From NCBI GenBank assembly GCA_905182905.1, contig CAJJDH010000003.1, positions 1 through 43,196 on the forward strand: 43,196 nt of DNA, given 5' to 3'. This DNA is from a marine gamma proteobacterium HTCC2089 (GTDB lineage: Bacteria; Pseudomonadota; Gammaproteobacteria; Pseudomonadales; Azotimanducaceae). The translations under genes and the position numbers were made by a program. This document shows positions 1 through 43,196 of the stretch, in pieces (the stretch's first letter is position 1; each line of letters starts with the position of its first letter). The notes beneath the pieces were generated by a model. It had not been told where the DNA came from. It ran no database searches and saw only the letters and a program-made list of their open reading frames with translations.

Positions 1-16
1 AGGAGTCGTTAGGACT

Positions 17-1315
17 ATGAGCACACCGTTGGCGCAACGCTCGCAGGCAGAGCTAGAAAAATTACAAGAAGAATTGAGCGCAGCTTACAAAGGCCTTACT
101 GCGGCCCAGGGTGGCAACCAACTGAAATTAGACCTGAGCCGAGGCAAACCCGGAGCAGAGCAGTTGGATTTGAGTAACGGCTTAGAAGAGGCACTTGGCG
201 GCGACTTTTTTAGCGCAGACGGCACGGATACGCGCAACTATGGCGGCATACGCGGCATTAGTGAAGCGAGAGAACTAGGCGCGCAACTTATGGGCGTTCC
301 AGCCAATGAGATTATTGCTGGGGGCAACTCTAGCCTGACAATGATGCACCTAGTGCTTAGAACAGCCATGGATATCGGCCTATGGGGGGACCAGCGTCGC
401 TGGAGCAATTGCCCAACCGCAAAAATTTTGACCCCAGTACCCGGCTATGACCGGCATTTTGCTTTAGCCGAGCATTTCGGTTTAGAAATGGTCAACGTAC
501 CAATGAACGATGACGGCCCAGACATGCAGGCGGCCCTCGAATTGGTTGCCAATGATGACAACATCAAAGGCATTTGGTGCGTACCAAAATACGCTAACCC
601 TACAGGCTGCACCTACAGCGATGCTGTGGTCGATGCCATTGCGGCACTGCCGCAACACGCTAAAGCTGACGACTTTGTTGTTATGTGGGACAACGCTTAC
701 GCTGTGCATGATCTAGATGAGCACGGTGAGCAGCTCAAATCTATTCGTGATGCTGCAATAACAAAAGATACCCAAGCGCACATTGTGCAGTTTGCGTCGA
801 CATCTAAAATCACCCATGCAGGCTCAGGTGTTGCTTTTATTGCAGGGGCAGACAACGTGCTGGCCAATTTAGAAAAACACATGGCAGTTTTTACTATTGG
901 TCCAGACAAAGTGAATCAATTACGCCACGCGCGATTTTTGCAGGGTCGTTTAAAAGAACACATGGCAGCACACGCTGCAATCATCCGACCAAAATTTGAC
1001 TTAGTGTTGAAAAGTTTCGAGCAAGAATTGGGAAGCTTTGACATAGCCACATGGACTAAACCCAAGGGGGGCTACTTTGTTTCCTTAGACCTTCAGCCCG
1101 GCCTAGCCAAAGAAGTAGTAGCCATGGCAAAAGCTGTAGGTCTTACCCTGACGCCCGCAGGTGCAACGTTTCCTGGCGACCACGACCCCGAAGATCGAAA
1201 TATGCGAATAGCGCCTACCTTTGGGTCCTTAGATGAAATTAATGCAGCAATGGATATCCTGACGCTGTGTATAAAGTTAGCTAGCGTACGCAAGCTGGTT
1301 AGCGACCAAACTTAA
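17..1315 (+). CDS. PLP-dependent aminotransferase class I/II (alanine-glyoxylate aminotransferase-like)
   Basis: The 432-residue protein has the fold-type I PLP aminotransferase layout. The Schiff-base lysine is K264 in STSKITHAGSG. A cofactor-binding region (AGGNSSLTMMH) lies near residue 100, and a substrate/cofactor stretch (WCVPKYANPTG) near residue 190. The WCVPKYANPTG signature and the length fit the aminotransferase family often labelled alanine-glyoxylate or MocR-like aminotransferase (Pfam PF12897) rather than classical AspC. The amino donor cannot be read from sequence. Purine-rich AGGAG lies at the very start of the window, somewhat far from the ATG, and a weaker AGG is nearer. It is followed after 11 nt by rhlB, so the two are probably co-transcribed. 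It is a soluble cytoplasmic enzyme. I am sure of the family and unsure of the substrate. Confidence 0.85.
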   Translation: MSTPLAQRSQAELEKLQEELSAAYKGLTAAQGGNQLKLDLSRGKPGAEQLDLSNGLEEALGGDFFSADGTDTRNYGGIRGISEARELGAQLMGVPANEIIAGGNSSLTMMHLVLRTAMDIGLWGDQRRWSNCPTAKILTPVPGYDRHFALAEHFGLEMVNVPMNDDGPDMQAALELVANDDNIKGIWCVPKYANPTGCTYSDAVVDAIAALPQHAKADDFVVMWDNAYAVHDLDEHGEQLKSIRDAAITKDTQAHIVQFASTSKITHAGSGVAFIAGADNVLANLEKHMAVFTIGPDKVNQLRHARFLQGRLKEHMAAHAAIIRPKFDLVLKSFEQELGSFDIATWTKPKGGYFVSLDLQPGLAKEVVAMAKAVGLTLTPAGATFPGDHDPEDRNMRIAPTFGSLDEINAAMDILTLCIKLASVRKLVSDQT

Positions 1316-1326
1316 TTAGGTATTAC

Positions 1327-3012
1327 ATGTTAGAAGATAATGGCGAGACTCAAGATTTAGACAAGGCCAAAAAGGAAGCTGCAGCGGAAAAAGACGCTGC
1401 AACATCTACACCCGCAGCTCCTGCTACTTTAGCAGAGCCAATGAACGAAACTCAGGAAGCCCCTACTGATGTAGGCGCAAACGATACAACTGAGAGTTCT
1501 TTCGAAGATCCAGAGAAAGATACAGAGAAAGATACAGCGGAAGAAATACCGGAAGAAGTACCGGAAGAAACAGCAGATACAACGGACAACGCAGCAGCAG
1601 AAAACAGTGCTTTGGTTGAAGAAGTAGCTGTCGAGACAGCTGCAGAACCTGTAACCGAAGCTACCTCTACTGAAGAAGATGCTCCAGAAGAATTTGCCGC
1701 CGAAGAAGGCAGTGAGAACACAGAGCAAGCTGAGCCTTCTGAAAACGCGGCGGCAGCTGTGGCTGAAGTAACCGACGACGCTGCGGTGCAAGAGACCCCC
1801 AATGAAGCAGGCACTGAAAGTGAGTCTATTGATGAACCCGCAGCCCAGACATACGAACCGGTGCGTTTTCAAGAATTGGCGTTGCCAGATCCGTTAGTAG
1901 CCGCAGTAGACGAGCTAGGTTTCGAATTTTGCACGCCTATCCAAGGTAGATCTTTACCGTTCAGCCTATCCGACTACGATGTTACCGGTCAGGCACAAAC
2001 AGGTACCGGCAAAACTGCCGCTTTCTTAATTACGCTGTTTACGCGCTTCTGGGAAAATCCATTACAAACAGAACAACGAACCGGCACACCTCGAGCGTTA
2101 GTACTGGCGCCTACCCGGGAACTGGCTATGCAAATTGAGGGCGATGCGCAAAGTCTTAGCAAACACATGGGTATGCGCACAGTTTGCGTAGTGGGCGGCA
2201 TGGACTACGGTAAGCAACGCGAAGAACTAGAAGAAGGCCCGGTAGATGTATTGGTTGCTACACCTGGCCGACTGATCGACTTTGTCGAGCGTCGCGAGAT
2301 CAATTTGCGCGAAGTAGAAGTCCTGGTCATTGACGAGGCCGACCGCATGCTAGACATGGGCTTCATTCCAGATGTACGCCGCATTGTTTTACAAACACCA
2401 CACAAGCGTAAGCGGCAAACATTATTCTTCTCCGCGACATTCAACGATGCGGTCATGCGCTTAGCGCAATCTTGGACAATCGACGCAGAACATATCATTG
2501 TAGAACCTGAAAGCGTTGCTACCGATACGGTAGATCAGAAGTTCTGGTTGGTCGGTGCAAGAGAAAGACAAAAAGTTCTGTTTCAGTTCTTGTCACATGC
2601 GCAACCTGAGCGGGCTATTATATTTGCCAACAGACGCGATCAAACCCACCGCATAGTCGAGTTTCTCAGGAAAAAAGATATTCCTTGCGAGGCACTGGCC
2701 GGCGATGTGCCACAACGTAAGCGCATGGCAACCTTAGCCCGCTTCAAAGAGGGCAAGTTGCGCTATTTGATCGCCACAGATGTAGCTGGTCGGGGCATTC
2801 ATGTAGATGGCGTAACACACGTTATAAACTACGAACTACCAGATGATTCGGAAGACTACGTGCACCGCATTGGGCGCACGGGTAGAGCTGGAGCATCAGG
2901 CACATCTATTAGTTTTGTTTCTGAAGATGACGCCTTTAATCTACCGGCACTGGAAGAATACCTAGGCACGCGGATCAAATGCATCCAGCCTGACTTACTA
3001 CCCGATAGTTAA
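1327..3012 (+). CDS. rhlB: ATP-dependent RNA helicase RhlB with long acidic N-terminal extension
   Basis: A DEAD-box helicase of 561 residues. The core starts near residue 180 and carries every expected motif: Q motif (FCTPIQ, about 200), Walker A AQTGTGKT (223-230), PTRELA, TPGRL, DEAD (336-339), SAT, RAIIFANRRDQ, ATDVAGRG and HRIGRTGRAG (from 513). The C-terminal run LPDDSEDYVHRIGRTGRAGASG and the GQAQTGTGKT region are very close to E. coli RhlB, the degradosome helicase that unwinds structured mRNA for PNPase/RNase E. Residues 1-180 are a low-complexity, Glu/Ala/Thr-rich, strongly acidic and presumably disordered extension absent from the roughly 420-residue E. coli protein. The RhlB assignment is well supported. 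The role of the extension (RNase E docking, condensates or autoinhibition) is inference. Confidence 0.88.
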   Translation: MLEDNGETQDLDKAKKEAAAEKDAATSTPAAPATLAEPMNETQEAPTDVGANDTTESSFEDPEKDTEKDTAEEIPEEVPEETADTTDNAAAENSALVEEVAVETAAEPVTEATSTEEDAPEEFAAEEGSENTEQAEPSENAAAAVAEVTDDAAVQETPNEAGTESESIDEPAAQTYEPVRFQELALPDPLVAAVDELGFEFCTPIQGRSLPFSLSDYDVTGQAQTGTGKTAAFLITLFTRFWENPLQTEQRTGTPRALVLAPTRELAMQIEGDAQSLSKHMGMRTVCVVGGMDYGKQREELEEGPVDVLVATPGRLIDFVERREINLREVEVLVIDEADRMLDMGFIPDVRRIVLQTPHKRKRQTLFFSATFNDAVMRLAQSWTIDAEHIIVEPESVATDTVDQKFWLVGARERQKVLFQFLSHAQPERAIIFANRRDQTHRIVEFLRKKDIPCEALAGDVPQRKRMATLARFKEGKLRYLIATDVAGRGIHVDGVTHVINYELPDDSEDYVHRIGRTGRAGASGTSISFVSEDDAFNLPALEEYLGTRIKCIQPDLLPDS

Positions 3013-3047
3013 GGCGAGCTTGCGTCGCAGCGCTTTGGAGAAGATTT

Positions 3048-3911
3048 ATGACTGAACATCACTCAGACAGTACTGACATCCAAAGCGCACCTGCCGTCAC
3101 CCAAGTGGCGGTAGTACAGCACAACGCAGGGATAGATGTAGAAGCCAACTTAAGCAAATTAGAATTGCTCTCTAGCCAGGCTGCCAGCGAAGGAGCTCAG
3201 CTGGTCAGTTGGCCCGAAGCCTTTGCCTACCTCGGCCGCCACGATGGTAAAAAGGAAATACTAGAAACCCTTGAAGATGGCGGTCCTATTCTCAAACGCT
3301 GCCAGGACCTAGCACGCAAACTCAATTGCCAACTACTCTTAGGCGGTTTCCACGAAGCGATTCCTGAGGACCCTGACCGCTGCTACAACACTAGTGTTTA
3401 TTTAGATGAAAGCGGCAGCATTCGCGCCAGCTATAGAAAAATACACCTATTCGATGTGAGCATACCTAACGGGCCACAGCTGATGGAGTCCAGGCAAACT
3501 GCGCCGGGCGAGAAGGCCGTATGCGTAGAAACACCTATGGGCAGAGTTGGACTGACTATTTGCTATGACGTTCGTTTCCCAGCGTTGTACCAACGTTTGG
3601 CGGCCATGGGCGCGGTAGCCATGACTGTGCCATCGGCGTTTACTGCAACAACCGGTGCAGCCCACTGGCACACTTTACTGCGTGCACGGGCCATTGAAAC
3701 TCAAAGCTATGTCATTGCACCGGCGCAACACGGCGCCCATAGCGCCAATCGCGCTTCATTCGGCCATTCACTAATTGTCGATCCATGGGGTAAAGTGATT
3801 GCCGAGCTACCCGAAGGCGACGGCTACGTGATCGCTGGCGTGGATAGCGATGAAGTACATAGAATTAGGCGTGAAGTACCCAGCCTTGCCAATCAAAGAC
3901 CCATAGGCTAA
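3048..3911 (+). CDS. Carbon-nitrogen hydrolase, Nit family (deaminated-glutathione amidase-like)
   Basis: A 287-residue nitrilase-superfamily amidase with the complete Glu-Lys-Cys triad: E57 in WPEAF, K131 in YRKIHLFDV and C172 in TICYDVRFP. The KIHLFDV and CYDVRFP blocks are typical of the Nit1/Nit2/YbeM branch, whose members hydrolyse omega-amides such as deaminated glutathione or alpha-ketoglutaramate. Length matches the family. A purine-rich GGAGAAG lies just upstream of the ATG. It sits 35 nt after rhlB and only 4 nt before the AI-2E family gene, so it is probably an operon member. The exact substrate is open, but a metabolite-repair role is the most common one for this branch. Confidence 0.88.
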   Translation: MTEHHSDSTDIQSAPAVTQVAVVQHNAGIDVEANLSKLELLSSQAASEGAQLVSWPEAFAYLGRHDGKKEILETLEDGGPILKRCQDLARKLNCQLLLGGFHEAIPEDPDRCYNTSVYLDESGSIRASYRKIHLFDVSIPNGPQLMESRQTAPGEKAVCVETPMGRVGLTICYDVRFPALYQRLAAMGAVAMTVPSAFTATTGAAHWHTLLRARAIETQSYVIAPAQHGAHSANRASFGHSLIVDPWGKVIAELPEGDGYVIAGVDSDEVHRIRREVPSLANQRPIG

Positions 3912-3915
3912 CACC

Positions 3916-5025
3916 ATGGACAACTCAGCGGAGCAGCGTAAATCCTCAAGCAATAGCCAAGTTGTTATCTTGCTAGCAGCGCTTGTCATTATTGCGGCGG
4001 GGCTCAAGTCAGCCCAAGAAATTATGGTGCCGTTTTTATTGGCCGCTTTTATAGCAACCATCGCTGCAACGCCCATGTTTTGGATTCGCGCTAAGGGCAT
4101 ACCTGCCGGAATTGCGCTGACCTTAGTCGTGGTTGGCATATTCATCGCTTTGTTACTGATGGGCGCGGTAGCCACTCAATCAACCAGCGCCTTTATTGCC
4201 AAACTACCCTTTTACCAAGAACGACTTGTGAGCATTCAAAGTGAAGTTGTTCAAGCATTGGCAGGCTTCGGCATCCCTATAGACGTATCAACCGTACTAG
4301 AAGGTCTGTCTATTAGTTCTGCACTCAAATTTGCTGGCTCTACTTTAGCGAGCCTTGGCAATTTACTCAGCAATGGCTTTCTAATCATTCTCACAGTCAT
4401 CTTTATACTCGCTGAAGCCGCCAGCTTTTATCCAAAGCTAAGTTCAGTGCTGAGCAACCCTGAGCGAGATCTGGCTTACTTCAGTCGCTTTACCAACAAC
4501 ATGAACCGTTATATTGCGATCAAAACCTCAATGAGCCTACTCACAGGCGCATTGGTAACAGCCGCGCTTTGGATTCTCGACATCGACTTCCCTGTGCTTT
4601 GGGGTCTTTTAGCTTTTCTACTCAACTTTATACCCACCATTGGTTCAATTTTTGCCGCAGTACCGCCATTATTGTTAGCACTCATTCAGCACAGTCCAGG
4701 CGCAGCGGGGGCTGTCGCACTTGTTTTTTTCCTAATCAATATGGTCGTTGGTAATATTCTGGAACCGCGTTATATGGGCAAGGGCTTAGACCTCTCAACC
4801 CTAGTGGTATTTTTGTCCTTGATTTTTTGGGGTTGGATCTTAGGCACAGTTGGTATGTTTCTCTCAGTGCCGCTGACCATGACAGGGAAGATAGCCTTAG
4901 AAGCCAATCCGAGAACACTGTGGTTAGCCCAGTTATTGGGGCAAGGTGTAGATGATCAAAATGCTACAGTAGCCAACGTAGACCAAGCTGCGAATGACGC
5001 ACCTCCAGAAAATCCAGACCAGTAA
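3916..5025 (+). CDS. AI-2E family transporter (TqsA/PerM-like membrane protein)
   Basis: A 369-residue integral membrane protein with about eight hydrophobic segments. It has a pair near residues 15-85, then a soluble loop with FIAKLPFYQERLVSIQSEV, then a cluster of helices after residue 140 including LLAFLLNFIPTIGSIFAAVPP. The FLLNFIPTIGS and NILEPRYMGKGLDLS blocks are the hallmark of Pfam PF01594. Known members include E. coli TqsA, linked to autoinducer-2 export, and several proteins with Na+/H+ antiport activity, so the name does not prove AI-2 transport. No luxS gene is visible here. The start lies 4 nt after the amidase stop, which implies translational coupling. The C-terminal 30 residues are a hydrophilic tail. 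Confidence 0.85.
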   Translation: MDNSAEQRKSSSNSQVVILLAALVIIAAGLKSAQEIMVPFLLAAFIATIAATPMFWIRAKGIPAGIALTLVVVGIFIALLLMGAVATQSTSAFIAKLPFYQERLVSIQSEVVQALAGFGIPIDVSTVLEGLSISSALKFAGSTLASLGNLLSNGFLIILTVIFILAEAASFYPKLSSVLSNPERDLAYFSRFTNNMNRYIAIKTSMSLLTGALVTAALWILDIDFPVLWGLLAFLLNFIPTIGSIFAAVPPLLLALIQHSPGAAGAVALVFFLINMVVGNILEPRYMGKGLDLSTLVVFLSLIFWGWILGTVGMFLSVPLTMTGKIALEANPRTLWLAQLLGQGVDDQNATVANVDQAANDAPPENPDQ

Positions 5026-5039
5026 GAGCCCAACAACTA

Positions 5040-6128
5040 ATGAGTCAATTTGAACGACCTAACATAGCCGCCATGCAGGGATATAGCTCTGGCGAGCAAC
5101 CGCTAGAACAACAAACAATTAAGCTCAACACTAACGAAAACCCTTTTCCTGCCAGTCCCAAAGTTCAGGCTGCGTTGATGGAATTCGCCACGGCGGACCT
5201 CAGAGTTTATCCGCAACCTACAGCAGACAAATTGCGTGACGCTATTGCTGCGCAGCATGGTCTTACCCGCGACCACGTGCTTATTACTCACGCAGGCGAC
5301 GAAGCACTGCGGCTGGCAATCACCACCTTTGTTGAACCTGGAGGCACGTTAGGCACCACGGATCCTAGTTACTCGTTGTATCCGGTATTAGCAAAAATTC
5401 AGGACGCGAATATTCATGCGCTGGCGCTAGAAGAAGATTGGTCAATTCCAAAAAACTTCAGCGCAAATATGAGAGAACATAACGCCCAGCTAACTTGCAT
5501 AGTGAATCCTCATGCACCCAGTGGTCACCTTACGCCCTTGGCGAACCTAGAAACCATTGCACAAAATATCAGCGGCGTACTATTGATCGACGAAGCGTAT
5601 GTCGACTTTATAGATCCAGAATCAACTTATTCGACCTCTTCAACCAAGGCGTTAATCAATGCCAGAGAAAATGTGTTAGTACTGCGCACATTCAGCAAAG
5701 GCTATAGCCTAGCCGGGCTGCGCCTAGGATATTTACTTGGTGACCCGCAGCTGATTAAACCAATGCTGGAAAAGACCCGCGACAGCTACAATGTAGACAT
5801 GATAAGCCAAGCTTTAGGGCTAGCCGCAATAACGGATCAAGACTATGCAGCAGAAACTTGGCGTCAGGTGCGCGAGCAACGTCAGGTGCTCCAGCAGGCG
5901 CTAAATACGATGGGTTTCACTAGCCCAGCAAGCGAGGCAAATTTTTTGCTAGCAACGACGCCTGATGAAATAGATGCAGAAGGTTTGTACGAGGCGTTGA
6001 AAGCCAAGGGCATCTTGGTTCGTTACTTCCCTACTCAACGGCTTAAAGACAAGTTGCGCATTACCGTGGGTACAGTGGAACAAAACGAAAAATTGATATC
6101 TACCATACGCAAATTAATAACGCGTTAA
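5040..6128 (+). CDS. hisC: Histidinol-phosphate aminotransferase
   Basis: A 362-residue fold-type I PLP aminotransferase. HisC signatures are visible in order: KLNTNENPFPASP near residue 28, VNPHAPSGH near 160, DEAYVDF near 185, the PLP lysine K220 in RTFSKGYSLAGLRLGY, and RITVGT near the C terminus. The LNTNENP and RTFSKxxxLAGLRxGY pair is characteristic of HisC, which converts imidazole-acetol phosphate and glutamate to histidinol phosphate in histidine synthesis. No other his gene is nearby. It is therefore either an unlinked hisC or a HisC-like paralogue acting on an aromatic 2-oxo acid. The gene starts 14 nt after the AI-2E gene. Confidence 0.8.
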   Translation: MSQFERPNIAAMQGYSSGEQPLEQQTIKLNTNENPFPASPKVQAALMEFATADLRVYPQPTADKLRDAIAAQHGLTRDHVLITHAGDEALRLAITTFVEPGGTLGTTDPSYSLYPVLAKIQDANIHALALEEDWSIPKNFSANMREHNAQLTCIVNPHAPSGHLTPLANLETIAQNISGVLLIDEAYVDFIDPESTYSTSSTKALINARENVLVLRTFSKGYSLAGLRLGYLLGDPQLIKPMLEKTRDSYNVDMISQALGLAAITDQDYAAETWRQVREQRQVLQQALNTMGFTSPASEANFLLATTPDEIDAEGLYEALKAKGILVRYFPTQRLKDKLRITVGTVEQNEKLISTIRKLITR

Positions 6129-6162
6129 ACCCAAGCCTGTACAAGCAGATAAAGGGACTCCT

Positions 6163-6633
6163 GTGAGCGAACACTTAGTTAACAAAGAAAAAATTGCGAC
6201 TCTACCCACCGTCCGAGTACAGCACCAGTTTAACGACAATGCTATTCGTTCAACAAAAACACTGAGCTCAGCTGCGGGAATGCAACGCCTTGGCATACAT
6301 TTGGTCACCATTAGTCAGGGTAACGACTCAACAACCCACCATTACCATGATGCCGACGAGGAGTTCATTTACATCGTATCTGGCAGGGGTATTGCGCATA
6401 TTGGCGAAGAATCATTCGAGGTCGGCCCCGGAGATTTTATGGGTTTCCCAGCACCGTCTGAGGCCCACAGCTTGCATAACCCTAACCCAGAAGATTTGAT
6501 TTACCTGATGGGTGGAGAAGGTTGGCCCGTAGATGTAGTCCACTACCCTGAAATAAGACGGAGTATGACGCGCTCACACGGCAAACGCGCTTACAGTGAC
6601 TGGGATGATATTACACCGGTCAAAGGCCGCTAA
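6163..6633 (+). CDS. Cupin domain protein
   Basis: A 156-residue protein with a single cupin beta-barrel. Cupin motif 1 is seen as THHYHDADEEFIYIVSGRG, giving the usual His-His-Glu metal ligands. Motif 2 is GPGDFMGFPAPSEAHSL, with the fourth histidine. Start is GTG, preceded by AAAGGG; no ATG fits better. It is the last gene of the rightward run that begins with the aminotransferase, 34 nt after hisC. The all-ligand cupin suggests a metal-bound dioxygenase, isomerase or small-molecule binder. Sequence alone does not tell which. The C-terminal tail (RSMTRSHGKRAYSDWDDI) is basic and outside the barrel. Confidence 0.82.
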   Translation: MSEHLVNKEKIATLPTVRVQHQFNDNAIRSTKTLSSAAGMQRLGIHLVTISQGNDSTTHHYHDADEEFIYIVSGRGIAHIGEESFEVGPGDFMGFPAPSEAHSLHNPNPEDLIYLMGGEGWPVDVVHYPEIRRSMTRSHGKRAYSDWDDITPVKGR

Positions 6634-6667
6634 AGGCACCTGCACATTTGGCGAAAACTCTAAGGTC

Positions 6668-6684
6668 GAGTACCCTTCGTACTC
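6668..6684 (+). other. Small hairpin in the leader of the luciferase-like gene
   Basis: GAGTAC and GTACTC form a perfect 6-bp stem around the loop CCTTC. It lies in the 156-nt gap between the cupin and the luciferase-like gene. No T-tract follows, so it is not a standard terminator. A strong GGAGGAG at about 6709-6715 further on has no start codon at a useful distance. I see nothing else certain in this gap. Confidence 0.35.
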
Positions 6685-6789
6685 ACTCCACAATGCAGCA
6701 GGCATATTGGAGGAGAGAAACTAACATTTAGAGCACCAGTCATGACATTGGTCATGGCACTAGTGCAGCCGCAAATTATAGGAGGGGAT

Positions 6790-7695
6790 ATGACTCAACT
6801 ACCCGCAGTGAGCCTTGCCGCAGTGCCTGGGCGTCGATTACAAACCATCGAGATCGCTAAGAAAATTGAAAAGAAAGGTTTTCCAGGCATCTTTGGACCC
6901 AGCTTGGGTGACAGTCTTTCTCTGTGCAATGCCATAGCCTTAGCGACAACTGACGTTATGATCGGCACAAGTATCACCCCAATTTATACACGTAACGTGG
7001 CTGACTTTGCGCAAACTGCCGGATTCTTACATGAAGTATCTAATGGTCGCTTTCGCTTTGGTGTAGGCGTGAGCCACGCTCCCGCGTTAAATCGAATGGG
7101 CATTACTGCGGGTAAGCCATTGGGCGATATGCGCAAGTTTGTTGAGGACATGCACGCAGTACCGCGCGTTGGCGATATGCCACCCATAGTTTTAGCAACG
7201 CTGCGTGACAAGATGATTCAACTGGCTCAGGAAATCGGCGGCGGCATGGTATTTGCCAATGGCGCGCGTTCCTATATGAGTCATTCACTGGGCAACCTAT
7301 CTGCGGAAACCCGCAGCAATGACGACTTCTTCATTGGCAATATGATTCCCACTTGTGTCAGTGACGACAAAGCTGCCGCCGCAACAGTATGCCGCAAAAC
7401 ATTAACCAGCTATGCCTTCCTCCCAAACTACAGAAATTACTGGAAAGAGGCTGGCTTTGAAGAGGAAATGAATGGCGTAGAAGCAGCCATTGCTGAAAAA
7501 GACTATGACCGCGTACCCGAGTGTTTATCAGACCGCTGGCTTGCAGATACCACACTTTTCGGTAGTGCTAGCGAGGTGCGAGAGGGTATTGAGGCTTGGT
7601 TTGATGCTGGCATCAAAACTCCGATCATAGTGCCTTCGTCGGCATCCGGAGGTCAGATTAAGGCATTGGACGAATTCTTTGACCTCTGGGACTAA
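6790..7695 (+). CDS. Luciferase-like monooxygenase (LLM class) oxidoreductase
   Basis: A bacterial-luciferase-like TIM-barrel flavoenzyme, 301 residues from this start. Family blocks are PAVSLAAVPGRRLQTIEIA at the N terminus, IGTSITPIYTRN, RFRFGVGVSHAP and a C-terminal LFGSASEVREGIEAWFDAGI. I chose ATG 6790 because AGGAGGGG sits directly before it. An in-frame ATG at 6742 would add 16 residues but lacks a nearby ribosome site. Members of this class use FMNH2 or F420. F420 synthesis is uncommon in Gammaproteobacteria and no F420 gene is present here, so the common F420-dependent label should not be assumed. The end overlaps the start of the next gene by 17 nt. Confidence 0.85.
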   Translation: MTQLPAVSLAAVPGRRLQTIEIAKKIEKKGFPGIFGPSLGDSLSLCNAIALATTDVMIGTSITPIYTRNVADFAQTAGFLHEVSNGRFRFGVGVSHAPALNRMGITAGKPLGDMRKFVEDMHAVPRVGDMPPIVLATLRDKMIQLAQEIGGGMVFANGARSYMSHSLGNLSAETRSNDDFFIGNMIPTCVSDDKAAAATVCRKTLTSYAFLPNYRNYWKEAGFEEEMNGVEAAIAEKDYDRVPECLSDRWLADTTLFGSASEVREGIEAWFDAGIKTPIIVPSSASGGQIKALDEFFDLWD

Positions 7696-8191
7696 TACCC
7701 ACCTACGTAGAATTCGACTTATTAGACACGGTAGTGCCGAGCCGAGTCGATTCGGACAGTCAGATTACACAAGGCCGCTAGATCAGAGCGGCCTTGATGA
7801 TTTGCACAGCACTGCCCAACAGCTACGCACACGCAAAGAAAATACTGCAGATTGGTTGTGGACCAGTCCGGCGGCTAGAACTTTAGCCACCGCCCGCACC
7901 ATATCTACCGCTTGTCAGTGCCCTATGCAGTCGGTAGAAGACCTCTATTTAGCCAACCCAGAGTCAATACTCAGCATACTGCAGACCACCTCCGATGATT
8001 TTCAAGATGTAATTTTAGTAGGACACAATCCGGGCATTAGTGTTTTAGCTGGACTACTCGGCAATCCAACACTAACGATAGAGCTTGCGCCGTTAGGTAT
8101 CGCAGACCTAACATTTACGAGCTCTTGGCAAGATGTGAACTTTGGACGATGTAAGTTGGTTGCAAACTACGATCTTAAAGCGCACACCTGA
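7679..8191 (+). CDS. Histidine phosphatase family protein, SixA-like
   Basis: A 170-residue phosphoglycerate-mutase-type phosphatase. The RHG signature LIRHGSAE contains the phospho-accepting H17, and the second catalytic histidine is H116 in LVGHNPGISVLA. The short length and the VGHNPG block match SixA, which removes phosphate from phosphohistidine domains. The only plausible start before the RHG motif is TTG at 7679, inside the last codons of the luciferase-like gene. That suggests translational coupling. It ends 14 nt from the convergent methyltransferase gene with no evident terminator between. The target protein is not known. Confidence 0.82.
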   Translation: MTSGTNTHLRRIRLIRHGSAEPSRFGQSDYTRPLDQSGLDDLHSTAQQLRTRKENTADWLWTSPAARTLATARTISTACQCPMQSVEDLYLANPESILSILQTTSDDFQDVILVGHNPGISVLAGLLGNPTLTIELAPLGIADLTFTSSWQDVNFGRCKLVANYDLKAHT

Positions 8192-8205
8192 TCACTGGAG
8201 CATAG

Positions 8206-9243
8206 CTAGCTGGTAGGTTTGAAAATTTTCGCCACATAAAAACCATCCCAAGGACCAGCGGGTAACATGCGCAAAGTCAGAGCCAAATCCTCATTCAGCC
8301 CCTTGCCCTGCCACCGGGTGAGCCCAGACATTGAGTTAGGCGGATACACTGTAATAGGTAATATCTGCGCAGCAGTTTTCTTCATTAAAGATGCCACCAC
8401 CAACTCATTTTCCTCTGGCGCAAAACTACAGGTGCAATACAGCAGAGTACCGCCAGGTTTCAGCGCGGCGTAGGCCGAACGAATTAGGCTCTTTTGTTTA
8501 CGCTGAGTTTCCTTAACCTTGCGCGGACTCCAATGCTGATAAGTGCTGGGGTCTAACCAACTCATGCGCGACTCAGAAGAACAGGGAGCGTCCAACAAAA
8601 CACGATCAAAGCGTTCGGGAACCGCCCTACCAACACTGCGTCCATCACGCTGGTAAAAGTCTACGTTACTTACACCACAGCGCTGCAAATTTGCCTGCAT
8701 ACGAAAAAATCGACCGCGAATAGGTTCCACCGCTGCGACCCGACCTGTATTGCGCATACGTGCAGCAATAGCCAAAGTTTTGCCTCCGGGAGCCGCGGCT
8801 AAATCCAAAATCTCTTCGTCTTGCTGGGGGTCGAGTATTGAAACAGCAAAATAGCTAGCTGGGTTTTGAATATAAATTTGCCCACTTTCGGCACTAGTAT
8901 GCTGAGAGATACCGGCACCTCGCGCCACTGAGTACAAATCAGGCAGCAGGGGTATAGGTTCACCCAACGAGCCACCTAAATGTTCTTTTAGCGAGGCGAT
9001 GAGTAGCGTCTTGTCCCGTGCAGTTGGTATCTGTAGGTCATTCAACCAATAACTTGAAGCGGTTTTTTGTCCCAATTCGGTAACAATTCTATTCGCTTCA
9101 TCGAACGCAAAAACCGCTTCAAGACGCTGGCAAAAATCTTCAGCAAACTGAAAGTCATCCGGCAACTGCGCTACTAATTCTGGGTTGGCGGGGTGCACTG
9201 CAAATTTATCTGCTTTCGCCACCTTTTTGATTGCTTTCGCCAC
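8206..9243 (-). CDS. RsmB/NOP family RNA m5C methyltransferase
   Basis: A 345-residue NOL1/NOP2/Sun-family SAM methyltransferase that would convert cytosine to 5-methylcytosine in rRNA or tRNA. The SAM-binding motif LDLAAAPGGKT is near residue 145. The two family cysteines are C221 in DAPCSS (motif IV) and C272 in CTCSFAPEENE (motif VI). It is shorter than RsmB and RsmF (about 430-480): it lacks the RsmB NusB-like domain and the long RsmF C-terminal part, so the target base cannot be assigned. The start is GTG at 9243. A 12-nt direct repeat (GTGGCGAAAGCA) at the very 5' end of the gene offers a second in-frame GTG eight codons later. Confidence 0.86.
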   Translation of the reverse strand: MAKAIKKVAKADKFAVHPANPELVAQLPDDFQFAEDFCQRLEAVFAFDEANRIVTELGQKTASSYWLNDLQIPTARDKTLLIASLKEHLGGSLGEPIPLLPDLYSVARGAGISQHTSAESGQIYIQNPASYFAVSILDPQQDEEILDLAAAPGGKTLAIAARMRNTGRVAAVEPIRGRFFRMQANLQRCGVSNVDFYQRDGRSVGRAVPERFDRVLLDAPCSSESRMSWLDPSTYQHWSPRKVKETQRKQKSLIRSAYAALKPGGTLLYCTCSFAPEENELVVASLMKKTAAQILPITVYPPNSMSGLTRWQGKGLNEDLALTLRMLPAGPWDGFYVAKIFKPTS

Positions 9244-9397
9244 TGGGTGAAATCTCTCTATTACATTCGCTTGGCGCTATTTGGAAAAATAAACAACCAA
9301 AAATGGATAGCACCAGAACTTTCCGCAGCGGTACTATTACTCAAAGTATAAGGTGTCCAAACACCAGTTCGTATCATTATTCACAGGAGTCGCTGTC

Positions 9398-10066
9398 TTG
9401 AAACTCGCAAAACCAGCTTTAGATGTTGGACTGTACACCAATCAATTGGACTCCAGCTTGGCATTTTGGCAAGACCAAGTTGGCCTCACCTACAGCGAAA
9501 TGTTGCCGCTGGGCGGCGGCGCTCGCCAACACCGTCACGCCATTGGCGATAGTGTATTGAAAGTGAATCACAGCCGTCATGCACTAGAAACTGGCGACAG
9601 TGGTTTGAGCAAGTTGAGTATCTACAGTGCCGTGGTTGAAGAACCCGCTCAACTTTTAGACCCGGACGGTAACGACATAGACCTTTGCCCAATGACGGCG
9701 CAGTGTCCGAATTTATCACTTACCTTAGCGGTCACCGACTTGGCGCGCAGCCAAGAATTTTACGCGCAAACCTTAGGGCTAGCCCAAGACGCTGAAGGCG
9801 GATTCCGCGTCGGCTCATCACAGATACTACTAACCCAAGGCAACAGCTTAGGCGTAATACCGCAAAAAGCGTTGGGGCTACGTTATATGACGTTGCAAAT
9901 TTTTGATGTGGTTGCAGAGCACGCCCATGTCATAAATAACGGCGGTAGCGAAGGTATGGCACCTGTGCGCTTGGGTGAAGTGGCGTTTATCAGCTTTGTT
10001 CGCGACCCAGATGGTAACTGGATAGAACTCAGCCAAAGAAAATCCATTACAGGATCACTCGCTTAA
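9398..10066 (+). CDS. Two-domain VOC (glyoxalase/bleomycin resistance) family protein
   Basis: Two vicinal-oxygen-chelate modules in tandem: about residues 4-95 (VGLYTNQLDSSLAFWQDQVGL) and 105-215 (LTLAVTDLARSQEFYAQTLGL, ending FVRDPDGNWIELSQ). I prefer the TTG at 9398, because AGGAG at 9385-9389 sits 8 nt before it and the protein then begins right at the first VOC strand. A GTG at 9353 would add 15 residues. Tandem VOC proteins include glyoxalase I-like enzymes and extradiol dioxygenases. The second module ends with the typical DPDGNWIE metal-ligand glutamate. The substrate is unknown. It is divergent from the RNA methyltransferase gene. Confidence 0.8.
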   Translation: MKLAKPALDVGLYTNQLDSSLAFWQDQVGLTYSEMLPLGGGARQHRHAIGDSVLKVNHSRHALETGDSGLSKLSIYSAVVEEPAQLLDPDGNDIDLCPMTAQCPNLSLTLAVTDLARSQEFYAQTLGLAQDAEGGFRVGSSQILLTQGNSLGVIPQKALGLRYMTLQIFDVVAEHAHVINNGGSEGMAPVRLGEVAFISFVRDPDGNWIELSQRKSITGSLA

Positions 10067-10105
10067 CCAGCAAAAGGCACCATCAGGCGCTTTGTGACCT
10101 GGATA

Positions 10106-10138
10106 AGCTATACTCTCTGGGGTCCAGCAGGTATAGCT
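10106..10138. repeat. Nested inverted repeat between the VOC gene and a small membrane protein gene
   Basis: AGCTATAC (10106-10113) pairs perfectly with GTATAGCT (10131-10138). Inside it CTGG (10117-10120) pairs with CCAG (10124-10127) around GGT, leaving a symmetric 3-by-3 internal loop. There is no T-run after it, so it does not look like a terminator. It sits in the 156-nt gap and may be an RNA structure, a protein-binding palindrome or a dispersed element. I found no second copy in the window. Confidence 0.5.
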
Positions 10139-10222
10139 GCACACACCCTTGGACAATTTGTAACAATTGCTCAATCTACTGTTAGATCGAGCACCTCAAG
10201 AAAATAATATTGGAGACAATCG

Positions 10223-10429
10223 ATGGGCTTTTTCGCATTTCTACTGCTGGCAGTTATCGCTTACTTAATTTGGCGTATCAGCGATCAACTGCCAGACATC
10301 TTGTTTAGGTTGAGTGAAATACAAAAAGATATCGCCGAGATAAACAGACGCGGCGCTGTACAACCTACAGAAGAGAAAAAACCTGCAAGCCGTCAAAGGA
10401 AAAAGCCAGCCGCCGAAAGTGACGGCTAA
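10223..10429 (+). CDS. Small single-pass membrane protein, unknown function
   Basis: A 68-residue protein with one N-terminal membrane segment (FFAFLLLAVIAYLIWRI, about residues 3-19). An amphipathic stretch follows (QLPDILFRLSEIQKDIAEIN), then a Lys/Arg-rich tail. The start has a clear site, TTGGAGACAATCG, before the ATG. It lies 14 nt upstream of another membrane protein with a helical domain, so the two may form one transcription unit. I do not recognise a named family. The anchor-plus-short-coil shape suggests a scaffold or regulator at the inner membrane, which is inference only. Confidence 0.6.
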   Translation: MGFFAFLLLAVIAYLIWRISDQLPDILFRLSEIQKDIAEINRRGAVQPTEEKKPASRQRKKPAAESDG

Positions 10430-10443
10430 CTGGCGCACCCGTA

Positions 10444-11253
10444 ATGCAAAGTAATAATGAGCAGTCCACCGGAGTCCATACCAAGGACAGCAAAGCTCTC
10501 GATTGGCGAGTTCGCTTTGGGCTTACAATCACCGCTGCTTGGATATTTTTAGGCGCAAGCTATATCACTACCCAAGTAGGTTGGGGAGGATTTTCACGAC
10601 TCCCAGCGGAGCAATTGGGTAGCTTCTTAGAGGGCGCGTTTGCACCTCTAGCCTTTCTTTGGCTGGTTATAGGCTACTTTTTGCAACAAAAAGAACTCGA
10701 GCAAAATACCCAAGCACTACAAGCTCAAGCGCTGCAAATTGGGCGCACCGCAGAACAAGCCATTATTCAATCTGAAAAATTAGCCGCCAGTGAATTACAC
10801 GCGCGACAAGAGGCGTTTTTGCAAATTTCTCAACTGGTCCGCGCACAACTTGGTGCCATCGCAGGACTACTCTATATCTCCAGCCACGGTGATTCAGAAG
10901 ACGGAACAGTAGACCCGGAAGAAGTGACTGAACTCTTTTCCGAACAGAGCAACGGCGATATAGACTTGTTCACTCGGCGACTGCTACAAAGCATTATTGT
11001 CATCACAGATGAAAATGATCGCTTCGAACTGTTTTACGGCACTGTCATTCGCGCCCGCCACAGCAATCATTTTCTCTTCGCATTTGAGCGATTGATGGAA
11101 AACGTAAAAGACGTAGATCCACAAGGCATATTGGAAGATGCGTTAATTTCAAGTGCTAACGGGTTACTCTACGCGAGAATGAAATCCTACCAAAGCAAGG
11201 CACCGGAGGAGTGGTCAAACCATCACAAGACAGGAATTCGTATCAACATTTAG
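10444..11253 (+). CDS. Two-TM membrane protein with coiled-coil/cytoplasmic domain, unknown
   Basis: A 269-residue protein I cannot name. Two membrane helices are visible (about 27-46, FGLTITAAWIFLGASYITTQ, and about 63-80, FAPLAFLWLVIGYFL). A coiled-coil region follows (QQKELEQNTQALQAQALQIG and onward, about 82-120), then a mostly helical acidic domain with FELFYGTVIRARHSNHFLFAFERL. The hydrophobic pair, then coil, then soluble domain resembles uncharacterised sensor-like or phage-exclusion-like membrane proteins, but I see no catalytic motif. It lies between the 68-residue membrane protein (14 nt) and the MBL-fold hydrolase (10 nt), so an operon is likely. Confidence 0.65.
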   Translation: MQSNNEQSTGVHTKDSKALDWRVRFGLTITAAWIFLGASYITTQVGWGGFSRLPAEQLGSFLEGAFAPLAFLWLVIGYFLQQKELEQNTQALQAQALQIGRTAEQAIIQSEKLAASELHARQEAFLQISQLVRAQLGAIAGLLYISSHGDSEDGTVDPEEVTELFSEQSNGDIDLFTRRLLQSIIVITDENDRFELFYGTVIRARHSNHFLFAFERLMENVKDVDPQGILEDALISSANGLLYARMKSYQSKAPEEWSNHHKTGIRINI

Positions 11254-11263
11254 GAAGCAAACT

Positions 11264-12148
11264 ATGCAAACTGTGCAAACTCTCATCAAGACAGCATTAT
11301 TTTTCATCCCTATCACTGCTCTGAGTATTAGCAATATTTGGGCAGCAGACCGTTTTGCCAGCGTCGAAGTTAAAGCCCAAATGATCAGTGACAGCGTGCT
11401 CATGCTCACAGGCTCCGGCGGCAATATTGGCGTATCTATTGGTCCAGACGGTACTCTTATTATTGACGACCAGTTCGCGCCGTTGGCTGAAAAAATCCAA
11501 GCCGCATTAGTTACTCTTGGTGGCGATCGACCACGACTAATCTTGAACACTCACTTCCACGGCGACCATACCGGTAGCAACCCAAATTTTGGCTCCAGTG
11601 GAGCGATAATAGCTCACGATAATGTGCGGGTGCGCCTCGCCAACCAAGACAACTTCGCACCCAGTGGCTTACCGGTAATTACCTTTGCTGACCAGCTCAC
11701 CATTCATTTTAATGGCGACGAGTTAGCGGTAATTCACCTGCCTAACGGCCACACAGACGGCGACAGTGTGGTGTGGTTTAAACAAGCTAACGTCATGCAC
11801 ATGGGCGATCACTTCTTTAACGGCGCATTCCCTTACATCGACATAGGCAGCGGGGGCAGCGTGGCGGGAGTAATCCGTAACCTTGAGCAAGTTATCCAAA
11901 TGGTTCCAGCGGACATTCAGATCATTCCAGGGCACGGACCAATGGCGAGTGTCGCGGACTTAAGCACAAGCCTAGCGACAATCAAAAAAACGCAAAAGAT
12001 AATTCAGCAAGGCCAGCAATCCGGTTTGTCTGACAGCGAAATTGAGGCCGAACTCAGTGCTTACGCAAGCTGGGGCAAGGGATTTATCAATACATCGCGT
12101 TGGATCAATATTATTAAGAGCGACATGGAACAAAATGTCAGTAGATAA
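11264..12148 (+). CDS. Exported MBL-fold metallo-hydrolase
   Basis: A 294-residue metallo-beta-lactamase-fold protein with a Sec-type signal peptide (LIKTALFFIPITALSISNIWA, cleavage probably after the WAA near residue 29). The zinc motif HFHGDHTG supplies H97, H99, D101 and H102, with H163 in NGHTDGD. The later HMGDHFF and IIPGHGP blocks complete the two-metal site. This arrangement resembles periplasmic MBL hydrolases found beside PQQ or oxidised-metabolite pathways more than true beta-lactamases, and the sequence does not identify the substrate. It starts 10 nt after the two-TM protein, and the next gene overlaps its end by 14 nt. Confidence 0.85.
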   Translation: MQTVQTLIKTALFFIPITALSISNIWAADRFASVEVKAQMISDSVLMLTGSGGNIGVSIGPDGTLIIDDQFAPLAEKIQAALVTLGGDRPRLILNTHFHGDHTGSNPNFGSSGAIIAHDNVRVRLANQDNFAPSGLPVITFADQLTIHFNGDELAVIHLPNGHTDGDSVVWFKQANVMHMGDHFFNGAFPYIDIGSGGSVAGVIRNLEQVIQMVPADIQIIPGHGPMASVADLSTSLATIKKTQKIIQQGQQSGLSDSEIEAELSAYASWGKGFINTSRWINIIKSDMEQNVSR

Positions 12149-12770
12149 CCCTTCGAATAAACTGCCTATTGAACCACCAATAAACGCAGACCCAATTCTG
12201 CGTTTCCACGCAGATCGTCAGCTGGCTCGAGACGCTGGAGATCCAATGGCACATGTCTGCGTGCTTGCCACAGTTGATGCCGAAGGTTGCCCCCAAGCAC
12301 GTACACTAGTGCTAAGAAATGTGGAACTTAATGACACTCAAGCGCTGGCAATATTCATAAATGCCAGCAGCCCAAAATGGGCAGAATTCGCGAACAGCAG
12401 CACCGTGTCCATACAGACATATTGGCCAAGTATTGAAATCCAGTACCGGATGCAGGTCGACACAACGCCACTAGATGCGGAAATAGTCGCGCAAAGCTGG
12501 CAGTTTAGACCCGATGCGCCAAAGAAAATGGATTGGTTGTATCAGCAACACGCACAAAGTACGGTGATTGGGGATAGGTCGGCATTGCTTGGCGAATTAG
12601 AACAGCTAACCACACCAGAGCCACTTATTGCTCCAGACGCCGCAAAGGGACTGCTTATTCAACCGGTGGAAATAGAGCGGTTAGATTTGACCCAAAGCAA
12701 TGGTGTGCATGACCGAACATTGTATAAATTTGTTGAGGGGAATTGGGTTAGCTCGGTCTTGGTCCCCTAG
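12135..12770 (+). CDS. Pyridoxamine 5'-phosphate oxidase family flavoprotein (PdxH-like, diverged)
   Basis: A 211-residue split-barrel FMN-binding protein. It shows MAHVCVLATVDAEGCPQARTLVLRNV, then SSPKWAEFANSSTVSIQTYW, and a C terminus ending VHDRTLYKFVEGNWVSSVLVP, which lines up along its full length with PdxH. Two active-site blocks differ. The WGGFRV segment of PdxH is replaced by AAKGLLI, and the RLHDR motif reads GVHDR (G190-R194), losing the pyridoxal-phosphate-contacting arginine. It may be a paralogue with another substrate. I took ATG 12135, which overlaps the MBL gene by 14 nt. A start at 12042 would overlap it by over 100 nt. Confidence 0.72.
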   Translation: MSVDNPSNKLPIEPPINADPILRFHADRQLARDAGDPMAHVCVLATVDAEGCPQARTLVLRNVELNDTQALAIFINASSPKWAEFANSSTVSIQTYWPSIEIQYRMQVDTTPLDAEIVAQSWQFRPDAPKKMDWLYQQHAQSTVIGDRSALLGELEQLTTPEPLIAPDAAKGLLIQPVEIERLDLTQSNGVHDRTLYKFVEGNWVSSVLVP

Positions 12771-12822
12771 TAGACAGAGGCTTAATACTTAGGGCTCACT
12801 TTATTGCACAGCTCAAGTGAAA

Positions 12823-13764
12823 CTAGAACTTAAGGTCATCTAACTCAGCGGTGACAATGCCTCTAAGATTGCTGAAGCAGGTGGTTTTAGCCACTTCAAT
12901 AAACCCAGATATAAACGGCGCATCGGCTTGATCACTGCGCACGGCGCCATACAGAGTTGGCCATACACCCTCTTCACCTAACGAGCGCACTTCAACATAG
13001 TCGTTTTCCAAATACTCGTGCAATGCCCAGTTAGGCAAACATGTCACACCCCGGCCACTGGCAACCAATTGAATAATCATAGTGGTAAGCTCAGCATGAC
13101 GAATCCGTTTAGGCTCAACGCCGGCTAAATCCAGAAAACTCGTAAACAGATCGAGGCGGTCACGATCAACAGGGTAGGAAATTACCACTTCCTCAGCCAA
13201 ATCATTAGGCTCAATCCAAGGTTTCTGACCAAGCTCATGACCCTTAGCAACCGCCAGCTGTGCCTCATAACTAAACAGCGGAAAGTAGTGAATACCCGCT
13301 TCATTGACTGGATCAGCGGTGATGACTAAATCTAAATCACCCCGCGCCAGCGCTGGTAAAGGTGCAAAGTGAAAACCACTGGCAATATCTAACTCCACAT
13401 CCGACCAATCGTCACGATAGGCGTCAATGGCAGGCAACAGCCACTCAAAGCAACTGTGACATTCAATAGCCATAAATATTCGCCCAGACTCACCGCCAGC
13501 CAAACGCTGTAAATCAAGTTCGGCACTGTGCACTCGAGGCAGCACCTCATCAGCGAGTTTCAGCAATCGATTGCCAGCGCTAGCAAAGCGTACCGGGCGA
13601 GTCTTGCGCACAAACAACGCGCAACCAATACGTGTCTCAAGCTCCTTTATTTGGTGTGATAAGGCAGACGGCGTTAGGTACACGCGCTCAGCCGCCTCCA
13701 CCAAACTGCCGGTATCACGTAATGCCACTAGAGTTCTTAAATGGCGGATTTCAACTTGAGACAT
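12823..13764 (-). CDS. metR: LysR-family methionine regulator MetR
   Basis: A 313-residue LysR-type regulator. The winged helix-turn-helix spans about residues 1-60 (SLVEAAERVYLTPSALSHQI). The effector domain has the MetR-specific stretches AIECHSCFEWLLPA, RGDLDLVITADP and LVASGRGVTCLPNW. These are so close to E. coli MetR that the assignment is firm. MetR binds homocysteine and activates met genes such as metE and metH. No metE or metF is adjacent here, so it acts at a distance. It is transcribed divergently from the glycosyltransferase gene, with a near-consensus MetR box upstream that suggests autoregulation. Confidence 0.9.
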   Translation of the reverse strand: MSQVEIRHLRTLVALRDTGSLVEAAERVYLTPSALSHQIKELETRIGCALFVRKTRPVRFASAGNRLLKLADEVLPRVHSAELDLQRLAGGESGRIFMAIECHSCFEWLLPAIDAYRDDWSDVELDIASGFHFAPLPALARGDLDLVITADPVNEAGIHYFPLFSYEAQLAVAKGHELGQKPWIEPNDLAEEVVISYPVDRDRLDLFTSFLDLAGVEPKRIRHAELTTMIIQLVASGRGVTCLPNWALHEYLENDYVEVRSLGEEGVWPTLYGAVRSDQADAPFISGFIEVAKTTCFSNLRGIVTAELDDLKF

Positions 13765-13788
13765 GAATATTGCTCACTAAAAATATTC
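13765..13788. promoter_or_regulatory. Inverted repeat at the metR start codon
   Basis: GAATATT (13765-13771) and AATATTC (13782-13788) are a perfect 7-bp inverted repeat with a 10-nt spacer, touching the metR ATG. Its position would let a bound protein or an mRNA hairpin interfere with metR initiation. It does not fit the MetR consensus spacing. Confidence 0.45.
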
Positions 13789-13794
13789 TCATCT

Positions 13795-13807
13795 TGCATT
13801 CTATTCA
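13795..13807 (-). promoter_or_regulatory. Candidate MetR operator upstream of metR
   Basis: Read on the minus strand the site is TGAATAGAATGCA, which matches the MetR consensus TGAA-N5-TTCA in seven of eight fixed bases. It lies 31-43 bp upstream of the metR start. MetR represses its own promoter in enteric bacteria, which is the role inferred here. Confidence 0.5.
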
Positions 13808-13929
13808 TGTTTAAGCCGTAAGTCACGGGGCCGGCGGTTTTGGTAATGTGTACAGACTCAGGTAAGCGCCTCTACCCCCATTCCCGCCGGTGCATTAGAC
13901 TGCGCTCTCACGCGGACTGGAAGCATAAG

Positions 13930-15201
13930 TTGGAAAATAGGGATCGGCCGCTGCATTCGGATGTATCCGCACAGCCTTTACGCATTGCGCTCTTGGGTTA
14001 TCGCAGCAATCCATTCAGTGGTGGTCAAGGCGTGTACTTGAAATATCTATCCCAGGCGCTCACTGAACTTGGGCATCATGTAGATGTGATTTCTGGCGAA
14101 CCTTACCCCGATCTTGATCCGCGGGTTGGGTTAATTAAGTTGCCCGGCCTTAACCTTTACGCACACAAGCGCCCTTCTCGAGCCTTAAGCCTACGCCAGT
14201 TCTTTCAGCCTACTGACTTTTTTGAATGGCTGTCGTTTCTATCTGGTGGGTTCCCAGAGCCTTATACGTTCGGCCGGCGCTTAGTCAGCTACTTGAAATC
14301 AGAACAACCTCAATACGACATCATCCACGACAACCAAAGTCTCTGCACAGGCCTGCTCAAGAGCGCAAAGTTGGGGTATACAGTTGTCACGACTATCCAC
14401 CACCCTATTACCTTTGATCGCGACATTGCGCTGGCAAATACACCGGATTGGGGCATGCGCCTGCTTGTGCGCCGTTGGTACAATTTTTTGAATATGCAAA
14501 TGAAAGTAGCTCGCAACGTGAAACATATAGTTACCGTTAGTGAAAATTCGAAAATTGATATTGCTGCGGACTTTGGCGTTAATCCCAGTCAACTGACCGT
14601 GGTTTACAACGGAATCGACTGCAATACCTTTAGACCGCAGTCTGATATTGAGCGCCTTCCTTTCAACCTCATCACTACAGCCAGCGCAGATCAGCCGCTA
14701 AAAGGCACTCAACACTTAATCCCGGCTTTTGCTGAGTTAGTAGAAGAGTTTCCAAAGCTCAAACTGACGTTTATCGGTGCGCCAAAACCCGGCGGCCATA
14801 CAGAACAAAGTATTAAGACCCTGGGCTTAGAAGAGCGAATTGAGTTTCTCCACGGCATTTCTACTCAGCGTATTGTCGAGCTTTATGCTAGCGCCGCAAT
14901 TGCCATTGTGCCTTCTGAGTACGAGGGCTTTGGCTTCCCTGCGGGAGAGGCCATGGCTTGTGGTGTACCAGTAGTGTCAACTGACGGTGGCGCACTACCG
15001 GAAGTTGTCGGTGATGCTGGAATAATTGTGCCGAGTAAAAACCCTCAGGCACTAGCAGCAGGCATCCGCAGCCTACTCTTAGATCAGGAGCGCAGAGAAG
15101 CCTTAAGCCTCGCGGGCAGGGCGCGTATACTCAACGAATTCAATTGGTCTAATGTTGCGTTACAAATGACCGATTTTTATACAAAGGCAATGTGCTCATG
15201 A
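13930..15201 (+). CDS. Glycosyltransferase family 4
   Basis: A GT-B glycosyltransferase of the GT4 type. The N-terminal Rossmann domain opens with LRIALLGYRSNPFSGGQGVYL. The C-terminal nucleotide-sugar domain contains EYEGFGFPAGEAMACGVPVVS, the retaining-GT E-x7-E motif, and TDGGALPEVVGDAG. I place the start at TTG 13930 behind GGAAG (423 residues). A TTG at 13840 would add 30 Arg/Cys-rich residues that do not look coding and would cover part of the metR control region. The stop overlaps the next ATG (ATGA), so it is translationally coupled to a methyltransferase. The donor and acceptor are not known. No membrane segment is visible. Confidence 0.85.
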   Translation: MENRDRPLHSDVSAQPLRIALLGYRSNPFSGGQGVYLKYLSQALTELGHHVDVISGEPYPDLDPRVGLIKLPGLNLYAHKRPSRALSLRQFFQPTDFFEWLSFLSGGFPEPYTFGRRLVSYLKSEQPQYDIIHDNQSLCTGLLKSAKLGYTVVTTIHHPITFDRDIALANTPDWGMRLLVRRWYNFLNMQMKVARNVKHIVTVSENSKIDIAADFGVNPSQLTVVYNGIDCNTFRPQSDIERLPFNLITTASADQPLKGTQHLIPAFAELVEEFPKLKLTFIGAPKPGGHTEQSIKTLGLEERIEFLHGISTQRIVELYASAAIAIVPSEYEGFGFPAGEAMACGVPVVSTDGGALPEVVGDAGIIVPSKNPQALAAGIRSLLLDQERREALSLAGRARILNEFNWSNVALQMTDFYTKAMCS

Positions 15202-15929
15202 GTTTGGAGACCATCAATATAGATCGTTTAGGGCTTCGACCCGGCGATAAACTACTGGATCTAGGATGTGGCGAGGGACGTCACAGCATCAGTACATTTT
15301 TACAGGCCGATATCCACGTTGTGGGTTTGGATCTTAGTGCTAAAGACTTAGCCACAGCAAAACAACGCCTCTCTGACTTTGTTATAGACAAAGACAAAAT
15401 TGATCATTGTTCCTTTATCCGCGCCAGCGGTTTTACCCTGCCCTTTGCGGATGACAGCTTTGATCAAGTCATTTGCTCGGAAGTTCTAGAACATATTGTT
15501 GAATATGAAAAAGTGCTTACTGAAATTAAACGGGTACTCAAACCTAGTGGTATTTTCGCGGTGAGCGTACCGCGCTACCTGCCTGAGTGGGTTTGTTGGC
15601 AGCTGAGTGATGGCTACCACGAAGTTGAAGGCGGTCATGTCCGTATATTCAAGAGCAATGTATTGAAAAATCAAATCGCTAATACATCTATGCATTTCAT
15701 GGACCGACACTGGGCCCATAGCTTGCATGTGCCTTATTGGTGGTTACGCTGTTTGTTCTGGCGCAGAGATGAAAATAAATCGCCTGAAGAAGCGCATTGG
15801 TTAGTGCGTCAGTACCACCGCTTTTTAGTTTGGGACCTAATGCAAAAACCTAAACTCACCCAAGTACTAGATCAGCTACTCAACCCGCTAATGGGTAAGA
15901 GTGTTGTAATGTATTTCCGCAACAACTAG
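15198..15929 (+). CDS. Class I SAM-dependent methyltransferase (Methyltransf_11 type)
   Basis: A 243-residue Rossmann methyltransferase. Motif I is LLDLGCGEGRHS near residue 20. A motif-III-like acidic position follows in VGLDLSAKDL, and the post-I block is VICSEVLEHIVEYEKVLTEIKRVLKPSG, the UbiE/COQ5-like signature. The C-terminal third is Trp-rich (HWAHSLHVPYWWLRCLFW) and may bind a lipid or membrane, since aromatic clusters of this kind are common in lipid-modifying enzymes. I chose ATG 15198 over GTG 15192 because of the ATGA overlap with the glycosyltransferase stop. It is followed 18 nt later by the toroid protein. The substrate is unknown. Confidence 0.82.
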   Translation: MSLETINIDRLGLRPGDKLLDLGCGEGRHSISTFLQADIHVVGLDLSAKDLATAKQRLSDFVIDKDKIDHCSFIRASGFTLPFADDSFDQVICSEVLEHIVEYEKVLTEIKRVLKPSGIFAVSVPRYLPEWVCWQLSDGYHEVEGGHVRIFKSNVLKNQIANTSMHFMDRHWAHSLHVPYWWLRCLFWRRDENKSPEEAHWLVRQYHRFLVWDLMQKPKLTQVLDQLLNPLMGKSVVMYFRNN

Positions 15930-15947
15930 TGCATTAACAACCATTAG

Positions 15948-16970
15948 ATGAAAGCACATCAAAATCCAAAGTTGACACCGTCGCTAATTTCTACAGCGGA
16001 TTATATTGAGCGGCTACAGTTGTCTAGTGGCGCACTGCCTTGGTTCGCAGGTGGTATTACTGACCCGTGGGATCATACGGAAGCAATAATGGGCTTAAGT
16101 GTTGCAGGTCGATGGGGAGCTTCACGCAAAGGTTTTAACTGGCTCGCTGAAAGTCAAAGATCAGATGGCGCTTGGTTTGCTGCCTACAATGATGATGCGG
16201 TAGTTGATGGCACTCGGGCTGAAACAAATTTTGTCGCTTACGTCGCCACAGGTCTTTGGCACTACTACCAAATCACCAATGACAAGCAAACCCTGAGCAA
16301 GTACTGGCCAATGGTAGAAGCTGCGATCAATTTTGTTTTAGCCCAACAGCAGCCTACAGGGGAAATTTATTGGGCCGTAGATACTCAGACCGGACCATCT
16401 GAAGATGCCCTCATTACTGGCTGTAGTTCCATATTTAAATCGCTTGAGTGCGCCATAAACGCTGCTAGAACACTAGGTCATAGCAGCGATGATTGGATGC
16501 AAGCTAAAGTGCGCCTAGGCGACGCGCTATTACATAAGCCTGAACGTTTTGATCGTACTTGGGAGTCTAAAGCCCGCTATTCTATGGATTGGTTTTATCC
16601 CATCCTCGGTGGGGTAGTCAGTGGCAACGCGGCCAAACAGAGACTTTCTGCAAAGTGGGATACTTTTGTTGAACCGCATTTAGGGTGCCGTTGTGTAGCA
16701 GACCAACCTTGGGTAACTATTGCCGAGACCTGCGAGCTAATTATGGCGTGTGTTGCTGCTGGCGAAATAGACAAGGCACGAGTTCTATTTACAAACATTC
16801 AGCAATTTCAGCTAGGCGACGGCAGTTGGTGGACAGGCTATGTTTTTACCGACCAAGTACACTGGCCGGACGAAAAACCTACTTGGACTGCGGCCGCTGT
16901 GTTGCTCGCGGCCGATGCATTGATGGATATCACCGCTGGTGCAAATTTATTCACTCCTAAACGCGCATAG
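15948..16970 (+). CDS. Alpha/alpha-toroid protein (prenyltransferase / squalene-cyclase-like fold)
   Basis: A 340-residue, mostly helical protein whose repeats resemble those of alpha/alpha-toroid proteins. The GAFNWLAESQRSDGAW-like pattern is seen as FNWLAESQRSDGAWFA and again as FQLGDGSWWTGYVF, a QxxDGxW type repeat found in terpene cyclases and protein prenyltransferase beta subunits. The DxDD or zinc-ligand motifs needed for those catalytic activities are not evident, so a glycan-processing or structural role is equally possible. It is the third gene of the glycosyltransferase/methyltransferase set and ends 19 nt from a convergent methyltransferase gene. The common database label for such proteins is prenyltransferase, which should be read as a fold name. 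Confidence 0.65.
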   Translation: MKAHQNPKLTPSLISTADYIERLQLSSGALPWFAGGITDPWDHTEAIMGLSVAGRWGASRKGFNWLAESQRSDGAWFAAYNDDAVVDGTRAETNFVAYVATGLWHYYQITNDKQTLSKYWPMVEAAINFVLAQQQPTGEIYWAVDTQTGPSEDALITGCSSIFKSLECAINAARTLGHSSDDWMQAKVRLGDALLHKPERFDRTWESKARYSMDWFYPILGGVVSGNAAKQRLSAKWDTFVEPHLGCRCVADQPWVTIAETCELIMACVAAGEIDKARVLFTNIQQFQLGDGSWWTGYVFTDQVHWPDEKPTWTAAAVLLAADALMDITAGANLFTPKRA

Positions 16971-16989
16971 CTCCAACAAGCAAAGTCGC

Positions 16990-17601
16990 TTAAATACGCT
17001 TGAGTATGCCTAACGTATGACAGGTCTCATGGGCAGCAAACAAACCCGAAGCTAAAGCTAACTGATAAATCTCGTAAGGGGCTTGCCCGCCATCCTCGGG
17101 GTTTGGAAACAAATCATGAATGGCTAAGTAACCGCCGACTTTTATGTGTGGTACCCAGGTACGGTAATCAGTTTGCGCCGCTAATTGGCTATGTCCACCA
17201 TCTATAAAAACCATTGCCAGCGGCGTCTGCCAGTAACGCCCTGCTTCAGCACTAGAAGCCACCAACGGAATCACACACTGTTCTAAGTCGGCTTTGGCTA
17301 AGGTGCGACGCAACGCCGGCAACGAGTCCATAGCACCTAACTCTGCATCATATAAATCTGCGTCATGGTACTCCTCACCTAACTGATGCTCTTCAGAACC
17401 ACGGTGATGGTCTAACGCAAAAAGTTGGCCTCCCCCGTCGCGCACACCAGTACCCATATACAGTGTCGACTTGCCACAATAACTGCCAACCTCTAAACAT
17501 GGGCCTAAGTTCGATGCATCTAACGCATAACGATAAAGGCAGGCGCCCTCTTCAGGATGAAGAAAGCCTTTAATAGATTCCGGATCGAGGGGTAGGTTCA
17601 T
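16990..17601 (-). CDS. Class I SAM-dependent methyltransferase (Methyltransf_24 type)
   Basis: From ATG 17601 the protein is 203 residues: a Rossmann methyltransferase with GPCLEVGSYCGKSTLYMG as motif I, FALDHHRGSEEHQ after strand 2, and AMVFIDGGHSQLAAQTDYRTW and LAIHDLFPNP after strands 4 and 5. The IDGGHS block is typical of Methyltransf_24 enzymes, often encoded beside glycosyltransferases. A GTG start at 17688 would add 29 less typical residues. It faces the toroid gene and may belong functionally with the adjacent glycosyltransferase set, despite the opposite strand. The acceptor is not identifiable. Confidence 0.8.
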   Translation of the reverse strand: MNLPLDPESIKGFLHPEEGACLYRYALDASNLGPCLEVGSYCGKSTLYMGTGVRDGGGQLFALDHHRGSEEHQLGEEYHDADLYDAELGAMDSLPALRRTLAKADLEQCVIPLVASSAEAGRYWQTPLAMVFIDGGHSQLAAQTDYRTWVPHIKVGGYLAIHDLFPNPEDGGQAPYEIYQLALASGLFAAHETCHTLGILKRI

Positions 17602-17728
17602 TAGTGCCTGCTTTGACTTGGATATAAGAAATAGAGATGGGAGCGGAAGTTTGGCTGTAGACAACAACCCAGCAGATGGCTCGGTCACAGTAGGTTACCT
17701 AGAACTCAACAGCCAGGACTTACTAGAA

Positions 17729-17920
17729 CTAACCGCCAATACCAAAAAAGACGACTGCAAATGTAATGGGAATATAGGCAACAAAATAGGCCGCCAAGTT
17801 TGCCATGTCATTATCTGAACCTTCTGCGCGAAGGTTAAATCTTGATCCAAGCAAGAGCCAAGAAAATCCTGCCAGAACAAAGGCGCTGATGAAAATTAAA
17901 ATTAGTGCTGCCATAGACAT
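17729..17920 (-). CDS. Small two-TM membrane protein, unknown
   Basis: A 63-residue protein that is almost entirely hydrophobic, with two helices (about 3-24, MAALILIFISAFVLAGFSWLLL, and about 44-62, AAYFVAYIPITFAVVFFGI) joined by a short polar loop with RFNLRAEGSDND. The start follows AAGGG at a workable distance. Codon use fits real coding, and the helix-loop-helix shape is that of many small inner-membrane proteins. I do not recognise a family. It stands alone between the methyltransferase and the dehydrogenase cluster. Confidence 0.55.
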   Translation of the reverse strand: MSMAALILIFISAFVLAGFSWLLLGSRFNLRAEGSDNDMANLAAYFVAYIPITFAVVFFGIGG

Positions 17921-18067
17921 AAGACCCTTTTTTACAGAGAAAGACGATAATACTTCTGTGGCTTAAACATTGTCCCGGCTGCATTAGTTCAAGGCACCCC
18001 ACGCTTGGCTGTACCTCAAACTAAACAAAACTCACCAGAAACGATGAGTGCTAAGGCCTCAACTCAT

Positions 18068-18940
18068 TTACATTGCGTTGATTTGCAACATGCCACGAGG
18101 CTTAGCGCCATCTAGATTCACAATAGACTCATAGTTAGACGCAATATCTTCAACCGTTGCATCTACACCAATCTGCACACCTTCGTTCTCAACGATACAA
18201 GCGATTGAGAACTTACCGCCTTGGGCCTGCAAAATTACACCGTTTGGCGCATCTTCGCTGACCAAGAAAATAGCCGCAGGAGTTACCAACTCTGGCCCCA
18301 ATTTTTCTAATACCGCTTCTGGCATAAGATCTTCCGTCATACGAGTTGCAGCAACTGGTGCAATGGTATTGGTGTGAATATTATTCTTTGCACCTTCGAT
18401 CTTCAGACTGTGCATTAGGCCCACTTGACCTAATTTGGCCGCGCCGTAGTTTGTTTGACCAAAGTTGCCATACAACCCTGTAGGTGAAGTGGTCATTAGG
18501 ATGCGGCCATAGTTTTGCGCTTTCATGATGGGCCATACCGCGTGAGCGCAATAGGCAGCACCCATGAGGTGAACGTTAACGACCATATCGAAATCATCTA
18601 GAGTCATTTTTGAGAATGACTTATCGCGCAGAATGCCTGCATTGTTAACAAGTACATCTACTCGGCCCCATGCGTTCATTGCATCATCAACCATGCTTTG
18701 CGCGCCAGCTCTGTCTGAAACTGATCCACCGTTTGCAATAGCATCGCCGCCCATGGCTTTAATCTCGGCAACAACGGCTTCAGCCGCTTCGGAAGATCCA
18801 CCACTGCCGTCCATCGCTCCACCCAAATCGTTAATCACAACCTTAGCACCACGGCGTGCTAGCTCTAATGCGTGACAGCGACCTAAACCACCACCAGCAC
18901 CGGTTACAATGGCTACCTGATCTGCAAATGAAATCGACAT
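18068..18940 (-). CDS. Short-chain dehydrogenase, MFE-2 / 3-hydroxyacyl-CoA dehydrogenase-like
   Basis: A 290-residue SDR with TGAGGGLGRCHALELA (NAD(H)-binding glycine motif) at the N terminus, NNAGILRDKSFSKM near 98, catalytic S152, Y165 and K169 in the TTSPTG and NYGAAK blocks. The INDLGG, NNAGILRDKSF and SPTGLYGNFGQTNYGAAK sequences are the marks of the dehydrogenase unit of peroxisomal multifunctional enzyme type 2. In bacteria this is a stand-alone protein acting on 3-hydroxyacyl-CoA, including sterol side-chain and branched-chain substrates. It is the last gene of the carboxylase cluster, 65 nt after the carboxyltransferase, and has a good site (TTGGAGAG) before the ATG. Confidence 0.85.
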   Translation of the reverse strand: MSISFADQVAIVTGAGGGLGRCHALELARRGAKVVINDLGGAMDGSGGSSEAAEAVVAEIKAMGGDAIANGGSVSDRAGAQSMVDDAMNAWGRVDVLVNNAGILRDKSFSKMTLDDFDMVVNVHLMGAAYCAHAVWPIMKAQNYGRILMTTSPTGLYGNFGQTNYGAAKLGQVGLMHSLKIEGAKNNIHTNTIAPVAATRMTEDLMPEAVLEKLGPELVTPAAIFLVSEDAPNGVILQAQGGKFSIACIVENEGVQIGVDATVEDIASNYESIVNLDGAKPRGMLQINAM

Positions 18941-19005
18941 ATGTTCTCTCCAATAATTAGGGTTAATTAACTAAACTAGTATTTGGCTACTTATTTAACT
19001 AGCTA

Positions 19006-20559
19006 CTAAGGCCGAATACCAAAACTCACTGGCCCAACAAGAGTTTCAAGTTGGGGCTGAATCCAATCTATCCATTCGCACAGCACTGGCCGCGTTTCTC
19101 TAGGATCAATCAACTCATGTACCGCAAAAGATTCCGCCCGAGGGAAAGGCGAACGCGCTTCGCGCAATTTATCTTCTAACTCTCGACGTTTCTCTTCTGG
19201 ATTTTCTGCCGCGGCAATTTCACGATGGAAAGCCACCGCAACACCACCTTCAATAGGCAGGGGTCCGGATTCTACGGAAGGCCAAGCCAATATGTAAGCA
19301 CCTGGTGCATAGTGGGCGGCGGTAGCTACACCAAAGCCCTTATGCACCTGAATTACAGCCCATGGCACAGTGGACTGGGCCGCAGCAGCAACGGCTGCCA
19401 TACCATAGCGGATAGTACCTGCAGCTTCGGATTCTGGCCCGATCATAAAGCCGGGCTGATCAATGAAATTCACAATAGGCACGTGGAATGTGTCGCACAT
19501 TTCCACAAAACGACGATACTTTTGCGCAGCTTCTGCGGTCATAGCGCCAGCGTAATGCATGCAATCGTTAGCGAGTACGCCTACGGGTTGACCGTCTAAT
19601 GTTGCCAAGCCACATATCTGACTTGGGCCGTAATAGGGCGAAATTTCAAAGAAACTGTCTGCATCCACAATACCGTTAACTATGGTGCGCATATCAAAGC
19701 CGGTATTACTTTCCCGAGGCACAGCGGTTAGCAGACTTTGCTCCATACGCGATATCGGATCTGTATTTTCCCGACGCGGAGTGCGTTGCCAAACATTGCT
19801 AGGCAGGTAGCTTAAAAAGCGTTGGATCTGGGCTAGAGCATCGTGCTCATCCTCCGCCATATTATCGACAATGCCACTTCTGACATGAACTTCTGCGCCG
19901 CCCAGCTCTTCCTTCGTCATTTTTACACCAAGGGCACGCTCAACCAGCGCCGGACCACCGATAAGAACTTGGGCAGTATGCCGGGTCATTACTGAGAAAT
20001 GTGATGCTACCAAGCGCCCGGCGGGGAAACCTGCCACCGCGCCTAGGGCCGCGGAAACTACAGGAACAACTGTCATTGCATCGGCAATAATTTTAAATCT
20101 AGGCTCGGTAAAAACGGGGTCGCCAACAGTCCCGCCTTTCTTCGCGCCGCCTTTAACACTACCGCCGCCACCTTCCAACATACGCACAAGCGGTGTTTTA
20201 TATTGCACAGCTAAATGTTCGGCATACACACTTTTACGTAATCCCGCAGCGTTTGGGGAGCCGCCCTTCAAGGTAAAGTCTTCACCTGCCACCACGATTC
20301 TGCGCGCAGCAACTTTGCCGAAGCCAACAACATAGTTTGCCGGCACATATTCTAACAATTGATCATTTTCGTCATAAACCGGACTAGCTGTAGCCTGACC
20401 GTGCTCTCTAAAACTACCGTCATCTAAGAGCACTTCAATACGCTCACGAATTGTCATCCGGCCGCGGGCGTGTTGTTTGGCAATACCCGCCTCGCCGCCT
20501 TGCTGCTTGGCAAGGTAGCGTCGACGTTCTATTTCTCTAACTTCCGATTCCCAACTCAT
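19006..20559 (-). CDS. Acyl-CoA carboxylase carboxyltransferase (beta) subunit
   Basis: A 517-residue carboxyltransferase of the propionyl-CoA/methylcrotonyl-CoA carboxylase beta type, with the two crotonase-like halves. The N half holds the KGGSPNAAGLRKSVYAEHLA and RLVASHFSVMTRHTAQVLIGGPALVERALG segments. The C half holds IVNFIDQPGFMIGPESEAAG and GFGVATAAHYAPGAYILAWPS. It transfers carboxyl from biotin to an acyl-CoA. The C half lacks visible features that would pick propionyl-, methylcrotonyl- or geranyl-CoA as acceptor. It lies 31 nt downstream of the enoyl-CoA hydratase gene and 65 nt before the dehydrogenase, in one operon with the biotin carboxylase and carrier. Confidence 0.88.
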   Translation of the reverse strand: MSWESEVREIERRRYLAKQQGGEAGIAKQHARGRMTIRERIEVLLDDGSFREHGQATASPVYDENDQLLEYVPANYVVGFGKVAARRIVVAGEDFTLKGGSPNAAGLRKSVYAEHLAVQYKTPLVRMLEGGGGSVKGGAKKGGTVGDPVFTEPRFKIIADAMTVVPVVSAALGAVAGFPAGRLVASHFSVMTRHTAQVLIGGPALVERALGVKMTKEELGGAEVHVRSGIVDNMAEDEHDALAQIQRFLSYLPSNVWQRTPRRENTDPISRMEQSLLTAVPRESNTGFDMRTIVNGIVDADSFFEISPYYGPSQICGLATLDGQPVGVLANDCMHYAGAMTAEAAQKYRRFVEMCDTFHVPIVNFIDQPGFMIGPESEAAGTIRYGMAAVAAAAQSTVPWAVIQVHKGFGVATAAHYAPGAYILAWPSVESGPLPIEGGVAVAFHREIAAAENPEEKRRELEDKLREARSPFPRAESFAVHELIDPRETRPVLCEWIDWIQPQLETLVGPVSFGIRP

Positions 20560-20590
20560 GACTTTTACCCAGAGTGCTTACTTTGACTTT

Positions 20591-21406
20591 TTATTTTGCG
20601 TCACTAAATGCAGGCGCACGTTTTTCGAAATTGGCCTTTATCGCCTCTACTTGATTAGGCGTGCCAATCAATGCTCCCTGTAAAGATGCCTCTAGCTCCA
20701 AGCCGGTGCGCTCATCAGCGTGCCAAGCCGCCTCGAACAGCTCTTTTGCAGAACGCACAGCGTCTGGTGACTTCGATGCAATTTCGGTAGCTAATTCCAT
20801 GGCGTGTGCATAGGGGTCATCGCTTACATGTGTCACTAGCCCCGCTTCAAGGGCCTGCTCGCCATTCAAAATACGACCCGTAAATGTCAGCTCTTTGGCC
20901 AAATCCATGGGCATAAGGTCGCGCAAGGTCTGGGTCAAACTCATATCAGGAATAAGACCCCACTTAATTTCCATAATGGACATTTTCATATCAGGGGCAG
21001 CAATACGAATATCAGCACCTAACGCAACTTGAGCGCCTCCACCAAAAACCACACCATGTAGGGCCGCTATTACAGGCACGGGCAAGCGTTTCCAGACGAG
21101 TGCTGGGCGTTGCGCAAAATTTTCCACTCTGTCGTCTTTAGCGAGCAGCGTGTTTTCAGTACTGCCCTTTTTGCGTGACCCGTCACCCATCGCTGTGAAA
21201 CTGCCCATGTCTAAGCCTGCGCAAAACCCGCGGCCATTGCCTGACAACACAACCGCACGGACGTCTTTAGATTCAGCCAGCGTTTCGCCTGCGTCGATAA
21301 TTGCTTGAAACATACCCGGACTTAGCGCGTTATATTTTTCTGTACGATTCAAACGCACATCTGCGACGCCATCTTTTATTTCAATAGTGACTAAATCTTG
21401 TTCCAT
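20591..21406 (-). CDS. Crotonase family enoyl-CoA hydratase/isomerase
   Basis: A 271-residue crotonase. The oxyanion-hole segments are GRGFCAGLDMGSF near 60 and VFGGGAQVALGADIRIAAPD near 120, with the following MKMSIMEIKWGLIPDMSLTQTL stretch supplying the usual glutamate region. Length is standard. In a carboxylase operon it would hydrate an unsaturated acyl-CoA, as in leucine or isoprenoid breakdown, or beta-oxidation of a modified chain. A good ribosome site (AGAAGAGG) precedes the ATG. It lies between the biotin carrier and the carboxyltransferase genes. The substrate is not readable. Confidence 0.87.
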   Translation of the reverse strand: MEQDLVTIEIKDGVADVRLNRTEKYNALSPGMFQAIIDAGETLAESKDVRAVVLSGNGRGFCAGLDMGSFTAMGDGSRKKGSTENTLLAKDDRVENFAQRPALVWKRLPVPVIAALHGVVFGGGAQVALGADIRIAAPDMKMSIMEIKWGLIPDMSLTQTLRDLMPMDLAKELTFTGRILNGEQALEAGLVTHVSDDPYAHAMELATEIASKSPDAVRSAKELFEAAWHADERTGLELEASLQGALIGTPNQVEAIKANFEKRAPAFSDAK

Positions 21407-21471
21407 CTTGCACCTCTTCTCTGCTGTGTTTTTGCTGTGTTTTTGCGCTATTTTTCGTTCTAGTGTGAGTT

Positions 21472-21693
21472 TTAGCTTTCAATAACCGCGAGTACTTGAT
21501 CTTCTTCAACCTGCTCTTCTGGCGCAACCATAATGTCTATGAGCTTGCCTGCTACAGGTGCTTCCACTGGAATTTCCATTTTCATAGATTCCAAAATTAT
21601 AATTACATCGCCGGCAGCCACTGTTGCGCCGGTTTCTAAAAGCACTTTCCAAACGTTGCCTGTTACTTCGCTTTCAACATCATGCTTCGCCAT
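21472..21693 (-). CDS. Biotin carboxyl carrier protein, single biotinyl domain
   Basis: At 73 residues this is just a biotinyl domain: ESMKMEIP places the biotinylated lysine at K38, with hydrophobic turns GDVIIILE before and PVAGKLI after. It has no Ala/Pro linker or helical N terminus like AccB (about 150 residues), and it is not fused to the biotin carboxylase as in PccA or MccA. It is therefore a free-standing carrier between the carboxylase and the carboxyltransferase of the same cluster. Ribosome site GGAGAGGG precedes the ATG. It needs biotin protein ligase, which is not encoded here. Confidence 0.9.
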   Translation of the reverse strand: MAKHDVESEVTGNVWKVLLETGATVAAGDVIIILESMKMEIPVEAPVAGKLIDIMVAPEEQVEEDQVLAVIES

Positions 21694-21769
21694 TTTTCTA
21701 CCCTCTCCTAAATACTCATTTTAGCGTTTCGCTGAGCGCGTCGCTAAATCTCTTTATGCCCAATATAGC

Positions 21770-23119
21770 CTAATGCAGCGTTCGTCCACTACTTGACCCT
21801 TGAATGCGCTGAATAATATTTGTGTCTACTTCGCCACGAAGAAACGCTGCATCTTGTAAAACGCGCATAAGTAGCGATGAATTAGTGCTAACGCCCGCAA
21901 CTTGAAAAGCCTTAAGCGCAATCAGCAGTCGGCCAATAGCCTGCTCCCGGGTATCGCCCCTAGCGATGATCTTGGCCAACATAGGGTCGTAATAAGGCGA
22001 TACGGTTTGCCCTTCTTGGTACCCAGTTTCCACCCTTACTGCAAATAACTTGGGGGGTTTAAAGATACTGAGAGTACCCGTAGAGGGAAATTGGGTCTCG
22101 GGGTCCTCTGCATAAAGCCGGGCTTCTATGGCAAAACCCGTACGCGTAACTTGCTTAGGCAAACTACCGCCGCATGCCAAAGAGATTTGCAACTGCACCA
22201 AATCTACACCTGTGACTTCTTCAGTTACACCATGCTCAACCTGAATGCGGGTGTTCATTTCGAGAAACCCCACTTCACCGGCTGGGGTATAAAGTGTTTC
22301 TACTGTGCCAAGATTGTCGTAGCCCAACTGCGCACATATCTGTGCACAAGATTCGGCTCGCTTTACAACGGCAGTACTATCAAGGCCAGGTGCAGGACTT
22401 TCCTCTATTAACTTTTGATGCCGCCGCTGCACAGAGCATTCGCGCTCAAATAAATGCATGGCATTGCCTTGCTGGTCAGCAACGATCTGAAACTCAATAT
22501 GCCTGGGTGCTTCGATCCACCGCTCTAGATAAACTCCTGAGGCAGCAAAGGCTTTGCTAGCAATAGCCTTGGCTTGCAGCAAGGCTGGACCAAGTTGGTC
22601 TTTTGTGTGGACCACTTGCATACCCATGCCACCGCCGCCACCGGCAGGTTTAACCACCAGTGGAAAACCTTCACTTTGCGCAAACGCCTCGGCCTGAGCC
22701 ACATCGGTGATCAGTTCGCTGCCTGCAAAAATAGGCATTCCCAGCTTTGCCATCACTGTGCGCGCACTGACTTTGTCGCCCATCTGATCCAGCCATTGGG
22801 GTGAGGGTCCAATAAAGGCTAGCCCTTCATCTATTACACGCTGGGCAAAGGCAGAGTTTTCGGATAAAAACCCGTAGCCAGGGTGAATACCATCAGCCCT
22901 GCACTTATGGGCTATAGCCAGCAGTTGATCTTGGTCCAAATAACCATCCACAGCCGCGTCGCCCCGCAGTGGATATGCTTCTGTCGCCTCGGCAATATAG
23001 GGTGCTTGGATATCAACTGGTGAATAAACGACAACACTTTGCACGCCAAGCTCAGTACACGCCCGAACTATTCTGCGCGCAATAGCACCGCGATTGGCGA
23101 CAAGAATTTTCTTAAACAT
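21770..23119 (-). CDS. Biotin carboxylase subunit of acyl-CoA carboxylase
   Basis: A 449-residue ATP-grasp biotin carboxylase: N-terminal domain FKKILVANRGAIARRI, glycine-rich ATP loop AGGGGGMGMQ, active-site block EMNTRIQVEHGVTEEVTG, and the C-terminal biotin-carboxylase lid with YYDPMLAKIIARGDTREQA. It forms carboxybiotin from bicarbonate and ATP. The usual QVEHPVTE reads QVEHGVTE here, a Pro-to-Gly change. No C-terminal biotinyl domain is present, so the separate 73-residue carrier must serve it. I chose ATG 23119, which overlaps the end of the upstream 148-residue gene by 8 nt, over GTG 23134. Confidence 0.9.
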   Translation of the reverse strand: MFKKILVANRGAIARRIVRACTELGVQSVVVYSPVDIQAPYIAEATEAYPLRGDAAVDGYLDQDQLLAIAHKCRADGIHPGYGFLSENSAFAQRVIDEGLAFIGPSPQWLDQMGDKVSARTVMAKLGMPIFAGSELITDVAQAEAFAQSEGFPLVVKPAGGGGGMGMQVVHTKDQLGPALLQAKAIASKAFAASGVYLERWIEAPRHIEFQIVADQQGNAMHLFERECSVQRRHQKLIEESPAPGLDSTAVVKRAESCAQICAQLGYDNLGTVETLYTPAGEVGFLEMNTRIQVEHGVTEEVTGVDLVQLQISLACGGSLPKQVTRTGFAIEARLYAEDPETQFPSTGTLSIFKPPKLFAVRVETGYQEGQTVSPYYDPMLAKIIARGDTREQAIGRLLIALKAFQVAGVSTNSSLLMRVLQDAAFLRGEVDTNIIQRIQGSSSGRTLH

Positions 23120-23558
23120 GATCCTTCGCCTCACCAGCAGAAGAGTTGGCTAAGGTACTGGCAGCCTTTGCTTCGGCCTGGGCAAACTGAACTAATTCTC
23201 GACAAGCAGCAAGAAAACCCGCCAAGCCGCGCTCTCGGGTAGCAACAGTAGTTATATTTGTTTTTTGGGCTTTTTCTATTTCAGCGAGTAGCAGTTCGCT
23301 CAGTGATAACGACGGGGAGAACTTGTACATGAATGTACTCTGCGGGCCTGCGTGATCTGCAGGCCTATGCAGGGGTTCATTAACTAGTGCCGCTTGGATA
23401 GCTTCCTGTAAACCCGCACTGTCTTGATGTTGTATCAACTCAAGGCACTGATTGAGCATCCAATGAGACCAATAATCCGGTCGGTCACATAGCCTCTTGT
23501 ATTCAGGCCAGTCCATTAACGGTGACTGTCTCGTTGGCGCATGGGTACTTCGCTCCAC
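23112..23558 (-). CDS. Unknown protein in the acyl-CoA carboxylase operon
   Basis: A 148-residue soluble protein that I cannot assign to a family. It begins with WPEYKRLCDRPDYWSHWMLNQCLELIQ-like helical residues, has an Ala/Gln-rich centre and a mid section SPSLSLSELLLAEIEKAQKTN, and ends with a Glu/Ala-rich helix. No catalytic motif is seen. The start is GTG 23558, or ATG 23516 (134 residues). Overlap with the biotin carboxylase start indicates coupling, so it may be an accessory subunit, chaperone or stabiliser of the carboxylase. That is inference from context. Confidence 0.55.
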   Translation of the reverse strand: MERSTHAPTRQSPLMDWPEYKRLCDRPDYWSHWMLNQCLELIQHQDSAGLQEAIQAALVNEPLHRPADHAGPQSTFMYKFSPSLSLSELLLAEIEKAQKTNITTVATRERGLAGFLAACRELVQFAQAEAKAASTLANSSAGEAKDHV

Positions 23559-23565
23559 TTAGCAG

Positions 23566-23586
23566 CTATAGCCCCTTGGGCTATAG
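23566..23586. repeat. Perfect hairpin at the purC stop codon
   Basis: CTATAGCCC (23566-23574) and GGGCTATAG (23578-23586) pair over 9 bp around CTT. It includes the purC stop codon and, on the transcribed (minus) strand, buries the AAGGGG upstream of the 148-residue gene in the stem. There is no T-run, so it is more likely an mRNA processing or attenuation structure than a terminator. Confidence 0.55.
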
Positions 23587-24504
23587 AGACAAATGATCAC
23601 CCGTAAGCAAGTGATATGCCTCAAGGTAGCGGGCAATGCTGCGATCAATTACTTCATCTGGTAACACAGGTCCAGGAGAGGTTTTATCCCATTCGCCACT
23701 AGCCACTACGGTTTCTAAGTAATTACGCACAATTTGCTTATCGAAACTGGCTTGCTCGCGTCCCGGCTGCCAATCATCAGCAGGCCAAAATCGAGAGCTA
23801 TCTGGAGTAAAAATTTCATCAATCAGAATTGGTTCGCCAGCACCATTTACCTGGCCAAATTCGAATTTAGTGTCGGCAAGAATGATGCCTCGACCAGCTG
23901 CATAATCTCTAGCGGAACTATATAAAGCTAGGGTTTTTTCGCCCAGCCAGTGCATCAATTCTTCGCCTACTTCTTCTGCACCTTGAGCAAAACTGATGTT
24001 TTCGTCATGACCATCTACAGCTTTAGTAGAGGGTGTAAACAGTGGTTCCGCCAAACGATCACTATTTTGCAGACCCTCGGGTAACGTAATACCGCAGACT
24101 TCGCCGCTGCGCTGATAGTCCTTCCAGCCGCTGCCGGTAATGTAGCCCCGAGCAATACACTCGATGGGTACAACTTCGGTCTTCCGGCATAACATAATTC
24201 TACCCGCCAAACTTTGACGCTGAGCGTCGGTTAGGCCTGGCACATCAGCAACATCTGTACTGATCAGGTGATGGGGAACCGTGTCCGCAAAATGATCAAA
24301 CCAAAATTTTGAGATTTGCGTTAAGACGACCCCTTTACCGGGCAGTCCATTTTGCATGACTACATCAAAAGCACTGATGCGGTCGGTAGCAATAATCAAC
24401 AACGCTTCCTCGCCAGAAGACAAAGTTACATCGTATAAATCGCGCACCTTACCAGTACGCTTATTTAATAGGTTAAGGTCGGTCGCAAGCAGCGCTGATG
24501 CCAT
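23581..24504 (-). CDS. purC: Phosphoribosylaminoimidazole-succinocarboxamide synthase
   Basis: A 307-residue SAICAR synthetase, of the longer type rather than the 237-residue E. coli type. Visible blocks are NKRTGKVRDLYDV near the N terminus (nucleotide loop), IATDRISAFDVVM, VVPIECIARGYITGSGWKDY, FTPSTKAVDGHDENIS, and ILADTKFEFG followed by LIDEIFTPDSSRFWPADDW. It joins CAIR and aspartate in purine synthesis. The long form resembles the yeast ADE1 type but is frequent in marine proteobacteria. The stop lies in a perfect hairpin, 22 nt before the next gene of the same strand. Confidence 0.93.
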   Translation of the reverse strand: MASALLATDLNLLNKRTGKVRDLYDVTLSSGEEALLIIATDRISAFDVVMQNGLPGKGVVLTQISKFWFDHFADTVPHHLISTDVADVPGLTDAQRQSLAGRIMLCRKTEVVPIECIARGYITGSGWKDYQRSGEVCGITLPEGLQNSDRLAEPLFTPSTKAVDGHDENISFAQGAEEVGEELMHWLGEKTLALYSSARDYAAGRGIILADTKFEFGQVNGAGEPILIDEIFTPDSSRFWPADDWQPGREQASFDKQIVRNYLETVVASGEWDKTSPGPVLPDEVIDRSIARYLEAYHLLTGDHLSL

Positions 24505-24540
24505 CGAAAGAAATCCTTTTAAGTTATTCGTGAAGTGGGA

Positions 24541-25305
24541 CTATGAGGTTATCCCGCCGTCCGCTAAGTATACAGAACCAGTGACGAATACGCTTTCATC
24601 GCTGGCCAGGAACAACATTATATTAGCGATATCTTCGGGTTCAGCATAGCGCTGCATGGGAATACCAGCCTCAATAGTCGCCTTAGCTTCTTCTGCCTCA
24701 CCTGGACGCATACCCTCTTCAAGGGAGCGCATCATTCGGGTATTTACAGGCGCAGGGTTCACTGTGTTGACGCGAATATTCTGCACCGCAAATTCTCGTG
24801 AAGCGGACTTCATTAAACCAATCACTGCGTGTTTACTGGTGGCATAAGGTGCAACAGCGGCACCGCCCTTAACACCCATAATACTGGAGGTAATAATAAC
24901 GCTGCCGCCGCCACGCTTTTGCATTTGAGGAACCACAGCGCGAAGACCAAGGAATGGGCCTTTGACATTAACTTCCATGACTTGATCAAACCGAGCTTCG
25001 TCATAATCCAAAATAGATGCGACATCGCCTTCGATTCCGGCGTTTGCCAAAAAGATATCTACACCGCCGAAACGCTCGGTAGCCACCTGGGCCATGGCAT
25101 GATTATCTGCTGATGAAGTGACATCACCAACAAAGAAGCTAACTTTATTGCTCGCTATCTCACTGCAAGCTTGACTCAACGCTTGCTCGTCTATATCTAC
25201 CAGCAATACCGATGCGCCTTCAGCAACAAAACGCTTACCAGCAGCAACGCCAATTCCACCAGCGCCGCCGGTAATAATGGCAACTTTACCGTCTAATCTA
25301 CCCAT
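24541..25305 (-). CDS. Short-chain dehydrogenase/reductase (classical)
   Basis: A 254-residue classical SDR. TGGAGGIGVAAGKRF is the Rossmann glycine motif. LANAGIEGD replaces the usual NNAG block near residue 86. Catalytic S141, Y154 and K158 lie in ITSSIMGVKGG and PYATSKHAV. An aspartate in LLVDID suggests preference for NAD+ over NADP+. It ends with VTGSVYLADGGITS, the normal SDR C terminus. The gene lies 36 nt upstream of purC with a good site (GAGGGGAGAG), and its job may relate to the fatty-acid cluster downstream. Substrate unknown. Confidence 0.87.
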   Translation of the reverse strand: MGRLDGKVAIITGGAGGIGVAAGKRFVAEGASVLLVDIDEQALSQACSEIASNKVSFFVGDVTSSADNHAMAQVATERFGGVDIFLANAGIEGDVASILDYDEARFDQVMEVNVKGPFLGLRAVVPQMQKRGGGSVIITSSIMGVKGGAAVAPYATSKHAVIGLMKSASREFAVQNIRVNTVNPAPVNTRMMRSLEEGMRPGEAEEAKATIEAGIPMQRYAEPEDIANIMLFLASDESVFVTGSVYLADGGITS

Positions 25306-25400
25306 GCTGTCTCTCCCCTCATATGACTGCGCAACGCGACAGAAATCTGCTCGTCACACTAACTATTTCTTATTGTTGTAGCACATGCATTGGGACAGAA

Positions 25401-25423
25401 ACTGGCCCAACATTAACGCCAGT
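25401..25423 (-). terminator. Weak hairpin after the Cys/Met PLP enzyme gene
   Basis: ACTGGC (25401-25406) and GCCAGT (25418-25423) pair around an 11-nt loop directly after the stop codon. On the minus strand TTTCTGT follows, so a weak intrinsic terminator is possible. Confidence 0.35.
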
Positions 25424-26665
25424 CTAACCATTGATTCCAACGAAGGCGCTTTGCAAATCTGCAATCAGATCTTGTGTATCTTCAATACCAACAGAGATTC
25501 TTATTAGAGATTCATCAATGCCCATACTGGCACGACGCTCTGGACCCATCTCGTAATAGATAGTCTGCGCCACCGGAATAGATAGTGTGCGGTTATCACC
25601 CAAGTTACTGGACTTTACGATAACCTGAAAACGATTCATGAAATCCCAAAGGTCTACACCGTCAGCCAACTCAAAACTAAATAGGCCGCCAAAATAACGA
25701 AACAAGCTTGCCGCACGCTGATGCTGCGGGTGGGACGCTAAGCCGGGGTAATATACTGCTTTAACCAAGTCATGCCGCTCCAAAAAAGTAGCCATGGCAA
25801 GGGCGTTGGCGCACTGTTGCGTTTGGCGTAGCGCCAAGGTTTCGGCGCCAATAGCAATGTGGTGGGCCGCTTCTGGACCAAGGCTAGCACCAAAATCGCG
25901 CAAGCCCTTTTTCTTAATTTGAGTAATACCCCACTTTTTCGGATCACCTTTTTTGTAGGTGTCATAAATGTTGGCAAATGTGCTCCAGTCAAAAAGACCA
26001 GTTTCGGTAATTGATCCGCCCAAAACGTTGCCATGCCCGCCAATATATTTCGTTAGACTATTAACAATCAGGCTAGCACCCACCTCTATCGGCTGAAACA
26101 CATAAGGCGAAGTCATGGTGTTATCAACGATATAGACCAAGCCTTTTTCGGCACAAAGATCACCTATAGCCTGTAGATCTGAAATCTGGGTTCGAGGGTT
26201 GGCTATGGTTTCAACAAAAACCAACTTGGTTTTCTCCGTTACAGCCTGAATAACCGCGTCAACTGAAGAGGCATCAACAAAATCAATATCAACACCATTA
26301 GTGTTGAAGGTATTGAACAAACTATTAGTGTTACCAAATAGGAAGGAACTGGAGATCATGTGGTCCCCAGCACGAAGCAACGAAAAAAGCGATGTGCCGA
26401 TGGCGGCCATACCCGTAGCGAAACACGCAGTGGCTATGCCATTTTCCATCGCGGAAATTTTGTTCTCTAAAGCAGTTACAGTGGGGTTAACCTGTCGACC
26501 ATAACTATAACCAAATTGCTTACCCTGAAATACCTCGGCTAAATCCCGAGCATCTTCGTAACCGTAGGCAACACTTGCGTGAATTGGTTTATGCAGAGAT
26601 CCGTGTTCGATTGTTTCCAATCGATCGCCGTGCACGATCGTAGTGGTGAATCCTTTAGTCGACAT
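25424..26665 (-). CDS. Cys/Met metabolism PLP enzyme (cystathionine gamma-synthase family)
   Basis: A 413-residue PLP enzyme with GYSYGRQVNPTVTALENKISAMENG near residue 50, CFATGMAAIGTSL near 80, VFVETIANPRTQISDL near 150, VDNTMTSPY near 180, the PLP lysine K206 in NSLTKYIGGHGN, and SLGDNRTLSIPVAQT near 360. The family includes cystathionine gamma-synthase, O-acetyl- and O-succinylhomoserine sulfhydrylases, and methionine gamma-lyase. The long internal segment DTYKKGDPKKWGITQIKKKG is unlike standard MetB. I cannot settle which reaction. On the minus strand a TATAGT -10-like box lies about 45 nt upstream of the start. MetR is encoded in the window, but no clear MetR box lies upstream of this gene. 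Confidence 0.85.
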   Translation of the reverse strand: MSTKGFTTTIVHGDRLETIEHGSLHKPIHASVAYGYEDARDLAEVFQGKQFGYSYGRQVNPTVTALENKISAMENGIATACFATGMAAIGTSLFSLLRAGDHMISSSFLFGNTNSLFNTFNTNGVDIDFVDASSVDAVIQAVTEKTKLVFVETIANPRTQISDLQAIGDLCAEKGLVYIVDNTMTSPYVFQPIEVGASLIVNSLTKYIGGHGNVLGGSITETGLFDWSTFANIYDTYKKGDPKKWGITQIKKKGLRDFGASLGPEAAHHIAIGAETLALRQTQQCANALAMATFLERHDLVKAVYYPGLASHPQHQRAASLFRYFGGLFSFELADGVDLWDFMNRFQVIVKSSNLGDNRTLSIPVAQTIYYEMGPERRASMGIDESLIRISVGIEDTQDLIADLQSAFVGING

Positions 26666-26826
26666 CTTTTTCCGTAGGGCTGGTGAGCTTCAACCTCTAC
26701 TATACTTCTAACCGAGCAAGACAACACCCGAGATTCACAGCTATTTCTTGGCAAGGCTCCAACTTATAGCAAATTAGGTTTAGGACTGAGGGTTTGCGCC
26801 CACGAAAGATCAGCTCACTCGGTAGA

Positions 26827-28626
26827 TTAAGCGTCCGAAAAATTTTCTTGGCGCAAATTTTTAGCTCTGTTGTTAGCCAAAAAAGCCTGCATGTCTTGGG
26901 CGCTCAAAGGTGCAGAAAAAATGTAGCCCTGAGCTTCATCACAATCTCGCGCAAGCAGGTAACGTATTTGCGCCACCGTTTCCACACCCTCAGCAACAAC
27001 ACTTAAACCTAGCCCGTGCGCAACTGCCAAAATTGCATCAACTAGACTGGCAGTATCGTTCTCATCCTTAATGTCGCGCACAAAAGATTGATCGATCTTC
27101 AAGGAAGTCAACGGAAAATCTCTTAGATAGGCTAATGAGGAATACCCCGTACCAAAATCATCAGCGGCAATACCAACCCCTAGATCTCTCAAGTAGCTAA
27201 GCTGATCGACAATAAATTGTTTACTCTTAATTAGCGTCTTTTCAGTCAGCTCTAGTTTAACTTTACTAGGCGCCATCCCTACTTCACTTAGCATGGCTTC
27301 AAAGCTAGCAGTAAAAGCCTCCTGATTTAACTGAGCTGCCGAGGTGTTTACCGACACAAAAATGTCGTGGCCCAACGCATGCCATTGGATAACCTGCTGC
27401 ATTGCCTTGCGCTGCACAAAGCTGTCCAGATCTGCCACCAAGCCAGCTTCTTCAGCGAGATCCAAAAAACCGCCTGGCTCCATTAGACCCAAACGTTTAT
27501 GGTTCCAACGCGCCAGCGCCTCTACACCCATGATCTCTCCTCCAACGAGAGACACAACAGGTTGGTAATAAACTTCTAACTCACCTTTGGCTAATGCTCT
27601 GCGTAATTCTTGCTCAAGTTGAATTTGTGCAAATCGATCTTTGTTCATTGAAGCGTCGAAAATGGCATAATTATTCTTACCATTTTCTTTTACGTGATAC
27701 ATCGCAATATCGGCGCTCTGTACCAGAGCAACGCTGGAGGAGCCATGGTCGGGGAACTTAGCCAAACCAACACTCGTATCTACTGACAATTCGTAACCCT
27801 CTATAGAAAACGGCTCAGATAAAAGAAAGAGTATTTTCTCACATGCCTGTTGGCCCAATTGAAAACTATGGGCGTTGGGTAACAACAAACCAAATTCATC
27901 ACCACCAAAACGCGCCAAAACGCCACTAACATCTATTGCGCCTGCGAGCCGCTGTGCAATTGCCTGTAATAACCGATCGCCTATGTCGTGCCCCAGAGAG
28001 TCGTTAATTATCTTAAACCGGTCGAGGTCAAAGAACAGGAGCATAAAGGGTTGCTGATCAATGTTGGCCGCAGCAATAGCGGCATCTACTTCACTTATAA
28101 ACTGCACGCGATTCATAAGCCCGGTCAGGTTGTCATGGGATAGTTGATATTGGATCTGTGCTTCGGCGTGTTTTACCTGGGAGATATCTTTAACTGCTAC
28201 GTATATTGCGCGTGAGTCAGAACTGTCATTGTTAGACATAACAGTTGCAGAAATTTGCACCCAAAGAAATTGTTCGTCATCGCCTTCGCTACGCAGTCGT
28301 ACATCAACTTTTGCAGCTGTCTGTATCCCTTCGACTAATTCCGCCAATAATTCATCAACTATGCTTCGATCAGTTGGATAGATCAGCTCGCGCAGAGACT
28401 TACCCACAGCTTGCTTGTCTGGAAGCCCAACTAGTTCGTAACTATTTTGACTACAGTAGCGAATATGGCCCTGAACATCTAACAACAATATTAGGTCGAA
28501 AGTAGAGCCAACAGCACATTGTAATAAGCTTGCATAGATATCTGTGGACGGCAGAGTGCCGCCGCCAGTTGTCAGCTGATTGACCGCAATGGCTAGATCA
28601 TGTGCATCAATACCCTCAGCACTCAT
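26827..28626 (-). CDS. PAS-GGDEF-EAL cyclic-di-GMP signalling protein
   Basis: A 599-residue protein with a PAS domain at about 30-145 (FDLILLLDVQGHIRYCSQNSYELVGL), a GGDEF domain at about 170-325 with intact GGDEF (241-245), and an EAL domain at about 340-585 with EAL at 369-371, DDFGTGYSSLAYL, KIDQSFV and VAEGVET. Both catalytic signatures are intact, so it could make and degrade cyclic-di-GMP. The RxxD inhibitory site is not seen before GGDEF. No membrane segment is present, so it is a cytosolic sensor whose PAS ligand is unknown. It sits alone, 38 nt after a NUDIX gene on the same strand. Confidence 0.92.
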   Translation of the reverse strand: MSAEGIDAHDLAIAVNQLTTGGGTLPSTDIYASLLQCAVGSTFDLILLLDVQGHIRYCSQNSYELVGLPDKQAVGKSLRELIYPTDRSIVDELLAELVEGIQTAAKVDVRLRSEGDDEQFLWVQISATVMSNNDSSDSRAIYVAVKDISQVKHAEAQIQYQLSHDNLTGLMNRVQFISEVDAAIAAANIDQQPFMLLFFDLDRFKIINDSLGHDIGDRLLQAIAQRLAGAIDVSGVLARFGGDEFGLLLPNAHSFQLGQQACEKILFLLSEPFSIEGYELSVDTSVGLAKFPDHGSSSVALVQSADIAMYHVKENGKNNYAIFDASMNKDRFAQIQLEQELRRALAKGELEVYYQPVVSLVGGEIMGVEALARWNHKRLGLMEPGGFLDLAEEAGLVADLDSFVQRKAMQQVIQWHALGHDIFVSVNTSAAQLNQEAFTASFEAMLSEVGMAPSKVKLELTEKTLIKSKQFIVDQLSYLRDLGVGIAADDFGTGYSSLAYLRDFPLTSLKIDQSFVRDIKDENDTASLVDAILAVAHGLGLSVVAEGVETVAQIRYLLARDCDEAQGYIFSAPLSAQDMQAFLANNRAKNLRQENFSDA

Positions 28627-28664
28627 ACTTAATCCATATTATTGTAGTTGTTCTTTTCAGCTTA

Positions 28665-29264
28665 TCACTCACCAACTTTGGGGTCTGCTTGAGCAAAGGG
28701 CATATTCCATACCGGAAAAACCCTAGATAACGCCGACAGGGCGAGTGCATGTTTCAACTCCCCACTCTCTACGCTTTCACGCACTTGGGCGGGCTGCATA
28801 AACTCTAAGGCGATAGACTCGCCATCGCCTAGATCTTGATCATTAGCCGCATATACATCTTCGGCGAGCCAGTGATGGCAGAGATTATTATGATAAGCGG
28901 GATTGGGCTCTACCGCGCCAAGATACGTCCACTTTTCACTAACATATCCCGTTTCCTCTAGCAGTTCACGCGCAGCTGCTGTCTTTGAGTCTTCACCTGG
29001 ATCAACCATTCCTCCTGGAGTTTCCAAAGTTGTGTAACCAACGCCAAAACGATATTGCCTGATCATTAGGGAGCGCCCTTGACTATCTAGGGCCACCACA
29101 TTCACCCAATCTACTGATTCTAGAATAATGCGATCAAAGGTCTTGTTGTTGCGAGGGTTGCGCAGAGTATCTACACGCTTTTCAAACAGCATTAGTCCCG
29201 CTTCCTCATAACGCGAGTCTAACTTATCCCAATCTAACTCAGAGTGTTTTGGTTTATGGCTCAT
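28665..29264 (-). CDS. NUDIX hydrolase (ADP-ribose pyrophosphatase-like)
   Basis: A 199-residue NUDIX hydrolase. The Nudix box is complete: GGMVDPGEDSKTAAARELLEETGYV (G-x5-E-x7-REU-x-EE-x-GU). Upstream strands (RSLMIRQYRFGVGYTTLETPGG) and the EPNPAYHNNLCHHWLAED loop are of the ADP-ribose pyrophosphatase/NudF type. It hydrolyses a nucleoside diphosphate linked to another moiety. Substrate inferred from family only. It lies between a second, different NUDIX gene and the PAS-GGDEF-EAL gene, all on the same strand. Confidence 0.88.
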   Translation of the reverse strand: MSHKPKHSELDWDKLDSRYEEAGLMLFEKRVDTLRNPRNNKTFDRIILESVDWVNVVALDSQGRSLMIRQYRFGVGYTTLETPGGMVDPGEDSKTAAARELLEETGYVSEKWTYLGAVEPNPAYHNNLCHHWLAEDVYAANDQDLGDGESIALEFMQPAQVRESVESGELKHALALSALSRVFPVWNMPFAQADPKVGE

Positions 29265-29314
29265 ACTCTTATCCTAACTACTTATGTGAGCGTAAATTTT
29301 GCTTTGTGGGCGGC

Positions 29315-30067
29315 CTAGCGAAAAGGGCGCATCCCATGTCCGCCCAACTCTTCAGTCCAAGGTATAACATGATTTTCTGCGGTCACTTCAGCCAGAGCTT
29401 CCTCAGCAGTGGCATATTGCGCTAACGTTTCTAATGAACTTAAAGTCGGACCAATCATTTGCCACTGACCATCCTTATGTAATTGCAGAGCAGTACTTGG
29501 ACTCACCCACTGCCCAGATATGGTCTCTTCGGTATCCGCTAGTGCCACCTGACCTTCGGGCAAAGCTGCAAGAAAAAATCTCGTATCAAACCGACGCGGC
29601 ACAGAAGGAGGTGTTAGCCAATGGCTAAAATACACCAGACGCTCGGAGGCTATCGATAGATTTTGCGCCTGCAATACCTCGGCCCAAGACATTTCACTAG
29701 ATAAAAGTTTGCCCCGCAGCTGAGCCTGTAAAACTCGTTGATTTACATCTGGCACATGGATACCGTTTGCATCTCGAGCAAGAAGTACACCCACCTCTTC
29801 AAAACACTCTCGCGCCACCGCAACCCAATACCTTATCGCTCCAGCATCTAAGCCTAAGCGCACGCTCGCATCGCTGTCTGCCAAGTCTGGACATAAGTCA
29901 GGTTGCCAATCATCCTCATCAACTTTGCCCCCAGGAAAAACATAGAGGTCGGGGAAATCCCCTTTACCAGGACGTTTAACCATATAAACTTCAATGCCAT
30001 TTGCGCTATCTCGAACAATCATCACGGTTGCTGCAAGTCTTATATTTTCTCTTTGTAGGGGCTGCAA
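29315..30067 (-). CDS. NUDIX hydrolase, NUDT7/19-like
   Basis: A 250-residue NUDIX protein of a different subfamily. The Nudix box is interrupted by an insertion: VFPGGKVDEDDWQPDL comes first, then about 25 residues, then WVAVARECFEEVGVLLA. This layout is known from NUDT19/NUDT7-type coenzyme A pyrophosphatases. The C-terminal part has FSHWLTPPSVPRRFDTRFFLAALPEG, also family-typical. Start is TTG at 30067 with AAGGA six nt before it. The acyl-CoA-rich surroundings fit a CoA-derived substrate, which is inference. It lies 50 nt upstream of the first NUDIX gene. Confidence 0.85.
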   Translation of the reverse strand: MQPLQRENIRLAATVMIVRDSANGIEVYMVKRPGKGDFPDLYVFPGGKVDEDDWQPDLCPDLADSDASVRLGLDAGAIRYWVAVARECFEEVGVLLARDANGIHVPDVNQRVLQAQLRGKLLSSEMSWAEVLQAQNLSIASERLVYFSHWLTPPSVPRRFDTRFFLAALPEGQVALADTEETISGQWVSPSTALQLHKDGQWQMIGPTLSSLETLAQYATAEEALAEVTAENHVIPWTEELGGHGMRPFR

Positions 30068-30142
30068 AAGTATTCCTTTTAAATAACAATATTTTTTTAA
30101 TAATTGCGCGCCACCACAAGTGAACGCACTAATACAACAGTT

Positions 30143-31654
30143 CTAAGTGGTTCGTCCAACCACCTTGCGTTGCAAAATTTCAAAACAAAATTCGGTCATA
30201 ATGGCTAACAATGCCGCTGGAATAGCGCCGCGCAAAATCATATCCGAATCATTCAACGACAGTCCAACTACAATAGGCTCTCCTAACCCACCTGCACCTA
30301 TGAACGCCGCCAGTGTCGCAGTACCAATACTGATGACTGCCGCGGTGCGAATGCCTGCAAAGATAGCGGGCATAGACAAAGGTAGACGCAAAAACCGTAA
30401 TTGCTCCCACTGCGTTAAACCAAGTGCTCGTGAGACCTTGACCAAGGTTGGATCTACTCCGGACAACGCTGTCACTGCATTGCGCACAATTGGCAGAAGC
30501 GAATAAAGGAACAAGGCAACAATGGCAGGCAGTACGCCAATACCAAATATTGGAATCATCAACGCAAGAAGAGCCAGTGACGGAACGGTCTGCATGAGCC
30601 CACAGGCATAAACTACGGCATTCGCAACTTTAGTATTACTATAGATCAACAAACTGAGGCCAAGGCCGACAATTATGGCTCCAAGTAATGCCACACCAGT
30701 CAATTGTATATGGCGCAAAAAATGGCCCCAGAGTTCTTGCTGCCAAGAGACACTTTCATACTGAGACTGATCCAGCCCTAACTCATTGGACCTACTCGTT
30801 ATAAAAACATCCGCTACAGCTTGAAAGCTTTTACCTTGTACCACCACTTCGGCGTTGAGCCTTTGCATTTCAAGGTCATCTATCAAATTCACTAAAGGTA
30901 AAAGTGCTGAGCGCACTTGGGTGGACAAATCAGTCCGCGCTAATGGGGCTGCACGATAAGCCGGAAAATAGCTCTTGTTGTCGTCCAAAACACGCAGACT
31001 GTAGCGCAGCAATTCACCATCGGTACTGTATGCATCAGTAGCATCAATGGCTCCGTCAGCTATGGCTTGGTATGCCAGCCCGTGCTCTATACCTTCAACT
31101 TTATGGTTCAGACTGTAGAGTTGCGCAAGCCCAGGCCAGCCATCACCACGTTGTAAAAACTCATGGCTAAAAGCGAATGGCAAATTCGGATATTTGGCTA
31201 AATCAGCAATTGTAACTAAGCCCAAGTCTTGGGCCTGAGACTCTCTAACTGCTATGGCATAGGTGTTATTGAAGCCAATCTCGTCGAGCATGTGTAAATC
31301 CATCGACGCCAACAGCGTATTGATTTCATCCCTAGTAGGCCTGCCGGGCACCTTTAGCACCGCCTGACTTAGGGTGCCGGTGTACTCCATGTAAAAGTCA
31401 ATCTCACCATTACGCAGAGCTTCAAAACAAATGAGTGTTCCGCCAAGACCAAAGCGGCGTTCAACGGCAAAACCTTGGCGCTCAAGCACCTGTGCCGCAA
31501 TTTCCGACAGCAAATAACTTTCACCGAAATTTTTGCTACCGATAACCACCTTGTCGCTCACATTCGCTGTAGGCGCAGTTTCAGTACTGGCGTTAACAAA
31601 ACTGACGCCTGCATACAGGCACAAGCCCATGACTATCTGCGCTAGAGTACTCAT
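30143..31654 (-). CDS. Osmoprotectant-type ABC importer: substrate-binding protein fused to permease
   Basis: A 503-residue fusion. Residues about 1-24 form a signal peptide or anchor. Residues 35-295 are a QAT/OpuC-type binding protein (VVIGSKNFGESYLLSEIAAQ, EIDFYMEYTGTLSQAVL, YQAIADGAIDATDAYSTDGEL). Residues about 310-500 are the permease with six or so helices and the EAA-like loop (ALGLTQWEQLRFLRLPLSMPAIFAGIRTA). The order binding protein then permease is the reverse of OpuABC-like or EgtUBC-like fusions, where the permease comes first. Likely substrates are glycine betaine, choline, carnitine or related quaternary amines. It overlaps the upstream ATPase gene by 4 nt. Confidence 0.88.
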   Translation of the reverse strand: MSTLAQIVMGLCLYAGVSFVNASTETAPTANVSDKVVIGSKNFGESYLLSEIAAQVLERQGFAVERRFGLGGTLICFEALRNGEIDFYMEYTGTLSQAVLKVPGRPTRDEINTLLASMDLHMLDEIGFNNTYAIAVRESQAQDLGLVTIADLAKYPNLPFAFSHEFLQRGDGWPGLAQLYSLNHKVEGIEHGLAYQAIADGAIDATDAYSTDGELLRYSLRVLDDNKSYFPAYRAAPLARTDLSTQVRSALLPLVNLIDDLEMQRLNAEVVVQGKSFQAVADVFITSRSNELGLDQSQYESVSWQQELWGHFLRHIQLTGVALLGAIIVGLGLSLLIYSNTKVANAVVYACGLMQTVPSLALLALMIPIFGIGVLPAIVALFLYSLLPIVRNAVTALSGVDPTLVKVSRALGLTQWEQLRFLRLPLSMPAIFAGIRTAAVISIGTATLAAFIGAGGLGEPIVVGLSLNDSDMILRGAIPAALLAIMTEFCFEILQRKVVGRTT

Positions 31655-32391
31655 GCTAATTGGCTCTCTATAAGGCGCTCAACATAGGCTGTAGCAGGAT
31701 GTTCTAATACGTCTTCTGGCGTGCCCGCTTGCACCACCACACCTTGATCCAATATGAGTAAATAACCTGCTAAGCGTTTTGCCTCTCGAAGATCATGAGT
31801 CACCAAAAGCGTGCTGACCTGATTTTGTTTTTGCACTGACTCAAACCGTTCGTACAAACCTAACCGGGTGATTGGATCTACCGCGGAAAACGGCTCATCC
31901 AAAAGCAGCAGGTCCGGCTCTAACATCAGTGCGCGACAGAGTCCTAGGCGCTGCTGTTGCCCTCCAGAGAGTTGGCGCGGCAGACGGTCAGCCACATCAA
32001 AGGGAAGCTCCATAGCATTTAACAGGGTCGCAAAACGCTCATCTATCAAATCTTGGTTCCAGCCTTCTAAACCGGCAATTAGGGTCACATTCTCTTTGGC
32101 GCTCATATGGGGAAAAAGACCTGCGCCTTGAACCGCATAGCCTATTTTACGACGAAATGGTTCAAGTTCAGCTTCGGGAACCGGTTTGCCGTTAACGAGG
32201 ATGCTACCACTATCAGGTTTCTCAAGAGCATTGACCATTTGCAGTAACGTAGTTTTACCACTGCCACTAGTACCTACTATGGCTGTGGTAACCCCCTTAG
32301 GCAGGCCCACTGTTAAATCTGAAAACACCTGAAGATCGCCATAAGCTTTACTAACGCGATCAAATACTACGCAATGAGAATGAGTCGTCAT
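31651..32391 (-). CDS. Osmoprotectant-type ABC transporter ATPase
   Basis: A 246-residue ABC ATPase with Walker A VGTSGSGKTTLL near residue 37, Q-loop GYAVQGAGLFPHMS, signature LSGGQQQRLGLCRAL near 140, and Walker B LLLLDEPFSAVDPITR. The missing C-terminal CBS domains (present in ProV and OpuCA) leave only the core. The ATGA overlap with the binding protein/permease fusion ties the two as one transporter, and the 1-nt overlap with sbcB (TGATG) joins the whole to the DNA exonuclease gene. Confidence 0.9.
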   Translation of the reverse strand: MTTHSHCVVFDRVSKAYGDLQVFSDLTVGLPKGVTTAIVGTSGSGKTTLLQMVNALEKPDSGSILVNGKPVPEAELEPFRRKIGYAVQGAGLFPHMSAKENVTLIAGLEGWNQDLIDERFATLLNAMELPFDVADRLPRQLSGGQQQRLGLCRALMLEPDLLLLDEPFSAVDPITRLGLYERFESVQKQNQVSTLLVTHDLREAKRLAGYLLILDQGVVVQAGTPEDVLEHPATAYVERLIESQLA

Positions 32392-33818
32392 CAGGACTGA
32401 TCTACCTTCAATGCATAGCGTTGCTGAAGTTGCAGGCCATATTGTTTTAGGCTGTGCAAAAGGCCCAGTTTTTCAGGAGTCAAATCCGTAGCCTCTAACT
32501 CTGCTATGGTTTGATAGTACTTTGGTAAATTCAGCCAATCACCATCCTCGGTCAACTTTTCTTGCACAAACTCATGCCACTGACCTTGGTCCTGCTCAGA
32601 CATCCATTCTGGATAAGAGCGCGCTTTCATCCGCTGGGCTAGTGTTTGCAAACGTCGGTCACGAAAATCCATGTCCTGCCATTCGCCCTCCGCAATTGAG
32701 TTATGTAAATGGTTACAACGCGCCTTATCTTCCTCTTGCAGAAAGCCATCATACAAGCCAGCATCCACGTCATTGGCTTTGTCAGCAAAGCCCTGCAGGT
32801 ATACGCGCCGTATTTTTTCAGCAATTCCCGGCTGCTTGAGGCGCCGCGCCCGTTCCTTAATTTCGCGCATGGACAAACCCAAACGTGACATATTTTCATC
32901 GTCTAACACTTCAATAGGTGCAATAAACGGGCAACGATTGATGCGTATTTCTTTCAATGGCGGTCGCTCGTGATTGCCACGTGTAAATAATTTAGCGCGA
33001 ATTTCATCTTCGCTCCAATCAATCAATGACTGAATATCAGCTGCTAAATCTACGACAATAATAGAATTGGCATTGGTTGGGTGCCGACTCAGTGACATGA
33101 TCGGCGCGACGCCATAACGCTGGCGCGGATACATTGCACTGACATGTACGCATAATCTCGCGCCATAAGGTTCAAGGACTTTGCGCACCTGTTTTTTCCC
33201 GCGCAGACCAAAGTAGTAATCGAATAATTTGGGTTGGTGGGTTTTTATCAGCTTAGCCATACCTACTGTGGCATGTACATCAGACATAGCGTCATGGGCT
33301 TTGCCGTGATCAATACCATTGGCCTTAGTCAGCTCTTCCAATTTGTAGACAGGCAGGCCCTCTTCACTTTTAGGCCAGCTAATACCCTCTTGTCGCAGAG
33401 CGCCGGTAGCACGAACTAAGTCGATAAGGTCCCACCTAGAGTTACCGCTCTGCCATTCTCGAGCATAAGGGTCCATTAGGTTTCGGTAGAGGCTATATCG
33501 CATAAACTCGTCGTCAAATCGCAAACTGTTATAGCCCAGCGCACAAGTACCAGGCTCCGAAAAAAGCTGGTTAATTTTTGCTAAGGCTGCGCTTTCCTTT
33601 ATGCCCTCACGAGCGAGCAACTCGGGAGTAATACCAGTAACTAGAGTGGCGCCAGGGTTAGGTAAAACATCGTCAGGCAAGTTGATATAAGTACAGTATT
33701 CGTCGCCAATTGGGTTGAGGTCTGCATCGGTACGAAACCCGGCAAATTGAACAATGCGGTCCCATTTAGGATTTACACCTGTGGTTTCTAGGTCGTACCA
33801 ATAGAAACTATCTGCCAT
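32391..33818 (-). CDS. sbcB: Exodeoxyribonuclease I
   Basis: A 475-residue DEDD exonuclease. The opening FYWYDLETTGVNPKWDRIVQF supplies the ExoI acidic residues D9 and E11. GYNSLRFDDEFMRYSLYRNL and AHDAMSDVHATVGMAKLI give the remaining DEDDh blocks. The family-specific SH3-like and helical C-terminal parts follow (PFIAPIEVLD). Length and order match E. coli SbcB, a 3'-5' single-strand exonuclease in recombination and mismatch repair. The stop overlaps the ABC ATPase start by one base. It is divergent from the DASS transporter with only a 20-nt gap, so its promoter lies inside neighbouring coding sequence. Confidence 0.95.
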   Translation of the reverse strand: MADSFYWYDLETTGVNPKWDRIVQFAGFRTDADLNPIGDEYCTYINLPDDVLPNPGATLVTGITPELLAREGIKESAALAKINQLFSEPGTCALGYNSLRFDDEFMRYSLYRNLMDPYAREWQSGNSRWDLIDLVRATGALRQEGISWPKSEEGLPVYKLEELTKANGIDHGKAHDAMSDVHATVGMAKLIKTHQPKLFDYYFGLRGKKQVRKVLEPYGARLCVHVSAMYPRQRYGVAPIMSLSRHPTNANSIIVVDLAADIQSLIDWSEDEIRAKLFTRGNHERPPLKEIRINRCPFIAPIEVLDDENMSRLGLSMREIKERARRLKQPGIAEKIRRVYLQGFADKANDVDAGLYDGFLQEEDKARCNHLHNSIAEGEWQDMDFRDRRLQTLAQRMKARSYPEWMSEQDQGQWHEFVQEKLTEDGDWLNLPKYYQTIAELEATDLTPEKLGLLHSLKQYGLQLQQRYALKVDQS

Positions 33819-33838
33819 GTCAGTTAACCTCGCCCTGA

Positions 33839-35245
33839 ATGCAACAACGATACCCTAATATTAAAACCTTAGCCCTTCCAAGTGGGCCGGCATTTGCAAT
33901 TTTTGCCGGACTTTTAATGTGGTCTTCTACTGGCAACATGGATGCAGCCATTACGCTGGGGGTTACCGGCTGGGTGGTCATCTGGTGGATTTTTGAACCC
34001 ATCCCAATTCCAGCAACATCCTTGCTGCCTATGGCTTTGCTACCCATGATGGGTGTGCTCAGTGCTAAAGAGCTAGGGGCCGCTTACGGCAATCCACTGG
34101 TTCTACTCATGATGGGCGGCTTCTTGCTGGCCACAGCCCTTGAGCGAAGTGGTGCCCATCGTCGTATCGCCCTATATATGGTGCGTTTATTTGGTGGCAA
34201 TAGTTCACGCCGCTTGGTTTTTGGATTTATGCTCGCCAGTGCATTTCTAAGTATGTGGATATCCAATACCTCGACAACCCTGATGCTATTACCTGTCGCC
34301 TTGGCCGTGCTGGAAAAATCTAAAGATAGTGACCTTGCCGCGCCACTGCTACTGGGCATCGCCTATGCCGCGAGCATTGGCGGGATTGCCACACCAATAG
34401 GTACACCACCTAACTTAGTATTTATGGGTGTTTATACTGAAATAGTTGGCGCACCCATCTCATTTGGGCAATGGATGATGTGGGCTTTGCCCATTGCGCT
34501 GGTATTGCTGCCTATTGCCGCATTCTGGATTACCAGAAACATGAGTCATCAAGGTGATATCGAATTACCGGAAGTAGGTGCATGGCATTCTAGAGAACGC
34601 AGAGTATTCGCTGTTTTTGTCATCACGGCGCTTTTATGGGTCACCCGCACAGGGCCGTTTGGTGGCTGGAGCACTTGGTTTAGCGTGCCCTATACCAACG
34701 ATGCAATCGTTGCATTCCTTGCGGTTGTAGCACTCTTTGTTATACCCAGCGGTGAAAAAACAGCCGAGGGTAATGTTGTTCGCCTCATGGATTGGGAGAC
34801 TGCGGAGAAAATACCTTGGGGTATGTTATTGCTCTTTGGAGCGGGCATCACAATAGCCACAGCTTTTACCAACTCTGGATTAAGTACCAGTATAGGCAGT
34901 AGCCTGGAGCAGTTATCTGCACTACCTATTCTATTGATGATCGGAGTTTTATGCCTTGCGGTGACCTTCTTAACAGAAGTGACCAGCAACACAGCCACTA
35001 CAACTTTATTGATGCCAATTTTGGGCGCCGCGGCAGTAGGTGCTGGCTTTGATCCTATTTTATTTATGATACCGGCAGCGATGAGTGCTTCGTGCGCATT
35101 CATGTTGCCAGTTGCTACGCCGCCGAATGTGGTCACCTTTGCAACAGGTAGGTTCTCAATCCAAACCATGGTCCGAGAGGGCCTGGCATTGAACCTGTTT
35201 GGCGTTATTGTTATCAGCGTTGGCTGCTACCTGCTGCTCACCTGA
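33839..35245 (+). CDS. DASS/SLC13 family sodium-coupled anion symporter
   Basis: A 468-residue transporter with about 11-12 membrane helices. The two SNT motifs that form the sodium sites are clear: WISNTSTTLML (S142-T144) and EVTSNTATTTLL (S383-T385). The hairpin regions IATPIGTPPNLVF and LPVATPPNVVTFATG are the DASS signature. Members import C4-dicarboxylates, citrate or sulfate with Na+. Substrate not readable. The 3' end overlaps the convergent aminopeptidase gene by 90 nt. It starts 20 nt from the divergent sbcB gene. Confidence 0.9.
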   Translation: MQQRYPNIKTLALPSGPAFAIFAGLLMWSSTGNMDAAITLGVTGWVVIWWIFEPIPIPATSLLPMALLPMMGVLSAKELGAAYGNPLVLLMMGGFLLATALERSGAHRRIALYMVRLFGGNSSRRLVFGFMLASAFLSMWISNTSTTLMLLPVALAVLEKSKDSDLAAPLLLGIAYAASIGGIATPIGTPPNLVFMGVYTEIVGAPISFGQWMMWALPIALVLLPIAAFWITRNMSHQGDIELPEVGAWHSRERRVFAVFVITALLWVTRTGPFGGWSTWFSVPYTNDAIVAFLAVVALFVIPSGEKTAEGNVVRLMDWETAEKIPWGMLLLFGAGITIATAFTNSGLSTSIGSSLEQLSALPILLMIGVLCLAVTFLTEVTSNTATTTLLMPILGAAAVGAGFDPILFMIPAAMSASCAFMLPVATPPNVVTFATGRFSIQTMVREGLALNLFGVIVISVGCYLLLT

Positions 35246-36346
35246 TTCGTCCATCTCAGGCCCATTGGCCGCGGACTGCACTAATTGGGCCAAAGCAGAT
35301 TGGCGCTCTAAGGTCGGTAATTCTGCCAATTGCGCAACCTCTACATAGAACTCCGCCCAGTTACCTTTAACGCGATCGAATAATTGCTGGAATGCAGGAA
35401 GGTAATCTTCATAGGTACCTAGGGAAACTAAAAACGCGTTGTTAAAGTGATCACTCATTAACTTATCGTACCTGCCCCCACCAAGGCTCTCCCGATTTTC
35501 TTGATAACAAACTTGTATGTGAGCAAGATACTTTTGCCGAGTTAGCATAATCGCCCGGGGACCACGCTCTTTATCTGCATAAATTGCCGCGAGATCGGCT
35601 TTGCTCCGTAACGCGAAATCTTTGAATATTCGCCACTGCGCACTCTGCCCAAGCCATCTTTTGTAGGCGAGTGGTTTATCAAGCTTGACAGATTGCGACC
35701 ACTCCAAAGCACCCTGCCTACCAACAAAACTGGCAAAACTCTCATTAAACGCTGCGCTACCGGGCACCCATACTTTGCTGTGGGCAAGCTCATGGAACAA
35801 CAACCGAGCTAGAGATAATGGCGAGTAATCAATAAAACTACTCAGTATCGGGTCATTGAACCAACCTAAAGTTGAATAGGCGGAGACACCACCTACATAG
35901 GTTTCAAAACCCAAACGTTGGTACTTCTGCGCAAAAGCTAGCGCATCTTCTTTGGCGTAATACCCCCTATAAGGCGCGCACCCCGCAATTGGATAACACC
36001 AGGTCCGGGCTTGCATTTGCAAAGGCTGAGCTGCAAAAACATTCCAAACCACATAGTCGCCAGGCAACTGTACATAACGCGCATATTTACTGCCCACATC
36101 GAGTAACAACCTTGTTTCAGCGTGCTGCAAAATTTTCTCGCTCAACTGAAGTTGTTGCCGCAGTGCTTTCGGTGTCTGTGGGTCATCTAGCACTGTGCTA
36201 ACCGGCTGACTACTGAGCATAATTCCTAGGTGCCCTGTCACAGCCTGGTTGTAGAATCCAAGATGCTCACAGCCGCTAAGCAAACAAAGGTATAAACCCA
36301 AGAGTATTATTTTGAAGTTGCCGCGCAACTCTGTGAGTGCCAACAT
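35156..36346 (-). CDS. Lipoprotein aminopeptidase of the DUF2265/Aminopep family (PF10023)
   Basis: From ATG 36346 the protein has 396 residues. It starts with a lipoprotein signal (IILLGLYLCLLSGC, lipobox LLSGC). HELAH (H185, E186, H189) is a zinc-peptidase motif inside RLLFHELAHSKVWVPGSAAFNESFASFVGRQG, the mark of PF10023 putative aminopeptidases. Upstream starts back to 36667 would add a long non-homologous region over the acyltransferase gene and are unlikely. An ATG at 36352 is equally possible. The last 30 residues overlap the symporter gene antisense and are not family-typical. It is divergent from the acyltransferase. Confidence 0.82.
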   Translation of the reverse strand: MLALTELRGNFKIILLGLYLCLLSGCEHLGFYNQAVTGHLGIMLSSQPVSTVLDDPQTPKALRQQLQLSEKILQHAETRLLLDVGSKYARYVQLPGDYVVWNVFAAQPLQMQARTWCYPIAGCAPYRGYYAKEDALAFAQKYQRLGFETYVGGVSAYSTLGWFNDPILSSFIDYSPLSLARLLFHELAHSKVWVPGSAAFNESFASFVGRQGALEWSQSVKLDKPLAYKRWLGQSAQWRIFKDFALRSKADLAAIYADKERGPRAIMLTRQKYLAHIQVCYQENRESLGGGRYDKLMSDHFNNAFLVSLGTYEDYLPAFQQLFDRVKGNWAEFYVEVAQLAELPTLERQSALAQLVQSAANGPEMDESGEQQVAANADNNNAKQVQCQALSDHGLD

Positions 36347-36377
36347 AACCATTCCGGCCAATTTAACGAGTTCGTTC

Positions 36378-37283
36378 ATGCATTTTCTCAAAGCAACCTT
36401 AGCCTTTATTGCCATTGTAATTGCGACAGTCTGCATGTGCACTGCGCTTACTTGGTGGGCCACCAAACTGTTGTGGTTAAAAGGCTCCGCCCGCTCGCAA
36501 AATCTGCAGAAGATGGATAAGGTCATTATTGGGTGGACTAAAGCTAATCGCTGGACCTTCAAGAAACTGAATTTAGTCAACGTCAATATTACTTGGCATG
36601 ACCAAGAACAAGTTTCTCCGGAAAACTGGTACTTGGTAGTTTGCAACCACCAAACTTGGACAGACATCTTGTTACTCCAAACCTATCTCTTAGATGATTT
36701 ACCACCGCTCAAATTTTTCACCAAAGCACAATTGATTTGGATCCCCTTTATTGGACTTGCTATGTATGCACTGGGATTCCCTTATGTTAAGCGGGTTAAT
36801 AAGGCGCAAATCAAACAAAAACCTGAGCTACGTAACGCCGACCGCGACAACGTCTTGATGGCGTGTGAGCGGTTTAAAAACCACCCGACGAGTATTCTTA
36901 ACTTTGTTGAAGGCACCCGCTATACGAGAGAAAAACATGGGCGCCAAAATAGCGAGTTTAAGAATTTGTTACGGCCCAAGGCTGGCGGGATAGAGTACGT
37001 GCTGCAGGGTATGGACCAGCACCTGCACCGACTTGTTGAGGTCACTCTAGTTTACCCGGACGCAGTGCCGTCCTTTGGCTATTTTTTACAGGGTAAATGT
37101 CAGCGGGTAGATATTGATATACGGCATCATGCGATACCCGATTGGACCTCCACCCCAGAAACCACCGAACGCAAAACAGAAATCGTGCAATGGGTGAAAA
37201 ATATTTGGCTAGCAAAAGACCAGCGTATTACCCAAACCATGGAACAGTACGAGATTAACCCAGTACAGTCTGAGCAACTCTAA
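36378..37283 (+). CDS. Acyltransferase, PlsC/YihG-like lysophospholipid acyltransferase
   Basis: A 301-residue membrane acyltransferase from ATG 36378. An N-terminal membrane segment (ATLAFIAIVIATVCMC) precedes the HX4D motif NHQTWTD (H91, D96), then FFTKAQLIWIPFIG, and the EGTRYT block (E178) with FVEGTR. These four blocks define 1-acylglycerol-3-phosphate acyltransferase-type enzymes, with closest look to E. coli YihG. The GC-poor 5' extension to 36312 overlaps the aminopeptidase gene and is not needed. The 3' end overlaps the next, convergent, gene by 4 nt. Role: phospholipid acyl remodelling at the inner membrane, by family. Confidence 0.87.
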   Translation: MHFLKATLAFIAIVIATVCMCTALTWWATKLLWLKGSARSQNLQKMDKVIIGWTKANRWTFKKLNLVNVNITWHDQEQVSPENWYLVVCNHQTWTDILLLQTYLLDDLPPLKFFTKAQLIWIPFIGLAMYALGFPYVKRVNKAQIKQKPELRNADRDNVLMACERFKNHPTSILNFVEGTRYTREKHGRQNSEFKNLLRPKAGGIEYVLQGMDQHLHRLVEVTLVYPDAVPSFGYFLQGKCQRVDIDIRHHAIPDWTSTPETTERKTEIVQWVKNIWLAKDQRITQTMEQYEINPVQSEQL

Positions 37284-38029
37284 AGACCTGGCGTTGAGGC
37301 TGGGGCAATCTGCCTACTAATATTGGCTAGGGCTTTCTCCAATGCAACTATACGCTTGTTCACAGCCAGCCTATTAGCATCCATTGCTAGCACCGCTTCG
37401 CTATTGTCTTTCACTTGACCACTCAGCTCAGAGTTAAGGTTAGCGACAGATTGAGAGGCAATATTGGTTTTATCCGTAAGATCACGCTGCACTCTGAGCA
37501 TTTGCTGCACTTGTAATTCTAGGCTGGTCAATTGATCTATAACGGTTTGCTGATCTGCCAAAGCTTCATCATGGCGACTACTGGCGGCCTTTAGATCTCT
37601 GTTACTAGCCAGAACACCTCTCATCGATTGATCTAATTTGGCAACTTTGCTTTGATTTTCCTTAATCCAGTTGCGGTTGCGCTCATTGGCAATTGACCAC
37701 AATTTGCGAATTTCAGATTCCCAAAGATTTATCTGTTGCTTTGTATCTTCCCCGCCTTGGCTCATGGCGCTATCTGTAGCGGAGAGGCGCTCTTCAAGTT
37801 TAATCAAGCGGCTATCAGCACTTTTTAATTCTGCTTCCGTTGCGACCAAAAGTTGCTGCTGGTTAGCGATAAACCAGCCGGCACCCAACAAACCCGCTAC
37901 CAGCAACGCAAGGATAAGGGTATTGGCTAAACTGCGCCCAGAATTGCTACCTTGCGACCTGCGACTATTGCTTTGGCGATAGTTGCCTCCAGCTTGAGTA
38001 GAGAGCGGATCTTCTGGCATGTCACTCAT
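37280..38029 (-). CDS. Membrane-anchored coiled-coil protein, unknown
   Basis: A 249-residue protein. The first 32 residues are a polar, Ser/Arg-rich cytoplasmic segment, then comes one membrane helix (TLILALLVAGLLGAGWFIA, about 37-55). The rest is heptad-like helical coil rich in Gln, Glu, Leu and Ala (ELKSADSRLIKLEERLSATD and onward to 240). No enzyme motif is visible. The shape resembles envelope scaffold or division proteins such as those anchoring to cell-wall machinery, but I cannot name a family. Its start faces the 416-nt gap before the Hvf operon. Confidence 0.65.
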   Translation of the reverse strand: MSDMPEDPLSTQAGGNYRQSNSRRSQGSNSGRSLANTLILALLVAGLLGAGWFIANQQQLLVATEAELKSADSRLIKLEERLSATDSAMSQGGEDTKQQINLWESEIRKLWSIANERNRNWIKENQSKVAKLDQSMRGVLASNRDLKAASSRHDEALADQQTVIDQLTSLELQVQQMLRVQRDLTDKTNIASQSVANLNSELSGQVKDNSEAVLAMDANRLAVNKRIVALEKALANISRQIAPASTPGL

Positions 38030-38445
38030 AAAAATCTCACATTTCGATTAGCCAAGAGTATAAAAACTAATCCAGCGAAAGAAAGGTTTTCTCGGCACTT
38101 TTTGTGTTTTCGACACATTCTCAAGAGAACAAATGAGACTAGAGGAAAATCACAAATTGCCAAGCCTACTGTTGCCGACAACTTTTCTTAACAAAATTTT
38201 GCATCTAACGGCGGCTAAGTCGTCATATTTTGCCCTCATGCTTTACCGCTGAACACCCAAACCCTCTACTTTATACAGATAACTAGACCGCTTATCTGAC
38301 AAACGACCCCACTCAACAATCTGCAAAGCCGCTCCCTCCAAATACTCGTAATCTCTAGATTCGTGAATCAAAACCTCAAAATTTAGGCTTTGGGTCCGCT
38401 AAGTTAAATTGAAAATATTCCGAATAAAATAGTAAGGAGACTGAA
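38030..38445. promoter_or_regulatory. Gene-free leader and promoter region before the RiPP operon
   Basis: A 416-nt stretch with no plausible gene. It must hold the promoters of the divergent coiled-coil gene and the rightward hvf operon. GATTC-GT-GAATC (38358-38369) is a 12-bp interrupted palindrome about 77 nt before the hvfA start and is a candidate operator. The region is AT-rich near the start. AAGGAG (38434-38439) is the hvfA ribosome site, 6 nt before the ATG. I cannot place a confident sigma-70 -35/-10 pair; an alternative sigma factor is possible. Confidence 0.5.
38358..38369. promoter_or_regulatory. Interrupted palindrome upstream of hvfA
   Basis: GATTC and GAATC are perfect inverted halves around GT. 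The site is 77 nt from the hvfA start codon and could be an operator for copper or oxidative control. No regulator gene is adjacent. Assignment is speculative. Confidence 0.35.
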
Positions 38446-38850
38446 ATGTCTAACAAGTTAGTTAAATCACCTTTATCCATTGCCGTAAGCGCTGCACTAA
38501 GTGTTTCTGTAGCCTGCATCCCATCTGTGAATGCGGATCAAAATCCATTCGCCATGAAAGAACTAAATTCTGGCTACATGCAGTTTGCCGAAGGCAAGTG
38601 CGGCGAAGGTAAATGCGGTGAGTCCAAAGGCGACGAAGGCAAATGCGGCGAAGGCAAGTGCGGTGAGTCCAAAGGCGGCGAAGGCAAATGTGGTGAAGGC
38701 AAGTGCGGTGAGTCCAAAGGCGGCGAAGGCAAATGTGGCGAAGGCAAGTGCGGCGAGTCCAAAGCCAGCGAAGGCAAGTGTGGCGAAGGCAAGTGCGGTG
38801 AGTCCAAAACCAGCGAAGGCAAGTGTGGCGAAGGCAAGTGCGGTAGCTAA
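38446..38850 (+). CDS. hvfA: HvfA-like RiPP precursor (bufferin-type), twelve EGKCG motifs
   Basis: A 134-residue secreted precursor. Residues 1-30 are a Sec signal peptide (SPLSIAVSAALSVSVACIP, cleavage likely after VNA). After an 18-residue spacer come five 15-residue units EGKCGEGKCGESKxx (xx = GD, GG, GG, AS, TS) plus EGKCGEGKCGS. That gives 12 EGKCG motifs and 12 core cysteines. In HvfA and bufferin-type RiPPs an MNIO enzyme converts the cysteines of such motifs to oxazolone/thioamide or thiooxazole groups that bind copper. Immediately followed by the MNIO, DUF2063 and DoxX genes. Strong ribosome site AAGGAG. Modification and copper binding are by homology, not shown here. Confidence 0.9.
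   Translation: MSNKLVKSPLSIAVSAALSVSVACIPSVNADQNPFAMKELNSGYMQFAEGKCGEGKCGESKGDEGKCGEGKCGESKGGEGKCGEGKCGESKGGEGKCGEGKCGESKASEGKCGEGKCGESKTSEGKCGEGKCGS
38590..38847 (+). repeat. Tandem 45-bp coding repeats in hvfA
   Basis: Five full 45-bp units and one partial unit. Units differ mainly in the last two codons and in third-base changes (AAG/AAA, TGC/TGT). The high DNA identity points to recent expansion or gene-conversion-like homogenisation, so copy number may vary between strains. The same repeat creates long open frames on all strands, which are artefacts. Confidence 0.9.
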
Positions 38851-38858
38851 TAGGTACC

Positions 38859-39704
38859 ATGTCTCCTAAGCCAGTAATGAGCGGCGCAGGTCTTGGTCTG
38901 CGCCGCTCCTTTATCGATGATCTTTCTACAAGCTTCCCTCAGTCGGTTAACTTTTTAGAAGTTGCGCCAGAAAATTGGATTGATGTAGGCGGCCGTTTCG
39001 CTGCGGCTCTAGAACATGCAACCTCTCACGCGCCCCTAGTCTGTCACGGCTTATCTCTCAATCTCGGAGGATTGGCACCAATTGATGAAGCTTTTGTACA
39101 TCGAGTAAAAAACTTTTTGGCAACTTTTCAAGTTACACACTACAGCGAACACTTAAGTTATTGCGCTGACGAAGGTCACCTTTATGACCTAATGCCAATT
39201 CCATTTACGAGTGCTGCAGTTAACCACGTAGCTGACAGAATCAAACGTGTCCAAGACATTTTAGGCCACCGCATAGCCGTAGAGAACGTTTCCTATTACG
39301 CAGCCCCGGGCAAAAGTATGGACGAAATTGAGTTCCTTAATTCAGTCTTAGAACAAGCTGATTGCCAACTTCTGCTCGATGTTAACAATATTTATGTAAA
39401 CAGCATCAATCACAACTACGACCCAGTCGATTTTCTGCAAGCTTTACCAGGTGACCGAATCGCATATGGACATATCGCCGGTCACTACAACGAGGCCGAA
39501 GACTTGCTGGTCGACACACATGGCGCGGATATAATTGATCCGGTCTGGTCGCTTCTTGAACAAGCCTATGATCATTTTGGCGTTTTCCCAACACTACTAG
39601 AACGGGACTTTAATATTCCCTCCGTTACGGACTTAATATCCGAGGTAGACCAGATAAGTGCTATCCAGGAAAAATTTGCCACCTCCGCAGAAGTACGGGT
39701 CTGA
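38859..39704 (+). CDS. hvfB: DUF692 multinuclear non-heme iron oxidase, HvfB-like RiPP maturase
   Basis: A 281-residue DUF692 (MNIO) TIM-barrel protein: EVAPENW, HGLSLNLGG, THYSEHLSYCADEGHLYDLMPIPF, IAVENVSYYA, LLLDVNNIYVNSINH, RIAYGHIAGHYN, VDTHGADIIDPVW and ERDFNIPS appear in order. The His, Asp, Asn and Glu in these blocks form the multi-iron site. Enzymes of this family oxidise cysteine in the adjacent precursor peptide to copper-binding heterocycles. It begins 8 nt after the precursor stop, and the next gene starts 4 nt after its own stop. The operon order and sequences match HvfB. Confidence 0.93.
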   Translation: MSPKPVMSGAGLGLRRSFIDDLSTSFPQSVNFLEVAPENWIDVGGRFAAALEHATSHAPLVCHGLSLNLGGLAPIDEAFVHRVKNFLATFQVTHYSEHLSYCADEGHLYDLMPIPFTSAAVNHVADRIKRVQDILGHRIAVENVSYYAAPGKSMDEIEFLNSVLEQADCQLLLDVNNIYVNSINHNYDPVDFLQALPGDRIAYGHIAGHYNEAEDLLVDTHGADIIDPVWSLLEQAYDHFGVFPTLLERDFNIPSVTDLISEVDQISAIQEKFATSAEVRV

Positions 39705-39708
39705 ATCA

Positions 39709-40488
39709 ATGCAAGCAAATTTCAAAGAGGTACAAAAAGCCTTTACCGCCCATATGCGAGATCCTTCAGTAAACTCTGGGCCAGCGGATATCGAAGATAG
39801 AAGGCTGAAAATTTATCGAGACCTAGTTTTCAATAACATTAACTCCTTGATCTCCGGCAGCTTTCCAGTTCTGAAAACCATTTATCCAGACCAAAAATGG
39901 TTATCTCTGATAAGGGCTTTTGTTCGAGACCATATCTCGCACACACCACATTTCCCTAAAATGCCACAGGAATTCTTAACGTTCCTAAAAGAAGTAGAGC
40001 AACAGGGTACCCTTGAATTTCCCTTTACCTGGGAACTAGCACACTACGAATGGTTAGAGCTGGCTATTGATTTAGATACCCGCAATATCATTCACAAACC
40101 TGCGGCTAACGCGGAATTATTTCTTGAGCAATGTCCTGTAATAAACCCTATCTCCACTACTGTAGGGTTTAACTGGCCCGTCCATGAAATCGGGCCAGAC
40201 CACCTACCAGAAGAGTTGCCAGAACAACCTACCTATATCGTTGTGTACCGAAATGCAGGACTCAAAACGGGTTTTATGGAATTGAACCCGCTTGCTGCCA
40301 TGTTGTTAGAAAAAATCAGCGCAGACGAAAATCGAACTGGGCAAGAAATTTTGCTACAGATCAGTAAAGAAATAGATCACCCCGACCCAAGCATAATTGT
40401 TCAGGGCGGCTGTGAATTGATGTACCAAATGACAGCTAAACACATCCTTTTGGGCACGCAAAAAAAACATAAGCAAGCGAAAACTTAA
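39709..40488 (+). CDS. hvfC: DUF2063 protein, HvfC-like RiPP maturation partner
   Basis: A 259-residue DUF2063 protein from ATG 39709: N-terminal QANFKEVQKAFTAHMRDPS, RLKIYRDLVFNNINSLISGSFPVLKTIYP near 40, then RAFVRDHISHTPHFPKMPQEFLTFL and ELAHYEWLELAID near 110. These are the family signature; such proteins form a complex with the DUF692 enzyme and help bind the precursor. The C-terminal part (about 150-250) is an extension with FNWPVHEIGPDHLPEE. An upstream GTG at 39658 is possible but overlaps hvfB by 47 nt. Starts 4 nt after hvfB. Confidence 0.9.
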   Translation: MQANFKEVQKAFTAHMRDPSVNSGPADIEDRRLKIYRDLVFNNINSLISGSFPVLKTIYPDQKWLSLIRAFVRDHISHTPHFPKMPQEFLTFLKEVEQQGTLEFPFTWELAHYEWLELAIDLDTRNIIHKPAANAELFLEQCPVINPISTTVGFNWPVHEIGPDHLPEELPEQPTYIVVYRNAGLKTGFMELNPLAAMLLEKISADENRTGQEILLQISKEIDHPDPSIIVQGGCELMYQMTAKHILLGTQKKHKQAKT

Positions 40489-40520
40489 CCCTCTATATAC
40501 CTCTAGCAAGGAGCTTTCCC

Positions 40521-41114
40521 ATGATTATTAGTCTAGCCACCAAAGCACAAATGTACTTAGACAAGATCAACGTCACAGACTTTATCGCCCCTCTTCTACT
40601 CAGACTTTATTTGGTACCAGTTTTTTGGATGGCCGGGTCCATGAAGCTTGGCAGTATGGAAAGCACCATTGAATGGTTTGGCAACCCTGATTGGGGCCTA
40701 GGTCTCCCCCTACCATTTCTTATGGCGTGGGCGGCTACACTCACCGAGGTAGTCGGCGCGATCTTCTTATTCTTTGGCTTTGCAACTCGGTGGATTTCTA
40801 TTCCGCTGATTATCACTATGATTGTTGCAGCGGTTACAGTGCACTTACCTAATGGTTGGCTAGCAATTGCGGAAGGTGGCGGGCTGTTTGCAACCGAAAG
40901 AACAATGGGGGCGATTCAACGCTTGGATAGAGCCAAAGAGATTTTACAAGAGAATGCAAACTACAGCTGGCTTACCGAAAAAGGCAGCCTTGTGATTCTT
41001 AACAATGGAATTGAATTCGCGGCAACGTATACCATTATGCTGGTAGCACTACTTTACATTGGCGCGGGTAAGCTAAGCTTAGACCACCTTATCGCCAAAC
41101 GTTTTCAACGTTAA
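40521..41114 (+). CDS. DoxX family membrane protein of the Hvf operon
   Basis: A 197-residue four-helix membrane protein. The first helix block APLLLRLYLVPVFWMAGSMKLG is the DoxX opening. The second and third (LPLPFLMAWAATLTEVVGAIFLFFGFATRW, ISIPLIITMIVAAVTVHLPNGW) follow, and the last is TYTIMLVALLYIGAGKLSL. A soluble insertion lies between helices 3 and 4 (ERTMGAIQRLDRAKEILQEN), larger than in basic DoxX. Proteins of this type often complete MNIO RiPP operons, and their role in copper or redox handling is not settled. AAGGAG lies 7 nt before the ATG. The operon ends in two terminators. Confidence 0.88.
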   Translation: MIISLATKAQMYLDKINVTDFIAPLLLRLYLVPVFWMAGSMKLGSMESTIEWFGNPDWGLGLPLPFLMAWAATLTEVVGAIFLFFGFATRWISIPLIITMIVAAVTVHLPNGWLAIAEGGGLFATERTMGAIQRLDRAKEILQENANYSWLTEKGSLVILNNGIEFAATYTIMLVALLYIGAGKLSLDHLIAKRFQR

Positions 41115-41130
41115 CGCACCGGCAATATTA

Positions 41131-41158
41131 GCCAAAGACACTTTTGGCGCAATTTTTT
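41131..41158 (+). terminator. First terminator after the Hvf operon
   Basis: GCCAAA (41131-41136) pairs with TTTGGC (41143-41148) and is followed by GCAA and six T. It is a modest stem. The stronger one follows at once. Confidence 0.5.
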
Positions 41159-41162
41159 AAAC

Positions 41163-41193
41163 AAAAAAAGGCGATCTAAGGATCGCCTTTTTT
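41163..41193. terminator. Strong bidirectional intrinsic terminator
   Basis: GGCGATC (41170-41176) and GATCGCC (41181-41187) form a perfect 7-bp stem around TAAG. Seven A precede and six T follow, so it can stop the Hvf operon (+) and the convergent membrane gene (-). Confidence 0.9.
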
Positions 41194-41239
41194 GCGCCGC
41201 GGCCACTAACGGGCAGCAGCTGATCTATATTTTGATTTC

Positions 41240-41890
41240 TTATAGAACCCGCAGGATACCCGCAAGTAATACAGTCAAAACTAGGCCTGAAACAATCACA
41301 CCACGAACTGTAGTCAGTGGTCCTTGCTTACCAAACATCGCATTACCTTGCAGCAGTGCAATGATCACCAAACACGCAATAATTGCATTGGTGTTAGAAG
41401 CAATGCCACCACTCGAAAGGTGGGCACTTGACCCCATAAACCACAACATGGGCATTGAGAACAATGTGTTGGTACGCGAAGCAAGACCCGCTTTAGGTGC
41501 GGCTGCCGCAGCTGCTGGATCTGGTTCGTTACCAGCAGCGACCCCTTGATTCGACTCAACAATGATCTTTTGATTTGGCCAAATAATGAGCCAAACGTTA
41601 AGGAACATTAACGTACCCAGAGTTGCGCCAACTGTAATATCGCTTGTTAGACCAGTATGACGATAACCAAGAAGTACGACTCCTGTTAGAAAGGTACCCA
41701 TTGCACCCCAACGGAACCACCATAAAGCACGCGGCGCTAACTTCGAAAATGCGTCCACTCTTGCATTAGGTTCAGCTTCTTTAAAATACTCAGTTTGAAC
41801 AAAGTTAAAGTAGTAAAGTAATCCTATCCATGTAATACCGAACAAGACGTGGGCGTACCTCGCCAAGTAATCCATCATCGCAGCGTCCAT
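41240..41890 (-). CDS. Urate_ox_N-like multi-pass membrane protein (PuuD N-terminal domain)
   Basis: A 216-residue membrane protein with about five to six helices: YLARYAHVLFGITWIGLLYYFNFVQ at the N terminus, then FRWGAMGTFLTGVVLLGYR, TLMFLNVWLIIWPNQKIIVES, and three helices after residue 135. The opening YAHVLFGITWIGLLYYFNF and LIIWPNQ blocks match the membrane domain of PuuD-type urate hydroxylase (PF06181). The C-terminal cytochrome c part of PuuD is missing and is not encoded beside it, so urate oxidation is unproven. An Ala/Pro-rich cytoplasmic loop (DPAAAAAAPKAG) is notable. AGGGGA precedes the ATG. Confidence 0.7.
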   Translation of the reverse strand: MDAAMMDYLARYAHVLFGITWIGLLYYFNFVQTEYFKEAEPNARVDAFSKLAPRALWWFRWGAMGTFLTGVVLLGYRHTGLTSDITVGATLGTLMFLNVWLIIWPNQKIIVESNQGVAAGNEPDPAAAAAAPKAGLASRTNTLFSMPMLWFMGSSAHLSSGGIASNTNAIIACLVIIALLQGNAMFGKQGPLTTVRGVIVSGLVLTVLLAGILRVL

Positions 41891-42090
41891 AAAATCCCCT
41901 AGTGTTATTGCGAGCTATTGCTCTGGAAAACGACTACGGAAGGATAACGAATAGCACTTCAAGGCACCAGTAAAAGCCAAATGAATCATGGTATTTCGTA
42001 ATGGACTGTAACTCTTCTACCCAATATTTGAGCTTTTCACATGAAGCGCCATGAGCCGCAGGTGCAAATTACCGCTGGAGTATGTTTGCC

Positions 42091-42124
42091 AAAACAAAAA
42101 AAACCCGGCTAAAGCCGGGTTTTT
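42091..42124 (-). terminator. Intrinsic terminator of groEL
   Basis: ACCCGGC (42103-42109) pairs with GCCGGGT (42114-42120) around TAAA. On the minus strand the stem is followed by a T-rich run from the A-tract at 42091-42102. It lies 20 nt after the groEL stop. The mirror-image T-run makes it possibly bidirectional. Confidence 0.88.
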
Positions 42125-42143
42125 AAAGCTAGTGTAGATTGCT

Positions 42144-43196
42144 CTACATCATGCCGCCCATATCCGGCATACCACCAGGCATTCCGCCTCCGGCACCACC
42201 TTCATCAGGCTGATCGCTTACCATAGCTTCCGTTGTGATCATAAGACCCGCAACAGAAGATGCAGCTTGAAGCGCTGTTCTGGTCACTTTAGCTGGATCA
42301 AGAATACCCATTGCCAACATATCACCGTACTCACCGGTGGCTGCGTTGTAGCCATCGTTACCACCTAGGGCTGCAACCTTGTCCAAAACAACCGCGCCTT
42401 CAACACCAGCGTTGTGAGCGATTTGACGCAATGGCGCGCTCATAGCACGTACCGCTAAAGCAATACCTACTGCTTGGTCTTCGTTATCGCCGACAGCACT
42501 CTCAGCTGCAGCAATAGCACGTACCAATGTCACACCACCGCCAGGCACGACGCCTTCTTCAACGGCTGCACGAGTTGAATGCAGTGCATCTTCTACTCGA
42601 GCTTTCTTTTCTTTCATTTCTACTTCAGTTGGTGCGCCAACCTTAATCACTGCAACACCACCAGCCAACTTGGCTAGACGCTCTTGAAGTTTTTCACGGT
42701 CGTAGTCTGACGAAGTGTCTTCGATTTCTGCACGAATCTGCTTGATTCGACCTGCAATCTCTTCCTTGTCACCAGCGCCATCAACAATAGTTGTATTTTC
42801 TTTTGATGAAGCAACACGCTTAGCTGTACCAAGATCTTCTAAAGTTGCGCCCTCTAAAGTTAGGCCAACTTCTTCAGAAATCACTGTGCCGCCAGTCAAT
42901 ACTGCAATGTCTTGCAACATTGCTTTACGACGATCACCAAAACCAGGTGCTTTAGCCGCAGCAACTTTAACAATACCGCGCATGTTGTTTACAACTAGAG
43001 TTGCCAGTGCTTCGCCTTCGATGTCTTCAGCAACCACGATCAACGGCCGACCTGCTTTTGCAACGTTTTCTAAAATAGGCAGAAGATCTCGGATGTTAGA
43101 GATTTTCTTGTCACACAAAAGAATGAAGGGGTCTTCATGCTCAGCAGCCATAGAATCTTGGTTGTTGATGAAGTAAGGAGACAAATAACCGCGATC
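42144..43196 (-). CDS. groL: Chaperonin GroEL, C-terminal part (runs off the window)
   Basis: 350 residues of GroEL, starting inside [13 protein letters not shown], near residue 195 of the usual 548. [21 protein letters not shown] and the [23 protein letters not shown] block are the apical domain. The equatorial half has [36 protein letters not shown], and it closes with the Gly/Met tail [10 protein letters not shown]. The N-terminal ATP-binding part and any groES lie beyond the right edge. The open frame fills the window to its last base, so it is truncated by the edge rather than broken. Role: ATP-driven protein folding. Confidence 0.97.

Follow-up and report, generated by a model that had tools for sequence, protein, structure and literature searches.

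Gene content of the operon

The window (the whole 43,196-nt stretch of DNA analysed here) carries a four-gene operon on the + strand at 38446-41114, with intergenic gaps of 8, 4 and 32 bp. The genes and their flanking features are listed below.

38340-38391, + strand: block 5' of hvfA, presumed promoter or regulatory element, conserved in the genus
38446-38850, + strand: hvfA, EGKCG-type captophorin precursor, 134 aa; array at 38590-38847 with 12 EGKCG motifs in 6 pairs
38859-39704, + strand: hvfB, multinuclear nonheme iron oxidative enzyme (DUF692, MNIO), 281 aa
39709-40488, + strand: hvfC, DUF2063/RRE partner protein, 259 aa
40521-41114, + strand: hvfX, DoxX-like membrane protein, 197 aa
41131-41155, + strand: possible terminator 3' of hvfX, 7-bp stem with a T-rich tail; weak

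The start of hvfC is the ATG that we read from the sequence; the ORF list begins at an upstream GTG (39658). Three overlapping ORFs that the array also contains (94, 132 and 87 aa) were taken as shadows of the repeat in other frames and set aside.

Searches with NCBIfam models gave scores above cut-off for HvfB (NF003818, HvfB family, 431 bits against 360), HvfC (NF050145, 265.8 against 142), HvfX (NF050144, 220.5 against 80), which adjoins the other genes on the same strand, and the HvfA repeat domain (NF050137, 118.1 bits in five stretches against 19.5). The HvfA equivalog model in the narrow sense (NF050188) reached 77 bits, under its cut-off of 95. In Pfam, HvfB matched PF05114 (MbnB_TglH_ChrH, 343.7 bits), HvfC matched PF09836 (DUF2063, 80.2 bits) and PF22106 (NGO1945_C, 78.3 bits), HvfX matched PF07681 (DoxX, 73.1 bits), and HvfA had no match. 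By sequence, the nearest solved structures are the MNIO of PDB 3bww for HvfB (E 7.6e-70), from Histophilus somni, and the PME1 protein of PDB 3dee for HvfC (E 9.9e-9), from Neisseria gonorrhoeae (source organisms from PMC13097082). Two other identities for HvfB were rejected, the bufferin maturase BufB (NF050167, 269.3 bits, under the cut-off of 310) and the methanobactin enzyme MbnB (TIGR04159, 48.6 bits, far under the cut-off of 325). The preliminary description had proposed, from gene order and motifs, a copper RiPP operon of the HvfA/bufferin class, and this family assignment holds on the four NCBIfam matches above cut-off. Judged by its sequence, 38446-41114 is an ordinary member of the EGKCG-type captophorin (oxazolin) operons, correctly placed in its family and with no exceptional status.

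Downstream, convergent with the operon, a small protein on the minus strand (41240-41890) matches Urate_ox_N at 69.5 bits; an NCBIfam search with it gave no match. A second MNIO cluster (L001) lies on the minus strand of another contig (C33, 683-2842) of the same genome, which thus has two peptide systems of this kind. Its precursor is of BufA2 type (NF050166, 141.1 bits in two stretches, cut-off 60), with a duplicated six-Cys domain and, by eye, a lipoprotein-like start. The BufB maturase of this cluster scored 382.7 bits (cut-off 310) and its HvfC-like partner 72.9 bits, under the cut-off of 142.

The HvfA precursor and its array

HvfA begins with a signal-peptide-like start (with VNA-DQ, judged by eye only), followed by the stretch DQNPFAMKELNSGYMQFA and then by twelve EGKCG motifs. 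These are spaced 5,10,5,10,...,5 residues apart throughout and thus repeat every 15 residues, forming six EGKCGEGKCG pairs joined by the five linkers ESKGD, ESKGG, ESKGG, ESKAS and ESKTS. Tandem Repeats Finder reported a 45-bp unit in hvfA with 5.7 copies and 93% matches. The motif gaps and the Tandem Repeats Finder result together bear out the earlier account of twelve motifs with a 15-residue period, paired motifs and ESKxx linkers. When the 86-aa core was shuffled 100,000 times with its composition preserved, no shuffle had more than two EGKCG motifs, so the real array is far beyond chance.

The units vary at silent sites (Lys as AAG in 8 and AAA in 4 motifs, Cys as TGC in 8 and TGT in 4, the last Gly as GGC in 6 and GGT in 6), and the twelve motifs are identical in protein despite these changes. 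Since the longest exact direct repeat in the array is 44 nt, misassembly is unlikely, as judged from the assembled sequence alone. A thirteenth cysteine, Cys24, lies within the signal-peptide-like start. Lipoprotein anchoring through it was considered and rejected: the third position before it is Ser and not Leu, Val or Ile, and a locus of the same genus (L034) has Ile in place of Cys24. AlphaFold2 run on the precursor alone gave a mean pLDDT of 41.3 and was uninformative, also with regard to a published beta-helix model.

Active-site positions of HvfB

We aligned 15 HvfB sequences, hand-chosen from the loci and including that of the window. H63, H98, E142, D174, N177, H205, H209, D219, H221, E248 and D250 are invariant in all 15, as are R15, R16 and F251. 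Incomplete iron ligands in the DUF692 protein would, by the preliminary description, have spoken against its reading; at the positions checked, the ligands are intact throughout this alignment. Iron-ligand positions other than those paired below with published residues are ones we take to be ligands from general knowledge of MNIOs. By motif, N177, D219 and H221 of the window would correspond to N175, D242 and H244 of the characterised HvfB, which are essential for activity (PMC13419390 section 23). Matched in the same way, R15, R16, D250 and F251 appear equivalent to Arg15, Arg16, Asp249 and Phe250 of FonB, positions tied to EGKCG substrates (PMC13097082).

Frequency of long and regular arrays

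Motifs were counted with the pattern [EDAGSKQN][GAE][KSRQAEM]CG, which is wider than EGKCG and inflates some counts (L082 has 16 by this pattern with 4 EGKCG, L131 has 15 with 10). The named-genome set comprised the best 80 of at least 584 confirmed HvfB-like places from a scan with the HvfB alignment. In the retrieved DNA of these best 80, an HvfA-like repeat ORF was present at 62 loci, hvfC at 79 and hvfX at 33; with 18 loci lacking a precursor ORF by the counting motif and 6 having a partial one, 56 complete precursors were left. The family and genus sample held 37 loci, after prior removal by hand of 12 loci of L003-L051 (10 repeats of counted genes, plus L036 and L048, cut by contig ends); five more were set aside as partial or containing N, and the 32 complete precursors include the window's own and that of the possible chimera L040. 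This sample leans to long arrays because it was mostly drawn from the best matches to the repeat-domain model.

Motif number ranged from 2 to 16 (median 6) in the 56 complete named precursors from the best 80 of at least 584 loci, with 12 or more in 7 of them, and from 2 to 14 (median 8) in the family and genus sample, with 12 or more in 5 of 32, window included. A published member has 58 cysteines (PMC12452194 section 15). The array had been called unusually repetitive; against these counts, twelve motifs are high but within the known range. Paired arrays that are perfectly regular and have four or more motifs were found in 11 of 32 precursors of the family sample and in 3 of 56 of the named set (best 80 of at least 584). 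Their periods range from 15 to 19, and 15 is the period of 6 of the 11 in the family sample, the window among them. The only longer regular array in both samples (the named one again being the best 80 of at least 584) is that of L113, with 16 motifs and a period of 17. What is uncommon in the window is only the combination of twelve motifs with zero irregularity. Between neighbouring motifs of the named set (best 80 of at least 584), a spacing of 5 was commonest (161 gaps), followed by 11 (48) and 10 (44), which makes the tight motif pair a general trait, with single motifs also occurring.

The HvfA repeat domain was found in 64 of 200 sampled genomes of the window's family, and 18 of 40 genomes of the genus (own genome included), among them 13 of its 21 high-quality ones, had an HvfB at E <= 1e-60. 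A plasmid search with HvfB returned 342 records, all below 60% identity, and there is therefore no close plasmid copy in the collection searched.

Evolution of the array within the genus

The window's leader recurs in three genomes of the same genus, G162 (L016/L034), G050 (L018/L035) and G070 (L032); the remaining genus genomes have different leaders. Of 48 leader residues, 47 are identical to the window in G162 and all 48 in G050. The array has six motifs in G162 and four in G050, both in the 15-residue register, and in G070 it is cut by the contig end and has one extra Glu in the linker. As relatives with the same leader have six and four motifs at the same period, array length changes by whole units of 45 bp. 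Linker Ser is encoded by TCC in all five window units and by TCT in the linkers of the three relatives (2/2, 1/1 and 1/1), a pattern suggesting expansion or homogenisation of arrays inside single lineages.

At the nucleotide level, the 48 leader codons differ from those of the window at 21, 22 and 19 positions in G162, G050 and G070, with 1, 0 and 0 amino acid changes, respectively. For hvfB, 49 of 177 changed codons alter the amino acid in G162 and 51 of 172 in G050. Comparing replacement changes between leader and hvfB gave Fisher P values of 0.048 (G162) and 0.0013 (G050), from two tests that are not independent.

For Microbulbifer, leader conservation next to a core that varies between five and eight Cys has already been reported (PMC12538549). 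We put forward tentatively, and with considerable doubt, that a fast-changing 45-bp coding array (12, 6 and 4 motifs) behind a leader kept nearly unchanged by selection might let these bacteria adjust how much copper a single peptide can take up, each unit counting for one two-thiooxazole site and the enzyme staying the same; in the parts of the literature on the class that we consulted, no statement of tuning by strict units was found. The natural series of one leader with 4, 6 or 12 sites would be handy for determining how many sites per substrate an MNIO processes, and would show whether Cu(I) uptake climbs stepwise, one per cassette.

Two further loci were noted. In G195 (contig C28, L037), hvfB has two in-frame stops and the precursor reads six motifs, which may represent a decaying copy or sequencing errors. 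At L040 (2-376), four EGKCG motifs run in frame into the beginning of a coiled-coil-like protein, itself similar to the window protein at 37280-38029 (minus strand) that is divergent to hvfA; lying at the contig start of a 58% complete genome, this fusion is perhaps a chimera.

Possible flanking signals

In the 52-nt block at 38340-38391, 50 of 52 columns are invariant across four genomes of the genus, whose leader codons differ at about 13-15% of nucleotides. The stretches from G162 and G050 fall slightly short of the start codon (by 18 bases for G162), which leaves the block unaffected. Its 26-base core occurs once in the window's own genome at up to 3 mismatches. The block contains GATTC-GT-GAATC, and among 89 upstream regions GATTC-N2-GAATC was found in 4, belonging to the window and the three genomes that share its leader. 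A sigma-70-type scan of 38030-41240 gave two sites, neither of them upstream of hvfA, and a search of 37000-43196 with Rfam gave eight matches, each under the gathering score of its family. The case for a terminator at 41131-41155 is weak because six such sites occur in the region with 3.2 expected.

A fixed rule set the start codons behind the 89 upstream regions, and at L039, L051, L072 and L075 at least it chose the wrong one. A pattern resembling an ECF-sigma site, GGAA[CT][CG]-N13-17-GGTCNT, was present in 9 of these regions (L003, L004, L005, L009, L010, L017, L028, L030 and L031) with a mean of 0.06 and at most 1 in shuffles. Having been written after enriched words were viewed in the same sequences, the pattern makes this excess a lead and not a test; it hints at ECF control of the operon in part of the family.

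These data also bear on the notion that the operon is hardly expressed or decaying in this lineage, with a drifting array, to which we give very little credence. Its patchy presence in the genus (18 of 40 genomes), the two internal stops in hvfB of G195 and the expression not seen in Microbulbifer (PMC12538549) would fit such decay; the window's four open frames, motifs that stay identical in protein despite silent changes, and a strongly conserved leader and upstream block all speak against it.

Proposed chemistry and copper binding

In characterised relatives, HvfB and its required partner HvfC oxidise Cys to 5-thiooxazole with the loss of 4 H each, the likely active cofactor is a mixed-valent diiron centre, and the products bind copper (PMC13097082, PMC13419390, PMC12538549, PMC12452194). 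The EGKCG-type group is now assigned 5-thiooxazole and not oxazolone/thioamide (PMC13097082; PMC13419390), and of the chemistries offered in the preliminary description (oxazolone/thioamide or thiooxazole) only the latter, as 5-thiooxazole, stands for these relatives. All EGKCG cysteines are modified in HvfA (6; PMC13419390), FonA (7; PMC13097082) and Microbulbifer MmrA (6; PMC12538549). MmrA is made up of two-Cys cassettes with modification at both positions: each cassette lost 8 H, and single Cys mutants lost 4 H (PMC12538549). The question left open earlier, whether all cysteines are modified or pairs act as copper sites, is thus largely answered for relatives as far as modification is concerned.

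By analogy with these systems, the chemistry, export, copper binding and role of the window's peptide may be pictured as follows. HvfC, via its RRE domain, would bind the HvfA leader and present the repeat core to HvfB, an iron enzyme that would oxidise each EGKCG cysteine to a 5-thiooxazole with the loss of 4 H, which for all twelve together would amount to about -48.4 Da. The modified peptide would exit by Sec, bind Cu(I) via its thiooxazole sulphurs, probably mostly pairwise per cassette, and sequester excess copper, with HvfX as an accessory membrane protein. The differing unit number of the 45-bp array behind a near-constant leader would make the capacity of a single peptide larger or smaller.

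The number of bound Cu(I) may be about six, and both this number and the pairwise arrangement are our own inference. Bulbicupramide, taken to be the excised cassette-1 12-mer of MmrA, binds Cu(I) (PMC12538549). FonA bound at most four Cu on its seven sites, with stochastic binding and Cu-induced aggregation suspected by the authors (PMC13097082), which disfavours an orderly model of one Cu per pair; the maximum itself would roughly fit one per two sites.

It is unlikely, in our estimation, that modification stops short of the whole array, reaching for instance a single Cys of every pair or the leader-proximal units, while the other thiols bind metal in the manner of metallothionein. The MNIO landscape study raises the need for a threading mechanism on long precursors (PMC12452194), and context matters, as a one-repeat substrate derived from FonA was unmodified and a two-repeat one was modified (PMC13097082); against this stand the full modification of HvfA, FonA and MmrA and the hydrogen losses of the MmrA cassettes and single mutants.

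Bufferins enhance growth under copper stress (PMC12452194). For the Microbulbifer genes in E. coli the enhancement was only slight. In Microbulbifer the proteins went undetected, also when copper was added, and the authors are hesitant to assign copper protection (PMC12538549), both of which count against the proposed reading. A copper-acquisition peptide (a methanobactin-like chalkophore) instead of a copper sink would find support in the Pfam family that the maturase shares with MbnB and in the term chalkophore-like used for the Microbulbifer product (PMC12538549). We give it little credence, as the MbnB model scored only 48.6 of 325 bits and published 5-thiooxazole pathways are described as responding to copper excess, gold or oxidative stress, whereas methanobactin is induced by copper starvation (PMC13097082).

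Overall, we put the probability at roughly nine in ten that this is an HvfABCX operon of the EGKCG captophorin (oxazolin) class with the full proposed mechanism of 5-thiooxazole formation, export, copper sequestration and scaling by unit number. The reading builds directly on the gene set, the family membership of HvfB, HvfC and HvfX, the conserved ligands, the array and the differences in copy number; the HvfA equivalog score (77 against 95) counts against a full fit to the class.

Comparison with known systems

The chemistry of this peptide class has already been worked out, and what the operon contributes is a clean 12-site substrate of perfect periodicity. Nontypeable Haemophilus influenzae has an oxazolin operon, hvfABCX, with the same four kinds of protein and paired EGKCGEGKCG motifs; its HvfA has three AEGKCGEGKCG units with 6 modified Cys (PMC13419390), whereas the window has six pairs with ESKxx linkers, and the window's HvfA departs from the H. 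influenzae type in falling under the cut-off of the equivalog model. The bulbicupramide (mmr) system of Microbulbifer likewise combines EGKCG in two-Cys cassettes with an MNIO, a DUF2063 protein and a leader that is conserved while the core varies, and for it the two-Cys cassettes, the modification of both Cys and the leader/core contrast are already published; the named set mmrABC contains no DoxX gene, unlike the window with hvfX, and its core of five to eight Cys compares with 12 EGKCG Cys in strict 15-residue units here (PMC12538549). Fontiphorin (fonABC, Fontimonas thermophila) also has an EGKCG-type substrate and an MNIO with Arg-Arg and Asp-Phe substrate-side residues, with seven sites and a minimal cluster limited to precursor, MNIO and partner (PMC13097082). 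The Buf_EGKCG/oxazolin type 1 precursors of the MNIO landscape are likewise tandem repeats with two EGKCG each, with the core genes precursor-MNIO-DUF2063-DoxX, and carry a Sec signal peptide, where the window's precursor has a start that looks signal-peptide-like by eye; their repeats are described as 17 residues long, in contrast to the 15 residues of the window and of five further loci of the family sample (PMC12452194 for the published precursors).
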